Part shown: positions 1 through 64,000 of the stretch, one piece after another
Layout of the letters: each line of letters starts with the position of its first letter
Position numbering within the stretch: the stretch's first letter is position 1
Assembly (NCBI RefSeq): GCF_000421105.1
Contig: NZ_ATWF01000001.1
Span: 778,930-842,929 of the forward strand
Direction: 5' to 3'
Length of the DNA stretch: 64,000 nt
Source: Limisalsivibrio acetivorans
Lineage (GTDB): Bacteria > Chrysiogenota > Deferribacteres > Deferribacterales > Geovibrionaceae
The notes under the pieces: model-generated
The model's database searches: none
The model's input: only the letters and a program-made list of their open reading frames with translations
What the model was told of the DNA's origin: nothing
Translations under genes and position numbers: made by a program

Positions 1-141
1 ATGTTGCAGCTGAAGGTCAAACCTGCGAAAGGAGTAGTTCACATACTTCTTTTGAAACAACTGACCGGCAAAGAGAAAGACAGCCGAAAGCGACAACATC
101 ACAATAAAGATTAAAAGCATCGCCCTCGTTTTTATGGTCAT
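1..141 (-). CDS. N-terminus of a membrane protein, probably a sensor (partial)
   Basis: The first 47 codons of a gene that runs off the left edge are readable. The ATG at 141-139 follows a GGGAGA-type ribosome binding site. The product starts MTIKTRAMLL, followed by one hydrophobic segment (about residues 8-27) and then a basic/aromatic stretch typical of an extracytoplasmic domain. This is the usual start of a membrane-bound sensor kinase or chemoreceptor, and signalling genes follow, but no diagnostic domain is inside the window. The family is therefore a guess; the start and membrane anchor are seen directly. Confidence 0.6.
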   Translation of the reverse strand, partial: MTIKTRAMLLIFIVMLSLSAVFLFAGQLFQKKYVNYSFRRFDLQLQH

Positions 142-250
142 ATCTTCTCCCGAGCAGGTATTATCACTTTGATAAATATCTTTTATTATAACTTTTTTCT
201 TAGATTATGGCAATAGACCAAAATGGTATTTTTCTGTGGTGACATACTGC

Positions 251-278
251 TTGACTTTTCATTGCTGTGTCATATGAT
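251..278 (+). promoter_or_regulatory. Sigma-70-type promoter for the receiver/CheC/kinase operon
   Basis: TTGACT at 251-256 and TATGAT at 273-278 are separated by 16 bases, about 40 bases upstream of the ATG at 321. It lies in the gap between divergent genes and fits a housekeeping promoter for the rightward operon. Assigned by eye. Confidence 0.5.
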
Positions 279-320
279 CAAAGGGATACAATAAATATTA
301 TCATGAAACCAGGACTGTAA

Positions 321-686
321 ATGAAGATACTTATTATTGATGATTCCAAGTTTGCCAGGAGGGGTGTGCTTAAACACTTTACTTCCATATTTAACGGCGA
401 ATTTACCCATTTCGAAGCTGATAACGGCGAAACCGCCTTAGAGATCCATAAAAGGGAGGAGCCAGAGCTCGTTTTCCTGGATCTTACCCTTCCTGGAATT
501 CGGGGACAGGACGTTCTGGGGAATATCAAATCCAGTGGAATCAAGAGTATCGTCATAGTAATAACAGCGGATATACAGAAGAAAACAAAGGAGGAGGTTG
601 TTCTCCTCGGTGCAGATGTTGTTATCAACAAGCCGATCACAGCGGAAAAGCTGAAAGAAGCCCTTAACTCCTTAAACACACAGTGA
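321..686 (+). CDS. Single-domain response regulator (CheY-like receiver)
   Basis: This 121-residue protein is a stand-alone receiver domain. Acidic residues D7-D8, phospho-acceptor D54 (VFLDLTLPG), the switch threonine near T82 and lysine K104 (NKP) are all present, so it should be phosphorylated and dephosphorylated like CheY. There is no output domain, so it must act by protein contact. It is the first gene of a three-gene operon with a CheC-type phosphatase and a PAS histidine kinase. The likely scheme is that the kinase phosphorylates this receiver and the CheC-like protein removes the phosphate. The final target (flagellar motor or another pathway) is not shown by the sequence. Confidence 0.85.
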   Translation: MKILIIDDSKFARRGVLKHFTSIFNGEFTHFEADNGETALEIHKREEPELVFLDLTLPGIRGQDVLGNIKSSGIKSIVIVITADIQKKTKEEVVLLGADVVINKPITAEKLKEALNSLNTQ

Positions 687-692
687 GATCAG

Positions 693-1316
693 ATGAACCA
701 AACCAACCTAAGCGAAGACCATATTGATGCCCTCGGTGAGATCATGAACATCTCCTATGGTCTTGCCACCTCAATCATTTCAGACAGCATCGAAACCCAG
801 GCAACCCTCCATGTACCAAAGATCGAGGTACTTGACGTGGACGAACTCCCGGAGTTCATAAACAGCAAGACAGACCCCGGTTCCAGGTACTATGTATCCA
901 TACAGGTTTTCCTGAACAGGATGGACGGCGAAAGCATTTTTATGATCGATGAAACCTCTTCTAAGAATGTAGCCTCCATATTCATGAACTTCGATGATAT
1001 TGAGATTGAAAATGAGGATGATGTAAGGAGCTGTATCCATGAGCTTTCGAATATCCTCACCTCAGCCTGCATAGGCAAGCTTGCTGAACTCCTTGAGCTT
1101 GATGTTTTCTTTCACCCCCCGAAAGTTGAGATAAAAAAGGGTGCAAAGGTTGCAGAATACAAGACAGACAAGTTTTCAAAGGTTATAGTTGTAGAAACGG
1201 TCATGGACTTTGAGGAGGAAAAGGTGAAAGGACTCCTCATTTTCCTCATGAAGGAGGGCTCATTCCAGTGCCTCACCGAGGCTCTGGATAACTTTATCGA
1301 GAATTATGAAGTTTAA
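693..1316 (+). CDS. cheC: CheC-family phospho-receiver phosphatase
   Basis: The 207-residue product matches the CheC/CheX fold. It carries two copies of the phosphatase signature [D/S]xxxExxN-x22-P: D12-E16-N19-P42 in the first half and S113-E117-N120-P143 in the second. Both active sites are intact, as in catalytically competent CheC. The known activity of the family is hydrolysis of the aspartyl phosphate on CheY-like receivers. The gene lies 6 bases after a single-domain receiver, its obvious substrate, and its last codons overlap the following kinase by 11 bases, implying translational coupling. No cheA, cheW or receptor genes are adjacent, so the module may serve a non-canonical pathway. 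Confidence 0.8.
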   Translation: MNQTNLSEDHIDALGEIMNISYGLATSIISDSIETQATLHVPKIEVLDVDELPEFINSKTDPGSRYYVSIQVFLNRMDGESIFMIDETSSKNVASIFMNFDDIEIENEDDVRSCIHELSNILTSACIGKLAELLELDVFFHPPKVEIKKGAKVAEYKTDKFSKVIVVETVMDFEEEKVKGLLIFLMKEGSFQCLTEALDNFIENYEV

Positions 1317-4029
1317 AGCTGATCCCGAATACTTTCTGGACTCCATACACAACGGGGCGTTCATCCTTGATGATGAGCTTAAGGTGTGCTACTGGAACAA
1401 ATGGATGGAGGCGCACACCTCCATGGACAGAAGTGAAGTTACGGGCAAAGCACTTCAGGAGCTTTTTCCTGAGATTAATGTAAACCAGCTCAAACGTAAG
1501 ATCCGCTCCATGAGGGCTCTTAAGTCCCATACATACTACGATGCCGGCTCCCACGGATACCTTCTCAAGATCAAATCTGCAAAATACACCAACTCCGTCT
1601 ATGAGTACATGAAGCAGAATGTTGTAATCTCCCCTATAGATGAGGAAATGAAACACGCACTGATAATGATATATGACCAGACCCCCCTCTTCGAAACACA
1701 GAAGATGCTGGAGGAGAACGAATCATTCCTGCGTGCTGTCTTCGCCAGAAGCATAAGCGGTATCGTTGTTATGGATATGGACAAGAATATATTTATATCC
1801 AACAGAGCTTTCCAGGATATGCTCCAGCTCGGTGCAGACGAGGTGACAGGTACGAGGCTCGACAGCTTCCTTTCCGATGAAGATAAAAAGAAATGCCTTG
1901 AGCTCCACAAAGGCCTTCTTAGTGGGGAGATAGAAAACTTCACCGAAGAGCTTCTGTTTACTCCGCCCGAAGGCAAAAGCTTCTGGGGAACAATGCGGGC
2001 CTCCCTCATCAAGGACAGAGACGCAAACCCGGTTTACTGCATAGCCACTGTGGAAGACATTACAGAGAATAAACGCATATACGAAGAGCTTGAGAAGAAC
2101 AGGGACTACCTCCAGAAGGTTCTCGATTTCCAGGCTAGCATCATCGTTGTTACGGATGGTGAAAAGATACTCAACTGCAACCGAAGCTTTCTGGAGTTCA
2201 CCGGTTATGAGTCACTGGAAGACTACAGCAATAACCTCAGTGTCATTACGGACTACTTCGAGCCGGACGAAAACACTATTACCGGAGAAACACGGGAAGG
2301 ATGGTTGGAAGAGGTCTTCCAGAATTATTCCATAGGTCTTGATAGCAAGGTCAAGATGCGCTCCGCAAGGGATGGAGCTATCAGAACCTACCAAATCGAT
2401 TTCCGGATCCTCCCGATGACGGCGGGGGAGTATATCGTCTCCTTCACCGATATCACAGACATGGAGAACTACCAGAAGATACTGCGTGATGCGAACCGTG
2501 TTCTTGAGATAATCGTCGGCGAAAGAACCGAAGAGCTGCAGAAAACCAACGACAAGCTTGAGAGCAGCAGCAGACAGCTTAGCCTTGCCCAGGAGATCGC
2601 CGGTATCGGCAGCTGGGAGATAGTACAGGATGAAACCATACTGCGGGCTTCGGAAGAGGTATTCAACATCACCGGCTTAGAAAACTGCAACGACAATATA
2701 ATCGAACGGGAAATGCTACTCGCTCTCTTCGACCCGGCAGACAGGGAAAGGATCTCAAAGGCATTCTCTCACTCCAGCGGGGAGGACTCCGGCACAGATA
2801 TATATGCTGAGTTAAATGTAGCCGAAGGCGAGAAAAGAATACTGCATATACAGAGCCGGTTTTTCCCCGGCACGGAGAACGCTGAACCTAGAATTATCGG
2901 CACACTCCACGATATAACGGAGATAAAAAAGGCTGAGGTTGCGGTTCGCAGAAACGAACGTCTCCTCTCCTCTGTTTTCGATTTCGCCGCCTTCGGCGTA
3001 TGCCTGACTGACACATCAAACAGATTCCTGAGGGTTAACAAAACTTTCTGTGACATCACCGGTATAAACGAAGAGAAGCTCACCGGCATGAGCCTCGAAG
3101 AGGTTATGACGATCCACGAAACAAAGGCTGTGGACGAAAACACATCCTCTGTTGAATGGGCCGTTACCATGAAGGATGGGAGGAGTGCCGATCTGCTCGT
3201 AAGTTTCGGAGAGCTTAACCTGGAGGAGGACGGGCATATCACAGTGTACTCTTTCGCAGACATAACAGAAAAAAACAGCGTTGAAAAGCTCCAGAGGGAG
3301 CAGGAACAGCTCCTCGTACAACAGTCTAAGCTTGCCGCACTTGGTGAAATGATCGGCGCCATCGCCCATCAGTGGAAACAGCCCCTTAACTCCGCAAGTC
3401 TCTATACCCAGCTCATAGAAGATGATTACGAGTTCGAAGAACTCACAAAGGAGAAGCTGAGCGGATACGTCAGGGAAATCATGAAGCAGATATCCTTTAT
3501 GGCCCATACGGTAGAGGATTTCAGAAACTTCTTCACACCGGGGAAGAGTGAGGTGTCCTTCCATATAAACAAGGCCGTTGAGGACGTTATCGCACTGCTT
3601 GCACCACAGTTTGAGAAAACAAAGATCGACACCGTGCTATCATCACCGGAAAACGACCTGACGGTTAAAGGATACCCCAACGAGTTTAAGCAGGTTATCC
3701 TGAACCTTCTCACAAACGCAAAGGACGCCGTTTTATCCAAACGTTTCCAGATGCCCCCCAGAGAGCGTAAAAACGTGGGTAGAGTAGAGATAACCATTGA
3801 GAAAGAAGGTAACGAAGGCTTTATAAGGGTTTCAGATGACGGTGGAGGAATACCCGAAGATGCCCTTGAGAACATATTCCAGTCATACTTCACAACCAAA
3901 GGTGAGGAAGGCACAGGGATAGGCCTCTATATGTCAAAGATGATAGTTGAGGGGAAGATGAGAGGGGAGTTATCTGCTCATAACACCGATAAAGGCGCTC
4001 TTTTCACCATAAAGTTCCCTCTGGATTAA
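1306..4029 (+). CDS. Soluble multi-PAS sensor histidine kinase
   Basis: This 907-residue protein has no membrane segment. About five PAS-like domains can be followed (roughly 8-130, 138-255, 268-390, 425-540 and 548-660), joined by short coiled coils. The dimerisation helix has H688 in an [10 protein letters not shown] box, and the ATPase domain follows: N-box around N804, DDGGGIP at about 844-850 and GTGIGLY at about 869-875. The HQW[KR]QP box marks a subgroup seen several times in this window. The gene overlaps cheC by 11 bases and ends in a 4-base convergent overlap with the next gene. It probably senses a cytoplasmic redox or small-molecule cue and phosphorylates the receiver at the head of the operon. 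The ligand is unknown. Confidence 0.85.
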
Positions 4030-6905
4030 AGACCAAGCCACTTTGAGAGAACCTTCTCAAGCCCCGCCTGTTCAACAGGCTTGGCTATGTAGTCGTCCAT
4101 CGATGCGTTTAGGCATTTTTCAAGATCCCCGTTCATGGCGTGTGCTGTTACCGCAACCACCGGACAGTGGGGGAGTCCGTTGTTTTTTTCATGTTCCCTT
4201 ATCTTAGCGGTAGCCTCGTAGCCGTCCATTCCGGGCATCTGTACATCCATAAGTACCAGGTCGAAGCTGTCATTAATAAAGGCTTCCAAAGCCTCCTTAC
4301 CATTCTCCGCCGTGATAACATCAAAGCCCATGTTACCCAGCAACAAAAGGAACAGCTTACGGTTCACAGCGTTATCCTCCGCAACAAGTATACGCCCCTC
4401 CCCTTTACCAGTTAATGGAGATTTAACAACCCGCTTATCTTCAACGGGGCTATCACATTCCTCCAAAAGAACCTCAAACCAGAAACATGAGCCGTTCTCA
4501 AGCCTCTTCATGCCTATGCTTCCACCCTGCATCTCAGCAAGCTGTTTGGATATGGCAAGACCGAGACCTGTTCCGCCGAACCGTCTTGTATGGGATGTAT
4601 CCGACTGGGTAAACATCTCAAAGACATCCTCCTCCATCCCTTCAGGAACGCCGATCCCCGTATCGTTTACCTCTACATGGAGATACTGGGCACCATTCCT
4701 CCTGTCCAGCCTTGCATCAAGGGCCACAGAGCCCTCTTCGGTAAACTTTACAGCATTGCCGGTGAGATTTAGGAGTATCTGCCACAAACGTCTTGCATCA
4801 CCGGAATAAACCTTTTCCAGCTCTTCGGAAAGCTGAAGTGTGATCTCTATCCCTTTCTCCGCTGCCTTAAAGCGCATCATCTTCACAATATCACGCAGGA
4901 TATGCCCCGGAACATATGGTTCCCTCTCTATCTCCATGGCTCCAGCCTCGATCTTAGAGAAATCCAGAATATCGTTCAGGATTGAGAGGAGCTGGTCTGA
5001 ACTGCTTCGGATATAACCGGTGTACTCCCTCTGTCGGGCATCGAGCTGTGTCTCACTCAGAAGACCAAGCATCCCCACAATGCCGTTCATGGGGGTTCTT
5101 ATCTCATGGCTCATATTCGCCAGAAACTCGGATTTGGCTCTGCTAGCCTGCTCTGCAGTCTCCTTTGCCTCAATAAGCTCCTCTTTCGCCGAGTTATGCT
5201 CCCTGAAATACTGAACGATCCGGCCAAGCTCCATGCAGAGATACTCAAGGGCTTTCAAAAGCTCTGGCGTAAAGGTCTCCTTCCTGTCGGAGTAAAACAT
5301 CACTCCTCCCTCGGACGCCCCCTTAATAGTGAATGGTATGGCGGAGTTGGAAGCATACCCAAGCTCAATGGCATAATCCCTCCATTTGGCAAAACCCGGG
5401 TCCTCAGCAAGATTGGCATATGTAAAGGGCTTTTGATCAAGAATCGCCCTGCTCATGGCACACTTCGCATCCTCCGATTCGGGCTCCTTTATCTCAAGGA
5501 TTAACCCATTGAGGTATTTGTCCCCCTTTCCGGCGGTGTACTCCGGTGTTACCCTCCCATCTTCGTATCTACCGTACCAGGCCATAACGAAGCCGTAGAT
5601 ATCAATGGTGCTCTGCAGAAAGGTTTCCCAGAGCTTCGCCTCCCCCTGTTCGGGCTCAACGGAGCGAATGCGGGCGAGTATTCTCTGCAGGTTTGAATCG
5701 TACAAGAGCTTGCGTTCTGCCTCTTCTTTCTCCTTTACCTCTATCTCCAGCTCCGAATTCATTCTCCTGAGTGCGGCTTCCCGCTCTCGAATCTTTTCGC
5801 TCAGTTCGTGGATAAGCCTTGTTATACTGGAGATCTCATCATTACCCGAAGGGGGTAGATCGTCTACGAAATAGCTTCCCCCTGCGATATCCTCAAGGAG
5901 CTTTTTCTGGGCCACGATCCTATCCATGAAGTATTTCTTGATGAATATTGAGCTCAGAAGAATGAGTAACAGACAGAGAATAATGGCGACAGCCGCCTGC
6001 TTGGCCACCGTTGATGCCACTGCGGCAGAGATGGGAGAAAAGTCAAACACGGTATAGATACATATACCCTCACGTGCCAGTGTTGAGCGTTGCAGCCCGG
6101 CGGGATTCATAAGTGTATATACGTGAACTATACCGTCTTCATATAAGCGGTACTCCCCTTCCTTCAGAACAGCATCTTTTATTTCGGGGCTCAGAGGCTT
6201 GTTTTCGTTAAGGAGTGACCACTGTCCTACATTATTAAAGCTGTATATGTCCAGCTCCTGCAGGTATGTGTTCATCTCTATAAGTTCGTTGAAGTAGTCC
6301 TTGAAGAGGTAATCCCTGTAGCTTTCACTGAAGGTTCGGCGGATATACTCACGCATGCGGACGGAGACTTCGATAATATAGTCCCATCTGGAGGGGCCGT
6401 AATAGGCGTATTTATTGAGGGTTCCGGTGAGGGAGGATACACCGTAGGTATCTATATGGATCCTGCCCGTACCGAAAATGGATGTGAGAAGTGCCTTGAG
6501 CGGAGCGGACACCTCAAATAGATTAAGCCCCATATCCTTGCGGAACGTTGTGTTTACGATAAACCCTTTACGATTAACAAGGTATACCTCATCAAAACCA
6601 TATTCCGCCGCAGTTTTTCTCAGGGTTTTCTCCGGTATATCACTAGGTGAGCCCTGAAGCTTACTAAGGCTGTCATAAACCTTTGGCAGGTTCTCCTCTA
6701 TGCGTTCGTTTATCTTTTCCTCACTTTTAGAAAGCAGGATGTCGAATGATTTGAACTTACTACCCACCTGAAGGGTTATGTCCGTTATAATCCCCTCGGT
6801 GAGCCTCTGGTTGCGCTTTCCTGTCTCATATATACCAAGCCCTGCAACACAGAATGATGTTAGTACAACGGTAAACAACAGATAAACAATGAGGCTTTTC
6901 TTCAT
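4026..6905 (-). CDS. Membrane-bound hybrid histidine kinase (Cache-like/HAMP/GAF/HisKA/HATPase/REC)
   Basis: The product has 959 residues. A transmembrane helix (about 5-25), a periplasmic domain of roughly 275 residues resembling a Cache-type sensor, and a second helix (302-323) lead into a HAMP-like linker and coiled coil. A GAF-like domain (about 405-570) follows, then the kinase core with H600 ([12 protein letters not shown]), a HATPase domain (GTGLGLAI near 778-785) and a C-terminal receiver with D887 and K942. No HPt domain is attached, so a separate HPt protein would be needed for a full phosphorelay. It converges with the PAS kinase and shares its last 4 bases. The stimulus is unknown. 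Confidence 0.85.
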
Positions 6906-6921
6906 ATAAACCTATTCCATG

Positions 6922-9900
6922 CTACATAGATGTCGCAACGCCGTAGAGGTTAATGTACCCCTTTGCACCAAAGGGTGCATCGGTATCCACAACAAACCTG
7001 GTAGGGTGCGCTCCCCCTGCCAGACTTGGATTATATCTCAGCTTAACCGTGCATGATTTCTGGGGTTTCAGAGTAAAGCTGTTTGTATCGCATGCACTTG
7101 AGGAATACCCGGTCTCCATGCCGTACTCTGTTGAATCCTCAAGGGATATGTTCACATTCATGTCGTTGACTCCGTTGTTGGAAATGGTAACCTCCAGCGG
7201 GTTCGATGATGAATACTGGGGAACGGGGCCGAAGGCTGCTGTTATATGCGAAAGACCGAGCACAGGCACAAGGGCATCCGTAGAGTAGATAACCGACTTA
7301 CCGTCTTGATAGGCTGCATGTACGGTGTTTGAGGAGGCATTTACCGCCAGATCGTACATGGAGTAACCGTTGCTGACAGCCTTGTTCGAAAGTGTGCCCA
7401 CATATGCAGAGGCGAAGTTGTCCGAGTTTGTGGCGTATTTAAGCACCCCGTTATCATAGAAGGCAACGTGGTAGAAATCTGAACCGTCTCTATCGATCTT
7501 GGGGCCTGTTATAACCGTCGAAGGAGTTGCCAAAAGCGTAGAGGCACAGGATCCTCCTACAGGGCACTCATAGAAGTACAGTGATTCATTCAATGCATTA
7601 GTAAAAGCTGCCATTATCTGACCGCCGGAGCCGACGGTCATAGAGTTATCAATACCATCGCCACTCGTTGATGCTATCACATTTGTCAACGAGTCTACGG
7701 TATCGGCGAGGGAGAGCGTACTGGAATTGTTATAGTATCCAATATAGTTTTTTGTACTCCCCCTCACAATGCTCACCTGACTGTTAGCACCCGCAACCAG
7801 AGCAAGACCAGTCGCATTGCAGTTGATACCGCTGCATTCCGCCTTGCTGACAACTGAGCCTGTTCCAACGTATGCCAGAACACTCCCTGCGGCTCCATCT
7901 GACGCTATATCACAATAGGGAAACCCGTCTACAGATGTAAAATTCATCGATTTATCACCGGTATTTTCAATATAGCTAAGCCAGCTCGCCGAGGAGCCGT
8001 CTGTTATCACAGTGCATGCATCAATGCCCGTTCCGTCGAATTTCATAGCCAGGCTCTTGAGCTCGGATGAGCTGGAGTTATGAAGAAGATACTCCGATGT
8101 ATACTCGTTACCGCTCACATTGTTCGTTTCCATTACCCTTATATTGTCGGGAGAGATCTGGTCGCTGGCAAGGACATACACCTCATCAAGAGCATCGTTA
8201 ACATCCACAGATACACGGGTTTTTTCATTATACTTGTGCATCTTGTCCACACTCTCCTCCGCCTGCCATGCTGCGGAGTAGTAGCTCTCGCTGTTCAGAT
8301 CCGCCTTATCAATATACAAGGTATAAACATCATCGATATTGCTCGCTGCGACTATGCCGGATACATCCCCTGCATAGGAGAAGAGCGGTCCTGCGGAGGA
8401 CAGGTTGTAATCGCTGCCCCACGTACCCGAGTCGTATTTCTTATAGGTTATAAGGCTGTGGTCCAGGGCACTCATAGCAACATGAACAAGGTTACCTCCG
8501 GCAAGGGCCGGGCATCCGTAGGAACCGGATACATCTATATCTCCATTCATCCACCCCGTTGCGCTGGAGGAGAATTTAATGTAATCGGTGACGGTATCCC
8601 GCCATGCCACGTACATGTTATCCGTTCCCTCTACAGCTATGGAGGGGCATGTTCCCGTAGACGTAAGTACCTGTCCGGTGCTCCATGATCCGCTTGTTCC
8701 GAAGAGGTATTTAACCTGCGAACCGGTGCTGTAGGTCAGGTGCAGGACGTTACTGGAATCGATGTCCATCTGCACATCAACACCCGTGGCACCTGCATCG
8801 GTGTTGTCATCGAGTATCTCGGTAGAGAAGGATGCGCCCGAATCAGTGGAGAAGGAGTATTTAAGGAATCCGCTGGTGGCATCCTGATAGGCCGCATGTA
8901 TGCCTCCGGAACTGTCAACCTGTACGGTTACACTCGCCCCGTCCACATCTCCGTCACTCTCCACGGTATGATGCTCCCAAAGACCAGAGTTTGTCCTGTT
9001 TGTGGCATAGAAAACATCGCCGTCGGAGCCGTTCGTAACCTGATAGACAACATGGGGGAAGCACTTTGAGTCCACAGCGATGGCCGTATAACCGATATAG
9101 TATCCCGATGGTACTGTTGCACCGATATCCTGGGTATACCACGTTCCACTGTGGAAGTAGGCGTGCATAACACCCTGACCGCCGTAAACTGCATGGGCAA
9201 GACCGTTGTTGCATGCCGCTATGCCTGATTTGGATAGTACGTTTATCTCTTTACTCTCACCCAAGACGAACTCAGTGAATGTCCCGGCCTCCACCGCATA
9301 ACCGTCAAGGGATACCGTGGATGTTGGCGTATCAGGATCATCGGAGTTAATGCTTACAGTGGCACTCCTCGCTCCCGTTGTCCCAACAGGTTCATAGGTA
9401 ACGCTTATCACACAGCTTTCACTTGGTATCAGAACATCGCAGTTGTCCGAGTATGTAAAGTCCGATGAGCCAGCGATACTTACACTGGAAACGGTGAGAT
9501 CGTCATTGCCGGAGTTTGTTACGTTTATGCTTCCTCCAGAGGTGTCTCCTGTTTTAACCGACAGGAAGTCGTAGCTTACAGGGCTAACGCTTATGTTGGG
9601 GTCAAGTCCGTTGTCTGTAGCACCGGAAAGAGCGTAGTTGAAGATGGCGTTATCGGGATCATTCGTATGAATGTACAAGGTCTCGCTGTATGTGTTTTCG
9701 GTACTGGAACCAAAGTCCACGCTGAAGGTGCATGAACCGGACGGGGGTATCTCCTCTGCGCAGTTTCCGCCGTCATACGGGGTGAATACAGTGAGATCCG
9801 TATTGTCGAAGCTTACGGTAAGATTGTCGTTGCCGTCGTTGGTTATTGTAGCGTTCTGGGTATGGGTTGTTTCAACCCCCACCGTACCGAAATCCATGGA

Positions 9901-12654
9901 CGCAGGGGAGACTGTGAATATCGAGGCGGGCTGATCCGTTGCAGTGCCGTAAAGGTTGGAGACAGCCGTTCCGTTGTCACTAAGATCCGTACTCACCGTC
10001 ATTGTTCCCGTCTTCGCCCCCGTTGTTAAGGGCTCAAAGGAAACAACCGCATAGCAGGCTGAGGATACGGGAAGGTTCGTACAGTTGTGTGTTGCAGAGA
10101 AATCTCCGGTAAAGGCGATCGAGGTAACGTTAAAAGGTGCCTCGCCGTCGTTTCGGATCTCGAATGTATGGTCTACAGAACTCCCCACAGCCGCTTCACC
10201 GAAATCATACTCCGGAGGCGACAGTGTCAGCTTTCCAGAAGGGGGCTCATCCGCATAACCGAAAAGGCTTATACTGTATTCGCCGTCGCTGTTATCGTTA
10301 CTGCTTATGATAAGCTCACCCTCTTTATCGCCGATCTCCTGCGGTGCGAAGGTTATGTGGCTTGTGCAAGATTCACCGGGGAGGATCAGAGAGCACTCCG
10401 CATCATAGGAAAAGGAGCCGTTGTCGATTATCTGATAACCGTAGATGCTGAGCTCCTCCTTGCCTACGTTCTCAATTACAAGGGGGAGGGTTGAACTCTC
10501 TGTAACACGAACAGTGCCGAAGTCCAGTGTCCTGTTATCCACAAAGATGTCAGGGTAAGGGGAGGCTTCAGCGCTTCCTTCAAGGTTTATCCCGAAAACA
10601 GGGTTTAGGGGGTCGTTTGAGCTTATGCTGAGTATGGCGGTGAAATTACCCGCATGCTCTGGTGCGAAGGCAACGGGGAATGTGCAGTTATCCCCGGGGA
10701 GTACCTCGGGGCAGATGTTATCCGCATAGAAGTTCTCGCTGTCTGCTGTTATATTGTCAACCTTAAGGAGTGCATCTCCAATATTGCTGAGGGTGATGTT
10801 ATCCGTGGCGGTCTCATGAGCGAAAAGGTGTCCGAAATCTACAGACATGGGCTCCGCAGATACTATGGGCGCAGGTTCAGGAAGACCCTCTCCTGCAAGG
10901 CTAAGGGTTTGATTATCCGCTGTGGAAAGGGGTGCGATTATCTCTATACTTCCCGTATACGCTCCCTCAGCGGGGGGTGTGAATACTGCGGTAAAAGTAC
11001 AGTTGTCACCGGGCTCTATGATAGTGCAGTTATCAGCATCGGTTACGCTGAACACCTCGCTGTTGCTCGATATAAAATCTGTTACACTCCCCGCAAGCGT
11101 TCCTGTGTTGTTGAGTCTGAATTGTGCTGTGTCGGAGAGGGTCGCCTTCACCTGACCAAAATCGTAGAAACTCTGTTCCAGAACTATCTCAGGCAGGGGT
11201 GTGGGTTCTGCCACACCACGCAGTGCAACATTAATCGTCTGAACCTCAAGCCCACGGCTGGTTATAATGAGGTTGCCTGTATATGTACCGACAGATTCAG
11301 GGGCAAATACAGCATCGAAACTGCACTCCGCACCCGGTTCAAGGGTTCCGCACCCTTCCCAGCCGGAGACACTGAATACTCCGGTATCCGTTATAACGTT
11401 CTCGATGGTTCCCGGCTGTGCGCCGTCATTCCTGAGAGTTAATGTCTCCTCAGCTTCGGTGTTCTCATAGATAGCTTCAAAATCTATAGATGCAGGATTA
11501 GTAACTATATCCGAATCGGGGGGCTGGAGACCGTTCATGCTGAGGGATATGGTGTGATTCGGGTTGGTAGCATCGCTGGAGGATATGGATACGGATCCGC
11601 TGAAGGAGCCGACACTCTGGGGTGAGCCGGTAACGCTGAACGTACAGCTCTCACCGGGAATCAATCTGAAAGAACCATCACCGCAGGGGTTGACCCCGCC
11701 GTCAGGGTTCAGGACAAAGTTAACCGTATCCGAAAGGGTTATGCCGGAAACGTCAAGTCGGTAGTTTCCGCTGTTATAAACTATGACCGTGGAGGGCTGG
11801 GTGTTTTCACCTGCGTAGGTATCATTAAAGCTGAGCGAGCTTTGGGGCTCGGTAAAAATCTCCGGTTTGAGACCCTCTTCATCGATGTTCTCTATTATCT
11901 CAGCAGCCGCTTCTAGCTCGGCGGTGTTGTCTAAGCTGTCTACAAAGTTGCTGAACGCAGTGAGCGCCTCGGGGCTTGCACGGAAAAGCTTGATCAGGCT
12001 CTGCACAAGTCTGTTGTAGGCGGCCTGATCCGCAACTCTAGGATATCTCTGTGCGGCGAGCAGCTTCGCCTCGGCAACGGCTTTCTTTATATCGCTAAGG
12101 CTCAGTCCGGCTTTAACTGCGTCCACCGTATCCTTCATAACATCCTTTGTTTCCTGAAGGTTTTCGAACTGAACAAACTCCATGAGGATCTCAACATCAT
12201 CCTCATCAAGCTCCGACTCTATTCGGAGTGCACAAAGCAGGGTGAGTTCCACAATGGAGTCCGCCGCAACAAAAACAGATTCACTCCCAGAACAGAGAAG
12301 CAGGTTTTCGGCACCGTAAGCCTCTATGGTAAAAAGATATGTGATGCCGGCTGTGAGGGTGAGCTCAACCTCTTGATCACCTTCATTGAGAGCCTGGGTG
12401 AGATCAAGACGAACTCCCTCAAACTCAGGAGCGCTAACCTTAAGGATAAGCTCCTCAACCTCGTACCCTCCAACATTCGCCCTCGTATCCCTTATATCTT
12501 TATCGGGGAAGAGCTTTCCTATGCTTAGCGAGACGGAGACATCCTTGCCCGATGAGCTTCCGGAACCACCGCCGCCACAGGCAGTTAAAATAAAAAACAT
12601 ACAGATAAACAATGCTATATATTTGACATTACTGATTCTTTTACGATTTTCCAT
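6922..12654 (-). CDS. Giant outer-surface lipoprotein with repeated ASH/choice-of-anchor-D domains
   Basis: The 1910-residue product begins with a lipoprotein signal ending ILTAC (lipidated C26) and a Gly/Ser-rich linker. A mainly helical region (about 150-260) comes next. Then about nine or ten repeats of roughly 100 residues run from about 270 to 1200. Each repeat has a [DF]FG start, a G(N/S)-like turn and a conserved C...(I/L)xPGxxCxF core, the pattern of Hydin/ASPM-SPD-2 (choice-of-anchor D) Ig-like domains. Residues 1210-1810 look like beta-propeller or BNR-like repeats, and one more ASH domain closes the protein. The paired cysteines in each repeat suggest disulfides and export. It is probably an adhesive or structural surface protein; the binding partner is unknown. 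It stands alone as a transcription unit. Confidence 0.75.
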   Translation of the reverse strand: MENRKRISNVKYIALFICMFFILTACGGGGSGSSSGKDVSVSLSIGKLFPDKDIRDTRANVGGYEVEELILKVSAPEFEGVRLDLTQALNEGDQEVELTLTAGITYLFTIEAYGAENLLLCSGSESVFVAADSIVELTLLCALRIESELDEDDVEILMEFVQFENLQETKDVMKDTVDAVKAGLSLSDIKKAVAEAKLLAAQRYPRVADQAAYNRLVQSLIKLFRASPEALTAFSNFVDSLDNTAELEAAAEIIENIDEEGLKPEIFTEPQSSLSFNDTYAGENTQPSTVIVYNSGNYRLDVSGITLSDTVNFVLNPDGGVNPCGDGSFRLIPGESCTFSVTGSPQSVGSFSGSVSISSSDATNPNHTISLSMNGLQPPDSDIVTNPASIDFEAIYENTEAEETLTLRNDGAQPGTIENVITDTGVFSVSGWEGCGTLEPGAECSFDAVFAPESVGTYTGNLIITSRGLEVQTINVALRGVAEPTPLPEIVLEQSFYDFGQVKATLSDTAQFRLNNTGTLAGSVTDFISSNSEVFSVTDADNCTIIEPGDNCTFTAVFTPPAEGAYTGSIEIIAPLSTADNQTLSLAGEGLPEPAPIVSAEPMSVDFGHLFAHETATDNITLSNIGDALLKVDNITADSENFYADNICPEVLPGDNCTFPVAFAPEHAGNFTAILSISSNDPLNPVFGINLEGSAEASPYPDIFVDNRTLDFGTVRVTESSTLPLVIENVGKEELSIYGYQIIDNGSFSYDAECSLILPGESCTSHITFAPQEIGDKEGELIISSNDNSDGEYSISLFGYADEPPSGKLTLSPPEYDFGEAAVGSSVDHTFEIRNDGEAPFNVTSIAFTGDFSATHNCTNLPVSSACYAVVSFEPLTTGAKTGTMTVSTDLSDNGTAVSNLYGTATDQPASIFTVSPASMDFGTVGVETTHTQNATITNDGNDNLTVSFDNTDLTVFTPYDGGNCAEEIPPSGSCTFSVDFGSSTENTYSETLYIHTNDPDNAIFNYALSGATDNGLDPNISVSPVSYDFLSVKTGDTSGGSINVTNSGNDDLTVSSVSIAGSSDFTYSDNCDVLIPSESCVISVTYEPVGTTGARSATVSINSDDPDTPTSTVSLDGYAVEAGTFTEFVLGESKEINVLSKSGIAACNNGLAHAVYGGQGVMHAYFHSGTWYTQDIGATVPSGYYIGYTAIAVDSKCFPHVVYQVTNGSDGDVFYATNRTNSGLWEHHTVESDGDVDGASVTVQVDSSGGIHAAYQDATSGFLKYSFSTDSGASFSTEILDDNTDAGATGVDVQMDIDSSNVLHLTYSTGSQVKYLFGTSGSWSTGQVLTSTGTCPSIAVEGTDNMYVAWRDTVTDYIKFSSSATGWMNGDIDVSGSYGCPALAGGNLVHVAMSALDHSLITYKKYDSGTWGSDYNLSSAGPLFSYAGDVSGIVAASNIDDVYTLYIDKADLNSESYYSAAWQAEESVDKMHKYNEKTRVSVDVNDALDEVYVLASDQISPDNIRVMETNNVSGNEYTSEYLLHNSSSSELKSLAMKFDGTGIDACTVITDGSSASWLSYIENTGDKSMNFTSVDGFPYCDIASDGAAGSVLAYVGTGSVVSKAECSGINCNATGLALVAGANSQVSIVRGSTKNYIGYYNNSSTLSLADTVDSLTNVIASTSGDGIDNSMTVGSGGQIMAAFTNALNESLYFYECPVGGSCASTLLATPSTVITGPKIDRDGSDFYHVAFYDNGVLKYATNSDNFASAYVGTLSNKAVSNGYSMYDLAVNASSNTVHAAYQDGKSVIYSTDALVPVLGLSHITAAFGPVPQYSSSNPLEVTISNNGVNDMNVNISLEDSTEYGMETGYSSSACDTNSFTLKPQKSCTVKLRYNPSLAGGAHPTRFVVDTDAPFGAKGYINLYGVATSM

Positions 12655-12728
12655 GGTATGCTACCTCAGGATAATATTACTTATTCTTATAATACCACCC
12701 GGGTTAAGTAAATAAAGGTAAATTGCCC

Positions 12729-13112
12729 CTAACTATTAATAACTATATCAGCAAGGACCCAAATCCATATAACCGTGGTTAAAACAATGCTCATGAAAAC
12801 CATGGCACTCGCCGCATCCTTGGCCTTCTTGGCAAGATCATGGTAGTCCTGTGTGACAAGGTCCACAGTTCGCTCAACGGCGCTGTTGCCCAGCTCGGCA
12901 ACGATGGGAATGAAAAGGGATGTGCTCATAAGAGCAGTGTGAATAAAGGACAGGGGGGCAATAAAAACACCCGCCTGAAATATGAGAAAGACTACTATCT
13001 CCACACGAAAGGAGGTCTCGTTTTTTACAACCTCCGCCAGCCCCTGCAGAGCGTAGGAGAAGTTTTTGAAGAAATTGAAGCCGCCGTTCTTCTTCAGTGT
13101 TTCCTTTGCCAT
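12729..13112 (-). CDS. dgkA: Diacylglycerol kinase (prokaryotic DagK type)
   Basis: The protein has 127 residues starting MAKETLK, close to the 122 of E. coli DgkA. The reading frame stays open further upstream, but that extension overlaps the neighbouring gene and lacks family similarity, so the ATG at 13112 is chosen. Three membrane helices are visible, and the family motif reads ELGNSAVERTVD, carrying the catalytic glutamates. The enzyme phosphorylates diacylglycerol to phosphatidate at the inner membrane, recycling lipid released during periplasmic glycan or LPS modification. It lies 4 bases after a small membrane protein and downstream of an antiporter, apparently one operon. Confidence 0.88.
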   Translation of the reverse strand: MAKETLKKNGGFNFFKNFSYALQGLAEVVKNETSFRVEIVVFLIFQAGVFIAPLSFIHTALMSTSLFIPIVAELGNSAVERTVDLVTQDYHDLAKKAKDAASAMVFMSIVLTTVIWIWVLADIVINS

Positions 13113-13116
13113 GGTC

Positions 13117-13383
13117 TCAAGCCCCCGGTTTAAACGCAAAGAAGCCGTACCCTGCAAACAGTCCGAAAAGGAATGGTGACGGGTACAGGAAATAAAGGAT
13201 CGTAAGGAAGAATACGGAGATGAACACGCCCCCATGCTTAAGCTTGGAATAGAAGGCTCTCCCCTCTTCGGGATCGGGATTCTCACCAAGCTTCTTTATG
13301 ATAAGCCACCCCTCTATCCTTGTGCAGGCTACACCACCGAAGAGGAAACCGCTGAGAAAGATAAGAATCGAGTTAACATCCAT
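13117..13383 (-). CDS. Small conserved-looking membrane protein
   Basis: This 88-residue product has two or three hydrophobic segments: one near residues 5-20, one near 50-68 and a C-terminal one. A GAGGATC ribosome binding site precedes the ATG. No family is recognised. The gene sits 8 bases after the antiporter and 4 bases before dgkA, which supports it being real and co-transcribed. Nothing in the sequence shows a catalytic site. Confidence 0.65.
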   Translation of the reverse strand: MDVNSILIFLSGFLFGGVACTRIEGWLIIKKLGENPDPEEGRAFYSKLKHGGVFISVFFLTILYFLYPSPFLFGLFAGYGFFAFKPGA

Positions 13384-13391
13384 ATGATCCT

Positions 13392-15347
13392 CTAGAGGGT
13401 CTTTGCGAATCTGGTCAGATGCTCCGGCTCGCCGAGAAGAACGAGGACATCCCGATCCTCAAGAATGAAGTCGCTTCCCGGATTGGGGATAATCTCTCCC
13501 CCCCGGCGTACAGCAAGCAGGTTCACCTTGAACTTGAATCGAATATCAAGCTCACGCACGCTTCTTCCCGTTTTTTGGGATCCGACAGGAACAGTAATGT
13601 TCTCCACATCCATGCCCGCAAGGTTTATACATGTGGCTCCGTCCTCGGGTGAGCTTGCATTGGATCTGTTCTCCTGACGAAGCCCTGAGATGAGCTGATC
13701 TATATCCTCTCTCGGAACAAGATACTTGCGCAGGATAAGCCTGAACAGCTCAACGGATGTCTCAAATTCCTCAACAACAACCTCATCCGCTCCAAGCTCC
13801 CTGAGCGGTTCCGCCTCGGAAAGATAGCGTGTTCTAGCAAGGATATGTATGGTGCTGTTCTCCCTCCTCGCCGTCTCCACGGTTCTTCGAACCACAACGG
13901 GATCGGGTATCGTTATTACGATGGCCCTTGCACTCTCCAGATGCGCATGCTCCAGCACAGCAGGCTGGGAGGCGTCGCCGAAGAATATCGGTATGTCGTT
14001 CTCCTGTTCCTTGCGGACGGTGTCGGGATTCATCTCAATGATCATGTATTTTATGCCTGCCTTGGTGGCTGTTTCCGCAATATTACGTCCGTTTACACCG
14101 AAACCGACGATTATGAGATGGTCGCTCAAATGCTCCTTCGCATCCTCGGGGTTATAGAAAAACCCTTTCTGCAGGCTGGAAGGGATGGGGAGTTTACGGG
14201 AAAGCTCTGCAAGGCGGGGTGCAAAATCCATAAGGAAGGGGGTTACCGCCATGGAGAGAACCGTAACTGCGATTATAACCGGATAAAGGTTGTCATCAAG
14301 GAGTCCGGCAGCAGCGCCAGCCGCACCGAGGATGAAGGAGAATTCACCCACCTGCGCCATGGATACACCGGATTGAACGGCGACCCTGGACGGATAGCCT
14401 ATCAGGTTAACAACGCCCCCCATGATAATAAACTTAATCAGGACAACTCCTGCTGTTGCGGCGATTATTATAACCGGCTTTGCCATAACCACTTCGGGAT
14501 CAAGCAGCATACCGATGGAAACAAAAAAGAAACCGGTAAAGACATCCTTGAAGGGCACAACATCCCCAAGGGCCTGTTGGCCGTAACCCGATTCGCTCAC
14601 AACTATTCCCGCAAGGAAGGCGCCAAGTGCCAATGAAAGCCCCGCAGAGGAGGTTATCCACGCAACGCCGAGGCAGACAAGGACAACGGTGAGCAGGAAA
14701 AGCTCCCTGTTCCTTGAGGAGGCGGCATGGTAAAGGAGCCTCGGCACTATGGTTCTTGCGCCGAAGAAGAGAAGGATCACGATCCCCACAGCCTTGAGGA
14801 GAAGAAGCCCCATGTCAGCACCGGAACCACCCTGCCCCGCAAGCATAGGCACAGCGAGCATCATGGGGATAACAGCAATATCCTGAAAGATAAGAACTGC
14901 GGCGGATATCCTTCCGTAGGGGGAATCGATATCACCCCTGGAGGCCAGTGCCTTAAGCACTATGGCAGTACTGGAGAGGGAGGCCATCATACCCATGAAC
15001 AGAGCGAGGGGGAAATCCATGCCGAAGAAGTAAGCTCCCCCTGTCACAAGTCCCATGGTGAGCCCCACCTGTAGCGAACCGCCTAAGAGTGCCGGACGCT
15101 TAAGCGAGATAAGCATAGCGAGGGAAAACTCAAGGCCGATGGTGAAGAGAAGGAGTACAACACCTATCTCCGCCATCATCTCGACCTCATGAACGGCATG
15201 GATGAGTCCGAGTCCGTTCGGCCCCACAAGGATACCAGTGGCCAGATATCCAAGTATCTCAGGTATCTTTGCCCTGCTGCAGATAAGCAGACTGAGGGCG
15301 GCAAAAAGGAAGATTATCGTTATATCATTAAGAATCGGGATATGCAT
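13392..15347 (-). CDS. CPA2-family cation:proton antiporter with RCK domains (KefB/YbaL-like)
   Basis: The product has 651 residues from the ATG at 15347, chosen over an in-frame GTG two codons earlier because a GGAG motif is spaced correctly for the ATG. Residues 1-390 form a polytopic Na+/H+ exchanger domain with the ATGILVGPNGLG and SLSSTAIVLKAL motifs typical of Kef and related transporters. A TrkA-N (RCK) domain with a GFGVNGRN dinucleotide-binding loop follows at about 405-530, and a TrkA-C domain at about 565-651. It probably exports K+ or Na+ in exchange for protons under nucleotide control at the inner membrane. Whether it is glutathione-gated like KefB/C cannot be told. Confidence 0.85.
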   Translation of the reverse strand: MHIPILNDITIIFLFAALSLLICSRAKIPEILGYLATGILVGPNGLGLIHAVHEVEMMAEIGVVLLLFTIGLEFSLAMLISLKRPALLGGSLQVGLTMGLVTGGAYFFGMDFPLALFMGMMASLSSTAIVLKALASRGDIDSPYGRISAAVLIFQDIAVIPMMLAVPMLAGQGGSGADMGLLLLKAVGIVILLFFGARTIVPRLLYHAASSRNRELFLLTVVLVCLGVAWITSSAGLSLALGAFLAGIVVSESGYGQQALGDVVPFKDVFTGFFFVSIGMLLDPEVVMAKPVIIIAATAGVVLIKFIIMGGVVNLIGYPSRVAVQSGVSMAQVGEFSFILGAAGAAAGLLDDNLYPVIIAVTVLSMAVTPFLMDFAPRLAELSRKLPIPSSLQKGFFYNPEDAKEHLSDHLIIVGFGVNGRNIAETATKAGIKYMIIEMNPDTVRKEQENDIPIFFGDASQPAVLEHAHLESARAIVITIPDPVVVRRTVETARRENSTIHILARTRYLSEAEPLRELGADEVVVEEFETSVELFRLILRKYLVPREDIDQLISGLRQENRSNASSPEDGATCINLAGMDVENITVPVGSQKTGRSVRELDIRFKFKVNLLAVRRGGEIIPNPGSDFILEDRDVLVLLGEPEHLTRFAKTL

Positions 15348-15467
15348 GTTCACTCCGAATGACAGATTTATTACCGCATTAAAACATCAGTGCGGCTCAT
15401 CACCTTCGGAGTATATAATAACATCCCCTCGGGGTGCAAACAACGCTAAAAAATTAACAGGACTGAA

Positions 15468-16037
15468 TTATCTACGGGAATCCACACCCGTATAGAGGGT
15501 CTGCCTGCCGGGGATTGTCCTGATAGAGCGGGAGCATTTCTCGCATACGCAGTACATAACGCTCAAGTTTATGTCATCGTTATCAAAATTTCCTTCGCTC
15601 AGCCAGGGACCTATCTCCTTCCACCCAGTACCGTCATTAAGCTTAGTGCATATACTGCACCTCTTAATTATCTTTGCGAGGGACTTACTCTTAATGCTGA
15701 AATAAACCTCTGGGCTTCTCGTCTCAACCCTTTCCACGGAGCTGTTGAAGAGAACCCCTGTCCCTTCCTTGGTTATATTCATATTCATGAAACGCTTCAT
15801 GCCGGGGGAATCGCACCTGTAACGGAAGTTCACAGGCTCTGCGGTGTCAAGAACACGAACGATTATATCCTGATACAACTTCCTAGTGGATGAATCGATA
15901 ATGTAGGTCCACAAGGATGTGCCCACAACATTACTGCTGAGCAGATGCGGACCTTCGTTCTCCTTTGCGAAAAAATCCCAGGAACCGCCTATATCCTGTA
16001 TCACTGCATCACTGTCAACTTTATATATAACGTTCAT
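15468..16037 (-). CDS. PAS-like protein with C-terminal cysteine pairs
   Basis: The protein has 189 residues, started at the ATG 7 bases after an AGAGG motif (an in-frame TTG lies just upstream). The first 110 residues resemble a PAS fold of the sort that begins Y(K)VDSD...I...WD.F. The C-terminal part has two cysteine groups, CSIC near residue 132 and CVCEKC near 170, suggesting a zinc ribbon or another metal centre. No kinase or output domain is present. It is monocistronic, on the opposite strand to the PhnD/kinase pair. It may be a stand-alone redox or metal sensor; the function is not established. Confidence 0.65.
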   Translation of the reverse strand: MNVIYKVDSDAVIQDIGGSWDFFAKENEGPHLLSSNVVGTSLWTYIIDSSTRKLYQDIIVRVLDTAEPVNFRYRCDSPGMKRFMNMNITKEGTGVLFNSSVERVETRSPEVYFSIKSKSLAKIIKRCSICTKLNDGTGWKEIGPWLSEGNFDNDDINLSVMYCVCEKCSRSIRTIPGRQTLYTGVDSRR

Positions 16038-16156
16038 CAAACTACCTCTCGTGCAAAACTTGTATCTCTATCTATTATAACCCGAGGCAATCGTGTTACA
16101 AGTTTTAATCCATAACTGATATACTTATCCTGAAAACAGCTTTAACAGGAATGGAT

Positions 16157-16981
16157 ATGAAACGTATGTGCTTTATTTTGATAACCGTAATGCTTATCGG
16201 CTTCTCCTGCGCATGGGGTGAAAACGCTTTGAGCTTCGGTGTTGTGCCCCAGCAGAGCACATACACAATCCTGAAGAAATGGACACCCCTCATCAACGAA
16301 CTCAGTACCCGCTCAGGGGTTAAGCTGACACTGAAAACCGCCCCGAGCATACCGGAATTCGAAAAGCGGCTCGCCGAAGGCGGATACGATATTGCGTACA
16401 TGAACCCCTACCATTACATCACCTACCACGAGATATCAGGCTATAGAGCCTTCGCCAGGGAAAGGGACAAGAGTATCGTTGGTATTGTGGTTGTCCCCAG
16501 TGATTCGCCCTACAACAGCCTGCATGATCTCAAAGAAAAAAACTTGGCATTCCCTTCCACAGGAGCATTTGCCGCCAGCATGCTCGTACGCTCCATGCTA
16601 AGTGAAATGGGAATCCCGCACAGTTCAGACTACGTCGGCTCCCACGACTCCGTGTATTTGTCGGTGGCAGGGGGTATCCATGACGCAGGAGGGGGGATTC
16701 GAAGAACCTTCAATGAGGTCGATGCATCTGTTTCCGGCGAACTCAGGATACTTGCAGAGACTAAAAGCTTCACCCCCCACGCCTTCGCAGCCAGGGGTGA
16801 TACCAAAGAGGAATTGCTTGATAGTTTGAAGGGTGCGATGCTAAGTTTCCACATGGATATAAAGGGGCGTAAACTTCTGGATAATGCAGGACTAGCAGGG
16901 TTCATATCCGCCTCCGATGAGGACTGGAACGATATACGCAGTCTTGGTAAGAATAATCTCAAATCTTTGCTGGAGAAGTAG
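16157..16981 (+). CDS. Periplasmic PhnD-like substrate-binding protein
   Basis: The product has 274 residues starting MKRMCFIL, six bases after an AGGA site (an ATG two codons earlier is too close). A signal peptide (about 1-22) is followed by a phosphate/phosphonate-type binding fold: the start LSFGVVPQQS, and YDIAYMNPYHYITY and TGAFAASMLVRSML motifs typical of PhnD-like proteins. No ABC permease or ATPase is nearby. The stop codon abuts the ATG of a hybrid kinase, so this protein most likely serves as the periplasmic ligand detector for that kinase. The ligand is unknown; related proteins bind phosphonates, phosphite or other oxyanions. Confidence 0.8.
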   Translation: MKRMCFILITVMLIGFSCAWGENALSFGVVPQQSTYTILKKWTPLINELSTRSGVKLTLKTAPSIPEFEKRLAEGGYDIAYMNPYHYITYHEISGYRAFARERDKSIVGIVVVPSDSPYNSLHDLKEKNLAFPSTGAFAASMLVRSMLSEMGIPHSSDYVGSHDSVYLSVAGGIHDAGGGIRRTFNEVDASVSGELRILAETKSFTPHAFAARGDTKEELLDSLKGAMLSFHMDIKGRKLLDNAGLAGFISASDEDWNDIRSLGKNNLKSLLEK

Positions 16982-19531
16982 ATGTCCTTCCGCCTAAAAA
17001 CCGCTGCTGGCATACTTATTGTTCAGGCTCTGTTGCTCTTGAGCATGAACGCCTTTATCTTAAACCTTATTTCAAATACGCAGAACTCTTCATTTGAAAA
17101 CAGGGCGGAGTTTACCTTAAAGCTCTACGCCCAGAGCGCTCTGGATGATATTGTCGCTGGTGATCTCGCAAACCTGCGTTCGCTTACAAGGCTTATAGCA
17201 GAGGATAACGAGATAGCCTACGCCAGGATATTCAACAACCGTGGACTTATCCTCTCCGAGGAAGGGCTTATCACAACGCCGGCAGAAAGCCTTATAAGAA
17301 TGGAAAGAAAAATAGAGCTTTTCGGTACAGAGTACGGAACAGCAGAGATAGGCTTCTCTAAAGAGGAACTTAACGCATCCCTCAACAAAGTTAAAGAGGA
17401 AGCATATGCTCTCATAGCAGCTGAACTCCTCGTTACAGCCCTGCTCTCCTTTTTCCTCGGGCATATTCTGACACGTCAGGTTCTCCACCTGGGAACGGGT
17501 GCGGAGAGGATAGCCTCCGGTGAATACGGATACCAAATCCCCGTTAAAGGGAATGATGAGCTGGGCAGAACCGCTGACGCTTTCAACAGAATGTCCTCAA
17601 CGGTAAAAGAGAGCCACGAAGAGCTCAGCAGAACACTGGAAGAGGTTCAACACACAAAAGAGAAGCTCGAAAAAAGCGAAATGCGGTTCAAAAATATCCT
17701 CGAAAAAGCAGAGGACGGGATCATCACTATTAATGGAAAGGGTGAGATTGTTACCTTCAACCCCGCTGCAGAGAAACTTTTCGGATACAAAGCGGGCACT
17801 GTTAAAAGAAGAAACATCTCCATACTGATGCCCCCTTCGGTGGCAAAGAATCATCAGTATTTTATCGACAGAAGTACCCAGGCCGGGCAATCTAAAACAA
17901 CCGGACTGCTGAGGGATATCATGGGAAAAAGGAGCGACGGTTCGGAGTTCCCTATAGAGATCTCTCTTAGCAGAGCAAGATACGGTGATGAATGGCTTTT
18001 CACAGGGATAATCAGAGATATAACCGAGAGGAAGATACAGGATGAGCTTACCAAAAAAGCCAGAGAAGAAGCGGAGGATGCCAACAAGGCAAAATCAAAC
18101 TTCCTCGCCATGATGAGCCATGAGATACGAACACCCCTGAACATCATCACCGGTATGGTGGAAGTCCTAAAGGAGGATGAAAAGAATCCTGAAAAGCTTG
18201 AGCGGCTCAGAACCATAAGCGGTGCCGGCGACAGTCTCCTGGCTCTCATAGGGGACATCCTCGACCTGTCAAAGATAGAATCCGGCAGATACGAGGTAGA
18301 AAACAGAAACTACTCACCCACCAAGGTTGTTAAGGAGGTCTGCTCCCTTCTCAGCCATAAATCAGCCCAAAAGGGGATTAAGCTTTCGTGGAAGGTGTCA
18401 GCCGATTTCCCCGAGGTTATATCAGGTGATGAAAACGCCCTTCGGCAGGTACTTGTGAACCTCGTAGGGAATGCGGTCAAGTTCACCGAGAGAGGCAGGA
18501 TCGACGTCGAAGGTGTTCTCATTGAAGAGGACGAGGAATATATCCTTCGCTTCGATGTTTTCGACACAGGTATTGGCATAGATAACAGCAAGCTCAAAAA
18601 GATTTTCGAAACATTCACCCAGTCCGATGCGAGTATAAACAGGAAATACGGCGGGACAGGACTCGGGCTCTCCATATCGCGAAACCTAGTAGAGCTTATG
18701 GGTGGAGAGCTTAATGCGGCAAGCACACCCGGCAAAGGGAGCGTTTTTACCTTCACCCTCAGAGGCGGAAGACCTTCCGAGGAGGAGGTCCAGGAATCCG
18801 CAGAGAAAACCATTGATGAGATAATGAACGAAACACCCGAGATCCTTCTGGCCGAGGATGATCCTGACAACAGAAATATCTTCATGCATTACCTCAAAGA
18901 CACCCCTGTCAAACTCACAACCGTTGAGAACGGCCTGCAGGCCTTCAGACGATACAAGGACAAAAGTTTCGACCTCATCTTCATGGATATAAGAATGCCC
19001 GTTATGGATGGGATGCAGGCACTTGAGGCTATAAGGAGATACGAAGAGGAGAAAGGTCTGGAGAAGGTGCCGATAATCGGCTTTTCCGCTGATGCACTCA
19101 GGCAGGATTTGGAAAACGCCGAGAAGATGGGCTTCAATGGATATCTCGCCAAGCCGCTAAAGAAAAAGGACTTAAAGGAGTTCATGATACAGTGGTTCGC
19201 ATCCGCCCACACATGGTTTCCCGATGAAGAGCCTGTGAACAGGCTTGAGGTTAAGGTAGATGCAGAGATTGCAGATATGATCCCGGGATACCTAGAGCGC
19301 AGGAAGGAGGACTGCTCAAAGATTCATACCCTTGCCTCCGAGGGTGAGTTTGAGGAACTGAAAAGGCTTGGGCACACCTTGAAGGGGACCGGAGCAAGCT
19401 ACGGGTTCCTCGAAATCAGCAGGATAGGCAAAGAATTGGAAACAGCCGCAGACAACAGGGATAACTCAGGTGCTTCCGCTTTGGCAGAGGAGCTTCAAAA
19501 CTATCTTGACAACGTCGTTTATTCCGTTTAG
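16982..19531 (+). CDS. Hybrid histidine kinase with HAMP, PAS, REC and HPt domains
   Basis: The product has 849 residues. Transmembrane helices at about 7-28 and 144-165 flank a short periplasmic domain. HAMP (about 165-220), a PAS domain (230-355), the dimerisation domain with H380 ([11 protein letters not shown]), a HATPase domain with GGTGLGLS, a receiver with D669 and K724, and an HPt domain with H798 (LGHTLKGTGASYG) follow. All elements of an internal His-Asp-His relay are therefore on one chain, and a final response regulator must be encoded elsewhere. The start codon directly follows the stop of the PhnD-like gene. The small periplasmic domain suggests it reads the occupancy of that binding protein, as in BvgS/TorS-type systems. 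Confidence 0.87.
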   Translation: MSFRLKTAAGILIVQALLLLSMNAFILNLISNTQNSSFENRAEFTLKLYAQSALDDIVAGDLANLRSLTRLIAEDNEIAYARIFNNRGLILSEEGLITTPAESLIRMERKIELFGTEYGTAEIGFSKEELNASLNKVKEEAYALIAAELLVTALLSFFLGHILTRQVLHLGTGAERIASGEYGYQIPVKGNDELGRTADAFNRMSSTVKESHEELSRTLEEVQHTKEKLEKSEMRFKNILEKAEDGIITINGKGEIVTFNPAAEKLFGYKAGTVKRRNISILMPPSVAKNHQYFIDRSTQAGQSKTTGLLRDIMGKRSDGSEFPIEISLSRARYGDEWLFTGIIRDITERKIQDELTKKAREEAEDANKAKSNFLAMMSHEIRTPLNIITGMVEVLKEDEKNPEKLERLRTISGAGDSLLALIGDILDLSKIESGRYEVENRNYSPTKVVKEVCSLLSHKSAQKGIKLSWKVSADFPEVISGDENALRQVLVNLVGNAVKFTERGRIDVEGVLIEEDEEYILRFDVFDTGIGIDNSKLKKIFETFTQSDASINRKYGGTGLGLSISRNLVELMGGELNAASTPGKGSVFTFTLRGGRPSEEEVQESAEKTIDEIMNETPEILLAEDDPDNRNIFMHYLKDTPVKLTTVENGLQAFRRYKDKSFDLIFMDIRMPVMDGMQALEAIRRYEEEKGLEKVPIIGFSADALRQDLENAEKMGFNGYLAKPLKKKDLKEFMIQWFASAHTWFPDEEPVNRLEVKVDAEIADMIPGYLERRKEDCSKIHTLASEGEFEELKRLGHTLKGTGASYGFLEISRIGKELETAADNRDNSGASALAEELQNYLDNVVYSV

Positions 19532-19620
19532 GGAAAATGCTTTAGCCCTTGTTTGAGGCGGGTCTTGGAGTGGTGGTTAAAAAAAATCATAAAAATATTA
19601 AATTTTAGCGAAACTACTTA

Positions 19621-19649
19621 TTGACAATCAGGTAGCTGTTAGGTATATA
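19621..19649 (+). promoter_or_regulatory. Sigma-70 promoter of the tRNA-Gly/tRNA-Cys pair
   Basis: TTGACA at 19621-19626 and TATATA at 19644-19649 with a 17-base spacer are near-consensus. They lie 12 bases before the first tRNA base, as expected for a strong stable-RNA promoter. Confidence 0.75.
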
Positions 19650-19661
19650 TATCTCCCTCAC

Positions 19662-19734
19662 GCGGGTGTAGCTCAGCTGGTAGAGCGCGACCTTGCCAAG
19701 GTTGAGGTCGCCGGTTCGAGTCCGGTCACCCGCT
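19662..19734 (+). tRNA. tRNA-Gly (anticodon GCC)
   Basis: The acceptor stem GCGGGTG pairs with CACCCGC. The anticodon loop TTGCCAA holds GCC at 19695-19697, and the T-loop GGTTCGAGTCC is standard. The discriminator is U, normal for bacterial tRNA-Gly. CCA is not encoded; a run of T follows. It decodes GGC and GGU. Confidence 0.97.
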
Positions 19735-19751
19735 TTTTTTTTATATTTTCC

Positions 19752-19822
19752 GGCGACGTGGCCGAGTGGTTAGGCAGCGGCCTGCAAAGCCGTGTACCCC
19801 GGTTCGATTCCGGGCGTCGCCT
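19752..19822 (+). tRNA. tRNA-Cys (anticodon GCA)
   Basis: The acceptor stem GGCGACG pairs with CGTCGCC and the loop CTGCAAA carries GCA at 19784-19786. The discriminator is U, the identity base of tRNA-Cys. CCA is not encoded. It lies 17 bases after tRNA-Gly and is presumably co-transcribed. Confidence 0.97.
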
Positions 19823-19950
19823 TTTATCTTTCCTAAACTTTATCAACCGAAGCAATCATTCTCTTTAGCACAGGAAAAGCCTATTGGGACACAACACAGG
19901 TGTTTCATGGGCAGGGAGTGAGCGTTTAAGCACTAATTAAACGGATACTT

Positions 19951-20919
19951 CTAGGCAAATACCGTACTCACAAGGTAGACCGTATAGCCGGCGTAGAAAG
20001 CAACGAGTAATCCCCCCTCTATGCGGTTTATGCGCCCCTGCCCCTTTATCCCGTAACCGATGATAAACAGAGACAGCGTAAGCACACCCATCGCCATCAT
20101 GTCACGCTTAAAAACCTCCGGCGCAACCGTCATGGGGTGGATAACTCCTGCGATGCCAACAACAGCCAGCGTATTGAAAAGGTTGGACCCGATCACATTC
20201 CCAAGGGCGATGTCGTGCTCACCCTTGCGGGCGGCTATTATGGACGAGGCGAGCTCCGGAAGAGATGTTCCCACTGCTATGATGGTGAGGCCAATTATCA
20301 AATCACTTACTCCAAAAGCGTTTGCGATCTCAACCGCTCCCCAAACGAGAATGCGTGAACTGACGACAAGCAGTACCAAGCCGGCCACCAGCCAGAATAA
20401 AGCCCTGCGAAGAGGCATTGCACGTTCAGTAAGCTCCTGAGCAACCTCTATACCTAACGAATCTTCATTCTTCTTGAGCCCCTGCCATACAGTCCAAGCC
20501 ATCAGTCCGCAGAGTACAGCCAGAAGAACCAAAGCATCAAAGCGTGTGATCTCACCATCCCACAGCTGAAATCCGGCAAGTGCTGTAACAGCCGCCAATA
20601 TAGGGAGCTCCTTGCGCAATACCTGTGAATGAACGGCGATAGGACTTATTAATGCTGTCACACCAAGAATCAGGGCGATATTTGAGATGTTCGAGCCGTA
20701 AGCGTTACCCAGTGCGATACCCGGGTTACCCTGCAGAGAGGCAAGGGCTGAAACAACCATCTCCGGCGAGGATGTACCGAAACCCACAATAACCATGCCG
20801 ATCAACAAAGGCGGCATACCATAATGACGGGCGGTGGAGGCTGCTCCCTCAACAAAACGGTCGGCACTCCAAACAAGCAGTAAAAGACCAAAAATAACAG
20901 CAGCAAAAGCAATTTCCAT
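19951..20919 (-). CDS. Calcium/sodium:cation antiporter (YrbG/CaxA family)
   Basis: The 322-residue membrane protein has about ten helices arranged as two inverted halves. Each half carries the alpha-repeat signature of the Ca2+/cation antiporter superfamily: GFGTSSPEMVVS with GNAYGSNISN in the first half, and AVGTSLPELASS with GNVIGSNLFN in the second. The length matches E. coli YrbG. The expected role is Ca2+ (or another divalent) efflux in exchange for Na+ or H+ across the inner membrane. It is a single gene reading toward the tRNA pair, with no evident regulatory partner. Confidence 0.9.
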   Translation of the reverse strand: MEIAFAAVIFGLLLLVWSADRFVEGAASTARHYGMPPLLIGMVIVGFGTSSPEMVVSALASLQGNPGIALGNAYGSNISNIALILGVTALISPIAVHSQVLRKELPILAAVTALAGFQLWDGEITRFDALVLLAVLCGLMAWTVWQGLKKNEDSLGIEVAQELTERAMPLRRALFWLVAGLVLLVVSSRILVWGAVEIANAFGVSDLIIGLTIIAVGTSLPELASSIIAARKGEHDIALGNVIGSNLFNTLAVVGIAGVIHPMTVAPEVFKRDMMAMGVLTLSLFIIGYGIKGQGRINRIEGGLLVAFYAGYTVYLVSTVFA

Positions 20920-21043
20920 ATCTAAAGAACACCCCTGACTTAAGCAGTTAATAAATACCGATATAAAACCTTACGACCCTCGGCTGACACAACAAGAGTA
21001 TCAAGTAATCATTTACTTATACACAGAATTCCCAATATTACGA

Positions 21044-21074
21044 CTAAAAAGAGCCGCCCTTTTCAGGCGGCTCT
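21044..21074 (-). terminator. Rho-independent terminator of the aldo/keto reductase gene
   Basis: AGAGCCGCC and GGCGGCTCT form a 9-bp stem with a 7-base loop. On the minus strand a T run follows, 20 bases after the reductase stop codon. Confidence 0.85.
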
Positions 21075-21094
21075 CTGCGTCTAATTGATATATC

Positions 21095-22087
21095 CTATTT
21101 CCTTGAGGGTGGAGCCATAAATTCCGGCCCTACAGGGTCTTTCACATTTCTTTCGATGATATTGTCGATCTCCTTCATATCCTGTGGCGAGATGGACCAT
21201 CCGAAGACTTCCTGGATATTATCGAGCTGATGGGGCTTTCTCGCACCCCAAAGGGGTATTGCACCCTGCTCAATCACCCAGCGGACAGCCAGTTCGAGTA
21301 CGGTCTTGTCGTAGTGCTCTCTGGCCAGCTTATCCAGCTCGTCCACCGCATCAAGATACTGACGGAAACGGGGCATCTGGAACTTGGGGTCCACCTTTCT
21401 GAGGTCATCACCTTCGAAGTTCCTGCCTTCGCTCATCTTTCCGGAAAGCATTCCCCTGCATATGGAGCTGTAAGCCAGAACAGTTATGCCGTGATTCTTC
21501 GCATAGGGGAGAACATCATCCTCAATACCCCTTTCGAAGAGGTTATAAGGTGGCTGGACACTTGTTATCGGAACACCTTTAGTGAAGGCCTCCATCTGTT
21601 CGGGTGAGTAGTTGCTTACGCCGGCAGCTCTGATCTTCCCCTCCTGCATGAGCTTATCCAGAGTCTCTGCCGTCTCCTCAAAGGGTACTAGGGGATCGGG
21701 CCAGTGAATCTGGTAAAGGTCTATGTAGTCTGTCTGGAGTCTTCTGAGGGAATCCTCAACCTCTTTGCGTATCCTTTCGGGCGTGGAGTTTCTGAATACA
21801 CCGTCATCGGTCCATTCAAGGGCTGTTTTCGTGGCAAGAACCACCTTCGACCTGTCCACATGGTCCTTGACGGCTATGCCCACAACCCGCTCGGACTCGC
21901 CAAAACCGTATACAGGCGCAGTATCGATAAAGTTTATGCCGTTGTTGATGGCCTTGCGGATAGATTCAACGGATTCCTTCTCATCGGATCCGCCCCACAT
22001 CCAGCCGCCTATGGCCCATGTTCCGAGGCATACCTTACTCACTTCGATTCCGCTCTTGCCTAGAATTGTCATTTCAACGTTACTCAT
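21095..22087 (-). CDS. Aldo/keto reductase
   Basis: The 330-residue protein has the AKR TIM-barrel pattern. D54-type and Y-type catalytic residues lie in DTAPVYGFGESE, lysine in VLATKTALEW, histidine in YQIHWPDP, and the GVSNYSPEQM segment is conserved. It should reduce aldehydes or ketones with NADPH in the cytoplasm. It looks closest to the general YajO/YdjG-like class, but the substrate cannot be inferred. A GGGAGG ribosome binding site precedes the ATG. The gene is monocistronic, with its own terminator. Confidence 0.88.
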   Translation of the reverse strand: MSNVEMTILGKSGIEVSKVCLGTWAIGGWMWGGSDEKESVESIRKAINNGINFIDTAPVYGFGESERVVGIAVKDHVDRSKVVLATKTALEWTDDGVFRNSTPERIRKEVEDSLRRLQTDYIDLYQIHWPDPLVPFEETAETLDKLMQEGKIRAAGVSNYSPEQMEAFTKGVPITSVQPPYNLFERGIEDDVLPYAKNHGITVLAYSSICRGMLSGKMSEGRNFEGDDLRKVDPKFQMPRFRQYLDAVDELDKLAREHYDKTVLELAVRWVIEQGAIPLWGARKPHQLDNIQEVFGWSISPQDMKEIDNIIERNVKDPVGPEFMAPPSRK

Positions 22088-22171
22088 AATAATTCGCCTC
22101 CCGTATTAATAATCTGCAATTCAAAACATAAGAAGCATGTCTATGCTGTCAACGGGGGGGGGGAGGTAATC

Positions 22172-23596
22172 TCAGGATTTGGAGCAAACATCCTCAGCAT
22201 CATCAACTATGCGGAGTGTGATAACAAATTTAGCGCCCACAGCGGTGTTCATAACACTAATGCGCCCTTTCATATGGTTTTCAATAATAATCTTCGACAT
22301 ATACAGACCGATCCCCGTACCCTTGCCCTCCTCCTTTGTGGTGAAATAAGGCTGAAAGACACGGTTAACAGGCTTAACTGGTATTCCGCCCCCGTTGTCC
22401 TCAAAGGATACGTTCAGGTAGCCATCATCATAGGAGGCGGTTACATCTATACGCCCCGACTGCTTCTGGTCCCTTATGGCATCTGCGGCGTTCTGCACAA
22501 GGTTGAGCACTACCTGCTTAAACTCCGATGAGCTCCCGTATATCTTATGCTGGCTGAAATGACCGGTATCAAAGTCCGGATCGGTGTGCAGTATGGAGCC
22601 CCCATCCTTCTTGAACATAAGCCTGAAGTCTATGCCGTCCTTGGTCATTTGGGGCTGGATTAGGGTGAAGGACTGAACCAGGGAGGAAGCGGCATCGAAG
22701 CAGAGGTCATCGGGTGAGGACTTGAAGAAGTTGCGGAAATCATCAATGGTGCTGGACATATGCATGATAAGCTCCATGGCGATCCTTTCGTAGTCCTTTT
22801 GCTCATCAAGGTCAAGATCTCCGGAGAAAAAACCCTGAACAAGCATACCAAGGCTGTTCAAGGGCTGACGCCACTGGTGGGCAATGGCATTCACCATACG
22901 CCCCATATCGGCAAATTTCTTCTGCTCAAACAGAACCTGCTCATTTTGCAGACGCTTCTCTGTCTCTTCCTGAACCCTTTTTTCAAGGTATGTATTAAGG
23001 GTCTCAAGCTTCTCGTTCTTATGTTCAAGCTCTGTATGGAGAGACTTTATCTCATCTATATCCGCAAGGGACATAAGATAAAACTTTTCACCATCCTGAG
23101 AGAAATGATATTTAATTGAACATTTAACCCAGCGGAAATCGCTGTTCTTCAGCTTAACTTTGAGCTCGAAATCCTCTTGGTTATAGTATGTTGTCATGCT
23201 CAGCTTCTCAAAGAAAATGGCATGAAACGCAGGCATAACATAAACGATAAAAGGTTTACCGAGTGCAATATTTTTTTTAACACCAACAATTTCGCAGAAG
23301 GAATTGTTAATACTTCGAAGAATTGCCTTAGAATCCAGAATCACATAACCTGCCGGTGTTTCCTCGAAAAGAACCTCGTATTTATCCTTCTCACTCTGGA
23401 GCTTATCCTGAGTGTTAAGAAGCTCTTCATACTGAAGCTCCAGTTCGGTCTGGTATGTAAGCAACTCATCTGAGAGCCTCTGCACATCTTCAGGCTTAAC
23501 AAAACCCTCAGGATCCTTATCCCTAGACTTGAGAAGTTCGTGAGCCCTCTCTCTCAGCTGCTTAAGCTTTTCAGACATATGTGTTTCATCGACCAT
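22172..23596 (-). CDS. Soluble PAS histidine kinase of the HQWRQP type
   Basis: The product has 474 residues and no membrane helix. An N-terminal coiled coil (about 5-75), a PAS domain (about 72-185), a second coiled coil, the kinase helix with H240 (AIAHQWRQPLN) and the ATPase domain (NAADAI, FEDNGGGIP, GTGIGLY) are visible. Between the F box and the EFKQVVLN helix there is an extra segment of about 20 residues with three histidines, absent from the related kinase at the left of the window. It is divergent from the CheB-CheR fusion gene, so the two may share regulation. The cognate regulator is not adjacent. Confidence 0.85.
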   Translation of the reverse strand: MVDETHMSEKLKQLRERAHELLKSRDKDPEGFVKPEDVQRLSDELLTYQTELELQYEELLNTQDKLQSEKDKYEVLFEETPAGYVILDSKAILRSINNSFCEIVGVKKNIALGKPFIVYVMPAFHAIFFEKLSMTTYYNQEDFELKVKLKNSDFRWVKCSIKYHFSQDGEKFYLMSLADIDEIKSLHTELEHKNEKLETLNTYLEKRVQEETEKRLQNEQVLFEQKKFADMGRMVNAIAHQWRQPLNSLGMLVQGFFSGDLDLDEQKDYERIAMELIMHMSSTIDDFRNFFKSSPDDLCFDAASSLVQSFTLIQPQMTKDGIDFRLMFKKDGGSILHTDPDFDTGHFSQHKIYGSSSEFKQVVLNLVQNAADAIRDQKQSGRIDVTASYDDGYLNVSFEDNGGGIPVKPVNRVFQPYFTTKEEGKGTGIGLYMSKIIIENHMKGRISVMNTAVGAKFVITLRIVDDAEDVCSKS

Positions 23597-23690
23597 TATA
23601 ACAAAGCTCCAAAGATTAGCTTTTTATTTATCTTTTATTAATATAGCATAGTATCAAGTACGTATTCCAGCCAAAGAGCGAGGTTCAAAC

Positions 23691-26600
23691 ATGAAGGATA
23701 CTGAAAATGCTCAAATGCCCGATTACTATGTTGCCATAGGAGCTTCTGCCGGCGGGTTGGAAGCAATTGAAAATTTCTTCAAGCATATGCCCCATGAAAC
23801 AAACATCTCCTTCATTGTAATCCAGCATCTCTCGCCGGACCACAAAAGCCTGATGGTCGAGCTTCTATCAAAGCATACTAAAATGGATGTACACCGTGCG
23901 GAGGACGGGCTCCCCGCTGAAGCCGGCAAGGTGTACCTCATCCCTCCCAAGAAAAACCTTACAATATTCCACGGTAAGCTCATTCTCAAGGATCATGAAC
24001 CAAACCGTGCCGGGATAAACCTCCCAATAGATATCTTCATGAATTCCCTCGCAGAGGATCAGGGGGACAAGGCAGTGGGCATTATCCTTTCTGGAACAGG
24101 GAGTGACGGCATGCGGGGAATCCGCTCCATAAAGGAGGCCGGAGGAATGGTAATGGTGCAGACCGAGGACAGCGCAAAGTTTGACGGTATGCCCAAAAGC
24201 GCCATATCCACAGGGCTCTCAGACTTTATTCTCCCCCCCGAGGATATGCCCGAAACACTCCTGAGCTTTATCAAACATCCGAACATTACCAAACAGGAGG
24301 TTACCAGCAGCAACGAAGAGGATATGACAAGGATCTTCGCCCTCCTTAGGGAGCGAACTAAGGTTGACTTCACATACTATAAACCGAGCACCGTTGTCAG
24401 AAGAATAGATCGCCGGATAGCCGTTAACCAGCTGATGAACACCCACGATTACGTGAGATACATGGAAAGAAGCCCGGCCGAGGTGAACGCCCTTTACAGA
24501 GAGCTTCTCATTGGCGTCACTAATTTCTTCAGGGATAAGGAAGCCTTCGATACCCTTAAAACATACGTTGAAAAGATCATCCATGAAAAGGATGAAAACG
24601 AGGAGATACGTGTCTGGGTCGCCGGATGCTCCACGGGTGAAGAGGCCTATTCCATAGCGATACTCTTCCTTGAGTCCCTTGAGCAGATGGGGATTAAGCG
24701 CAAGCTTAAGATATTTGCCACCGATGTGGACAATAACGCCGTGACCTATGCAGGAAACGGTGTATACTCCGAAAGCATAGCCGCTGATCTTTCCCCCCAC
24801 ACCCTGGCGAAATATTTCTCAAGAAAGGACGATACCTTTGTAATAAACAGAAACGTGCGTGAGCTTGTGGTCTTCGCACAGCATAACCTCATAAAAGATC
24901 CCCCTTTCACAAAGATGGATCTCATATCCTGCCGGAACCTTCTCATATATCTACAGCCTTTGCTCCAGAACAAGGTACTTGAGATGTTCAGCTTCGCCCT
25001 CAACACAGGGAGCTATCTTTTTCTGGGAACTAGTGAGACCACAGGGGATCTTTCGGACTGCTTTGAAACCGTCCACCCGAAATGGAAGATATACCTCGCA
25101 AAATACAGACGGAAAGCAACCCTTGAGGAGAGGAATGAAAGTGCTTATAAGAACGGATCATCTTATAGCCTGCGAATGTCTTCCCCAAGGCTCGATATAG
25201 GGTCACAGGCCTTAAAATACTACGAATCCGAAAAGCTTTATGAAAGGTTGCTTGAGACCATTGCCGGCGATTACATGTCCCTTGTTCTGGTAACAAACGA
25301 GCAGAATGAGATAATGCACACCATAGGCGAAACTGCCCGCTTTCTGCACTTCCCGCCGGGGCGGATGACGAACGATATCACAAAGATAATCCGCAAGGAA
25401 CTGGCAATCCCCCTCGCCACAGGATTGCAGAAAGCTATAAAATCAAGGGACGAGGTGAGATACTCCAACCTCCAGCTGCAGGACGGAGGCACCGTAGCCG
25501 AATATCGTATGCGCATCAAATTCCTCCCCCTCAAGAAAGGGAGAGAGCCCCTTCTTGCTATATTTATTGACGAGATCTCAAAGCAGGAAAGGGGTGAATC
25601 CTCACAGAAGATTATGGATTTCGATGTGGGGGCCGAAGCGGAGCAGAGGATAAACGATCTAGAACAGGAGCTCCAGCTTACTAAAGAGAATCTGCAGGCC
25701 ACCATAGAAGAGCTCGAAACCTCCAATGAGGAGCTGCAGGCAACAAACGAAGAGCTTCTGGCCAGCAACGAGGAACTGCAGAGCACAAACGAGGAGCTAC
25801 AGTCTGTAAACGAGGAGTTGTATACCGTAAACTCTGAATACCAGAATAAGATAACAGAGCTTACCGAGCTCAATAACGATATGGACAACCTCCTCAGCTC
25901 CACAGAGATAGGCACGCTCTTCCTTGATGAAGATATGAACATCAGAAAATTCACTCCCCTGCTTACTAATATATTCCGCATTATAGACAATGACATAGGC
26001 CGTTCACTCGAAGATATAACCCACAATATCAAAAACTGCGACATATACGCCCTTGTTAAGCAGTGCTGCAGTGTGGGGGACGTTGTGGAGCAGGAAGTAA
26101 ACACAACGGACGGAAAATGGTACCTCATGCGTATCATCCCGTATAACGTAGCACCAAACACCTATGCAGGACTGACACTCACCTTCATAGGTATCGACAA
26201 GCTTAAGATCTTCCAGAAACAGCTGGAGGAAAACCAGCAGAGATTCCTAGAAACTGAGAAAGCCGCAGGCGTAGGAACATGGGAGCTTATGCTTAATGGC
26301 GGCGAACTTCGCTGGAGCAACGTTGAGCCTATCTTCTCCATGGAGCCGGGCTCCTTCAACAATACATACGAGGGCTTCATTGAACTTGTTCATCCTGATG
26401 ACAGGGATTCGCTGGAAGCATCTGTTGATAAATGCCTGAAAGATAGAGGCAAGTATGACATGGAGCACCGCATTATTACCCCTGATGGCGAGATAAGATG
26501 GATGCATGAAACGGGAAGTGTTATAACAGATGAACAGGGGGAACCCGTTAAGATGCTCGGTGTTGTAAGGGATATTACAGAACAGGTTGAGACACATACT

Positions 26601-27041
26601 GAGCTTGCAAATTCCATAGCCACAACAAAATCTATCCTCGAAGCCGCAACCATTGGTGTTGGTATGGTTAGAAACCGTGAATTCATATTCATCAACAAGA
26701 AGCTAAGGGAGTTCACCGGTTACGAGGACGAAGAGCTTGTAGGACATAGTGCGGAGATGCTTTACCCCGATCACGAAGAGTTCGAACGTGTGGGTGAAGA
26801 GAAATACGGAGAGATTGAGCAGAAGGGGATAGGACGAGTATTCACTAAATGGAAAAATAAGAGCGGCAAGCTTATAAATATCCTTCTTACCTCCGTTCCG
26901 CTAAACCCGGATAACCTCGAAGAAGGTGTTGTTTTCACAGCCATGGATCTCAGCGGTATCAGCGAGATATGCAGCTCCATGAACCCGGGGAATGAGTGCA
27001 TGATGAAAAAGAAGAATAAAAAGAGTAAAGATACGCCGTAA
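23691..27041 (+). CDS. CheB-CheR-PAS fusion protein
   Basis: The product has 1116 residues. The CheB methylesterase domain (about 10-190) has the triad S19 (GASAGG), H46 (QHLSPDH) and D139 (GTGSDG). The CheR methyltransferase domain (about 205-465) has the SAM-binding VAGCSTGEEAY motif. A long EEL/NEEL-rich coiled coil (about 650-735) then joins three PAS-like domains. No histidine kinase or receiver is attached, unlike many CheB-CheR hybrids. It is expected to methylate and demethylate a chemoreceptor-like partner in response to PAS input. It is soluble and monocistronic. The only methyl-accepting domain in this window is in the Amt fusion, far away at 41.5 kb. Confidence 0.88.
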   Translation: MKDTENAQMPDYYVAIGASAGGLEAIENFFKHMPHETNISFIVIQHLSPDHKSLMVELLSKHTKMDVHRAEDGLPAEAGKVYLIPPKKNLTIFHGKLILKDHEPNRAGINLPIDIFMNSLAEDQGDKAVGIILSGTGSDGMRGIRSIKEAGGMVMVQTEDSAKFDGMPKSAISTGLSDFILPPEDMPETLLSFIKHPNITKQEVTSSNEEDMTRIFALLRERTKVDFTYYKPSTVVRRIDRRIAVNQLMNTHDYVRYMERSPAEVNALYRELLIGVTNFFRDKEAFDTLKTYVEKIIHEKDENEEIRVWVAGCSTGEEAYSIAILFLESLEQMGIKRKLKIFATDVDNNAVTYAGNGVYSESIAADLSPHTLAKYFSRKDDTFVINRNVRELVVFAQHNLIKDPPFTKMDLISCRNLLIYLQPLLQNKVLEMFSFALNTGSYLFLGTSETTGDLSDCFETVHPKWKIYLAKYRRKATLEERNESAYKNGSSYSLRMSSPRLDIGSQALKYYESEKLYERLLETIAGDYMSLVLVTNEQNEIMHTIGETARFLHFPPGRMTNDITKIIRKELAIPLATGLQKAIKSRDEVRYSNLQLQDGGTVAEYRMRIKFLPLKKGREPLLAIFIDEISKQERGESSQKIMDFDVGAEAEQRINDLEQELQLTKENLQATIEELETSNEELQATNEELLASNEELQSTNEELQSVNEELYTVNSEYQNKITELTELNNDMDNLLSSTEIGTLFLDEDMNIRKFTPLLTNIFRIIDNDIGRSLEDITHNIKNCDIYALVKQCCSVGDVVEQEVNTTDGKWYLMRIIPYNVAPNTYAGLTLTFIGIDKLKIFQKQLEENQQRFLETEKAAGVGTWELMLNGGELRWSNVEPIFSMEPGSFNNTYEGFIELVHPDDRDSLEASVDKCLKDRGKYDMEHRIITPDGEIRWMHETGSVITDEQGEPVKMLGVVRDITEQVETHTELANSIATTKSILEAATIGVGMVRNREFIFINKKLREFTGYEDEELVGHSAEMLYPDHEEFERVGEEKYGEIEQKGIGRVFTKWKNKSGKLINILLTSVPLNPDNLEEGVVFTAMDLSGISEICSSMNPGNECMMKKKNKKSKDTP

Positions 27042-27059
27042 CACGAAATGCCTACAAAC

Positions 27060-27089
27060 GCCTCCTCCCTCTCTTATTGTGGAGGAGGC
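27060..27089 (+). terminator. Strong hairpin after the CheB-CheR gene
   Basis: GCCTCCTCC and GGAGGAGGC form a perfect 9-bp stem with a 12-base loop, 18 bases after the stop codon. No T run follows on the plus strand, so it may be a weak or factor-dependent terminator, or an RNA-stabilising hairpin. Confidence 0.4.
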
Positions 27090-27252
27090 ATCCTGTCCAA
27101 TAAACCCCTCATCACAATATGTTAACACGACTTACCTACGCTAGTACTTTGTCTGTATTTTTCAATTAACATGATATAGAGCATCTTTGTTCACGATTAT
27201 TTCATGTTGCCCATGTATACTGTTATAAATAAACAGCATACGGGGGCATTTC

Positions 27253-27723
27253 ATGAAAGTTGATTCAGTTTTCTTTGAAAGATACGACTACCCTGTACTT
27301 ATCTTTGACGATAACGGCTACCTTCAATACATGAACACAAGAGCCGGCGAATTCTTTGATACGGAGTCTAATAATACCAAATGCCACAACATATTCCGGG
27401 GTCTGAACTCTGAGTGCAGAAACCACATAAACTGCCTCTGCGGAAGGGAGCTTATAAGCTGTGCAAACTCGGACAGGGTGAGCTTTGTGCGCAAATCCAA
27501 AACACTCAAAGGTGATCTTTTCTTCATCGTAGACAGGCAGAAGGATGGTGATGCCCATATCGAGTTTTTGACTGACATAAGCGACACGGCAAAGATGTAT
27601 ATCGAAGAGGGATGGATGACAGAGGAAGAACTGGAAAACACAGTCATCGAACCGGACCGGGACACCGGCCCCTTCTATCTGCTGGACAAATACATGGATA
27701 AAACCAGCAAAACGATGCACTAG
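27253..27723 (+). CDS. Small PAS-like protein with a cysteine cluster
   Basis: The 156-residue protein starts in PAS style (YDYPVLIFDDNGYLQYMN). It carries six cysteines within about 40 residues (KCHN, SECRN, NCLCG, SCAN) around positions 50-80, then a beta-rich end and an acidic tail. The cysteine spacing resembles that of the redox-responsive PAS domains found fused to kinases, but here there is no output domain. The start follows a GGGGG-containing stretch. No partner is adjacent on its strand. The cysteines may hold a metal or Fe-S centre; this is inference. Confidence 0.65.
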   Translation: MKVDSVFFERYDYPVLIFDDNGYLQYMNTRAGEFFDTESNNTKCHNIFRGLNSECRNHINCLCGRELISCANSDRVSFVRKSKTLKGDLFFIVDRQKDGDAHIEFLTDISDTAKMYIEEGWMTEEELENTVIEPDRDTGPFYLLDKYMDKTSKTMH

Positions 27724-27916
27724 CTCAAACCACCCTAGCATGTCAACCCAGCAACCCCATGAAGAGTCCGGTTAACATTAGCCTCCTTCTGTAAGTGTGG
27801 TGTGTTTTGAATGCGTACGGTTTAATTCATGCCAAGATGCCCAATTCAGTAGACGTAGTGCTCAACGGAGATTCGGTCTTATATAAATGCAGAGGCTTTA
27901 TATCCTTTAATTACGC

Positions 27917-30253
27917 TCAGGCCTTATCATCAAGTGTATAGCCAGCTTCCGGAAGCGTTATTATAAAAACAGCCCCCTTCTCACCGCTATGATACTCGAG
28001 TTTACCTTTCATATGATTTTCAATAATCGATTTTGACATATAAAGGCCGATACCTGTTCCGCCCCTCCCCTTAGTGGTGAAATACGGAAGGAATATCTTA
28101 CCCAAATTATCCTCGGAGATCCCTTGACCAGTATCCTCAACGGACAACGAAACTGTGTGGTCGTACTTCTCCATCTTGAGAAGAATTGTTCCGTTGAAGT
28201 CCCCCTCTTCAGGATTAGCAAGAACAGCCTCCCTTGCATTGTGTATTATATTGAGAACGACCTGTTTCATCTCATTCGGGTAGCCACTCACGAAGGTTGA
28301 GATAAATATACATGCTTCCTCAATGTTGTGGTGACAGAGATCGCAACGTCCATAGACCTCCTGGTCGGTATTCTCACTGCATGTTATCAGCAGCCGGATC
28401 CTGTCCTTCTCAAGCTGGGGAGCAACGATCTTAACGGTCTCCACGAGCATCTCACGAAGGTTAAAGTCGGTCTTGACCCTGCTGGGGGTTAAGAAGCTCC
28501 TGAAATCATCTATAGTCTGGGACATATAGTTAAGCTGTCCCATACATTTAGCCACAGACTCCCTGAGGTATTCCTCATCAAGCTGGTCGAAATCTATGGC
28601 ATCCTCAATATCCTGAATGTACCCCGTCAACGCCGCCATCGGTTGACGCCATTGATGGATCACAGCCGAGAGCATCTCACCCGCCGCAGACATCTTGGTC
28701 TGCTGGATAAGGAGTTGTTCCTGCTCCCTCCTCTTCCAGGTCTCTTCCTCCACACGTTTCTCCAGATTGGCGTTTAGATCCCTGAGATCCTGCTCATATT
28801 TGATCTTTTCGGTAACATCGTGGAGGATGGCAAAATGGTATACCCCCTTCTCAAAACGGACAGGAGAGGCGTGTACTTCCATATCCCGAACGTCTCCATC
28901 CGCAAGTCTGTCCTTAACAATAATGCCTTTTATGCCTGTTTTGTCGATCTTTCTGAAGGTGTTCTCAAGGGTAGAGCTGTTCATTGTGCTGATATCACGC
29001 ACGTTCATCCTCTTGAACTGCTCCCGTGGATACCCGAAGAATTCGCTGGCGGCCATATTAACATCGACAATATCACCCGTTTCAGGCTCATAAAGGAGCA
29101 TTATAGCCTGATGATCGAGGAACATATTTTTAAAACGCTGATAAAGCCCAGATATCAGCTCATTCTGCTTAACGGCCTCCTCTTTGGAGCTGAACAGCTC
29201 TCCAGAGGTAAGCTTATGTTCAGCCACCTCTTCCTGAAGTTTCTTAGTCAAGGCAACAAGCTCCGTTGTCCGCTCTTCCACCCTTTTCTCAAGGTCACGG
29301 TTAAGCTTGTCCATCCGGCCAATCATATTGCCGAAGCTCATGTAAAGTATTAAAGAGCTGAGGATTATAACAAAGACTGCAAGCCCGATTATGCTCATGA
29401 TATGAAAGAAATGGGAATGTACCATTTCCGTTAGATTTAATAGGATTACAACACTTCCAAGAACCCTCTCATCGTAGGATGTAAGCTTCTTCGTTATGGA
29501 AACATAGTGTCTGTCTTCTATCTCTATTTCTGTAGAGTACCTGTAAAAATCGAAGTTTTCCGGAATATCACGCAGGGTGGTGGAGCTATACTGAATAAGT
29601 ACATGGTCACCAAAGCTTTCGTAGTCCTCGAAATCAGCTTCTCTCGTATTCTGGACAAATATACCGTATTCCGAACGTACAAACCGCTTAACAGTGTCTC
29701 CAATCTGGGCAATATCTATGGAAAAGCCAATGAGCCCTATGAACTCTCTATCCTTGTAAACAGGGGCTACAACCCTGTAAAAAACGCTTGATTTGGTGTA
29801 TACGAAACCGGAAACCATCTTTTTGGAATTAATGACATCATCAATAAATGCCAGCCCGCTTACATCATCTCCAAATTCATCCGGCTTGTGCATCCTAAGA
29901 AATGCTTTGGCATTTGAAGTTACATAGAATATGGACTGAAAATACGGGTTCTCCCTCTGGAGTGTTTTATATTTAGGAAGGGACAGTTCGTAGAGTTTAT
30001 CTCTGTCCCCCTCGGCAAAGGCGTTTATAAGTTCGGTATTAGTCTTGGAAAATCCTCGTATCCTTGATGAATATACACTTCTCATGGAGTTGAGCTCACG
30101 CTCGAAAACGGTGTCGATAAGCGTTTTCTTTTCAGATAGCTCTCTGCGGTAGTTATCCCTGTATTCAGTGACATTTATGTATAAATATACACTGGACAGG
30201 AGAAGAATAATAAAGATAACCAGGGCAATTGCCTTGTTTCTGGTGTCTATAAT
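27917..30253 (-). CDS. Membrane-bound PAS histidine kinase, probable non-ATG start
   Basis: The first ATG of the frame (30085) would give 722 residues and cut off the membrane anchor. The frame is open upstream and encodes a hydrophobic helix (VIFIILLLSSVYLY) and a periplasmic helix. The only start-like codons there are ATT at 30253 and ATA at 30250, 4 and 7 bases after an AAGAGGT motif, so a 778-residue product from ATT (or one fewer from ATA) is proposed. A Cache-like periplasmic domain, a second helix, a coiled coil, a PAS domain, a kinase box (AVIHQWRQPM) and a HATPase domain follow. The ATPase domain holds a Cys/His-rich insert (GRCDLCHHNIEEAC) not seen in its relatives. Kinase identity is firm; the start is inference. 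Confidence 0.7.
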   Translation of the reverse strand: MIDTRNKAIALVIFIILLLSSVYLYINVTEYRDNYRRELSEKKTLIDTVFERELNSMRSVYSSRIRGFSKTNTELINAFAEGDRDKLYELSLPKYKTLQRENPYFQSIFYVTSNAKAFLRMHKPDEFGDDVSGLAFIDDVINSKKMVSGFVYTKSSVFYRVVAPVYKDREFIGLIGFSIDIAQIGDTVKRFVRSEYGIFVQNTREADFEDYESFGDHVLIQYSSTTLRDIPENFDFYRYSTEIEIEDRHYVSITKKLTSYDERVLGSVVILLNLTEMVHSHFFHIMSIIGLAVFVIILSSLILYMSFGNMIGRMDKLNRDLEKRVEERTTELVALTKKLQEEVAEHKLTSGELFSSKEEAVKQNELISGLYQRFKNMFLDHQAIMLLYEPETGDIVDVNMAASEFFGYPREQFKRMNVRDISTMNSSTLENTFRKIDKTGIKGIIVKDRLADGDVRDMEVHASPVRFEKGVYHFAILHDVTEKIKYEQDLRDLNANLEKRVEEETWKRREQEQLLIQQTKMSAAGEMLSAVIHQWRQPMAALTGYIQDIEDAIDFDQLDEEYLRESVAKCMGQLNYMSQTIDDFRSFLTPSRVKTDFNLREMLVETVKIVAPQLEKDRIRLLITCSENTDQEVYGRCDLCHHNIEEACIFISTFVSGYPNEMKQVVLNIIHNAREAVLANPEEGDFNGTILLKMEKYDHTVSLSVEDTGQGISEDNLGKIFLPYFTTKGRGGTGIGLYMSKSIIENHMKGKLEYHSGEKGAVFIITLPEAGYTLDDKA

Positions 30254-30370
30254 GCTACCTCTTAATAAAATTTTAGAATTGTTTGTATGTATTTTATCTA
30301 AACTTTCTTCACTTATTTTACTAGCTTTGGAACAAAAATGAAACTCTTTTTGAAAAGATAATAAGGCCTG

Positions 30371-31903
30371 TTAAAGGCTTTTGGGAATGAAAATCCTGAA
30401 CTCTGTGAATTTGCCCAGCTCTGAATCGATCTCGATTCTCCCCCCATGCCCCTCGATAATCCTTGCCACTATGGAAAGACCCAGACCACTCCCGGGGAAA
30501 TCACGCTTGGAATTCATTGCCCTGTAGAACCGCTGTGTAACCATATCTATCTCATCTGCGGGTATTCCTGCACCGCTGTCACGGCATACAAAGCAGATAT
30601 GTTCTGTCGTGCTGTTAAGGGTGAGGATAATCTCACCATTCTGCTTATTAAACTTTACTGCGTTGGAAATAAGGTTCATCACCACATGGCGGAACATGTC
30701 TCCGTCCACGGAGATATACATATCTTCGGGCATATTCAGCTTAACATCCAGCTCCTTCTCCCGTATCTCCTGCTCAAAGATCTCCAGAACATTCCCAGCC
30801 ATCCTGGTGATATTAACCGGTATGAAGTGATACTCGTGCTGTTTATGCTCGAGTCTGCTGAGTGTTATAACCTCGTTAACGAGCATATTCAGAAGCCTTG
30901 CATTGCGGCGTATCGTCTCCACAGATTTCTTCTTAAGCTCCTCATTATCCTCCAGTTCAGGCTGCTCTAGGATCTCGCTGTAGCTCATTATCTTGGTGAG
31001 GGGGGTTCTTATTTCATGGGAGACGGAATCGATGATCTCCGTCTTAAAGCTGTTCATTGTTCTGAGAACTTCGTTATTCTCCTTAAGCTGCTCAACCAGA
31101 AGGACATATTTGCCCGTAACGTCCTTAAGCCTTCGCTTAAGGTTCTCTTCATTCATCAATATACTCTCACGCATGAGGTTGAAGGCATCGGCAAGCTCAC
31201 GGATCTCATCCCGAGACTTTACATCTGCGTTGATGTTGAAATCGCCAGACTTATACCCTGTGGCGGCATCGGTAAGCTTCTTTATATTCTCAAGGACAAG
31301 CTTTCTGAGGAGAATAATAACGGTGGCCAAAACGCCAAGGAATGTAAGGAAGCCGACAATGTAAAAATATGTATTGCTCTTGTTGATAGTCTTCTTGATA
31401 TCTTCAAGGGGAACTGTTATCGATATCCCCCCACGGAGATCACCCACCTGATACCCTTGATAAACATGGCATTCCATGCACGCCTTATTAACGTAAAGGG
31501 GGGCCATATAGCGATAGTATGACTTCCCATCCTCCTCCACGATCTCCTCATACTCTCTAAGACCGCTCTTAAGCTCAGAGAGTGCACGTATCTCGAACTC
31601 ATCGGGGGCATTGTCGGGGTTTATAAGCTCTGTACTGGTTATTCCGAAGCGGAAGTCGGACATAACATCGGCGTATTCAGAAAGGACCTTGGTGACCACG
31701 GCGGGGACAGGACGAACATCATCACGGTTTTCCGCCACCCATTGGCGTGTGATAACGACCATCTCAAATAGGGTCTGAGCCTGTATGTGTGCCTGCTCCA
31801 TCAGCAGATTGCGGTTGCTGTTCCTTATTAATGCCAGCGACAGGATGGTAACTGCCGCCGTAACCGCAGTAATGCTGAAAACGAGCTTAAAGGTAAGCTT
31901 CAT
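30371..31903 (-). CDS. Heme-sensor histidine kinase (DUF3365/Tll0287-like domain)
   Basis: The product has 510 residues. Transmembrane helices at about 7-26 and 178-199 enclose a periplasmic domain of the DUF3365 type with a c-heme attachment motif, C142-M-E-C145-H146, so covalent heme and redox or ligand sensing are expected. HAMP (about 200-255), a coiled coil, the kinase helix with H296 (SVSHEIRTPLTK) and a HATPase domain (GSGLGLSI) follow. The start overlaps the stop of the upstream OmpR-type regulator as ATGA. The pair is divergent from the octaheme cytochrome gene, which is its most likely target. The signal may be nitrite, NO, hydroxylamine or redox potential; this is inference. Confidence 0.87.
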   Translation of the reverse strand: MKLTFKLVFSITAVTAAVTILSLALIRNSNRNLLMEQAHIQAQTLFEMVVITRQWVAENRDDVRPVPAVVTKVLSEYADVMSDFRFGITSTELINPDNAPDEFEIRALSELKSGLREYEEIVEEDGKSYYRYMAPLYVNKACMECHVYQGYQVGDLRGGISITVPLEDIKKTINKSNTYFYIVGFLTFLGVLATVIILLRKLVLENIKKLTDAATGYKSGDFNINADVKSRDEIRELADAFNLMRESILMNEENLKRRLKDVTGKYVLLVEQLKENNEVLRTMNSFKTEIIDSVSHEIRTPLTKIMSYSEILEQPELEDNEELKKKSVETIRRNARLLNMLVNEVITLSRLEHKQHEYHFIPVNITRMAGNVLEIFEQEIREKELDVKLNMPEDMYISVDGDMFRHVVMNLISNAVKFNKQNGEIILTLNSTTEHICFVCRDSGAGIPADEIDMVTQRFYRAMNSKRDFPGSGLGLSIVARIIEGHGGRIEIDSELGKFTEFRIFIPKSL

Positions 31904-32589
31904 TTTTTAATCTTGTAGCCCACTCCGGAAACCGTCTTGATAATATCTGGATTCTTGGGGTTTATCTCCACCTTCTGCCTGAGGTTCTTAACATGAACAT
32001 CGAGGCTTCTCGACCATGAGTAAACCGTATTCTTCCCCCATATATCCTTTACAATATCGTCCCTTGAAAGTACCTGCCCCTTCTTTTCGCTGAAATAGAG
32101 GAGAAGATCAAACTCCTTCGGGGTTATGCTGGTTTTCTCTCCATTGATGTAAACGTTTCTTTCACATTTATCGATGGATATATGGAAGAATTCCACAACG
32201 CCGTCCTGACACTGCTCCTCCTCCTTCTCTGTGCGCCTGAGGATAGCCTTGATTCTGGCTGTAACCTCGATATTTTCGAAGGGTTTGGTCATGTAGTCAT
32301 CCGCGCCGTATTCAAGGCAGACAACCTTATCGGAGACATTGTCCCTGGCGGAGAGGATCATTATCGGTATTTCAAGCTCCTCTCTTATGATACGGCATAT
32401 CTGCTGGCCGTCTATATCGGGGAGGTTGAGGTCAAGAACAATGAGATCAACACTGTTGTTCCTGGCAAGCTCAAGCCCTTCCGCACCGCAGGAGGCTGTG
32501 AGAACTTTGTACTTCTCAAGGGTCAATAAAAGTTTAAGTATATCCAGAATCTCCGGATCGTCGTCCACAACAAGTATTGTTTTTGTCAT
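31900..32589 (-). CDS. OmpR/PhoB-family response regulator
   Basis: The product has 229 residues. It has a receiver domain with D9-D11, phospho-acceptor D53 (VLDLNLPD), a switch threonine and K104-type lysine (TKPF), followed by a winged-helix DNA-binding domain (about 130-229) with the SRSLDVHVKNLRQK recognition region. A GAGGAG site precedes the ATG. It is translationally coupled to the heme-sensor kinase and faces the octaheme cytochrome gene across a 175-base gap. It probably activates or represses that gene. Confidence 0.9.
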   Translation of the reverse strand: MTKTILVVDDDPEILDILKLLLTLEKYKVLTASCGAEGLELARNNSVDLIVLDLNLPDIDGQQICRIIREELEIPIMILSARDNVSDKVVCLEYGADDYMTKPFENIEVTARIKAILRRTEKEEEQCQDGVVEFFHISIDKCERNVYINGEKTSITPKEFDLLLYFSEKKGQVLSRDDIVKDIWGKNTVYSWSRSLDVHVKNLRQKVEINPKNPDIIKTVSGVGYKIKK

Positions 32590-32764
32590 AATTACTATTA
32601 GTACTCCTCACCATTTTTTTTGCAAGATAAACAGTAACTTCGGCACATGTAAAATATGTAAACGAACACTCTTCTAAACTTTAACATCACACACACAGAC
32701 TTAACAGCATCTTTTGATTCTTATCTTTATTATTACGATTAAATACTTGCGGGAGGTTGATTTT

Positions 32765-34393
32765 ATGAAGAAGTACTCTTGGTCATTTCCACTCCTCGGT
32801 TTGCTTGCTGTACTCGTAGTTTATGCCTGTACAGGCGTAAACGCCAGCCCCAAGCAGTCCGCAGAGATGGATCTTGATGCAGAAACAAAGGCTTGTATCG
32901 ATTGTCACGAAAATGAGCGTGTAGCTCCCAAGGTTCACGACCAGTGGGCGAGCAGTGCACACGCTAAGAACGGAATCGGCTGTATGTCATGTCACATGGC
33001 AGCGGAGGACGACTTCGATGCATACCAGCACGAAGGCGGCCCCCTTGTAGCCAGCCATCCTACACCTAAGGACTGTGCAACTTGCCACGAAAAAGAGGTT
33101 GAAGAGCACACCAAGTCCAAGCACGCTTATCCCTTCTGGCTTTATGCCGCAGCGGATAGAGCTGTTTTCGAGCCCATCGTTGGTACGAAGCAGGGTTGTG
33201 AAAGCTGTCACAACATCTCCGCCATGTGGCCCGACGGCTCCGTGGGCGAGTGTGACGTATGTCACTCCAAGCACAGCTTCGATCTTGAGCTTGCACGCCA
33301 CCCCAACACCTGTGGTGAGTGCCACCTCGGACCCGACCATCCCCAGCGTGAGATCTACTATGAGTCCAAGCATGGTAACATCTTCGCAGCCAAAGGGGAC
33401 AACTGGGATCTCGACTATCACTCAAGCGAAATGGACGAAATCCCCCATGAAGCACCCGTTTGTACAACATGTCACATGGATGCTTCACCCGGACTTAAGT
33501 CCACCCACAATGTAAGTGAAAGACTTGCATGGGAATCCCAGGCACCCTGGTCCTATAGAACCATCTGGTTCGAAGAGGAGCTCGGTACATGGGAAGAGAA
33601 GGAAGAAAGGATGAAGACGGTCTGCTATAACTGTCACGCACCCTCCTTCGTAAAGGATCACTACCTGATGTACGACCTCGTAAACCTTCAGTACAACGAA
33701 ATCCGCAGACAGTTCGTTAAGTGGATTAAGCTTTACACCAAGCTTGGTCTCATCGAAGTTCTCAAGGACCAGACTATCCAGGGAACCGAGAAGACCTTCT
33801 CCGGTACTGTTATCAACGGCAGCTGGTACACCACAGCATCCGAGCTTATGTACAACAGCTGGCACCATGAAGGACGCCGTTTCAGAATGGGTTCCGCCAT
33901 GGGCGCAGCAGACTACGTACAGTGGCACGGTATCTGGGAACTCCAGCATAACCTTCAGGAAATGATCGCATGGGGTGCAGAGCACGGTGTTGAAGAAGCG
34001 GAGAAGATCTACAAGTCCGATTCACCCACCAAGTTCTTCACCTACAAGCTCTATGACGTACCCGGCGGACTCTATTCAGTGGTTACCGCAGAGCAGTTCA
34101 GCGTACCCGCCCTCTACCAGATTATCCCTAACTACTGGGAGAAGGTTAAGGCGAACGTTGACCAGGCCTATAATAAGGGTCTGCTCTCCGAGGAAACCTA
34201 TATGCGCTGGCTCGAAAGATACGAAAACAGGGACGAGTATCTCGGCAAGAACTACGATGCTCACCCCATCTTCGAGAAGTACAAGAAGCGCCAGAAGATG
34301 GAGCTTGACCTTAGCGACCCCAGCACACCTCTCTCTCAGGCGGTTGGTGTAGGACTACCCTCACCCACACCCGCTTCAGAGAAGATAAAGTAA
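32765..34393 (+). CDS. Octaheme c-type cytochrome of the hydroxylamine oxidoreductase (HAO) family
   Basis: The product has 542 residues starting MKKYSW after a GGGAGG site; a longer in-frame start lacks one. A signal sequence (with C22, possibly lipidated) leads into eight CXXCH motifs: CIDCH, CMSCH, CATCH, CESCH, CDVCH, CGECH, CTTCH and CYNCH. Signature stretches of the HAO family are ECHLGPDHPQ and HHEGRRFRMGSAMGAADY. In anaerobes without ammonia oxidation these proteins are thought to reduce nitrite or hydroxylamine to ammonium; that is inference here. It is periplasmic. No NapC/NrfH-type quinol oxidase is adjacent. A heme-sensing two-component system is divergent and a SurA-like chaperone follows. 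Confidence 0.88.
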   Translation: MKKYSWSFPLLGLLAVLVVYACTGVNASPKQSAEMDLDAETKACIDCHENERVAPKVHDQWASSAHAKNGIGCMSCHMAAEDDFDAYQHEGGPLVASHPTPKDCATCHEKEVEEHTKSKHAYPFWLYAAADRAVFEPIVGTKQGCESCHNISAMWPDGSVGECDVCHSKHSFDLELARHPNTCGECHLGPDHPQREIYYESKHGNIFAAKGDNWDLDYHSSEMDEIPHEAPVCTTCHMDASPGLKSTHNVSERLAWESQAPWSYRTIWFEEELGTWEEKEERMKTVCYNCHAPSFVKDHYLMYDLVNLQYNEIRRQFVKWIKLYTKLGLIEVLKDQTIQGTEKTFSGTVINGSWYTTASELMYNSWHHEGRRFRMGSAMGAADYVQWHGIWELQHNLQEMIAWGAEHGVEEAEKIYKSDSPTKFFTYKLYDVPGGLYSVVTAEQFSVPALYQIIPNYWEKVKANVDQAYNKGLLSEETYMRWLERYENRDEYLGKNYDAHPIFEKYKKRQKMELDLSDPSTPLSQAVGVGLPSPTPASEKIK

Positions 34394-34420
34394 GCTAGGC
34401 GAAAAAACGCGATACCAACC

Positions 34421-34450
34421 GGAGGGGCCTTTACGGGCCCCTCCATTTTA
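34421..34450 (+). terminator. Terminator or attenuator after the octaheme cytochrome
   Basis: GGAGGGGCC and GGCCCCTCC make a 9-bp stem with a 6-base loop followed by ATTTTAT. It separates the cytochrome from the SurA-like gene and may reduce read-through into it. Confidence 0.75.
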
Positions 34451-34482
34451 TCAATCTATCAATGATTCGGAGGTAAACTCAC

Positions 34483-35001
34483 ATGAAGCAGTTCAAAGCG
34501 GCAAGAATACTGTTTCTCACAGCGTTCGCTCTTATCCTGAGCTTTCAAACGGTTATGGCTCAGAACGTTGTGGCGACACTGGACGGAAAAGAGATCACAA
34601 AGGCAAAACTTACTGAATACGTAAACAAGAAGCTCGGCGAAAGGTATGAGCACCTTCTTAAGGATGGGGAAGGACTCAGAAAGCTTGCCGGCTATTATAT
34701 AGACAGGCAGATAATCCTCGAATACGCCAAAGAGAACGTGGACACAGATAAACCCTTTATCAAGAACCACATCTCCTCAACAGGAGACAAGGACACAGTT
34801 CTCATCACAGCGGCACTCAAGGAGGCCGTGAACGATAAGGTTGAATACACCGAGCAGGACGTTAAGGATATGTTTGCTAAAGGTGGCTTCGGAACCATTA
34901 AGGATGCGGAGAACCACATAATCACAAACCAGAGAAAGGAACTTTTCAAAGACTTTATTACAAAGTTGAGAAGTAAACACGATATTAACTATAACGGCTG
35001 A
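34483..35001 (+). CDS. Periplasmic SurA-N-like chaperone domain protein
   Basis: The 172-residue protein has a signal peptide (about 1-26, ending VMAQ). It then has the start VVATLDGKEITKAKLTEYV, typical of the N-terminal chaperone region of SurA/PrsA-type peptidyl-prolyl isomerases, and a C-terminal helix rich in R/K. The catalytic parvulin domain is absent. A GGAGG site precedes the ATG. It follows the octaheme cytochrome across a hairpin. A role in folding or heme loading of that cytochrome is plausible but inferred only from position. Confidence 0.6.
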   Translation: MKQFKAARILFLTAFALILSFQTVMAQNVVATLDGKEITKAKLTEYVNKKLGERYEHLLKDGEGLRKLAGYYIDRQIILEYAKENVDTDKPFIKNHISSTGDKDTVLITAALKEAVNDKVEYTEQDVKDMFAKGGFGTIKDAENHIITNQRKELFKDFITKLRSKHDINYNG

Positions 35002-35010
35002 AAACAATAA

Positions 35011-35038
35011 GGGAGCCTTAAACGGCTCCCTTTTTTTT
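35011..35038 (+). terminator. Rho-independent terminator
   Basis: GGGAGCC and GGCTCCC form a 7-bp stem with a 6-base loop followed by eight T. It ends the SurA-like gene and touches the stop codon of the convergent thioredoxin-like gene. Confidence 0.9.
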
Positions 35039-35438
35039 ATCCCTTCTTGATCTTTTCCAGCGACTCGCTGAACTCTTTGTAACCGAAATAACCGTGGTGT
35101 TTTAGAAGAACATCCCCCTCGTTTGAGAGGATAACCTGAACCGGCACAGCCGTTATCTGAAAAGCTCCTGCTATCTTTGGATTAGCATCCACATCAATCA
35201 CCTCGAAACGGTAATCGGAGGCGTACTCACCGGTGAGCTTTTCGAAGGTTGGCTGCATCCTGCGGCAGGTAACACATCCATCGGAACTGAGCTGAATAAC
35301 AAGGGGCTTTTCCGAAGCACCCGCCATCGCCAAAAGCTCCTCCGGCTTCATACCACCTCCGGCTGCGGGCATCATTGAGAAAGTTATAACAATAGCAGCG
35401 GCGGCAAATATCGCCACCGGAACCAGCATCTTCTTCAT
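35037..35438 (-). CDS. Membrane-anchored thioredoxin-like protein
   Basis: This 133-residue protein has an N-terminal signal anchor (about 4-26) and a thioredoxin fold with C55-VT-C58 (SSDGCVTCRRM) and a cis-proline region (ITAVPVQVIL). The motif CVTC differs from thioredoxin CGPC, which suggests a periplasmic thiol reductase or oxidase. It could keep cytochrome c cysteines reduced, since multiheme cytochrome genes are nearby; this is inference. A GGAGA site precedes the ATG. Confidence 0.8.
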   Translation of the reverse strand: MKKMLVPVAIFAAAAIVITFSMMPAAGGGMKPEELLAMAGASEKPLVIQLSSDGCVTCRRMQPTFEKLTGEYASDYRFEVIDVDANPKIAGAFQITAVPVQVILSNEGDVLLKHHGYFGYKEFSESLEKIKKG

Positions 35439-35509
35439 ATGGGGTCTCCTTATTGTTTTTCGATGATTTTAGCAGAAAAAAGCGATTTCAAGCAAGGGTT
35501 CATCAACAG

Positions 35510-35695
35510 CTAGAGCCCATGTACTGCGGCAAAAATAAGTACAGCACCTGCGATGAAGATACCCGCTATAAAAAGGTACTGCCCGGTGGAGAACCGGTCG
35601 TAAAAGAAGCTAACGCCCTTCTCTAGAAATCGCCTTCCCAGAAGGGTGTTCAGAATTATAAACGCGGCTAACCTCATCACTGCCTTCATCCACAT
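35510..35695 (-). CDS. Small two-helix membrane protein
   Basis: The 61-residue product has two hydrophobic segments (about 6-20 and 38-58) around a basic/aromatic loop (GRRFLEKGVSFFYDRF). A GGGGG stretch lies upstream of the ATG. It shares a short divergent promoter region with the lipoprotein at 35755. No family is recognised. Confidence 0.5.
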   Translation of the reverse strand: MWMKAVMRLAAFIILNTLLGRRFLEKGVSFFYDRFSTGQYLFIAGIFIAGAVLIFAAVHGL

Positions 35696-35754
35696 TGCGC
35701 CGAAGACCCCCTTTGCTGTATAGTAAATATTATCTTTTCAGGAGAATATTACAA

Positions 35755-36213
35755 ATGAGAATAATCAATTCCATCGCATTAATTTCACTCCTTTTCGTCA
35801 TGACAGCCTGCATAGGCACAACGGACTACGATGATGCGGACACCGAAAGCGGCACTACGAAGCTGAGCGATACTGCAAGCTTCCATGGAACCTATGAACT
35901 CGTGAGCGCCTTCGGTTACGATACTACCGTACTTGAAAGCGGCGGAAGAATGCACATAGATCTGGACAACGACACCATCGTTATGGATCTTCGCCTGAAC
36001 ACCGTAAGCTTCTATTACGACCAGACCAATAACTGGAATGTCGCCTACGACACCTTCAACAACTTCTACGCCGTCGGCAACCAAAATGTTACAAACAAGT
36101 ATGCCGTCATCGTTGATGATTACCATTTCGAGCTGGATTACAGGATCGATTACGGAAGCTACCCCTACGATTTCAACCTCGACTGGCAGAAGGTAAGTGA
36201 CGAACTGAAATGA
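35755..36213 (+). CDS. Small lipoprotein of unknown function
   Basis: The product has 152 residues from the ATG at 35755, which follows AGGAG; an upstream in-frame start lacks a ribosome site. The lipobox ends MTAC with C19. An acidic/Thr-rich linker and a beta-rich domain (about 45-150) with many Tyr/Asp residues follow, resembling lipocalin-like or similar small barrels, though no family is certain. It overlaps the cupin gene by ATGA, so the two are co-translated. Confidence 0.65.
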   Translation: MRIINSIALISLLFVMTACIGTTDYDDADTESGTTKLSDTASFHGTYELVSAFGYDTTVLESGGRMHIDLDNDTIVMDLRLNTVSFYYDQTNNWNVAYDTFNNFYAVGNQNVTNKYAVIVDDYHFELDYRIDYGSYPYDFNLDWQKVSDELK

Positions 36214-36566
36214 TGCGCAGGATAACACGTATAGGCGTGGACGAAGAGGGGAAATCATATTTCGAAGAGATAGACATACCCCTCAAGGACGGGGGCGATA
36301 TAGGCCTGCTGTCAGAGGCTTTTCCGGTGAAATCCATCATATTCCGACGCACGGAAAGCGATTACGACTACGACTGGCACAACGCTCCGAGGCGGCAGTT
36401 TATTATTATGCAAAAGGGTGGAGTGGAGATAACCGCCGGAAGCGGCGAAACACGAACCTTCACCACAGGGGATATTCTCCTTGTGGAGGACACCCACGGC
36501 GGGGGTCACATAAGCCGGGCAGTGAACAACGAACCAAGGGACTCGATTTTTGTAACCCTTGAATAA
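36210..36566 (+). CDS. Cupin-domain protein
   Basis: The 118-residue protein has a single beta-barrel: DWHNAPRRQFIIMQKGGVEI is cupin motif 1, with a shortened metal-site pattern, and GDILLVEDTHGGGH is motif 2. At least two histidines could bind a metal. It is the second gene after the small lipoprotein (4-base overlap). The enzyme or sensor role is not known. Confidence 0.75.
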   Translation: MMRRITRIGVDEEGKSYFEEIDIPLKDGGDIGLLSEAFPVKSIIFRRTESDYDYDWHNAPRRQFIIMQKGGVEITAGSGETRTFTTGDILLVEDTHGGGHISRAVNNEPRDSIFVTLE

Positions 36567-36919
36567 AAAGGCTGGACCCTCGACCCAAGAGAAGATCCGG
36601 CCCCTTTAAAGGAAGCTCTGATTATAAAATTCAGATAAATGATATAATGACCGCACAGCCGACAGCTGTAAAAAGTCCTAAACCATAGAATTGAGCCATA
36701 ATTTTCTCCCTGCCGGCGAATAGTAAATTCCCTGTAAGCAGTTTTTTTCGTCGACCAACTATCTCCGGTATACTCCTGTTGTCCAGGATTGCAAGCAATT
36801 TCCAATAGTTGATATTATGTTTTTTAATCGGCAGGCTTAAAAATACTGTATACAGCCGGTATATCACTATCAGTTCATATTTTTTGTGTACATTGGTGGA
36901 TGCTTCAGTGAGAATTTAT
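36567..36919 (-). other. Gene-poor gap of 353 bases
   Basis: The stretch is AT-rich in its right half. It contains a weak GGCTGGA/TCCGGCC hairpin just after the cupin gene and one very short plausible membrane peptide (36631-36699, minus). Two longer minus-strand frames overlap here but lack ribosome sites and protein-like composition. No RNA gene was recognised. Confidence 0.4.
36631..36699 (-). CDS. Possible 22-residue membrane peptide
   Basis: An ATG with a GGGAGA site 6 bases upstream begins a 22-codon frame. The product is almost entirely one hydrophobic helix (starting MAQFYGLGLF and ending VIISFI). The size and composition match small single-helix subunits such as those of ion pumps or oxidases, but no partner gene is adjacent. 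This is a tentative call. Confidence 0.25.
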   Translation of the reverse strand: MAQFYGLGLFTAVGCAVIISFI

Positions 36920-37576
36920 TCAGTGAGGCTTCACAATGTCAACTGTGGATGAATGAAAGAGATAGAAGATATAGGCAAAACTCTCTACTACTATACGTTT
37001 AAGTCCTGCCTCGGTTTTCCACCAGTTCGTCTCATCAAAGATGTCATTAGGCGCAGCGGCCATGGATATTGAAAGATCTGTATCCGCTTTATCCAGCACT
37101 TTTCTGAATGCGTACCGGGCTCTCATGGTATGATAATCGCTTGTAACTATAATAACACTCTTGTAGTCATGCTTTTCTGCATCACGAACAAGTTCCCAAG
37201 CCTCGTCAAAGGTGCTTGTGGCCTGTATCGTTGTATCGAGGAAACGAAAGGGAACACCCTCTCTCCTGAGAAGCTCGGCGACGAGGGTATTTTCATCCAT
37301 GACCATATCAGGATGGCGCTCCTTAACCCACTCAGGATACATAATATCGTTAACCCTTGTTAGCAGAACCCTCTCCCCGTAGCCCCGGCGATAGAGTTCC
37401 ATAGCTTTCTTTGTCCGGTTAAAGACACTTCCCCCCAGAATGAGCATCCTTTCACTCTTTTTCGGATTATCCACGATAAACATGGAGCCGTAAGCGGTGA
37501 GCATTCTGTCCGCATTCATGTATAAAAAAGCACCAAGGGCGATCAAAACCATTACGATATTCAAAGCTATACGCAT
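36920..37576 (-). CDS. YdcF/SanA/ElyC-type DUF218 protein
   Basis: The product has 218 residues. An N-terminal membrane anchor (about 4-20) is followed by the DUF218 fold: LILGGSVFNRTKKAMELYRRGY, the central DTTIQATSTFDEA motif and VTSDYHTMRARYAF. Members are linked to envelope integrity and vancomycin resistance (SanA/ElyC); the biochemical activity is not settled. It is monocistronic. Confidence 0.82.
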   Translation of the reverse strand: MRIALNIVMVLIALGAFLYMNADRMLTAYGSMFIVDNPKKSERMLILGGSVFNRTKKAMELYRRGYGERVLLTRVNDIMYPEWVKERHPDMVMDENTLVAELLRREGVPFRFLDTTIQATSTFDEAWELVRDAEKHDYKSVIIVTSDYHTMRARYAFRKVLDKADTDLSISMAAAPNDIFDETNWWKTEAGLKRIVVESFAYIFYLFHSSTVDIVKPH

Positions 37577-37712
37577 CGGAACTCCTCCTCTTATAAAGAA
37601 TAATACCTGGACCTAACTATTTCCACAGAAAGAATTTGTGGGCTGAGTCAATACAATCTTGCATTTTCATCCGCCCTTGGATATTCTTTTTCAGGCTTTC
37701 ATGGAGGTTCCT

Positions 37713-38180
37713 ATGAAAAACAGATTCGCAGTATTCCTAATACTGGCTTCACTCCTTATCTTTCTCGGAGGGTGCGCCACAGTTTCATCGGTTTTTGTGA
37801 ACAATCTGAGCGTCGACATAACGGATATCAAGGTAAACAAGGTAGACGGTTTCAAAGAGGTTGACCTTTCCGTGGGTATGTTCATCCGGAATGACAATAT
37901 GGTTCCCATCTATGTAACGGGGCTTACATATAACGCAGTAGTCGGCAAGTCGCTGGTAGCCACCGGCAAAAACTCCGACAGGGACAGCTTCATGATCGGT
38001 GCAAAGAGCGGCAAGCGGATCGTCTTCGATATGAAGGCACACCCGAAGAAGGCTGGGCAGGAGTTTCTTAAGGGCTTTATAACAAAGAACCTTGAGATGA
38101 AGGTCTATGGAAAGATTTTCGCCCACACAAAGATAGGCAAATTCACATTCAACTACTCGAAGACAAGGAAACTGGAATAA
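37713..38180 (+). CDS. LEA14/WHy-domain lipoprotein
   Basis: The product has 155 residues from the ATG at 37713, just after GGAGG. The lipobox is LGGC with C21. The remainder is one beta-sandwich domain with ITDIKVNKVDGFKEVDLSVGMFIRN and a (M)VPIYVTGLTY strand, typical of the water-stress/hypersensitive-response LEA14 group. Periplasmic or outer-membrane location is expected. It has its own terminator. Confidence 0.75.
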   Translation: MKNRFAVFLILASLLIFLGGCATVSSVFVNNLSVDITDIKVNKVDGFKEVDLSVGMFIRNDNMVPIYVTGLTYNAVVGKSLVATGKNSDRDSFMIGAKSGKRIVFDMKAHPKKAGQEFLKGFITKNLEMKVYGKIFAHTKIGKFTFNYSKTRKLE

Positions 38181-38182
38181 AA

Positions 38183-38213
38183 AAGGGGCTCAAAGGAGCC
38201 CCTTAACTTTTTT
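38183..38213 (+). terminator. Bidirectional terminator
   Basis: AAGGGGCTC and GAGCCCCTT form a 9-bp stem with a 4-base loop, with T-rich sequence on the plus side and A-rich on the other. It can serve both the lipoprotein gene and the convergent small motility-type gene. Confidence 0.88.
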
Positions 38214-38228
38214 CATAACTCTATATGC

Positions 38229-38435
38229 TCAGCCTTTGACATCGAGGATATTCCCCGTTCTGCCTCCGGTATTCTTAGGCATCTCCGCTGATTCCATAAG
38301 CTTCAAAACTGCCTCTCCCTGCTTTTCCGCAAGGTCAAGTGACTTCTTAGCCACCTCAACAGAGGCCTGCTGAGCATATTCTGCCTGTTTCATGCCGGTA
38401 AAAGTTCCGGCTAAACTGCTCAGATCCATTGGCAC
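38229..38435 (-). CDS. YjfB-family putative motility protein
   Basis: The 68-residue helical protein begins MPMDLSSLAGTFTGMKQAEY, continues with an Ala/Gln-rich helix and ends in a disordered tail with ILDVKG. The length and pattern match the small YjfB family found beside flagellar genes in several phyla. A GGAGGTG site lies just before the ATG. No flagellar genes are in the window. It precedes a metal-type ABC importer by position only. Confidence 0.6.
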   Translation of the reverse strand: MPMDLSSLAGTFTGMKQAEYAQQASVEVAKKSLDLAEKQGEAVLKLMESAEMPKNTGGRTGNILDVKG

Positions 38436-38504
38436 CTCCTTCGGAGCATTAAAGTTCCGCCTATCACGGCGTATCGTCCAAAAGGGTGAAAACTTTAGGG
38501 CAAA

Positions 38505-39263
38505 TCAGAGAATATTCACCATAACCCTGTGCCCGCATGTTTCGGCAAAACATACCTCCACACCGTAAACCTCTCTCACGAGTTCCTTTGTGAGGATATC
38601 AGGTGCTCCGGAGGCGGCAACCTCTCCATCTTTCAGGATCACGAGCTTAGATGCAGCTCTGAGGGCAAAGTTTATATCGTGGAGCACGGTGACAGCAATG
38701 ATGCCGGTCTCACGTGTCAGGTTGAGAACAGCATTCATAACAAGCACCTGATTACTTATATCCAGATGATTTATAGGCTCATCGAGGAGCAGAACCTCCG
38801 GCTCCTGCGCCAGTGCTCTGGCGAGGGCAACCTTTTGGAGCTCCCCGCCGCTCAGCTCATCGGTATACCGGAATGCAAGGGGCGCAAGCCCCAACCTATC
38901 CAAAACCTTCTCAGCCACCTCATGGTCGTGTTTTGTCATGCTTCCCCCGCTCATCCAAGGCTTTCTACCCACTAGAACGGCTTCATAGACGCTTACAGGG
39001 TTCTCATAGCTGCTCTGGGGCATGTATCCGAAAACCTTCGCCGCCTCCCTGCCGGGTATAGACGAAACATCACGTCCGCCAAGGCTTACAATGCCAGCAC
39101 TGGGCTTGAGCACACGGTTAATATTCTTAAGAAGCGTAGTCTTCCCCGAGCCGTTCGGACCGAGGACTGCAACGATCTCACCACGCTCCGCCTCAAAGCC
39201 GACACCCTTAAGAACCTTTTTTTCACTACTGTATGAGAACTCTATAGAATCCGCGCGAAGCAT
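38505..39263 (-). CDS. FecE/FhuC-type ABC transporter ATPase
   Basis: The product has 252 residues with Walker A GPNGSGKTTLL, the signature LSGGELQKVALARAL, Walker B EVLLLDEPINHLD and the H-loop TVLHD. It powers the import system formed with the next two genes. Its ATG overlaps the permease stop as TAATG. The subfamily handles iron siderophores, heme, cobalamin or, in the MolBCA branch, molybdate and tungstate; the sequence alone does not tell which. Confidence 0.92.
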   Translation of the reverse strand: MLRADSIEFSYSSEKKVLKGVGFEAERGEIVAVLGPNGSGKTTLLKNINRVLKPSAGIVSLGGRDVSSIPGREAAKVFGYMPQSSYENPVSVYEAVLVGRKPWMSGGSMTKHDHEVAEKVLDRLGLAPLAFRYTDELSGGELQKVALARALAQEPEVLLLDEPINHLDISNQVLVMNAVLNLTRETGIIAVTVLHDINFALRAASKLVILKDGEVAASGAPDILTKELVREVYGVEVCFAETCGHRVMVNIL

Positions 39264-40324
39264 TATCTCCCCTTCTTCATAAGGAGATAGATAAAAAGCG
39301 GCGCACCGGCAAAGGAGGTTACGATACCAACAGGAAGTATGGCGGGTGTCATAACCTTTCTTGCAAGCACATCTGCAAAGAGGAGCAGAACCGCACCGAA
39401 CATGGCGGAGTACGGGACAAGGAAACGATTGTCACCTTTGATAAAAACCTTAACTATATGAGGCGCCACAAGCCCGACGAAGCCGATAATCCCCACAAAG
39501 GCAGTCGTGGCGGCCACGAGGAGCGAGGCGGCGGCAAGACCTATGCACTTCATTGTGAACGTGTTTACCCCGAGGCTCCTTGCAACGTCATCCCCCCAGT
39601 TGTAGGCGTTGTAATTCCAGCTGGAGAGGAAGTAGTAAACAAGGGCAGGCACCAGTACACCGAGGAGGAGGAAGGCTTCGCCTGTTCGGAGTTTACCGAG
39701 ATCACCGAAGCTCCAGTGTACAGTGGCGGCGACCTCCGTATCGTTTGCGAAATACTGCAGAAGCATGGTCCCCGCACCGAAGAATGCACTGAGCGCAATA
39801 CCCGTTAAAACTATCGATTCCGGACGCATATTGAAATAGCCAGAGAGAACGAGTATGAGAAGTGTCGCTACCATGGCACCGCCGAAGGCACAGAGTGTGA
39901 CAACATAGGCGGAACCACCTGCGGCGCTCCCCGCTCCGAGTATAATAAAAGCAAAGGCCGCCCCGAACATGGAGCCCTGTGATATCCCTGTGGTGAAGGG
40001 TGATGCAAGAGGGTTGCGCAGAAGGTGCTGCATAGCAAGACCGGCAAGTCCAAGGGATGCACCAGACACCGCCGCACCGAAGGCTCTTGGCAGGCGTATA
40101 TTGTATATAATCCCCGCCATTCCCTCGTTTTCAATGCGTCCGAAAAGGGCTGAGACAACCTCCGGAAGGGGAATGGAATACGCCCCCACGGAGAGGGAAA
40201 GCATGAAGAAGAGAACAAACAGAGCGGCAAGGACAACACCGAAGAGCGTTCTGGCGGCGATCTGTTTTTTGTAGCCTTCGCTAAGGGTTATAGAGGGGTT
40301 ACCCTCCAAAACCGATTCCTTCAT
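39263..40324 (-). CDS. FecCD-type ABC transporter permease
   Basis: The protein has 353 residues starting MKESVLEGN after GGAGTTTAAGG, overlapping the binding-protein gene by 26 bases. About ten membrane helices are present with family motifs RLPRAFGAAVSGASLGLAGLA near residue 90 and GFVGLVAPHIVK near 280. It forms the dimeric channel in the inner membrane for the substrate delivered by the binding protein. A longer frame upstream has no ribosome site. Confidence 0.9.
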   Translation of the reverse strand: MKESVLEGNPSITLSEGYKKQIAARTLFGVVLAALFVLFFMLSLSVGAYSIPLPEVVSALFGRIENEGMAGIIYNIRLPRAFGAAVSGASLGLAGLAMQHLLRNPLASPFTTGISQGSMFGAAFAFIILGAGSAAGGSAYVVTLCAFGGAMVATLLILVLSGYFNMRPESIVLTGIALSAFFGAGTMLLQYFANDTEVAATVHWSFGDLGKLRTGEAFLLLGVLVPALVYYFLSSWNYNAYNWGDDVARSLGVNTFTMKCIGLAAASLLVAATTAFVGIIGFVGLVAPHIVKVFIKGDNRFLVPYSAMFGAVLLLFADVLARKVMTPAILPVGIVTSFAGAPLFIYLLMKKGR

Positions 40325-41393
40325 CCTTAAACTCCATACGCTTGAAAACGGGCAGGGCACGCCTTATATCATCAAAAACATCTTTGCCATAGAGAAAGTT
40401 GTACACCTCGTCCCCTTTGACGAAGGGGTCGATATCTTCGAAGCGGTCAGGATAGAGCACTTTACCCATGAAATATGCATCGGCATAAACACTTCCGATG
40501 TTTGAATTGTAATAGTTGTAGGGCATAACCGTGTAGATGCTACCCTTCTGTACAGCGGGAAGCGTACGGAAGAAGTCCCTGTTCCTTATATAGTCCTTTT
40601 TTATGTTGCCGAGGCTCATGAGGTCTATGAAGAGGAAGTCGGGATTCCAGACGATAATCTGCTCCCTGTCCACTTCAAGGTGCCCGCTTTCAAGGTGCCC
40701 GCTCCTGTTAGCTCTATCAGCCACATTCACTGCATTTATCATATCGAGCGCAGGGTAGCCCGCCTCGGTACTGTTTATATCCCTAGCACCCTGGAAGGCT
40801 ATACCCCCGACATAGGCGGAATATCGCTCCTGCAAATCGGCTGTGCGGCTGTTGAGGTCCTCCTCAAGCTTTTTGAGATAGGCCTCGATGGCATCCGCCC
40901 TCCCCTCTTTACCTGTGATTCTGCCAATGAGCCTCAGTGAATCGAAGGCTCTGTCACGAAATACCCCCAGCTTGCCGTAGGAGAGCAGAACAACCGGTAT
41001 GCCTGTGGAGGACGTTATCTTGTCAGCGTTTCTGCCGCTTAGTCCGATGGCGAAGATAACATCCACACCGCTCATGGCGAGCTTTTCTGCATATGGCATC
41101 TTGCCGGGACCCCCTTGGGAAATCTCTGGGAGTCCGGCTATATAGTCTGCATATGCAACGGCGTATGGCCGCATCGGTATATTGAGCCTGTCGTGCTCGT
41201 AATTCTCAGTTGCCTTAACCATGTCCATAAGACCCATCATGGCAAGCATACGCAGTGCACCCGGCCCTATGGCTGTGATGTTTTTCACATCATCCTTAAT
41301 CTCAACCTGTCTTCCGCTCATATCCTTAATAGTCTGGGCATAAGCGGCGTTTACACTGAACATCAATGTCAGAAAAAGTATCAGAATCCTCAT
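40299..41393 (-). CDS. Periplasmic binding protein for a FecBCD-type importer
   Basis: The product has 364 residues from the ATG at 41393, preceded by AGGTGA; the frame extends upstream but without signal peptide logic. The signal peptide (1-19, ending AYAQ) is followed by IKDMSGRQVEI, typical of iron-complex/BtuF-like binding proteins, and a two-lobed fold with a long helix. The first gene of the importer operon, it is preceded by a 28-base palindrome. Substrate candidates are iron chelates, heme, B12 or molybdate; the proximity of the nif island makes molybdate worth testing but does not prove it. Confidence 0.85.
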   Translation of the reverse strand: MRILILFLTLMFSVNAAYAQTIKDMSGRQVEIKDDVKNITAIGPGALRMLAMMGLMDMVKATENYEHDRLNIPMRPYAVAYADYIAGLPEISQGGPGKMPYAEKLAMSGVDVIFAIGLSGRNADKITSSTGIPVVLLSYGKLGVFRDRAFDSLRLIGRITGKEGRADAIEAYLKKLEEDLNSRTADLQERYSAYVGGIAFQGARDINSTEAGYPALDMINAVNVADRANRSGHLESGHLEVDREQIIVWNPDFLFIDLMSLGNIKKDYIRNRDFFRTLPAVQKGSIYTVMPYNYYNSNIGSVYADAYFMGKVLYPDRFEDIDPFVKGDEVYNFLYGKDVFDDIRRALPVFKRMEFKDEGIGFGG

Positions 41394-41403
41394 GTCATCA
41401 CCT

Positions 41404-41431
41404 GTAACACGAAATATTATATTCGTATTAC
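41404..41431. promoter_or_regulatory. Palindromic operator candidate before the ABC importer
   Basis: Arms GTAACACGAA and TTCGTATTAC (one mismatch) are separated by 8 AT-rich bases, 11 bases before the binding-protein ATG. The position suggests a repressor site controlling metal or oxyanion uptake. The regulator is not identified. Confidence 0.5.
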
Positions 41432-41470
41432 ACCATAGAAAATCCGGGTATGCAAGTTGATTATTGATTA

Positions 41471-41505
41471 AAAAGAAGGGGGTCTGCCGGACGGCATAGA
41501 CCCCC
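41471..41505 (-). terminator. Terminator of the nifB-amt operon
   Basis: GGGGGTCT and AGACCCCC pair as an 8-bp stem, with an inner GCCG/CGGC helix. On the minus strand TTCTTTTT follows. It lies 13 bases after the amt-mcp stop. Confidence 0.88.
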
Positions 41506-41517
41506 TGTGGATTAATA

Positions 41518-43737
41518 TTATACAAGCATTTTTTCGGGGGAACAGACATTCCCCACGTTGAAGTATTTTACACTCTGGACGAGATCGGAAACCTCGTTTA
41601 TAAGCTTCTCCGAAACATTCTTAATGTGAGTCGCACTGTCTGCAACCTCACCGCCGAGCCCGGCCTGTGTCTCAAATATACTGCTCACATTCTCTGCGGA
41701 TACACGGACACTGCTCACCGCCTCTCCAAGGTTTCGCAGTGACTCGGATACCTTCTCCGTCTTTTCGATACTCTTCTCCGTAATTCCGGCTGTGTTTTCG
41801 ACAGAATCGATGAAGTCGTTGGACTCATTAAGGAGTTCGCTCAGAACGGAGTCTATCTCTGCGGAGAATTCATCCGATTTTTCCGCAAGTTTGCGAACCT
41901 CATCGGCAACAACGGCAAAACCTCTCCCAGCCTCACCCGCCCTTGCGGCCTCGATGGAGGCATTGAGAGCGAGCAGGTTTGTCTGCTCAGAGATCATACG
42001 TATATTCCCCACAAGTTCACTGATTCCACCAAGGGAGCTTCGCAGGGACTCAACCCTTCCTGTAACGGCGGAAAGGCTTTTGTAAATCTCCTGAACACCC
42101 TGAACGGTGGCTTCGATATCCTCACTCCCTTCGGTGAAGATTCGTTCCATGGTTTCCCTTGCGCTGGTAAGTTCGGGGATTGTGTCCTCCATCGCCCTTT
42201 GGTTCATCCCCTCCATTTCGGTGCTCGCCCTTTCAAGGCCCTGCACATCATCACCGAGGTCTCCGGAGACCTCCTCAATAACGCCAATCGCATTAAGGGT
42301 TTTCTCAACTATGGCACGAAGGCAGACAACCATGTTGGCAAGGGCGTTGGTGAGCAGATCCTGCTCCCCTTTGGGTAAAACCTCCGGCGTCAGATCCCCT
42401 TTGGATACACCGTCCATTACCGTTATCTTATCCTGAAGCTCATCAAGGAGGTCGTTGAAGCATCTCGCAACCTCCCCCGCTTCGGTTCCTGTCTCCACCT
42501 CCACCCTTTTGGTTAGGTCTCCGTCACCGATGATCGAACGTATAGTATCAACGGTGCTGAACCAGGACATCTTTGCGCCGTGCTCTGCTATATTAAGCCC
42601 AATCTCTTCATCATCGGGTTTAACACGAAGGAGATCGGTGAACTTAAGGGTTAGAAAGAGTGGTACGGCAAGCCCTGCGGACCATACAAAACACGATGCC
42701 ACACCGATAAACTGAGTAGTAAGGGATACATCTGCGGCGAAGATTCCAACGGCAAGGGTGCCCCATGCACCGCAGAACCCGTGGACAGGTACAGCACCCA
42801 CAGGGTCATCGATATGGGCAAGGATAAGCGCACGCTCGCTGAGGAAAACAACTATTCCGGCGATAATCCCTATGACAACAGCCTCCCAAGGCACAACGTT
42901 GGCACAGCCTGCTGTTATACCCACAAGTCCGCCGAGGATACCGTTAAGCATCTTGTCAACGAGAACCTTCTTCGTCACGAGAAGGGAAAGTATAAATGAG
43001 CCCGCTCCACCGGCAGCGGCGGAAAGCATCGTGTTAAGTATAATAAGTGGCACGCTGCCGTCTCCGGTGAGCGTACTTCCGCCGTTGAAACCGAACCAGC
43101 CGAACCAGAGTATAAATGTACCAAGGGTGGTAAGCGTAAGGTTATAGTGCGGTATCTCGGAGGGTTCACCCTTTTCGTTAAACCTTCCAATCCTCGGCCC
43201 GAGGATAAACGCCCCCACAAGGCCTATCCAGCCTCCAACGGAATGGACAACAGTGGAACCTGCAAAATCCACGAACCCCATCTTTGCAAGCCATCCATCG
43301 CCGTTCCAGACCCAGTGGCCGAAAACAGGATATATGGCGGCTGTTATCACAACAGATGCAAAGGCATAGCCTATGAACTTCATACGCTCCGCCACTGCAC
43401 CGGACACAATGGTAGCCGCTGTACCTGCAAATACCAGTTGAAATATAAAGAATGCATAATCTTCAGAGGAACTAAAGCCTTCTAGGAAATACCCGGTCAC
43501 ACCGGAGAAGCCTCCGGCACTCTCGCCGAACATCAGAGCAAAGCCAACAATCCAGAATGACAGTGTTGCAGCCACAAAATCTGTGGTGTTCTTCATTGCA
43601 ATGTTTATAGAGTTTTTGGCTCTTACATACCCTGTCTCGAGCAGTGTAAAGCCTGCCTGCATAAAGAAAACCATGGATGCCGCTATGAGTACCCATATGG
43701 TATTCAGATTTGCCTGAACAGATTGAATCTCGTTCAT
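41518..43737 (-). CDS. Ammonium transporter-chemoreceptor fusion (Amt + HAMP-like + MCP signalling domain)
   Basis: The product has 739 residues from the ATG at 43737 (GGGAGAG upstream; an earlier in-frame codon is weaker). Residues 1-370 are a complete Amt/MEP channel: about eleven helices, [17 protein letters not shown], and the twin pore histidines H165 (STVVHSVGG) and H319 ([11 protein letters not shown]). Residues about 390-480 form two HAMP-like segments (GDGDLTKRV and KGDLTPEVL). Residues about 490-725 are a methyl-accepting coiled coil with the conserved tip [18 protein letters not shown] and [13 protein letters not shown]. It would report ammonium binding or flux to CheA/CheW. It is transcribed after nifB and a TOBE gene; no glnK/glnB is adjacent, unlike ordinary amtB. 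Confidence 0.93.
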
Positions 43738-43797
43738 TTCACTCTCCCGCAAAGTGATTTCAGCCCATAGACCCTCCCTGACTTACGGACCTGTACA

Positions 43798-44082
43798 TTA
43801 GAGCACCAGATCGAAACCGAGTGCCGGGTTGTCTCTCTTCATCCTCGTAAAGAATTCCTTCGCATCCCTGAAGAAGTAAACATCCCTCCCTGCAATCATG
43901 CAGAAAGCCTCTCTGTTCTGTTCAATACCCGATTTAAGCGCCTCACTGGAGGGCATCAGCGCACTAAGCACCCTTTTGCCCGATTGCAGCGTTACGCTGG
44001 TGGTGGATCTTCCTATATCGAGATCGGTGATAACACCTTTTAACAGTCTAGTTTTGTGTCCGTTGATAATCTGATCATTCAT
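43798..44082 (-). CDS. TOBE/Mop-like small protein in the nifB operon
   Basis: The 94-residue protein contains a segment LLKGVITDLDIGRSTTSVTLQ followed by a second-half motif EAFCMIAGRDVYFF, the pattern of a single TOBE (molybdate/tungstate-binding Mop) domain, with a C-terminal helix. Its ATG overlaps the nifB stop by 4 bases. Stored or delivered molybdate for FeMo-cofactor synthesis is the obvious guess. Similarity to Mop is moderate, so another small beta-barrel is possible. Confidence 0.6.
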   Translation of the reverse strand: MNDQIINGHKTRLLKGVITDLDIGRSTTSVTLQSGKRVLSALMPSSEALKSGIEQNREAFCMIAGRDVYFFRDAKEFFTRMKRDNPALGFDLVL

Positions 44083-45008
44083 ACTGAAACCTCCTCGCTT
44101 GCAGTTTTCATCTTCTTCTCTTTACAGCTTCCTTTAAGATCCTTGCCCAATATTCCGGCGGCATCCGCCCTGCACTGCTTACAGTGATGCATCACTTTAT
44201 TAAAGCCGCCCATCTCCGAAGCGCAGAGCCTTCTGACCTCTGCTACCTCCAGCTCCGAGGGTTCTCTAACCCCTTCTTTTGCAAAGGCTGTGCCATATTC
44301 CGGCTTGGAGAGAAGGGGTATCACATTATGTATGAAAACCCCCATACGCCTGATTTCCCGGGATACCATGGGTATCTGCTCCATATTCTTACCCGGAGTC
44401 AGCACTGTATTAATTTTGACCAGTATCCCCGCCTCGGCGAGTTTTGCGATACCCTCCTTCTGCCTTTCCAGAAGATAGGCCGCACCCTCTTCACCGGTAA
44501 GCCTTCCTTCCGGTGTTCTGACCCATGCATACATAAGCGAAGCCGTTTTTGCATCCACTGCGTTCATGGTCACCGTCACATGATTAATGCCGAGCTCCCT
44601 TATCTCATCGATATAGTCCGGCAGGTTCAGGCCGTTTGTGCTGAGGCACAGATGGGTTTCAGGATCGAAACCCTTTATCATCTCAAAGGTTTTGAAGGTC
44701 TTCTCCGGATTCGCCAAAGCGTCCCCGGGTCCTGCTATACCCGCAACGCTGAGATTAGGCAGAAGCTTCTTTGTGGACATGTATCTGTGAAGCGCCTCTT
44801 CGGGTGTTATCACACCACTTGTGACGCCGGGCCTTGATTCGTTGGAGCAGTCGTACTTCCTGTTGCAGTAGTTGCACTGAATGTTGCATGCCGGAGCAAC
44901 GGGAAGGTGTATCCTTGCGTACTTGTGCTTTGCATCGGCACAGTAGCAGGGGTGTGTCTCTATCTTTTTCTTCAGTTCCTCGTCGGGATTAAGAAATACC
45001 TTGCTCAT
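44079..45008 (-). CDS. nifB: FeMo-cofactor biosynthesis radical SAM protein NifB (core form)
   Basis: The product has 309 residues from the ATG at 45008 (GGAGG upstream); an upstream TTG start would include the sigma-54 promoter. The radical-SAM cluster C41-NIQ-C45-NY-C48 is present, with additional cysteines near residues 21-23 and in a CKQC-type C-terminal region. NifB builds the [8Fe-9S-C] NifB-co precursor of the nitrogenase cofactor. The C-terminal NifX-like domain found in many proteobacterial NifB proteins is missing. First gene of an operon with the TOBE protein and the Amt chemoreceptor. Confidence 0.95.
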   Translation of the reverse strand: MSKVFLNPDEELKKKIETHPCYCADAKHKYARIHLPVAPACNIQCNYCNRKYDCSNESRPGVTSGVITPEEALHRYMSTKKLLPNLSVAGIAGPGDALANPEKTFKTFEMIKGFDPETHLCLSTNGLNLPDYIDEIRELGINHVTVTMNAVDAKTASLMYAWVRTPEGRLTGEEGAAYLLERQKEGIAKLAEAGILVKINTVLTPGKNMEQIPMVSREIRRMGVFIHNVIPLLSKPEYGTAFAKEGVREPSELEVAEVRRLCASEMGGFNKVMHHCKQCRADAAGILGKDLKGSCKEKKMKTASEEVSV

Positions 45009-45029
45009 ACGCACCTCCGCCGTGTGTAT

Positions 45030-45047
45030 AAACAATAGCTGTGCCAA
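45030..45047 (-). promoter_or_regulatory. Sigma-54 promoter of the nifB operon
   Basis: On the minus strand TTGGCAC-N5-TTGTT gives GG and GT 10 bases apart, close to the -24/-12 consensus. It lies 22 bases before the nifB ATG, with the enhancer at 45092-45107 upstream. Confidence 0.7.
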
Positions 45048-45091
45048 AGACTGTTTCTCTTATTATCAATAACTTACAAGACATAGTGTAA

Positions 45092-45107
45092 TGTAGCAAA
45101 CCTTACA
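45092..45107. promoter_or_regulatory. NifA upstream activating site (between nifB and nifV)
   Basis: TGTAGCAAACCTTACA matches TGT-N10-ACA and is one base from the extended palindrome TGTAAG-N4-CTTACA. It is placed 45-90 bases from both divergent sigma-54 promoters. Confidence 0.8.
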
Positions 45108-45180
45108 ATTGGCATGTTTACTACATTACAATACAAAACCTGACTGAGGCATACTCACAACTTATCAGGCACTTACTTCA

Positions 45181-45197
45181 TTGGCACACCTTCTGCT
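45181..45197 (+). promoter_or_regulatory. Sigma-54 promoter of nifV
   Basis: TTGGCACACCTTCTGCT has GG and GC separated by 10 bases. The -12 element lies about 30 bases before the nifV ATG. An in-frame TTG here is therefore promoter, not a start codon. Confidence 0.85.
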
Positions 45198-45225
45198 TAA
45201 ACCAATGCTTATTAAGGAGTGTGCC

Positions 45226-46368
45226 ATGAAAGGAATAATCATCGATGACACAACGCTGAGGGACGGTGAACAGACCCCCGGAGTATGCTTCACAAGGGAA
45301 GAAAAGCTTGAGATAGCCCGCAGGCTGGACAGTATAGGGGTTCAGGAGATAGAGGCTGGTATACCCGTTATGGGAAGGGATGAGGCAGAGGAGTTCTCCG
45401 CAATACTCGATCTAGGTCTCGATGCGAGGATAATAGCATGGAACAGGGCTATGGTAGACGATGTGAGGGCATCCATAAATGCGGGTGCGGACTCCGTGGA
45501 GATCTCCCTCCCCGTTTCGGACATACAGATAAAATCCAAACTGGGCAGGAGCAGGGAATGGGTGCTTAAAAGGCTCAAAACCGTTCTGGACTTCTGCACA
45601 TCGAAGGGGCTTTATACCTCCGTTGGAGGTGAGGATGCTAGCCGTGGAGATATGGAGTTTCTCATAGAGTATGCAAAAACGATCAAAGAGCACGGCGGGG
45701 CACGCTTCCGCTTCTGCGACACCGTGGGTGTGCTTGATCCATTCAAAACCTACGAGATGGTGAAGACTATCATTGACGAAACCGGATCCGATATAGAGGT
45801 ACACACCCATAACGATTTCGGGATGGCGACGGCAAACGCCCTTGCCGCTGTGAAGGCGGGTGCTAGATACGTAAACACAACCGTAATCGGTCTTGGGGAG
45901 CGTGCCGGCAATGCCCCCCTCGAGGAGGTTATCATGGCCTCCAGACACGTTTACGGGATGGAGAACCCCTTCAACACCACCGGCCTCAAGGAGCTGGCAG
46001 ATTATGTTTCCGCCGCATCGGGCAGGCGTATTGAGCCCTATCGCCCCATAATCGGGGAGTTCATGTTCACCCATGAATCGGGGATCCATACGGATGGTGT
46101 TCTCAAGAACCCTGCAAACTATGAGCCCTTCGACCCCGCAGAGGTGGGCTCAAGCCGCAAGCTTGTTCTGGGCAGGCATTCAGGAACGGGTGTCCTCAAG
46201 CATAAACTGATGCTTATGGGCGTTAAGCCCGATGAGCTTATTCTACGCAGGCTCCTTGGCGAGGTGCGAAGCGTATCCTCCAAGGGTAAGCGTCTTTTGA
46301 ATGATGCAGAGTTAATGGATATGTACAATAAACTGCTCAGGGAATCTGAAATGGCCAAGGGTGCTTAA
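45226..46368 (+). CDS. nifV: Homocitrate synthase NifV
   Basis: The product has 380 residues beginning [19 protein letters not shown] after AAGGAG. The HMGL-type barrel has the catalytic DTTLRDGEQ motif, [10 protein letters not shown] and a [12 protein letters not shown] loop characteristic of homocitrate/isopropylmalate synthases. The short length, without a LeuA regulatory domain, and its place in the nif island identify NifV. It condenses acetyl-CoA with 2-oxoglutarate to homocitrate, the organic ligand of FeMo-co. Single-gene unit under its own sigma-54 promoter, divergent from nifB. Confidence 0.95.
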
Positions 46369-46401
46369 AAAAAAGACCGCCTCTTGGAGTAAGGGGCGGT
46401 C
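46367..46401 (-). terminator. Terminator of the nifENX operon (also near nifV end)
   Basis: GACCGCC and GGCGGTC form a 7-bp stem; eight T follow on the minus strand. It sits between the convergent nifV and nifENX operons and mainly serves the latter. Confidence 0.82.
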
Positions 46402-46415
46402 GGCTGAATTGTTTT

Positions 46416-46880
46416 CTATGCAGTAATCTTAAGCTCTTCCGCCTTTTGAACGGCCTCCGCCGCTATCCCCTCACCCTCGAACATCATCTCCTCAAGGCTT
46501 TCAAACCCGAACTTATGGGCATTTCTTAAAACCCTTTGGGAGAGTATGTAGTCTCCGGTGACAATGAGAACACGGCCGAAGCCCTCATGGTTTATATCCG
46601 CCACGGCGATGCACATCAGCCCTGTCTTCATCTCGATAAGCTGGGCGGAGGCTTCGTAAAACATTCTGATATAGAACATCTTCTCCGTCTTCACAGCGCC
46701 GGAGGTGGAGATCTTCTTCTTATCCTCCCTGCTCAGAACATACTTCTCAAGGATACGCTCATCGCTGAGACGCTTCCACGTTCCGAAGGTGTCAAAGGAG
46801 CGGAGCTTCTTTGCTAAGGTCTGCAGGTACTCCGACTGAGAGGCGAGATCAGAGTTATCGAGCCGAACCCGCATACGCAT
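46416..46880 (-). CDS. NifX-associated protein (DUF269 family)
   Basis: The 154-residue protein matches the DUF269 pattern: LAKKLRSFDTFGTW, ILEKYVLSREDKKKI, MFYEASAQLIEMKTGLM, INHEGFGRVLIVTGDYILS and AHKFGFESLEEM. This family is nearly always encoded next to nifX and is thought to help FeMo-co assembly or trafficking; the mechanism is not settled. It follows nifX by 4 bases. Confidence 0.9.
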   Translation of the reverse strand: MRMRVRLDNSDLASQSEYLQTLAKKLRSFDTFGTWKRLSDERILEKYVLSREDKKKISTSGAVKTEKMFYIRMFYEASAQLIEMKTGLMCIAVADINHEGFGRVLIVTGDYILSQRVLRNAHKFGFESLEEMMFEGEGIAAEAVQKAEELKITA

Positions 46881-46884
46881 GTCA

Positions 46885-47256
46885 TCACCCCTTCATCATA
46901 GCTTTTTTAAGCCATGGGGGAGGGTTATCTCCCAGTACCTCGACGATATTGTTAAGTATATTATCGATGGCGGTTCCCGGCTCCACCTTAACGGGATGGA
47001 TCCCCTTGCGCACTACCACAGCTGCGGCGGGTCCCCCTATCTGCTCCATGTATATCATTGCGCAATCGCTCAGCTTCTCCGCCTTCGCCTCCGTATCAAG
47101 GCTGTGATCCTCCCTTGAGGAATCCACTGCGGTCATGGGGCGCATCTCATCGAAGGAGTGCCCATCGGGTGAAACATCATATATGGCGATACTCTCTGAG
47201 CGTCCGAAATGCTCATCCACGTGGGTTTTGTTGTTTGTACAGAACGCTACTTTCAT
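46885..47256 (-). CDS. nifX: FeMo-cofactor carrier NifX
   Basis: The 123-residue protein has the dinitrogenase FeMo-co binding domain: MKVAFCTNN, HVDEHFGRSESIAIY, SDCAMIYMEQIGGPAAA and a VEPGTAIDNIL segment. It binds NifB-co or FeMo-co intermediates between NifB and NifEN. It overlaps the nifN stop by 4 bases. Length is typical of the short NifX form. Confidence 0.93.
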   Translation of the reverse strand: MKVAFCTNNKTHVDEHFGRSESIAIYDVSPDGHSFDEMRPMTAVDSSREDHSLDTEAKAEKLSDCAMIYMEQIGGPAAAVVVRKGIHPVKVEPGTAIDNILNNIVEVLGDNPPPWLKKAMMKG

Positions 47257-48575
47257 ATTACTGCCTCCTTTTTGGCAAACATCTTATTCTCTTCCCGCTC
47301 CAGCATGATATTCCCTATGCTGAAAACAAGGCTCATTGTTCCTCTATACCCCGCCGTTGAGCGGAGATGATGTCCTAGCTGATCCTTTACTGGAAAGCCC
47401 GCCTTGTAGTGGGCGATACCCTTTTCTCCACAGAAATGCGTAAGGGCGGAATTCCCTATAACTATATCCGACTTACTGCAGTTCACCTGCAAATCCTCAA
47501 GATCGCCTACTAAAAGCTCTTCGGCATCTAAACTTTCCATTACGGAGGATTGGGCTGGGGAAACGGCACACTCACATTTCATTCCCATCTCCTTTGTAAG
47601 GAAGTCCACATAGCAATAAAGCGCCGAAGCTTCTAATCCTGCTGAGAAGTATCTCCCCCCGCAGTAGAAATGGGCATCGAGCATCGCATCCTGAAGCCTC
47701 GCCCTGCGTAGTGAATATTTCTCCGGTACATCTGCATCGGTGAGCTCCTTCAGATAAAGGAGAAAGGTATCAGTATTCCTTATACCGACAAGGCTGGGGA
47801 ACAGCTTGTAATCTACTCCGTAAAGCTCCTTCAGCTTCTCTGCGGGGCGCCTCATCTCCTCCCCCACAGCGATGGTAACTGTGGATTCGGAGAGCTTCCT
47901 TATCTCCTCAAGGCTGGTTCCCCCTTCGGGGACGGAATAGAAATGTCCTGTGGCCCCAGCAACGGATCTTGACAGATCGGGGAAGACTGTAACCGCAAGC
48001 CCGAAGTCCTCAAGCATCTCGGTTATCTCGTCAATATCTCCGGCGGTAAGGCTCATGCCGGGAAAAAGATTTACCTTCGAAGGCTTTATGGAAGAGCCGA
48101 TCTGTGTAACAGTCTCAATAACATCGGCTGCGGCATCGGCGTAGCCCGCCTCCGCATCACCTTCAAAATCGGGGCAGCGAACCGGAACTATGGGAAGTTC
48201 GTTCCATTTGGGGTGCTTATTACGGAACATTTTGATGGAGCCTTTGAGGTCATCCCCACGTGTCTCTGTTATCCCGGTAGTCATAAGGCCAATCATGGAG
48301 GGGCTGTGCTTCTCGGCCACGTTTATAATCCCCTCAAAGAGGTTTGTGTCTTCGCCTATGATCGTTGCAATGTCCGTTAGCGCAGTGGTCTGCATCGGAA
48401 CAATCTCACGGAAATGCTGGGTGAAAAGGTTTTTTGCAAAGGCTGTACACCCCTGTGAGCCGTGATGCATGGGCATGGAACGGTCTATCCCGAGGAAAAC
48501 CAGCGTGGAGCCAAGTATGCGGCTCTTTTTGAGCGGATTTATAAGGCCGGGCTTGGTCTTGCTCATATTCTTCAT
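47253..48575 (-). CDS. nifN: Nitrogenase cofactor scaffold subunit NifN
   Basis: The product has 440 residues. It belongs to the nitrogenase component 1 family, with INPLKKSRILGSTLVFLGID at the start, MPMHHGSQGCTAF, LMTTGITETRGDDL and a C-terminal FPVKDQLGHHLRSTAGYRGT segment. NifN pairs with NifE as the scaffold where NifB-co is matured with Mo and homocitrate. Its ATG overlaps the nifE stop (ATGA) after GGAGG, indicating coupled synthesis. Confidence 0.95.
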   Translation of the reverse strand: MKNMSKTKPGLINPLKKSRILGSTLVFLGIDRSMPMHHGSQGCTAFAKNLFTQHFREIVPMQTTALTDIATIIGEDTNLFEGIINVAEKHSPSMIGLMTTGITETRGDDLKGSIKMFRNKHPKWNELPIVPVRCPDFEGDAEAGYADAAADVIETVTQIGSSIKPSKVNLFPGMSLTAGDIDEITEMLEDFGLAVTVFPDLSRSVAGATGHFYSVPEGGTSLEEIRKLSESTVTIAVGEEMRRPAEKLKELYGVDYKLFPSLVGIRNTDTFLLYLKELTDADVPEKYSLRRARLQDAMLDAHFYCGGRYFSAGLEASALYCYVDFLTKEMGMKCECAVSPAQSSVMESLDAEELLVGDLEDLQVNCSKSDIVIGNSALTHFCGEKGIAHYKAGFPVKDQLGHHLRSTAGYRGTMSLVFSIGNIMLEREENKMFAKKEAVI

Positions 48576-49942
48576 TTCGCACCCTCCTTCCAGGGATCTT
48601 CACTGCGTGCAAGATCAAACACGGGGCTTTCGAGGGTGTTAACAAGGCACTCTGCCAAAACAAGCATCCCGTCGTATCCTGCGAAGGCTCTGATCCGCTC
48701 CTGATTCACATCAACAAAGGGAATCCTCGCCTTCATGGCGGTGTACATGTTGCGTCCGCCGGCAAGAAGGAGATCCGCTCCGTTCTCTTCCATGAGTGCC
48801 AGTATCTTTCGTCCGTCACCCTTGGGCATAAGAACCTTATCGGTTCCCTCAAAGGCTCTCTCGATACGCTCAATATCCCCGTCGGTGGATTTTCTGGTGC
48901 TGGTTCCGATAACCTCCATCCCCAGCTCCTCGAGCTGATGAATAACCGACCAGCTCTTTACTCCGCCCGTGTATACCATAACCTTTTTGCCGTGGAGTTT
49001 CTCAATATATGGTCTGAGCTTCTCACTCATCTCCTCTTCCTTGCGCATGATGAGCTGTTCGGTACGCTCTATAAGGTCGGCATCACCGAGCATCTCCGCT
49101 ATCTGGATAAGAGTTCTGCCTGTCTGACCCATGCCGTAGAAGCTCCCCTCGAGCCAGGGTATTCCGTAGTCCTCCTCCAGCCTTCTTGCGAGTGAGAGTA
49201 GTGCCCTTGAGCAGCTAACAACGGAGAGCCTGCTCCTGTGGGCCGAGGCTATATCCTCATATCTGGCGTTTCCTGTAATCCTTCCGGCAAGGTTTATCCC
49301 GAGCTCTCTGAACAGGGGCTCCACCTGCCAAAGCTCCCCCGCAATGTTGTATTCACCAATTATGTTAATATCATGCGGTGTGGGATTCTCCGGCTCCTTT
49401 GTACCTATTACATATTTTGCAAGAGCATCCCCCGCAAGCTTGTTGCCGAGGTTTTTACTCCCGATGAAACCGGGGGAATTAACGGGGATAACCGGAATCC
49501 CTGTCTTTCTGCGCACCCTGTCGCACCATGTATCGATATCCTCACCGGTCATGGCGGTTACGCAGGTGAGATACACGAAGATGGCGGAGGGATTGTAGTC
49601 CTCTGCTATGCGCTCACACATCTTTGTAACCTTCTCCTCGCCGCCGAAGATGATGTCCGTCTCCGAAACATCTGTGGAGAATCCTAGGCGGTGGAAGTCA
49701 CCGTGCCTGTTGAGGGTTCCTCTGTTACCCCAGCTGAGTCCGGCGCATGTGGCGGGACCGTGCACGAGATGGGCCGCATCCGCTATGGGTACAAGGACGA
49801 TCTGTGCCCCGTCAAAGGCGCATCCTCCCGCAGCTGCACCGGGGACAGGCTTGGCGCACTTCTTCATTTTATCCTTCTTCGATTTATTCCGATTCACCGA
49901 GCAGGTCGGCTCGTTTAACAGTCTCTCTAAATCAGCAGACAT
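48572..49942 (-). CDS. nifE: Nitrogenase cofactor scaffold subunit NifE
   Basis: The product has 456 residues starting MSADLERLLNEPTCSVNRN after GGAGG; a longer frame would run through the sigma-54 promoter. Cluster-ligand cysteines are seen in GGCAFDGAQ, HGPATCAGLSW and YLTCVTAMTGEDI, as in NifD-like proteins. It is the alpha subunit of the NifEN scaffold, operating in the cytoplasm. First gene of nifE-nifN-nifX-DUF269. Confidence 0.95.
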   Translation of the reverse strand: MSADLERLLNEPTCSVNRNKSKKDKMKKCAKPVPGAAAGGCAFDGAQIVLVPIADAAHLVHGPATCAGLSWGNRGTLNRHGDFHRLGFSTDVSETDIIFGGEEKVTKMCERIAEDYNPSAIFVYLTCVTAMTGEDIDTWCDRVRRKTGIPVIPVNSPGFIGSKNLGNKLAGDALAKYVIGTKEPENPTPHDINIIGEYNIAGELWQVEPLFRELGINLAGRITGNARYEDIASAHRSRLSVVSCSRALLSLARRLEEDYGIPWLEGSFYGMGQTGRTLIQIAEMLGDADLIERTEQLIMRKEEEMSEKLRPYIEKLHGKKVMVYTGGVKSWSVIHQLEELGMEVIGTSTRKSTDGDIERIERAFEGTDKVLMPKGDGRKILALMEENGADLLLAGGRNMYTAMKARIPFVDVNQERIRAFAGYDGMLVLAECLVNTLESPVFDLARSEDPWKEGAK

Positions 49943-49964
49943 ATTCGCACCTCCGCCTATATAC

Positions 49965-49982
49965 AATGCAAGGGGCATGCCA
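49965..49982 (-). promoter_or_regulatory. Sigma-54 promoter of nifENX
   Basis: On the minus strand TGGCATGCCCCTTGCATT has GG and GC 10 bases apart, a near-consensus -24/-12 element. It lies 23 bases before the nifE ATG. Confidence 0.88.
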
Positions 49983-50023
49983 TGATGCATCTCTGTAAAC
50001 GACTGATATGATTGGATTGTAAT

Positions 50024-50043
50024 ATTGTAAGAAACCTTACAAT
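50024..50043. promoter_or_regulatory. NifA upstream activating site of nifENX (perfect palindrome)
   Basis: ATTGTAAG-AAAC-CTTACAAT is a perfect 8+4+8 inverted repeat and contains TGT-N10-ACA. Its centre is about 50 bases upstream of the -24 element. This copy is the best match of the four. Confidence 0.87.
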
Positions 50044-50060
50044 CGGGGGAATAGCAGGAC

Positions 50061-50101
50061 AAAAAAAGCCCCCGGAGAGGAGTGCGGGGTTCTCCGGGGG
50101 C
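50061..50101 (-). terminator. Terminator of the nifHDKT operon
   Basis: GCCCCCGGAGA and TCTCCGGGGGC form an 11-bp stem with a 12-base loop; seven T follow on the minus strand. It isolates nifHDKT from the nifE promoter region just downstream. Confidence 0.92.
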
Positions 50102-50183
50102 AATATGCCGAGGCAGGAACCGCGGCTATTTTCGGCAGAGGCCCTCAGGGACCTTTGCTCATATTTTAGGCAGGAGATGCCTG

Positions 50184-50390
50184 TTATTTACTCAAAACCT
50201 TAGCGTTTATGGTCTGCGGGAAGTCGGGTTCCGCATCCATAGGTGGTACATAAAGAACAAGGCTGTTCTCGATCTCGAAGGTGCCTCCCCATGCGCCTTC
50301 GTTATCATGTTTAGTCACCATAGCCTCAAGGTCTTTCTTGGCAACATATATACTGAGGCCGGCATCGGTCTTTCTGAATGTAACCTTCAT
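50184..50390 (-). CDS. nifT: NifT/FixU protein
   Basis: The 68-residue protein starts MKVTFRKTDAGLSIYVAKKD and has the GGTFEIENSLVLYVPPM segment, the full pattern of NifT. Its role is minor and not settled; it often follows nifK. It lies 9 bases after nifK and ends the operon. Confidence 0.92.
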   Translation of the reverse strand: MKVTFRKTDAGLSIYVAKKDLEAMVTKHDNEGAWGGTFEIENSLVLYVPPMDAEPDFPQTINAKVLSK

Positions 50391-50399
50391 GCTAAGTTC

Positions 50400-51920
50400 C
50401 TATCTTATAAGGTCAAAACTGGTCGTATGCATCGTCTTGCGGTCTATCTCATCAAGAATCGTATTCACAATCCAGTTCAGTAGGTTTAGTCCGCCCAAAT
50501 ATCCGATGGTGGAGTACCTGTGCAGGTGGTGCCTGTCGAACAGGGGAAACCCGATTCGGATAAGGGGCGTTTCCGTATCCCTGTGGAGATACTTTGCAAA
50601 AGAGTTGCCAATTATGTAGTCCACGGGATCGGTGAAAAGGAGTGAGCGGAAGTGCCACATATCCTTTCCGGGCCATACATTCGTCTCCTGACCCTGGGGA
50701 TACTCACCCAGCATCTTCTCAATATACTTTTTGTACGCCTTGTTCGCATTGGTCACGAGGACGTGCTTAGGCTCACCACCCATCTCCATCACAAAGCGGG
50801 AAAGGCCATAGGCCATGTCCGGATCGCCGTTGATTCCGAAGGTTCTGTCGTGCACCCAGTTGTAGGAGTCACCCATGGCATCCACCAGGCGTCCCCTTTC
50901 GTTCTCTATCTCGTAGGGGATCTCTTTGCCGGTGAGCTCGGAGATAGCCATCATAAGCTCGTCGCTCCCCTTAAGACCGAGGGGGTTCACAACCTTTACG
51001 GGGTGCTCCCAGTTCTTCTCGATGTAGTCGGCAGTTTTGGTGGCAGAATGCTTCTGGAGGATAAGGGTAGCCTTGGAGTTGGGCGCATCCTTGAGATCCT
51101 CAAGGGGCGTTCCCCCTCTGAGCATCTGATAGTTGCCGTCGGTGGGTGAATCAAGGTTCTCTGTGGGGTCGGACAGGAGGAGGCACTCCGCACCGAAGAG
51201 CTCGAAGATACGCTTTATCTCACGGTAGTTGCCTATATAGGTATCAAATCCCATGATTACGTTGATCCTGTCCGTCTTCGTGTCCTTCTTCTCACCCATC
51301 TGGGAGAGGATACCCTGCATCATGTTGTCGTAGCCCACAACATGGGAGCCGACAAAGGAGGGTGTATGGGCATAGGTTACGGGGAGATCCTCGGGGATCG
51401 CTTCCTTCTTCCTTGCGCCTTTGATGAAGTTGTTGAGGTCATCACCGATAACCTCAGACATACAGGATGTACATATAGCTATCATGGAGGGCTTGTAGAG
51501 CTTGTAAACGTTCTCAAGGCCCACGTTCATGTTGTTATGTCCGCCGAATACCGCCGCATCCTCTGTCATGGAGTCGGAAACGGTGGGAAAGGGCTCCTTG
51601 AAGTGCCTGGTGAAGTGCGAACGGAAGTATGCCGCACACCCTTGAGAACCGTGCACGTAGGGCATGGTGTCCTCGAAACCTATGGCGGCAAAGAGTCCGC
51701 CGAGGGGCTGGCATGACTTGAGCGGGTTGATCACAAGGTGCTTACGCTCGAAGTTCTTCTCCTGATACTCCTCGGTCTTTGTCCAGTCGAGTACCTTCTG
51801 AACCTCTTCCTTGGTGGCGCAGCTTTCATACTGACGCTTGCTCTCGAACATCTCCTCGTAATCCTTCTGTACGAAAAGATCTATATGGTCTTTTACCCTT
51901 CCGGGTTTAATCTCTGACAT
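50400..51920 (-). CDS. nifK: Nitrogenase MoFe protein beta chain NifK
   Basis: The product has 506 residues from the ATG at 51920, which shares one base with the nifD stop (TAATG). P-cluster cysteines C70 (NPLKSCQPLGG), C95 (HGSQGCAAYF) and C153 (CTSCMSEVIGDD) are at the same numbers as in well-studied NifK proteins. It forms the alpha2-beta2 dinitrogenase with NifD. An ATG ten codons upstream is less likely because of this coupling. Confidence 0.97.
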   Translation of the reverse strand: MSEIKPGRVKDHIDLFVQKDYEEMFESKRQYESCATKEEVQKVLDWTKTEEYQEKNFERKHLVINPLKSCQPLGGLFAAIGFEDTMPYVHGSQGCAAYFRSHFTRHFKEPFPTVSDSMTEDAAVFGGHNNMNVGLENVYKLYKPSMIAICTSCMSEVIGDDLNNFIKGARKKEAIPEDLPVTYAHTPSFVGSHVVGYDNMMQGILSQMGEKKDTKTDRINVIMGFDTYIGNYREIKRIFELFGAECLLLSDPTENLDSPTDGNYQMLRGGTPLEDLKDAPNSKATLILQKHSATKTADYIEKNWEHPVKVVNPLGLKGSDELMMAISELTGKEIPYEIENERGRLVDAMGDSYNWVHDRTFGINGDPDMAYGLSRFVMEMGGEPKHVLVTNANKAYKKYIEKMLGEYPQGQETNVWPGKDMWHFRSLLFTDPVDYIIGNSFAKYLHRDTETPLIRIGFPLFDRHHLHRYSTIGYLGGLNLLNWIVNTILDEIDRKTMHTTSFDLIR

Positions 51921-53383
51921 TATACTTCCTCCTTTACGGCGCTCTTCCACGGGGGAGTTATCTGGTTCCAGATGTAGCCGTTAATCGCCATATCCATATC
52001 CCTTGCGAAAACCGCAAATCCGTCCACTCCGTGGTAGGGACCGGAATAATCCCATGAGTGCATCTGGCGGAAGGGGATACCGCTCTTCTGTGTCTGGTAT
52101 TTCTCTTTGATACCGGAACCGAAGAGATCGGGCTTGTACTTCTCGAGGAAGCTCTCCATCTCGAATTCACTCATGTCGTCCACAACAATCGTCGTTGTAT
52201 CAACATATTCGAGGGTTCTCTGGTAGTCGTCCCCATGGGCAAACTCGTATCCGGTGAGGATTATATCAACACCGAGGTCACGGAAGGCGGGCATGGTGTG
52301 TCTGGGTCTCAGGCCCCCCACGAAGAGCATTGCGGATTTACCCTCAAGACGGGGCTTGTACTTCTCCAGAATCTCGTTGAATCTGGGCTCGTACTTCTCT
52401 GCGATGATCTTCTCCGTTCTCTGCTGGATCTCCTCATCGAACATAGCCGCAACCTTGCGCATGCTCTTCTTGATCTGAGTCGGCCCGAAGAAGTTGAACT
52501 CCATCCAGGGAACGCCCCACTTCTCCTCAATATATCTGGAGATGTAGTTCATGGAGCGGTAGCAGTGGAGAAGCACAAGTTTCGCCTTGGGAACGTTCTT
52601 AAGCTCGCTCATGGATGCATCGCCCGTGTTCTGGGCAACCACACGGAGCCCCATATCCTCAAGGATCTTTCTGGATGCCCAGGCATCGCCGCCGATGTTG
52701 TAGTCGCCGATGAGTGCGATGTTGTGGGGGTGGTCCTCTATTTCAACGCTTTCGACCACGTCCTTCTCGTAAACCCAGTCACGGATGGTATCGTTTGCGA
52801 TGTGGTGACCGAGGGACTGGCTCACACCCCTGAAACCCTCACAGCGTACCGGAACAACGGGTTTGTTGATCTCGCTGGAAGCCTCTCTGGCTACGGCTTC
52901 GATATCGTCGCCGATGAGCCCGATGGGGCACTCGCTCATTACGGAAACACCCTTGTTGAGGGGGAAGAGCTCCTCCGCCTCAAGGATGAGCTCCTTGAGC
53001 TTCTTGTCGCCGCCAAAAACAATGTCCCTCTCCTGAAAGTCGGAGGTGAACTGCATCGTACCGTAGGTATCAACACCGGTTTCGCCGTTGTAGTAGTTTC
53101 GTCTGGAGGACCATGAGTACTGGCCGCATCCCACGGGACCGTGGCTTACGTTTATAACGTCCTTCACAGGCCCCCAAACCACACCCTTTGCTCCGGCATA
53201 GGCGCATCCGCGCATGGTGATAACACCGGGGCGTGATTTCCTGTTGGATACAACCGAACACTTCTCGTCCGACTGATCCACAACTTCTATATGCTTCGCC
53301 CTGTCCTTCTCGGTTTTATCCGGATACTCCGCCAGAACCGAGGAGACGTATTCCTTAGTTTCTTCTTTTATCAGTTTAGGCAT
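51920..53383 (-). CDS. nifD: Nitrogenase MoFe protein alpha chain NifD
   Basis: The product has 487 residues. P-cluster cysteines C60, C86 and C152, and FeMo-co ligands C274 ([10 protein letters not shown]) and H442 ([14 protein letters not shown]) are present, so this is a catalytic molybdenum-type chain rather than a paralogue. SLGHHIAND supplies the histidine near the cofactor. It lies 15 bases after nifH. The cytoplasmic enzyme reduces N2 to ammonia with electrons from NifH. Confidence 0.98.
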
Positions 53384-53398
53384 AATTTCTCCCTATCG

Positions 53399-54283
<885 letters not shown>

Positions 54284-54307
54284 TTAATTTGATTACGCAA
54301 ACAGTAT

Positions 54308-54325
54308 AATCAAGAGGCATGCCAA
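54308..54325 (-). promoter_or_regulatory. Sigma-54 promoter of nifHDKT
   Basis: On the minus strand TTGGCATGCCTCTTGATT carries GG then GA 10 bases on; the -24 half is good and the -12 half slightly off consensus. It lies 37 bases before the nifH ATG. Confidence 0.72.
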
Positions 54326-54372
54326 AATGCAAACAACTGGTACAAAACGACTTATTCTCAGAGACCCCTTTT

Positions 54373-54388
54373 GTGTAAGGTTTGCTAC
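54373..54388. promoter_or_regulatory. NifA upstream activating site of nifHDKT
   Basis: TGTAAGGTTTGCTACA fits TGT-N10-ACA and the island palindrome with one arm mismatch. It lies about 50 bases upstream of the nifH -24 element and just after the draG stop. Confidence 0.8.
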
Positions 54389-54410
54389 AATGAACTTGTA
54401 AGCTTTATAA

Positions 54411-55304
54411 TCAAACGGAGCCACCCTTTTTCGCGCCAAGGCGGAGGAGTGCGGAGGTCTGCATGCGAATCTCTGTTTTCACATCACTGCTAAGCCGGCG
54501 AAGCCATTTACGGGGTATTGCGCTTGTGCCGTACATTGCTCCGGCGAGCATCCCGGCAAGTGCACCGTTTGTGTCCGCATCACCCCCCTGATTAACTGTG
54601 CGTACGAGGATATCCTCGAAGGATACGCCGTCGAAGAAATGATGCATAACGGTTTTGAAGGTGTCCTTTATATATCCGCTGCATTCACCTTTATATCTGG
54701 AGAAGGAGAAGTGGGGATGCTCCCTGATAAATACGGAGGCTGTATCGAGGGCCCTGATCTTGTTTCCTGTGAGCAGGAGCTGTCTTGTTATGTCGCCGAA
54801 GGCAAGGGTTGCAAGATCGGAGAGTTCGTTATTGTGGGTTATATGACATTGGGCGAGGGTATATTCCGAAAACCTGTCCCAGTCCTCCATACAAAAGAAG
54901 ATCATGGGGAGGTTTCGCATACATGCACCGTTCCCTGCGGAGAACTCGCTTTCGGGGGAAATTAGCTGCCCCTTCAGCATATAGTCACGTATCCCCCTGC
55001 GGACGGTGGAACCAATATCCACAGGCTTCGAGCGCATCCACCGGACAAACTCATCCGCCGCACTCTCAACACTGAATCCCCCCTGGGAGAGGATACTTCT
55101 TCCGAGTGCGATGCACATCTCCGTATCGTCCGTAACCCTGCCGGGTCTGAGTTTCAGCCAGCCGCCGCCGATGATCCTGTTGTGGACACCGTAGGTTGTC
55201 TTTATCTCCCGCTCTGTCATGAATTCCACAGTTGCACCGAGGGCATCCCCCACAGCGAAACCGAGATAGGCTCCCTCCGCCCTGTCAAATATATCAGCTT
55301 CCAT
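54411..55304 (-). CDS. draG: ADP-ribosyl-[dinitrogenase reductase] glycohydrolase DraG
   Basis: The product has 297 residues with the ADP-ribosylglycohydrolase motifs: GFAVGDALGATVEF, RVTDDTEMC for the first metal aspartates and NQGGDADTNGALAGMLAGA for the second. It removes ADP-ribose from NifH arginine, reactivating nitrogenase when ammonium falls. It is divergent from draT across 34 bases. In other bacteria its location is controlled by GlnK-AmtB; here the only Amt is the chemoreceptor fusion. Confidence 0.93.
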   Translation of the reverse strand: MEADIFDRAEGAYLGFAVGDALGATVEFMTEREIKTTYGVHNRIIGGGWLKLRPGRVTDDTEMCIALGRSILSQGGFSVESAADEFVRWMRSKPVDIGSTVRRGIRDYMLKGQLISPESEFSAGNGACMRNLPMIFFCMEDWDRFSEYTLAQCHITHNNELSDLATLAFGDITRQLLLTGNKIRALDTASVFIREHPHFSFSRYKGECSGYIKDTFKTVMHHFFDGVSFEDILVRTVNQGGDADTNGALAGMLAGAMYGTSAIPRKWLRRLSSDVKTEIRMQTSALLRLGAKKGGSV

Positions 55305-55338
55305 GGTAATTGGCCTTTTTATTGCTTAAAATACTGCT

Positions 55339-56127
55339 ATGGACATCAAAAAACCCTTCTACCACCACACAAACCGGATAAACATCCCCTCCTGGCTCTT
55401 TGCGAGCAGGGTATATAATACGAGTGCACAGGAAATACATATCAGCGGCGTAAACGAGTACTACGGCGATATATTTCGAGCCATAAGCGAATGCGGCGAT
55501 ATATCCGAGTCCTGTCGTATCTTCGAATCCGCCATGACCGAGCTTTTCAATCTCGACCTTCGTCACAGGGGGAAGCGGGTGGGGAGCTACCTCCGCCTGC
55601 TCAAGGGGTGGCTTTTCGATTCCAACAATATTGAGGGGGCTGTCCTCAAAGGATGGGTGGAGAGCCGCTTCGGGCTTGTCCCCTTCTTCCACAAGGAGAT
55701 TATTAAGGATATTAACTGTAAGGAATACTACGACTATATGGTGGAGAAGATGAACGGCAGGCACAACAAAAATATGATGTTTCATCAACTGGATCTCCTC
55801 TATACATATATACAGACGATGCTTGGGGGCTACTTCGGAGAATACACCCCCCATGTGACCCTCTACCGGGGTGTCAACAACCTCGAGGAACACAGGATAA
55901 TCGAGCGAAAAAGCAAGAGGGAGGTCTGCATTGAGCAGAACTCCCTCGTATCCTTCACAGCATCCAGAGAGGTGGCTGAGTCCTTCGGAGACTATATTCT
56001 GGAGGTGAAGGTTCCATATACAAAGGTGTTTTTCTTCGCCACCGCCATGCCCACAGTCAGCTTCTGCGGTGAGGATGAATTCATCATCCTCGGCGGCAGG
56101 TACGACACAACTATCAGATACTACTGA
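55339..56127 (+). CDS. draT: NAD+-dinitrogenase-reductase ADP-ribosyltransferase DraT
   Basis: The 262-residue protein begins MDIKKPFYHHTNRINIPSW and has TLYRGVNNLEEH, NSLVSFTASREVAESFGDYILEV and a C-terminal DEFIILGG segment, the R-S-E arrangement of DraT. It switches nitrogenase off by ADP-ribosylating R101 of NifH after ammonium shock. Ribosome site upstream is weak. The last 7 bases overlap the convergent nifZ. Confidence 0.92.
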   Translation: MDIKKPFYHHTNRINIPSWLFASRVYNTSAQEIHISGVNEYYGDIFRAISECGDISESCRIFESAMTELFNLDLRHRGKRVGSYLRLLKGWLFDSNNIEGAVLKGWVESRFGLVPFFHKEIIKDINCKEYYDYMVEKMNGRHNKNMMFHQLDLLYTYIQTMLGGYFGEYTPHVTLYRGVNNLEEHRIIERKSKREVCIEQNSLVSFTASREVAESFGDYILEVKVPYTKVFFFATAMPTVSFCGEDEFIILGGRYDTTIRYY

Positions 56128-56441
56128 CAGCTCCCCCCGCAGGATGCCTCAACACAGCCGTCATCAGGCACGCTGAGGGGCTCATCTAGCTTTGTCCACT
56201 CCCCCGTATCGGGATTAAAGTCCTCAACAATCTCAAGCTCCTGCTCACGAAAACCGAGGATCTTTCCCGATTCCATGAAATGTATGACAATAACGGGCTT
56301 GAACATGAACTCCGTAATCTCCCTTACAAATCCGGAATCGCCAATCTCGGCAACCTTGCTCCCTCTGGAGCATCCTGCACATGTTCCATCACTCCTTATG
56401 AGCTTCTTTACCCTTACCTTCTGATTCTGCTTAAATATCAT
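56121..56441 (-). CDS. nifZ: NifZ protein with a cysteine-rich tail
   Basis: The 106-residue protein has the NifZ domain: KQNQKVRVKKLIRSDGTCAG, GDSGFVREITEF and VIVIHFMESGKILGFREQEL. NifZ assists P-cluster maturation of NifDK. An unusual C-terminal tail contains CVEASCGGSC, three cysteines that could bind iron or zinc. It follows fdxB by 8 bases. Confidence 0.87.
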   Translation of the reverse strand: MIFKQNQKVRVKKLIRSDGTCAGCSRGSKVAEIGDSGFVREITEFMFKPVIVIHFMESGKILGFREQELEIVEDFNPDTGEWTKLDEPLSVPDDGCVEASCGGSCQ

Positions 56442-56449
56442 AACTCACC

Positions 56450-56734
56450 TCACGCCTGGGCGGCGGTTGCAGGGACTTCCTCAAAGGTGAAGCATTTCTT
56501 CGCACAAGCCTTCGCACAGGCACGGCAGCCTATACAACGCTCCTCACGCTCGATACCCATGAAAACCTTGAGGGTGTCGGTCTCCTCGTCCTCCTCTTCC
56601 TGTATGCCGAGAGCTCCCTGAGGACAGGCTTTGAAGCACCTTCCGCATCCTATACAGCTCTCCTGATCAAGATCCTTTATAAACTTGGGGGTCCATTTGC
56701 TTCCGTCTTTCCTATAACTTTCAAGATATTCCAT
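56450..56734 (-). CDS. fdxB: nif-specific 2[4Fe-4S] ferredoxin FdxB
   Basis: The 94-residue protein has CIGCGRCFKACPQGA and CIGCRACAKACAKKC, two 4Fe-4S sets, and an N-terminal KFIKDLDQE segment typical of nif ferredoxin III. It may carry electrons to NifH or serve cofactor assembly. It leads the fdxB-nifZ unit; an A/GGAGG ribosome site precedes the ATG. Confidence 0.92.
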   Translation of the reverse strand: MEYLESYRKDGSKWTPKFIKDLDQESCIGCGRCFKACPQGALGIQEEEDEETDTLKVFMGIEREERCIGCRACAKACAKKCFTFEEVPATAAQA

Positions 56735-56765
56735 ATCATTACCTCCGCATTTGTTTCGGTCTTAT

Positions 56766-56783
56766 AAGCAACCCCCGTACCGT
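56766..56783 (-). promoter_or_regulatory. Sigma-54 promoter of fdxB-nifZ
   Basis: On the minus strand ACGGTACGGGGGTTGCTT has GG and GC 10 bases apart. The -24 box (CGGTAC) is weaker than its neighbours. It lies about 30 bases before the fdxB ATG. Confidence 0.65.
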
Positions 56784-56842
56784 TCTTGATGAACCATTTT
56801 TATCAACATGTTACGGAATAACAGTCACATTACGCACCACCA

Positions 56843-56860
56843 TTGTAATAAACCTTACAA
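56843..56860. promoter_or_regulatory. NifA upstream activating site between fdxB and nifA
   Basis: TTGTAATAAACCTTACAA contains TGT-N10-ACA with one arm mismatch. Its centre is about 70 bases from the fdxB -24 element and 115 from the nifA -24 element, so it can serve both, allowing NifA autoregulation. Confidence 0.8.
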
Positions 56861-56963
56861 AGCGCACATTCTGCCTGCGTACATAAAAGAAACAGAGACT
56901 GCACTTTTTTTAAGCAATTATTTACTTTTAAACCCTCAAAGCCGCTGAATACGCCTCCGTTTT

Positions 56964-56980
56964 TTGGCACGTCCATTGTT
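56964..56980 (+). promoter_or_regulatory. Sigma-54 promoter of nifA
   Basis: TTGGCACGTCCATTGTT has GG then GT 10 bases on. The expected start of transcription is near 56990, so an in-frame codon at 56990 is not usable as the translation start. Confidence 0.72.
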
Positions 56981-57037
56981 ACTTACCCAATGTGCATTTC
57001 GATCCCTCCCGCAACAGGGGGGTCGTCAATCCGATCG

Positions 57038-58705
57038 ATGTCATATATGAAAAATGAACTCAGCTATTACAAAACTGCCATAGAGACCATCTACGAGATA
57101 AGCATGGAGTTCTACTCCTCCGAGGATCGCAAGAGTGCTTTGCGTCAGGTTTTAAGCATTCTGAGCGACAATCTTGGCATGGAGCGGGGCTTCATACTCC
57201 TTTATGATGAGAACGCAAAACAGCTATATATCGAAGCATCCCTTGAAAACACCCTCGATAAGGGTGGAAGGGTCTACTACAGGCTTGAGGAGGGGATCGT
57301 GGGCAAGGTGTTTCGCCTGGGAATGCCGATTCTCATCCCCGACATAAGCAAGGAACCTATCTTCCTCAACCGTATGCGACGTGAACTGCAGAATCAGGCC
57401 TTCAGCTTCCTTGCAGTCCCAATCAAGGAGGACCACACCACCTTCGGCGTGCTTGCCGTGGATAAGAACGCCGCCGATATTTTCAGCACCACAACCGAGA
57501 TAGACCTACTCAAGATGATATCAACACTCCTCGCCTCATTCCTTCGCAAAACGGGAGAGATCGAGGAGGAGAAGAAGATCCTCTCCGACGAGAAGGAGCG
57601 TTTGCAGAATCAGGTGAGGCGCAAGTTCAGCTTCAAAGGGCTTATCGGTACGGGGAAGACTATGCAGACCGTCTTTGAGCGTGTTGCAATGGTCTCAAGG
57701 ACGAAGTCCACAGTGCTTATCAGGGGTGAAAGCGGAACGGGAAAAGAGGTTGTGGCAAAGACTGTCCACTACAACAGCGAAAGGGCAGACAAGCCTTTCA
57801 TCGCCGTCAACTGTGCCGCCATACCGGGGGAACTCATTGAGAGTGAGCTCTTCGGCTACCAGAAGGGAGCCTTCACAGGTGCCACCCAGGAGAAGAAAGG
57901 GAAGTTTGAGATGGCGGACGGCGGAACGCTTTTCCTCGATGAGATAGGGGATATGCCCCACGAGGCCCAGAGCAAGCTTTTGCGTGTTTTGCAGGAGATG
58001 CGTGTGGAACGCCTCGGCGGAACCAGATCCATAGAGGTAAACGTACGTGTTATCACGGCCACAAACAAAAACCTCGAGGAAGAGGTTCGGGCGAGCCGTT
58101 TCCGTCTTGATCTATACTACCGTCTCAACGTAGTTACCATATTCCTCCCCCCTCTGCGTAAAAGGAAGGAGGACATACCCCTTCTTGCTGAAAACAAGCT
58201 TAAGCGATTCAATGATGAATACGCCACGGAACTGAGGTTCGCCCCCGAAACACTGAATGCAATGATGCACTGCAACTACCCGGGCAACGTTCGGGAGCTT
58301 GAGAACTGCGTTGAAAGAGCCGCACTCTCAGCCATTGGCTCAAAGGAGATACGCCCCCAGCATGTGAGCTGTCTGCGGGGTGATGTCTGCTACTCCCGCC
58401 TTATGGAATCGATGTTCAGCGACGCTCCGGCACAAAGCGCAGAGACCCCGGCACCAAGACCACCCGATGCCGATCCGCCAAGGATTCAGGAGGCATACTC
58501 CCCCCCTCCCCCCATGGAGGAGAGATCACTCAGCAGTGAGCCGATACCGGATATTAAAGAGCCTATGAGTGAGCGTCAGTCCATAATTGATGCCCTTGAG
58601 AAATCAGGCTGGGTGCAGGCGAAGGCGGCAAGAATGCTCGGGATGACCGTTCGCCAGATGAACTACCGGATCAAGAAATACGACATCCACGTCCGAAGAT
58701 TCTAG
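57038..58705 (+). CDS. nifA: NifA, sigma-54 enhancer-binding activator
   Basis: The product has 555 residues from ATG 57038; ATG 57047 is an alternative and neither has a strong ribosome site. A GAF domain (about 12-165), an AAA+ domain with GESGTGKE, GAFTGA and VNCAAIP motifs (about 190-425), a proline-rich linker (about 445-520) and a Fis-type helix-turn-helix at the end (AKAARMLGMTVRQMNYRIKK) are seen. It activates the nif promoters here through the four TGT-N10-ACA sites. The GAF domain may bind 2-oxoglutarate or a PII protein; no nifL is adjacent. Confidence 0.92.
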   Translation: MSYMKNELSYYKTAIETIYEISMEFYSSEDRKSALRQVLSILSDNLGMERGFILLYDENAKQLYIEASLENTLDKGGRVYYRLEEGIVGKVFRLGMPILIPDISKEPIFLNRMRRELQNQAFSFLAVPIKEDHTTFGVLAVDKNAADIFSTTTEIDLLKMISTLLASFLRKTGEIEEEKKILSDEKERLQNQVRRKFSFKGLIGTGKTMQTVFERVAMVSRTKSTVLIRGESGTGKEVVAKTVHYNSERADKPFIAVNCAAIPGELIESELFGYQKGAFTGATQEKKGKFEMADGGTLFLDEIGDMPHEAQSKLLRVLQEMRVERLGGTRSIEVNVRVITATNKNLEEEVRASRFRLDLYYRLNVVTIFLPPLRKRKEDIPLLAENKLKRFNDEYATELRFAPETLNAMMHCNYPGNVRELENCVERAALSAIGSKEIRPQHVSCLRGDVCYSRLMESMFSDAPAQSAETPAPRPPDADPPRIQEAYSPPPPMEERSLSSEPIPDIKEPMSERQSIIDALEKSGWVQAKAARMLGMTVRQMNYRIKKYDIHVRRF

Positions 58706-58715
58706 GCAAAAAAAA

Positions 58716-58737
58716 GCCCCGCTTGTCAAGACGGGGC
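58716..58737. terminator. Hairpin after nifA
   Basis: GCCCCG and CGGGGC pair around a 10-base loop, 11 bases after the nifA stop. An A run precedes it, giving a T run only on the minus strand, so it is a better terminator for leftward read-through from the cytochrome gene. Confidence 0.6.
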
Positions 58738-58838
58738 GAGCGTTTGCGATGCGATAACTGGAGGCTATGCGCATATCTGCATCGATACCCAAAGACCCTT
58801 TTTGAGGATCCTCAAGCATAAACACAGAATATAAAGGC

Positions 58839-58858
58839 GGGGGGCATTAAAGCCCCCC
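58839..58858. terminator. Terminator of the multiheme cytochrome gene
   Basis: GGGGGGC and GCCCCCC form a 7-bp stem with a 6-base loop, 22 bases after the cytochrome stop. On the minus strand only a modest T-rich tail follows. Confidence 0.6.
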
Positions 58859-58880
58859 CTTTCAGATTTTGATTATACTG

Positions 58881-60803
58881 TTACTTCAGTTCTGAAAGCA
58901 TCTTCTCCGCCTTGGCGGTGTTATGCGGCAGAACTGCCTTGATTACATTGAGCCTGTCGAGCATATCCTCGTTCTTAGCCTTCTTGTACTTAAGGGTAAG
59001 ATTGTGGATCTTGCCGTAGAGCATGTTGTATTTACCCTGAACCTTCTCCACCTTGTCCTCATCGAAGGGGATGGACATATCAACGCCCTTAACATCCCAT
59101 ACGTTTCCGGTTACGAGATAGGGGGCGAAGTTCTCCACACTCTGACCATCCACGGGAACGGGTGTTTCGTTCATCCAGTCCGTAAAGAAGAGACCGTCCT
59201 TTGTGGCCTTGACCCTGTAGCTTCCGCTGAAGGGCTTCTTAACATCTGTGGCGTTGAAGTAGGTGTACCATGTGGTAGCTTCCTGATCGTGGCTGGAGTG
59301 GCAGGAGTCGCATTTTCTGGGCTCGCCGAGGGCGTGGCTGAGCTTATCCATCTGGATCCATGCGAGCATGCTGTCGTTCTCCTTGAGGTTCTTCTTGAAT
59401 GTACCGTTTATTACGTACATGTCGTTAACCTCGTCACCCTTTCTTTCCACAGTGAAGTCCTCTTCGCCGAGATCCTTGTTCCCTTTGATGGTCTGCTTCT
59501 CGATGGTTCTTAGCATAAGACCTGTAGGCTCCATATCCTTCTTGATATTCATAACGCCCATGGGGTAAGGCTTGAGGGGTATCCAGAGCCCTGTTTCAGG
59601 ATGCTTAACAAGGGTGGGCTGGCTTCTTACGCCATAGTACTGCTTGTGCTTGGTGTATACCTTCTTCTGCGCTTCCTGCTTTCCAGGGCCCCAGAAGGTG
59701 AACTGGTATGCACCTGATTCCTGTATGTGACATGATGAGCAGTCCACACTGCCGTGTTCATCGGAGGACTTGACGGCATCGTACACCTCGGCGTGGCAGT
59801 CCTTACACGATTCTCTGGCCTGTTCCGAGCTTAGATGACCGTAGGAGTGGCTCTCCATCTTATGGCAGTCGCTACAGCCTACTCCCGCCTTTGCATGGGC
59901 GCCGGTGGGGAGCTCATGTATAGGGAATGCAAACTCCTCTCTCATGTAGCCCGCACCCCTTCTTCTGTCGTTGGGGCCTGCGTGGCAGATGGTTCCCTTG
60001 CCGCTGCCGTAACAGGACATGGGCTCAACCTCTTTTGCAAACTTGTGGCTTGCGTTGGATTTCTTGTAGCCCTGATAGTGACAGTCGTTACAGCTTGCGT
60101 GGCATTTGTTGCACCCTCTTGCAGAACCCTTGGCGGATTCTTCCTTGTACTCTCTGGTGCAGTCCTCTTCGAGCTTATCGTAGTTGTCGCCGAACCATGC
60201 ACCGCAGTTCTGGGGCCCGGGAGGTGAATCGGTGAAGCTGGTGAATCCCCTCTGGTATTTGTTAAGACCCATGCCGGACTTGTTGTAGTCCTCTACCTCG
60301 CCCATATGACACTTACCGCAGGTCTGCTCTGCGATCTCGGGGCTGTATGCCATAGTTTCGGGGTCACGGTCGTGGTAAAAGAGCTGAATAATACGTTTGA
60401 TACCCTTCTCTTTGGCCTTTTCTGGATCGGGCTGGCGGAGAAGTACCTTAAAACGGACATCACCCTTGGGCTGGATACGGTCGTAATTGGTTATGTCTCT
60501 GCCCACAGCCTGATACTTGTGGTTTTTACCCACAGCGGCATAGAAGGGTCTGGGCATTCCTTCGTGTGCCTTCTCTGCCACTATCTCCTCGTTGTTTCCA
60601 AGGTGACAGTCTACGCAGTTGATATCACCCATGTTTACCTCTTCCTCAACCTGATCGGGGTCGAGGTAAAGCTGGGGATAGCCGAGCTTTTCCATTGCGG
60701 CTTCGTTTCCATGGCACTGCACACAGCTTGAATCCTTATCGTATGCGAATGCGCCGGAAGCTAAAAGCGTGAGAGCGAAAACGGTTAAAATAAACCTTTT
60801 CAT
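58881..60803 (-). CDS. Periplasmic multiheme cytochrome c (nine CXXCH plus one CX8CH)
   Basis: The product has 640 residues from the ATG at 60803, after AGGAGGT. A signal peptide (about 1-20) precedes nine CXXCH motifs: CVQCH, CVDCH, CGKCH, CNKCH, CNDCH, CSDCH, CKDCH, CSSCH and CDSCH. There is also a widely spaced CYGSGKGTICH (CX8CH) between the fifth and sixth. The C-terminal third is heme-poor and helical. No known family is recognised with confidence; it is likely a respiratory reductase or electron carrier for an oxyanion. The gene has its own sigma-54 promoter and lies beside an NtrC-type regulator and kinase that probably control it. Confidence 0.8.
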   Translation of the reverse strand: MKRFILTVFALTLLASGAFAYDKDSSCVQCHGNEAAMEKLGYPQLYLDPDQVEEEVNMGDINCVDCHLGNNEEIVAEKAHEGMPRPFYAAVGKNHKYQAVGRDITNYDRIQPKGDVRFKVLLRQPDPEKAKEKGIKRIIQLFYHDRDPETMAYSPEIAEQTCGKCHMGEVEDYNKSGMGLNKYQRGFTSFTDSPPGPQNCGAWFGDNYDKLEEDCTREYKEESAKGSARGCNKCHASCNDCHYQGYKKSNASHKFAKEVEPMSCYGSGKGTICHAGPNDRRRGAGYMREEFAFPIHELPTGAHAKAGVGCSDCHKMESHSYGHLSSEQARESCKDCHAEVYDAVKSSDEHGSVDCSSCHIQESGAYQFTFWGPGKQEAQKKVYTKHKQYYGVRSQPTLVKHPETGLWIPLKPYPMGVMNIKKDMEPTGLMLRTIEKQTIKGNKDLGEEDFTVERKGDEVNDMYVINGTFKKNLKENDSMLAWIQMDKLSHALGEPRKCDSCHSSHDQEATTWYTYFNATDVKKPFSGSYRVKATKDGLFFTDWMNETPVPVDGQSVENFAPYLVTGNVWDVKGVDMSIPFDEDKVEKVQGKYNMLYGKIHNLTLKYKKAKNEDMLDRLNVIKAVLPHNTAKAEKMLSELK

Positions 60804-60832
60804 ATCTACCTCCTGTAATCTCAATATCCCTT

Positions 60833-60852
60833 AACGCAAGGGGTGTGCCAAA
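60833..60852 (-). promoter_or_regulatory. Sigma-54 promoter of the multiheme cytochrome
   Basis: On the minus strand TTTGGCACACCCCTTGCGTT carries TTGGCAC-N5-TTGC, a consensus-quality -24/-12 element. It lies 30 bases before the ATG. Confidence 0.9.
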
Positions 60853-60970
60853 GAGACTCAGGGGGAAGACGTGCATAATATTCGCTTTGCACCAGTATTT
60901 TAGACAAACTAAAAAGGAAGGGTAATTCCTAGCGGAACACAAGGAGAATTGCACTATACAACACTGCACC

Positions 60971-60985
60971 CTTGCATAATGCAAG
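60971..60985. promoter_or_regulatory. Palindromic enhancer site for the adjacent NtrC-type regulator
   Basis: CTTGCAT-A-ATGCAAG is a perfect 7+1+7 palindrome about 120 bases upstream of the -24 element, just past the regulator's stop codon. A related half-site TGCATAAT occurs at 60872-60879. The distance suits an enhancer for the sigma-54 promoter. Confidence 0.6.
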
Positions 60986-60986
60986 A

Positions 60987-62273
60987 CTACCTTACGCCGT
61001 ACTCCTTAAGCCTGCGGTGGACAGTGGAGGCATCCACTCCGAGGATCTCTGCGGCTTTGGTTTTGTTTCCGCCGCACTCATCAAGGGTGGAAAGGATATG
61101 GTTTTTGATAACATCCTCAAGCCTGCTGGAGCCTGCCGCTCTGGCAGATGGGGATGAGATACTGAGGGATGCGGGGGTTATCTCTTCACCGGTTTCAAGG
61201 ATCATGCTTCGCTCGATAATGTTAGCAAGCTCACGAACGTTACCAGGGAAATGATAGGAACCCAATAAAGCCTCAGCATCCGCAGATATGCCACGCACAT
61301 CGGGATTGATATGACTGAATTTTTCCAGGAAGTGAAGAGCAAGGGGCATGATGTCCTCACGCCGCTCACGCAGAGGGGGGATCGTTATGGTGAGCACATT
61401 AAGCCTGTAGTAGAGGTCCTGCCTGAACTCTCCGCTGGAAGTCTCCTCCTCAAGGTTCCTGTTTGTGGCGGAGAGCACACGAACCCTCGCTGTCTCCGGC
61501 TCCAGACCGCCAACGGGATAATAGCTCATGGTTTCGAGGAAGCGGAGGAAACGGGGCTGTACGGGATGGGGCATCTCCCCTATCTCATCCAGAAAAAGGG
61601 TTCCGCCGTCTGCGGTGGCAACAAGCCCCCTTTTGTGCCTGTCCGCACCTGTAAACGCCCCCTTGCGGTATCCAAAAAGTTCGCTCTCAAACAGCTGTTC
61701 CTGAAGGTTTCCACAGTTCACCGGAACGAAGGGCTCCGCATATCTCTTTGATTTCTCATGGATATATCGTGCAAGAACCTCTTTACCCACACCAGTTTCA
61801 CCCGTTATGAGGATTCCCGAATCGGATTGTGCCGCCCGCTCTGCAAGCTTAAGGACAGAGGCGAAGCTGTCCGAGGTGTAAACAGGCTCCGTTCCGGTTC
61901 CAGCTATCTCGGACCGGCTCAGCTTCTGGCGCACATCCTGCAGCTTGCGACGCAGAAGTTCCACATCCACAGGCTTAAGGAAGTAGTCCGATGCGCCGGA
62001 TTTGATCGCTCGCACCGATTCCTCCACGGTTCCGAAGCCCGTTATAAGAAAGAAGAACGTATCCGGGCTCTCCTTCTTCACGTTTTCCAGCAGTTCAAGA
62101 CCGGAAAGGCCGGGCATCTTCATATCGGAGATAACGGCATCCGCCCCCGATTTGCTGAGATGCTCAAGCGCCTTGAGCGGATCATTAAAGGTTACTATAT
62201 CAAACTCGTCCTCAAGGCTTTTCTTGAGGAGCATGGAAAGCGTTACATCATCATCAACAAGAAGAACTTTCAT
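60987..62273 (-). CDS. NtrC-family sigma-54 response regulator
   Basis: The product has 428 residues. A receiver domain with D7-D9 and phospho-acceptor D50 (VISDMKMPG), an AAA+ domain with GETGVGKE and GAFTGA, and a C-terminal Fis-type helix ([22 protein letters not shown]) are present. It should bind the palindrome just after its gene and open the sigma-54 promoter of the cytochrome gene. Its start overlaps the kinase gene by 20 bases. Confidence 0.92.
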
Positions 62274-64000
62274 CGAATTCCACCCTTATGGTTGTACCCC
62301 TCTCCTTCTCCGATTCCACGGATATGCGTCCGCCGTGTTCGGTGACAATCCTGTGCACAATACTCAAACCAAGCCCTGTGCCTTTGTCCGGTGATTTGGT
62401 TGTGAAGAAGGGGTCGAATATATTCTCCATCTCTTTCTCATCCATACCCCTGCCAGTGTCCGAAACCTCCAGCACCGCAGAGCTGTCGATGCAGAATAGC
62501 TTAATATTCACCTCACCCTCGGGGTAAACGGCATCCACCGCATTTATCAGGATATTCAGAACAACCTGGGATATGAGGGTCTCATTAGCTGTTATGTATA
62601 CATCATTAAGCTCTGCTTTTAGTGATATCTTTGCATCCACCTCAAGGAACCGCATGATGTTCTCTATGGTTTCACGAAGGTTTACGTTGGTTTTATCCTG
62701 CGCCGAGCTGTCGGTCATAAGCCTCTTCATGGCTGAGAGTATATCCACACACCGCTCCGCCTGAGCCCGAACCGCCGTAAGCTCCTCGCTCTTTCCGTAC
62801 TCCTTTTCCATGAGGGTGCAGGCCACCAGAATGGAGTTCAGCGGTGTTGCAAGCTCATGGGATATGCCTGCACTCAGAACGCTCAGGGAGCTGAGTCTGT
62901 CCACTATCTCCATCTTACGCCTGCTCTCCTTCATACCCTCGATATGGTGTTTGAGGGAACTTGCCATCTCACGTATGGAATCCGCCATATCGTTGAGTTC
63001 ATCGGTGAAATCCCCCTCAAGCTCATGGTCGAGGTTCCCCTCGCCGTACTGCTGGAGAGAATACTTTATATCACCGATGGGCTTAAGGAACCTTGCGGAG
63101 AATATGAAGGCTGTTATCACGCTCATGAAGAGGGATACCGCCATTACAATTATGAAGTTGTATTTAAGACCCGAGAGGCTGCGGAAGATGAAATCCCCGT
63201 TAAGAACTGCGGCAATCTTCCATTGCCTCCTGACGTCGTTGTAAGGTGAAATAGTTGTGAAGGCGAGGTAATCCTTTCCGTTGTTAATCTTCATTAGCCC
63301 GTTGCGGTTATTCTCAAAGGCGTGCATAACATCTTCGCCATAAACCGAAATCACACGCTTGTTATGCTCCATCTGGTTTGCAAATTCATATGTTTTATCC
63401 CGATGGAAAAGGAATATCCCGTGGCGCATCGGCTCCTTCCTATTCATCTCGGCGATGAAGCTGAAACCCTCTTCTTTGCGCATCTTATCGATAACTGCGC
63501 CGATACGCTCACCCCAGAAGTTCACCACAAGGAAGCCCCTCTTCTCTCCGTTCTCCATAAATGGGATAACAGCCCTCAGCATGGACGGGCAGAAGCTTGT
63601 AGCGTCTGGGAGGTGACCCCGCTCGAAGTTGGAGAAGATTATACTCTCCTCCTCCAGCTCAAAGGCGGGCTGCATAAACTCTTTGTCGGAGATATCGATG
63701 GGCTCGTAACCCTCCTCCCCGGTGAGGTTTACGCATTCCCTGATGAATATACGGATAACGCCGTCACTATCCACAACACGCAAAGCCTGAATCTCGGGTA
63801 TATTGGCGCAGTAGTTCATGAAAAGGTTTTCTATCTCGTCCTTCCCCTCGCCGGAGTCGAGATACATTGTAAGGTATGGGTTATGGAAAAGGCCGAAGGT
63901 AACGCTCTGCATGTGATAAAGGAAATCCGCAACAGTCTTCCTGTCCGCTTCAAGAAGCTCTGTGGCACGCCTGCCTATCTCCCTCTCTATGACAGCACGG
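62254..64000 (-). CDS. Membrane-bound sensor histidine kinase (5' end outside window)
   Basis: The frame is open to the right edge, so the N-terminus is missing; the first internal ATG is at 63912, but the codons upstream are protein-like. A periplasmic Cache-like domain, a transmembrane helix (YNFIIVMAVSLFMSVITAF), HAMP, a kinase helix with SAGISHELATPLNS and a HATPase domain (GTGLGLSI) are visible. It is the partner of the NtrC-type regulator that follows. The signal may be the substrate of the multiheme cytochrome. Confidence 0.88.
   Translation of the reverse strand, partial: RAVIEREIGRRATELLEADRKTVADFLYHMQSVTFGLFHNPYLTMYLDSGEGKDEIENLFMNYCANIPEIQALRVVDSDGVIRIFIRECVNLTGEEGYEPIDISDKEFMQPAFELEEESIIFSNFERGHLPDATSFCPSMLRAVIPFMENGEKRGFLVVNFWGERIGAVIDKMRKEEGFSFIAEMNRKEPMRHGIFLFHRDKTYEFANQMEHNKRVISVYGEDVMHAFENNRNGLMKINNGKDYLAFTTISPYNDVRRQWKIAAVLNGDFIFRSLSGLKYNFIIVMAVSLFMSVITAFIFSARFLKPIGDIKYSLQQYGEGNLDHELEGDFTDELNDMADSIREMASSLKHHIEGMKESRRKMEIVDRLSSLSVLSAGISHELATPLNSILVACTLMEKEYGKSEELTAVRAQAERCVDILSAMKRLMTDSSAQDKTNVNLRETIENIMRFLEVDAKISLKAELNDVYITANETLISQVVLNILINAVDAVYPEGEVNIKLFCIDSSAVLEVSDTGRGMDEKEMENIFDPFFTTKSPDKGTGLGLSIVHRIVTEHGGRISVESEKERGTTIRVEFDESSSC

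Follow-up and report, generated by a model that had tools for sequence, protein, structure and literature searches.

A conserved CX8CH heme-like motif and an invariant cysteine, replaced by an in-frame TGA codon in some relatives, in a multiheme cytochrome of Limisalsivibrio acetivorans

Introduction

In octaheme tetrathionate reductase (OTR), a family characterized by reduction of tetrathionate, nitrite, or hydroxylamine, heme 2 is taken here to be the catalytic heme, with Lys153 as a ligand and Cys64 nearby. The residue types of the OTR structure 1sp3 were checked at positions 61, 64, 150, and 153; Asp150 and Lys153 follow the heme 4 motif, and Cys64 and Lys153 are each invariant in 33 OTRs. 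The sulfite reductases MccA and SirA, which are multiheme enzymes and belong to the broader NrfA/HAO class, have a Cu(I) site with two cysteines at the catalytic heme. Their extended heme attachment sites, CX15CH in MccA and CX12NKGCH in SirA, are served by dedicated lyases (PMC6976685, PMC7096707), and some NrfA clades have CXXCH at the catalytic heme (PMC8840924). In a second solved precedent for a heme on a stretched motif, heme 1 of the Geobacter protein OmcZ is bound through a site with 14 residues between the cysteines and has a structural role in an electron-transfer filament (PMC9473688). In the diheme enzyme TsdA, a thiosulfate dehydrogenase/tetrathionate reductase, a cysteine is both a heme ligand and the covalent partner of the sulfur substrate (PMC5146829). 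Selenium in multiheme cytochromes is already known: the selenoproteins listed in a review of 2026 include ExtKL and, as annotated in GenBank, the OTR family (PMC13188914).

The cytochrome described here is encoded in a 64,000-nucleotide stretch of the Limisalsivibrio acetivorans genome (contig NZ_ATWF01000001.1, positions 778,930 to 842,929), referred to as the window. The evidence suggests that it belongs to a branch of multiheme redox enzymes that is related to OTR and has yet to be named.

The cytochrome gene and its regulatory region

The interval 58881-60985 comprises the cytochrome gene, its promoter, and an upstream palindrome, with the frame itself ending at 60803 (Table 1). Consistent with a first-pass annotation of this DNA, the frame contains nine CXXCH motifs (at residues 27, 63, 162, 231, 238, 310, 333, 355, and 498) and a tenth motif-like site, CYGSGKGTICH, in which C264 is separated from C273 and H274 by YGSGKGTI. 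CXXCK, the motif of the NrfA-type catalytic heme, is absent from the protein (P0001). The family is named by no Pfam or NCBIfam model, and the same genome contains no close paralogue.

Table 1. Features of the cytochrome locus in window coordinates
Feature	Position	Strand	Remarks
Likely terminator	58833..58863	none	G+C-rich inverted repeat downstream of the cytochrome stop, by eye
Decaheme c-type cytochrome gene	58881..60803	minus	P0001; ATG at 60803, stop at 58881; 640 aa; signal-peptide-like N terminus; open frame and orthologues
DRRRG, codons 279-283	59955..59969	minus	Follows CX8CH; R281, R282, G283 invariant; approximate position of the OTR D150-K153 loop
CX8CH heme motif CYGSGKGTICH, codons 264-274	59982..60014	minus	Invariant C264, G266, G268, K/R269, C273, H274
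CNKCH, codons 231-235	60099..60113	minus	Aligned to OTR heme 2; putative catalytic heme
C200 codon in GPQNCG	60204..60206	minus	Outside heme motifs; invariant Cys; TGA (putative Sec) in 13 second-phylum genomes
Sigma-54 -24/-12 promoter TGGCACACCCCTTGC	60836..60850	minus	Exact match; counterparts upstream of orthologues
Second palindrome copy TTGCACTATACAA	60949..60961	none	Imperfect; 23 bp from the first
Palindrome CTTGCATAATGCAAG	60971..60985	none	Perfect; putative upstream activating site; recurs upstream of orthologues
NtrC-family response regulator	60987..62273	minus	428 aa; receiver, AAA+ sigma-54 activator, Fis-type HTH
Sensor histidine kinase	62254..64000	minus	HAMP, HisKA, HATPase_c; 5' end past the window; full length 609 aa

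The sigma-54 promoter and the perfect palindrome described by the same annotation are both present, and both recur upstream of orthologues. The promoter is one of two exact sigma-54 consensus matches within the window. The other exact TGGCAC-N5-TTGC match is located at 44281-44295 on the minus strand, beyond the nif genes. In 20 of 21 orthologue upstream regions, a counterpart of the promoter, matched at 8-10 of 10 positions, precedes the start by roughly 33-54 bp, and TTGCA-N3-TGCAA is found upstream of 12 of 21 orthologues. The significance of the palindrome rests on this recurrence, because its count in the single window is near chance, with three palindromes of at most one mismatch found and 2.3 expected.

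The NtrC-type regulator and kinase that had been assigned to the gene are adjacent to it, and the order kinase-regulator-cytochrome is kept at most orthologous loci; an extra open frame lies between the regulator and the cytochrome at L007 and L010. The membrane kinase and the NtrC-type activator would switch on the cytochrome via the palindromic sites and the sigma-54 promoter. Sigma-54-type control and a two-component pair of its own fit a response to a specific compound, in line with the proposed induction by a specific respiratory substrate. At L108, the cytochrome, kinase, and regulator adjoin a phosphite-type (Ptx/Phn-like) transporter and a 2-hydroxyacid dehydrogenase, and at L104 a phosphonate-binding-type protein is encoded near a kinase/regulator pair. 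Just downstream of the cytochrome in the window, 53399-58705 contains nifH, a ferredoxin-like gene, and nifA, together with an ADP-ribosylglycohydrolase-like gene at 54411-55304, a possible DraT-like gene, assigned by position only, at 55339-56127, and a sigma-54-like site, TGGCACGTCCATTGT, at 56965-56979 before nifA.

The cytochrome gene is present in 18 of 51 Deferribacterota genomes, including 12 of 12 from the family of the window's organism, and in a second phylum a wider search identified homologues in 103 genomes out of 396.

The CX8CH motif

Both cysteines and the histidine of the CX8CH motif are kept in every copy of the gene in all 18 Deferribacterota genomes that carry it; the counterpart in L028 reads CYGSGKGTVCHSGP. 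C264, C273, and H274 were invariant in nine of nine orthologues in a first alignment, and the corresponding residues are invariant in 42 of 42 homologues from the two phyla, with one subfamily having the form CX9CH. Two second-phylum groups retain CX8CH, and a third has CX9CH. The alignment of 42 proteins also shows G266, G268, G276, R281, R282, and G283 to be invariant and position 269 to be Lys or Arg throughout. This invariance indicates that CX8CH is not a chance pattern and agrees with the earlier description of the site as heme-like, which variable cysteines in orthologues would have refuted. At L094, genes for two divergent CX8CH cytochromes lie in tandem (5774-7666 and 7742-9520), and those for a TlpA-like thioredoxin and CcdA come next.

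Profile alignments by hhalign place the motif on canonical heme sites. Against ExtN (probability 99.8, E 4e-28), CX8CH aligns to a canonical CXXCH with a six-residue gap, and against a profile of 33 OTR sequences (probability 98.6, E 6e-16), it aligns to OTR heme 4, also with a six-residue gap. In both alignments, the first cysteine and the Cys-His pair of CX8CH fall on the canonical CXXCH; with a shallower profile of five OTR sequences, the first cysteine and no more of the motif was aligned. Because it aligns to canonical CXXCH in both ExtN and OTR, CX8CH is most readily understood as a heme site that has been expanded, and these comparisons suggest that it most likely represents a real tenth heme, in which the CXXCH of OTR heme 4 has been widened by six residues. 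This heme is probably not the catalytic one. A literature search found no relevant paper on CX8CH or CX9CH hemes.

Searches of the window's genome identified one CcmF, one CcmC, and a HemX-type protein beside hemA, but neither ResB nor a dedicated heme lyase of the CcsA1 or SirEFG type. A third Cytochrom_C_asm protein, considered as a candidate dedicated lyase, is this HemX. The CX8CH site would presumably be matured by the single general Ccm system of the cell. The first-pass annotation had likened the unusual spacing to that of a catalytic heme needing its own lyase; the alignment of CX8CH with heme 4 of OTR and with a normal heme of ExtN argues against the first part, and the extra CcsA-type lyase that it had proposed to look for was not found in the genome.

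Residue 200 and the in-frame TGA codons

A more telling feature than CX8CH is a cysteine outside any heme motif, C200 (GPQNCG), which is invariant in 42 homologues and is the candidate catalytic residue in place of the CX8CH heme. In 13 genomes of the second phylum (L076-L088), the C200 codon is an in-frame TGA in a frame that is otherwise open, and two or more Cys/Sec changes at this position have to be placed on the tree. Among these 13 genomes, SelB is detected above the family cut-off in 11, one (G456) has a fragment of it at the edge of a contig, and it is undetected in G467, a genome that is 74% complete. In G424, which has the Cys form and belongs to the same family as the TGA genomes, SelB is also undetected, with matches at the level of EF-Tu only. 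Just downstream of the TGA, these forms have a SECIS-like hairpin, whose apical loop reads GGTC in the majority, whereas the Cys forms lack this shared hairpin. The energy z-scores, derived from 100 mononucleotide shuffles, range from -2.5 to +0.3 in the TGA forms and from -0.7 to +1.5 in the Cys forms, and the argument for Sec therefore rests on the common hairpin pattern and not on energy.

The selenoprotein hallmarks of in-frame TGA, SECIS, and SelB are thus found in relatives, and the gene in the window itself has Cys. Together they provide good evidence, from the genome sequences, that the TGA at the C200 position encodes selenocysteine in an apparently unannotated selenoprotein family. 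Sec forms of this family were not found in any published report, and no in-frame TGA was found in true OTRs of the second phylum. In order between hemes, C200 sits in the same inter-heme segment as OTR Cys64, and hhalign leaves the two residues unaligned. Pairing of C200 with C216 as a conserved disulfide or metal site was considered and ruled out, because L002 and L010 lack C216.

Predicted fold and comparison with known systems

AF2 models were obtained for P0001 (pLDDT 85.6) and a CX9CH relative (pLDDT 88.8), which are different target proteins with overlapping alignments and have no hemes placed. The motif of interest is a low-confidence part of the P0001 model, with values of less than 50 for residues 270-278 and 280-283. 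VIA-align ranks OTR (1sp3) first for both the P0001 model (Z 7.8, 259 residues, 4.5 A) and the model of the relative (Z 8.6, 238 residues, 3.9 A, 21% identity), followed by MccA and OcwA for the former and the MccA helical bundle for the latter. Since Z values of 7.8-8.6 are about the level that unrelated models can reach, the profile alignments are given more weight than these structure matches. Foldseek matches the P0001 model to 1sp3 at E 1.6e-4; with the model of the relative, it returned no significant match and did not recover OTR. A single-sequence search against solved structures gave no convincing match, and profile-search matches to NrfA-type and c7-type chains were rejected as running through heme-motif stretches only.

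P0001 hemes 3-9 correspond to OTR hemes 1-7 by profile, and the eighth corresponds by order. Similar to OTR, which is also the best structural match of both models, P0001 has an invariant cysteine between the first and second core hemes, and the OTR family likewise has a listed Sec member (PMC13188914). P0001 differs from OTR in its additional pair of N-terminal hemes, its beta-rich domain and C-terminal helices, a CX8CH at heme 4 where OTR has CXXCH, and an RRRG loop rather than DAVK. The sequence DRRRGAGY that follows CX8CH contains no Lys, and the basic residues R281 and R282 are nearby in sequence. P0001 has no NCBIfam match to the OTR model TIGR04315 (cut-off 375 bits) at E values up to 0.1, and the window's genome (G000) has no match to it at 1e-10.

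The strongest sequence-profile similarity (the hhalign probability of 99.8 given above) is to ExtN, ExtO, and ExtM. P0001 shares with these cytochromes a tandem CXXCHxxCXXCH followed by a separate heme, but ExtN has a canonical CXXCH where P0001 has CX8CH, and the cytochrome gene is in a different operon from ext, which is associated with selenite/tellurite reduction. P0001 scores 21.2 bits with the ExtN model NF040967, below its 200-bit cut-off, and the ExtKL model NF040886 is not among its NCBIfam matches at E values up to 0.1. The same genome contains an ext-type operon (L040, G000:C1:1386000-1402000) that encodes ExtM-like and ExtN cytochromes and, after these, two proteins assigned by eye as a molybdopterin-type oxidoreductase and an iron-sulfur subunit; the ExtM-like protein starts with a CX4CH motif (CISGECH).

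MccA is the second structural match of the P0001 model (Z 6.5), and the beta-rich region at about 369-545 and the C-terminal helices of this model are similar to those described for MccA and OcwA (PMC6703420). P0001 shares an extended heme motif with MccA and SirA; in contrast to their CX15CH or CX12NKGCH and dedicated lyases, its CX8CH ends in GTICH, has no NKG and so does not fit the pattern CX12[N/A]KGCH either, and is accompanied by no dedicated lyase in the genome. OmcZ, a filament-forming electron-transfer protein, is compared with P0001 for its stretched heme motif. TsdA is a functional analogy only.

Discussion

We judge the odds to be slightly in favor of P0001 being a periplasmic decaheme oxidoreductase with an OTR-like core, in which CX8CH is a heme site and catalysis takes place at the equivalent of OTR heme 2 with C200 or Sec. 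To the OTR-type octaheme core would be added a further pair of hemes at the N terminus, a beta-rich domain, and a helical bundle at the C terminus. Catalysis would most likely occur at the heme of CNKCH 231-235, with C200, or Sec in some relatives, as a nucleophile or sixth heme ligand; the geometry of this site and the direction of the reaction are matters of prediction. One side of the pocket may be lined by the expanded motif together with the DRRRG loop, the basic residues K/R269, R281, and R282 may hold an anion there, and the remaining hemes would pass electrons. Outside the motifs, the ligand candidates conserved at 90% or more are H80, H144, H253, H303, H350, H490, H627, M178, C200, and K400. 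With seven conserved histidines for ten hemes, the sixth position of one or more hemes is probably not occupied by His. A more specific proposal, put forward tentatively, is that the family is defined by CX8-9CH as an active-site wall and a heme-proximal Cys that is exchangeable for Sec, possibly as a Cys-heme or Sec-heme ligand.

The substrate is weakly favored to be a sulfur oxyanion or S-S compound. Some second-phylum loci have SoxY/SoxZ, rhodaneses, and a TlpA-like thioredoxin with CcdA as neighbors, which is a hint of sulfur chemistry. Such loci are a minority in the second phylum, where other cytochrome loci have unrelated neighbors, and none of these genes lies beside the cytochrome gene in the window; the CcdA/TlpA neighbors may merely serve cytochrome maturation. 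Rhodanese-domain genes are found near a CX9CH cytochrome at L096 and L098, one of them with a CX4CH-type motif (CSLPGCH).

Two other readings concern the CX8CH site itself. The CX8CH heme could be the catalytic one, as in MccA, with the expanded loop opening its coordination site, a reading for which the invariant GxG(K/R) of the loop, the invariant RRG that follows, and the dependence of MccA and SirA on an extended motif (PMC6976685) can be cited. It is nevertheless unlikely given the alignment to OTR heme 4 and an ordinary ExtN heme, the long OmcZ loop at a non-catalytic heme (PMC9473688), and the lack of a dedicated lyase in the window's genome. That the two cysteines form a disulfide or metal site in a nonaheme protein is very improbable: both cysteines and the following histidine are invariant, homologues have CXXCH at the same position, and CX14CH and CX15CH hemes exist (PMC9473688, PMC7096707), against which stand the non-standard spacing, the low model confidence at the motif, and again the missing lyase.

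Other alternatives concern the function. Weak similarity to the ExtN/ExtO cytochromes, together with the structural role that an extended motif can have in OmcZ (PMC9473688), would suit an electron-transfer or extracellular-conduit cytochrome without small-molecule chemistry of its own, in which the loop and C200 have structural roles. An invariant residue that alternates between Cys and Sec instead suggests redox chemistry, OTR is the best structural match, the conserved distal histidines are too few, and a value of about 7 kDa of protein per heme is at the border of the catalytic class in PMC7096707, so that this reading is rather unlikely. Instead of a sulfur compound, the enzyme could reduce selenite, tellurite, or some other metalloid oxyanion, a role that has been proposed for the ext operon and that would be in keeping with the profile similarity to ExtN, ExtO, and ExtM, the ext-like operon in the same genome, and the listing of ExtKL as a selenoprotein as well (PMC13188914). 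However, the gene is not part of the ext operon, it reaches 21 of the 200 bits of the ExtN cut-off, and OTR is nearer in structure, which makes a metalloid substrate quite doubtful.

CX8CH/CX9CH joins the few known extended heme attachment sites and is strictly conserved across two phyla. In the window's genome, it is apparently served by the general Ccm system, which makes the limits of Ccm testable. Because one invariant residue alternates naturally between Cys and Sec, a probable catalytic residue can be picked out without enzymology, and annotation pipelines that stop at TGA would shorten the Sec members of this family.
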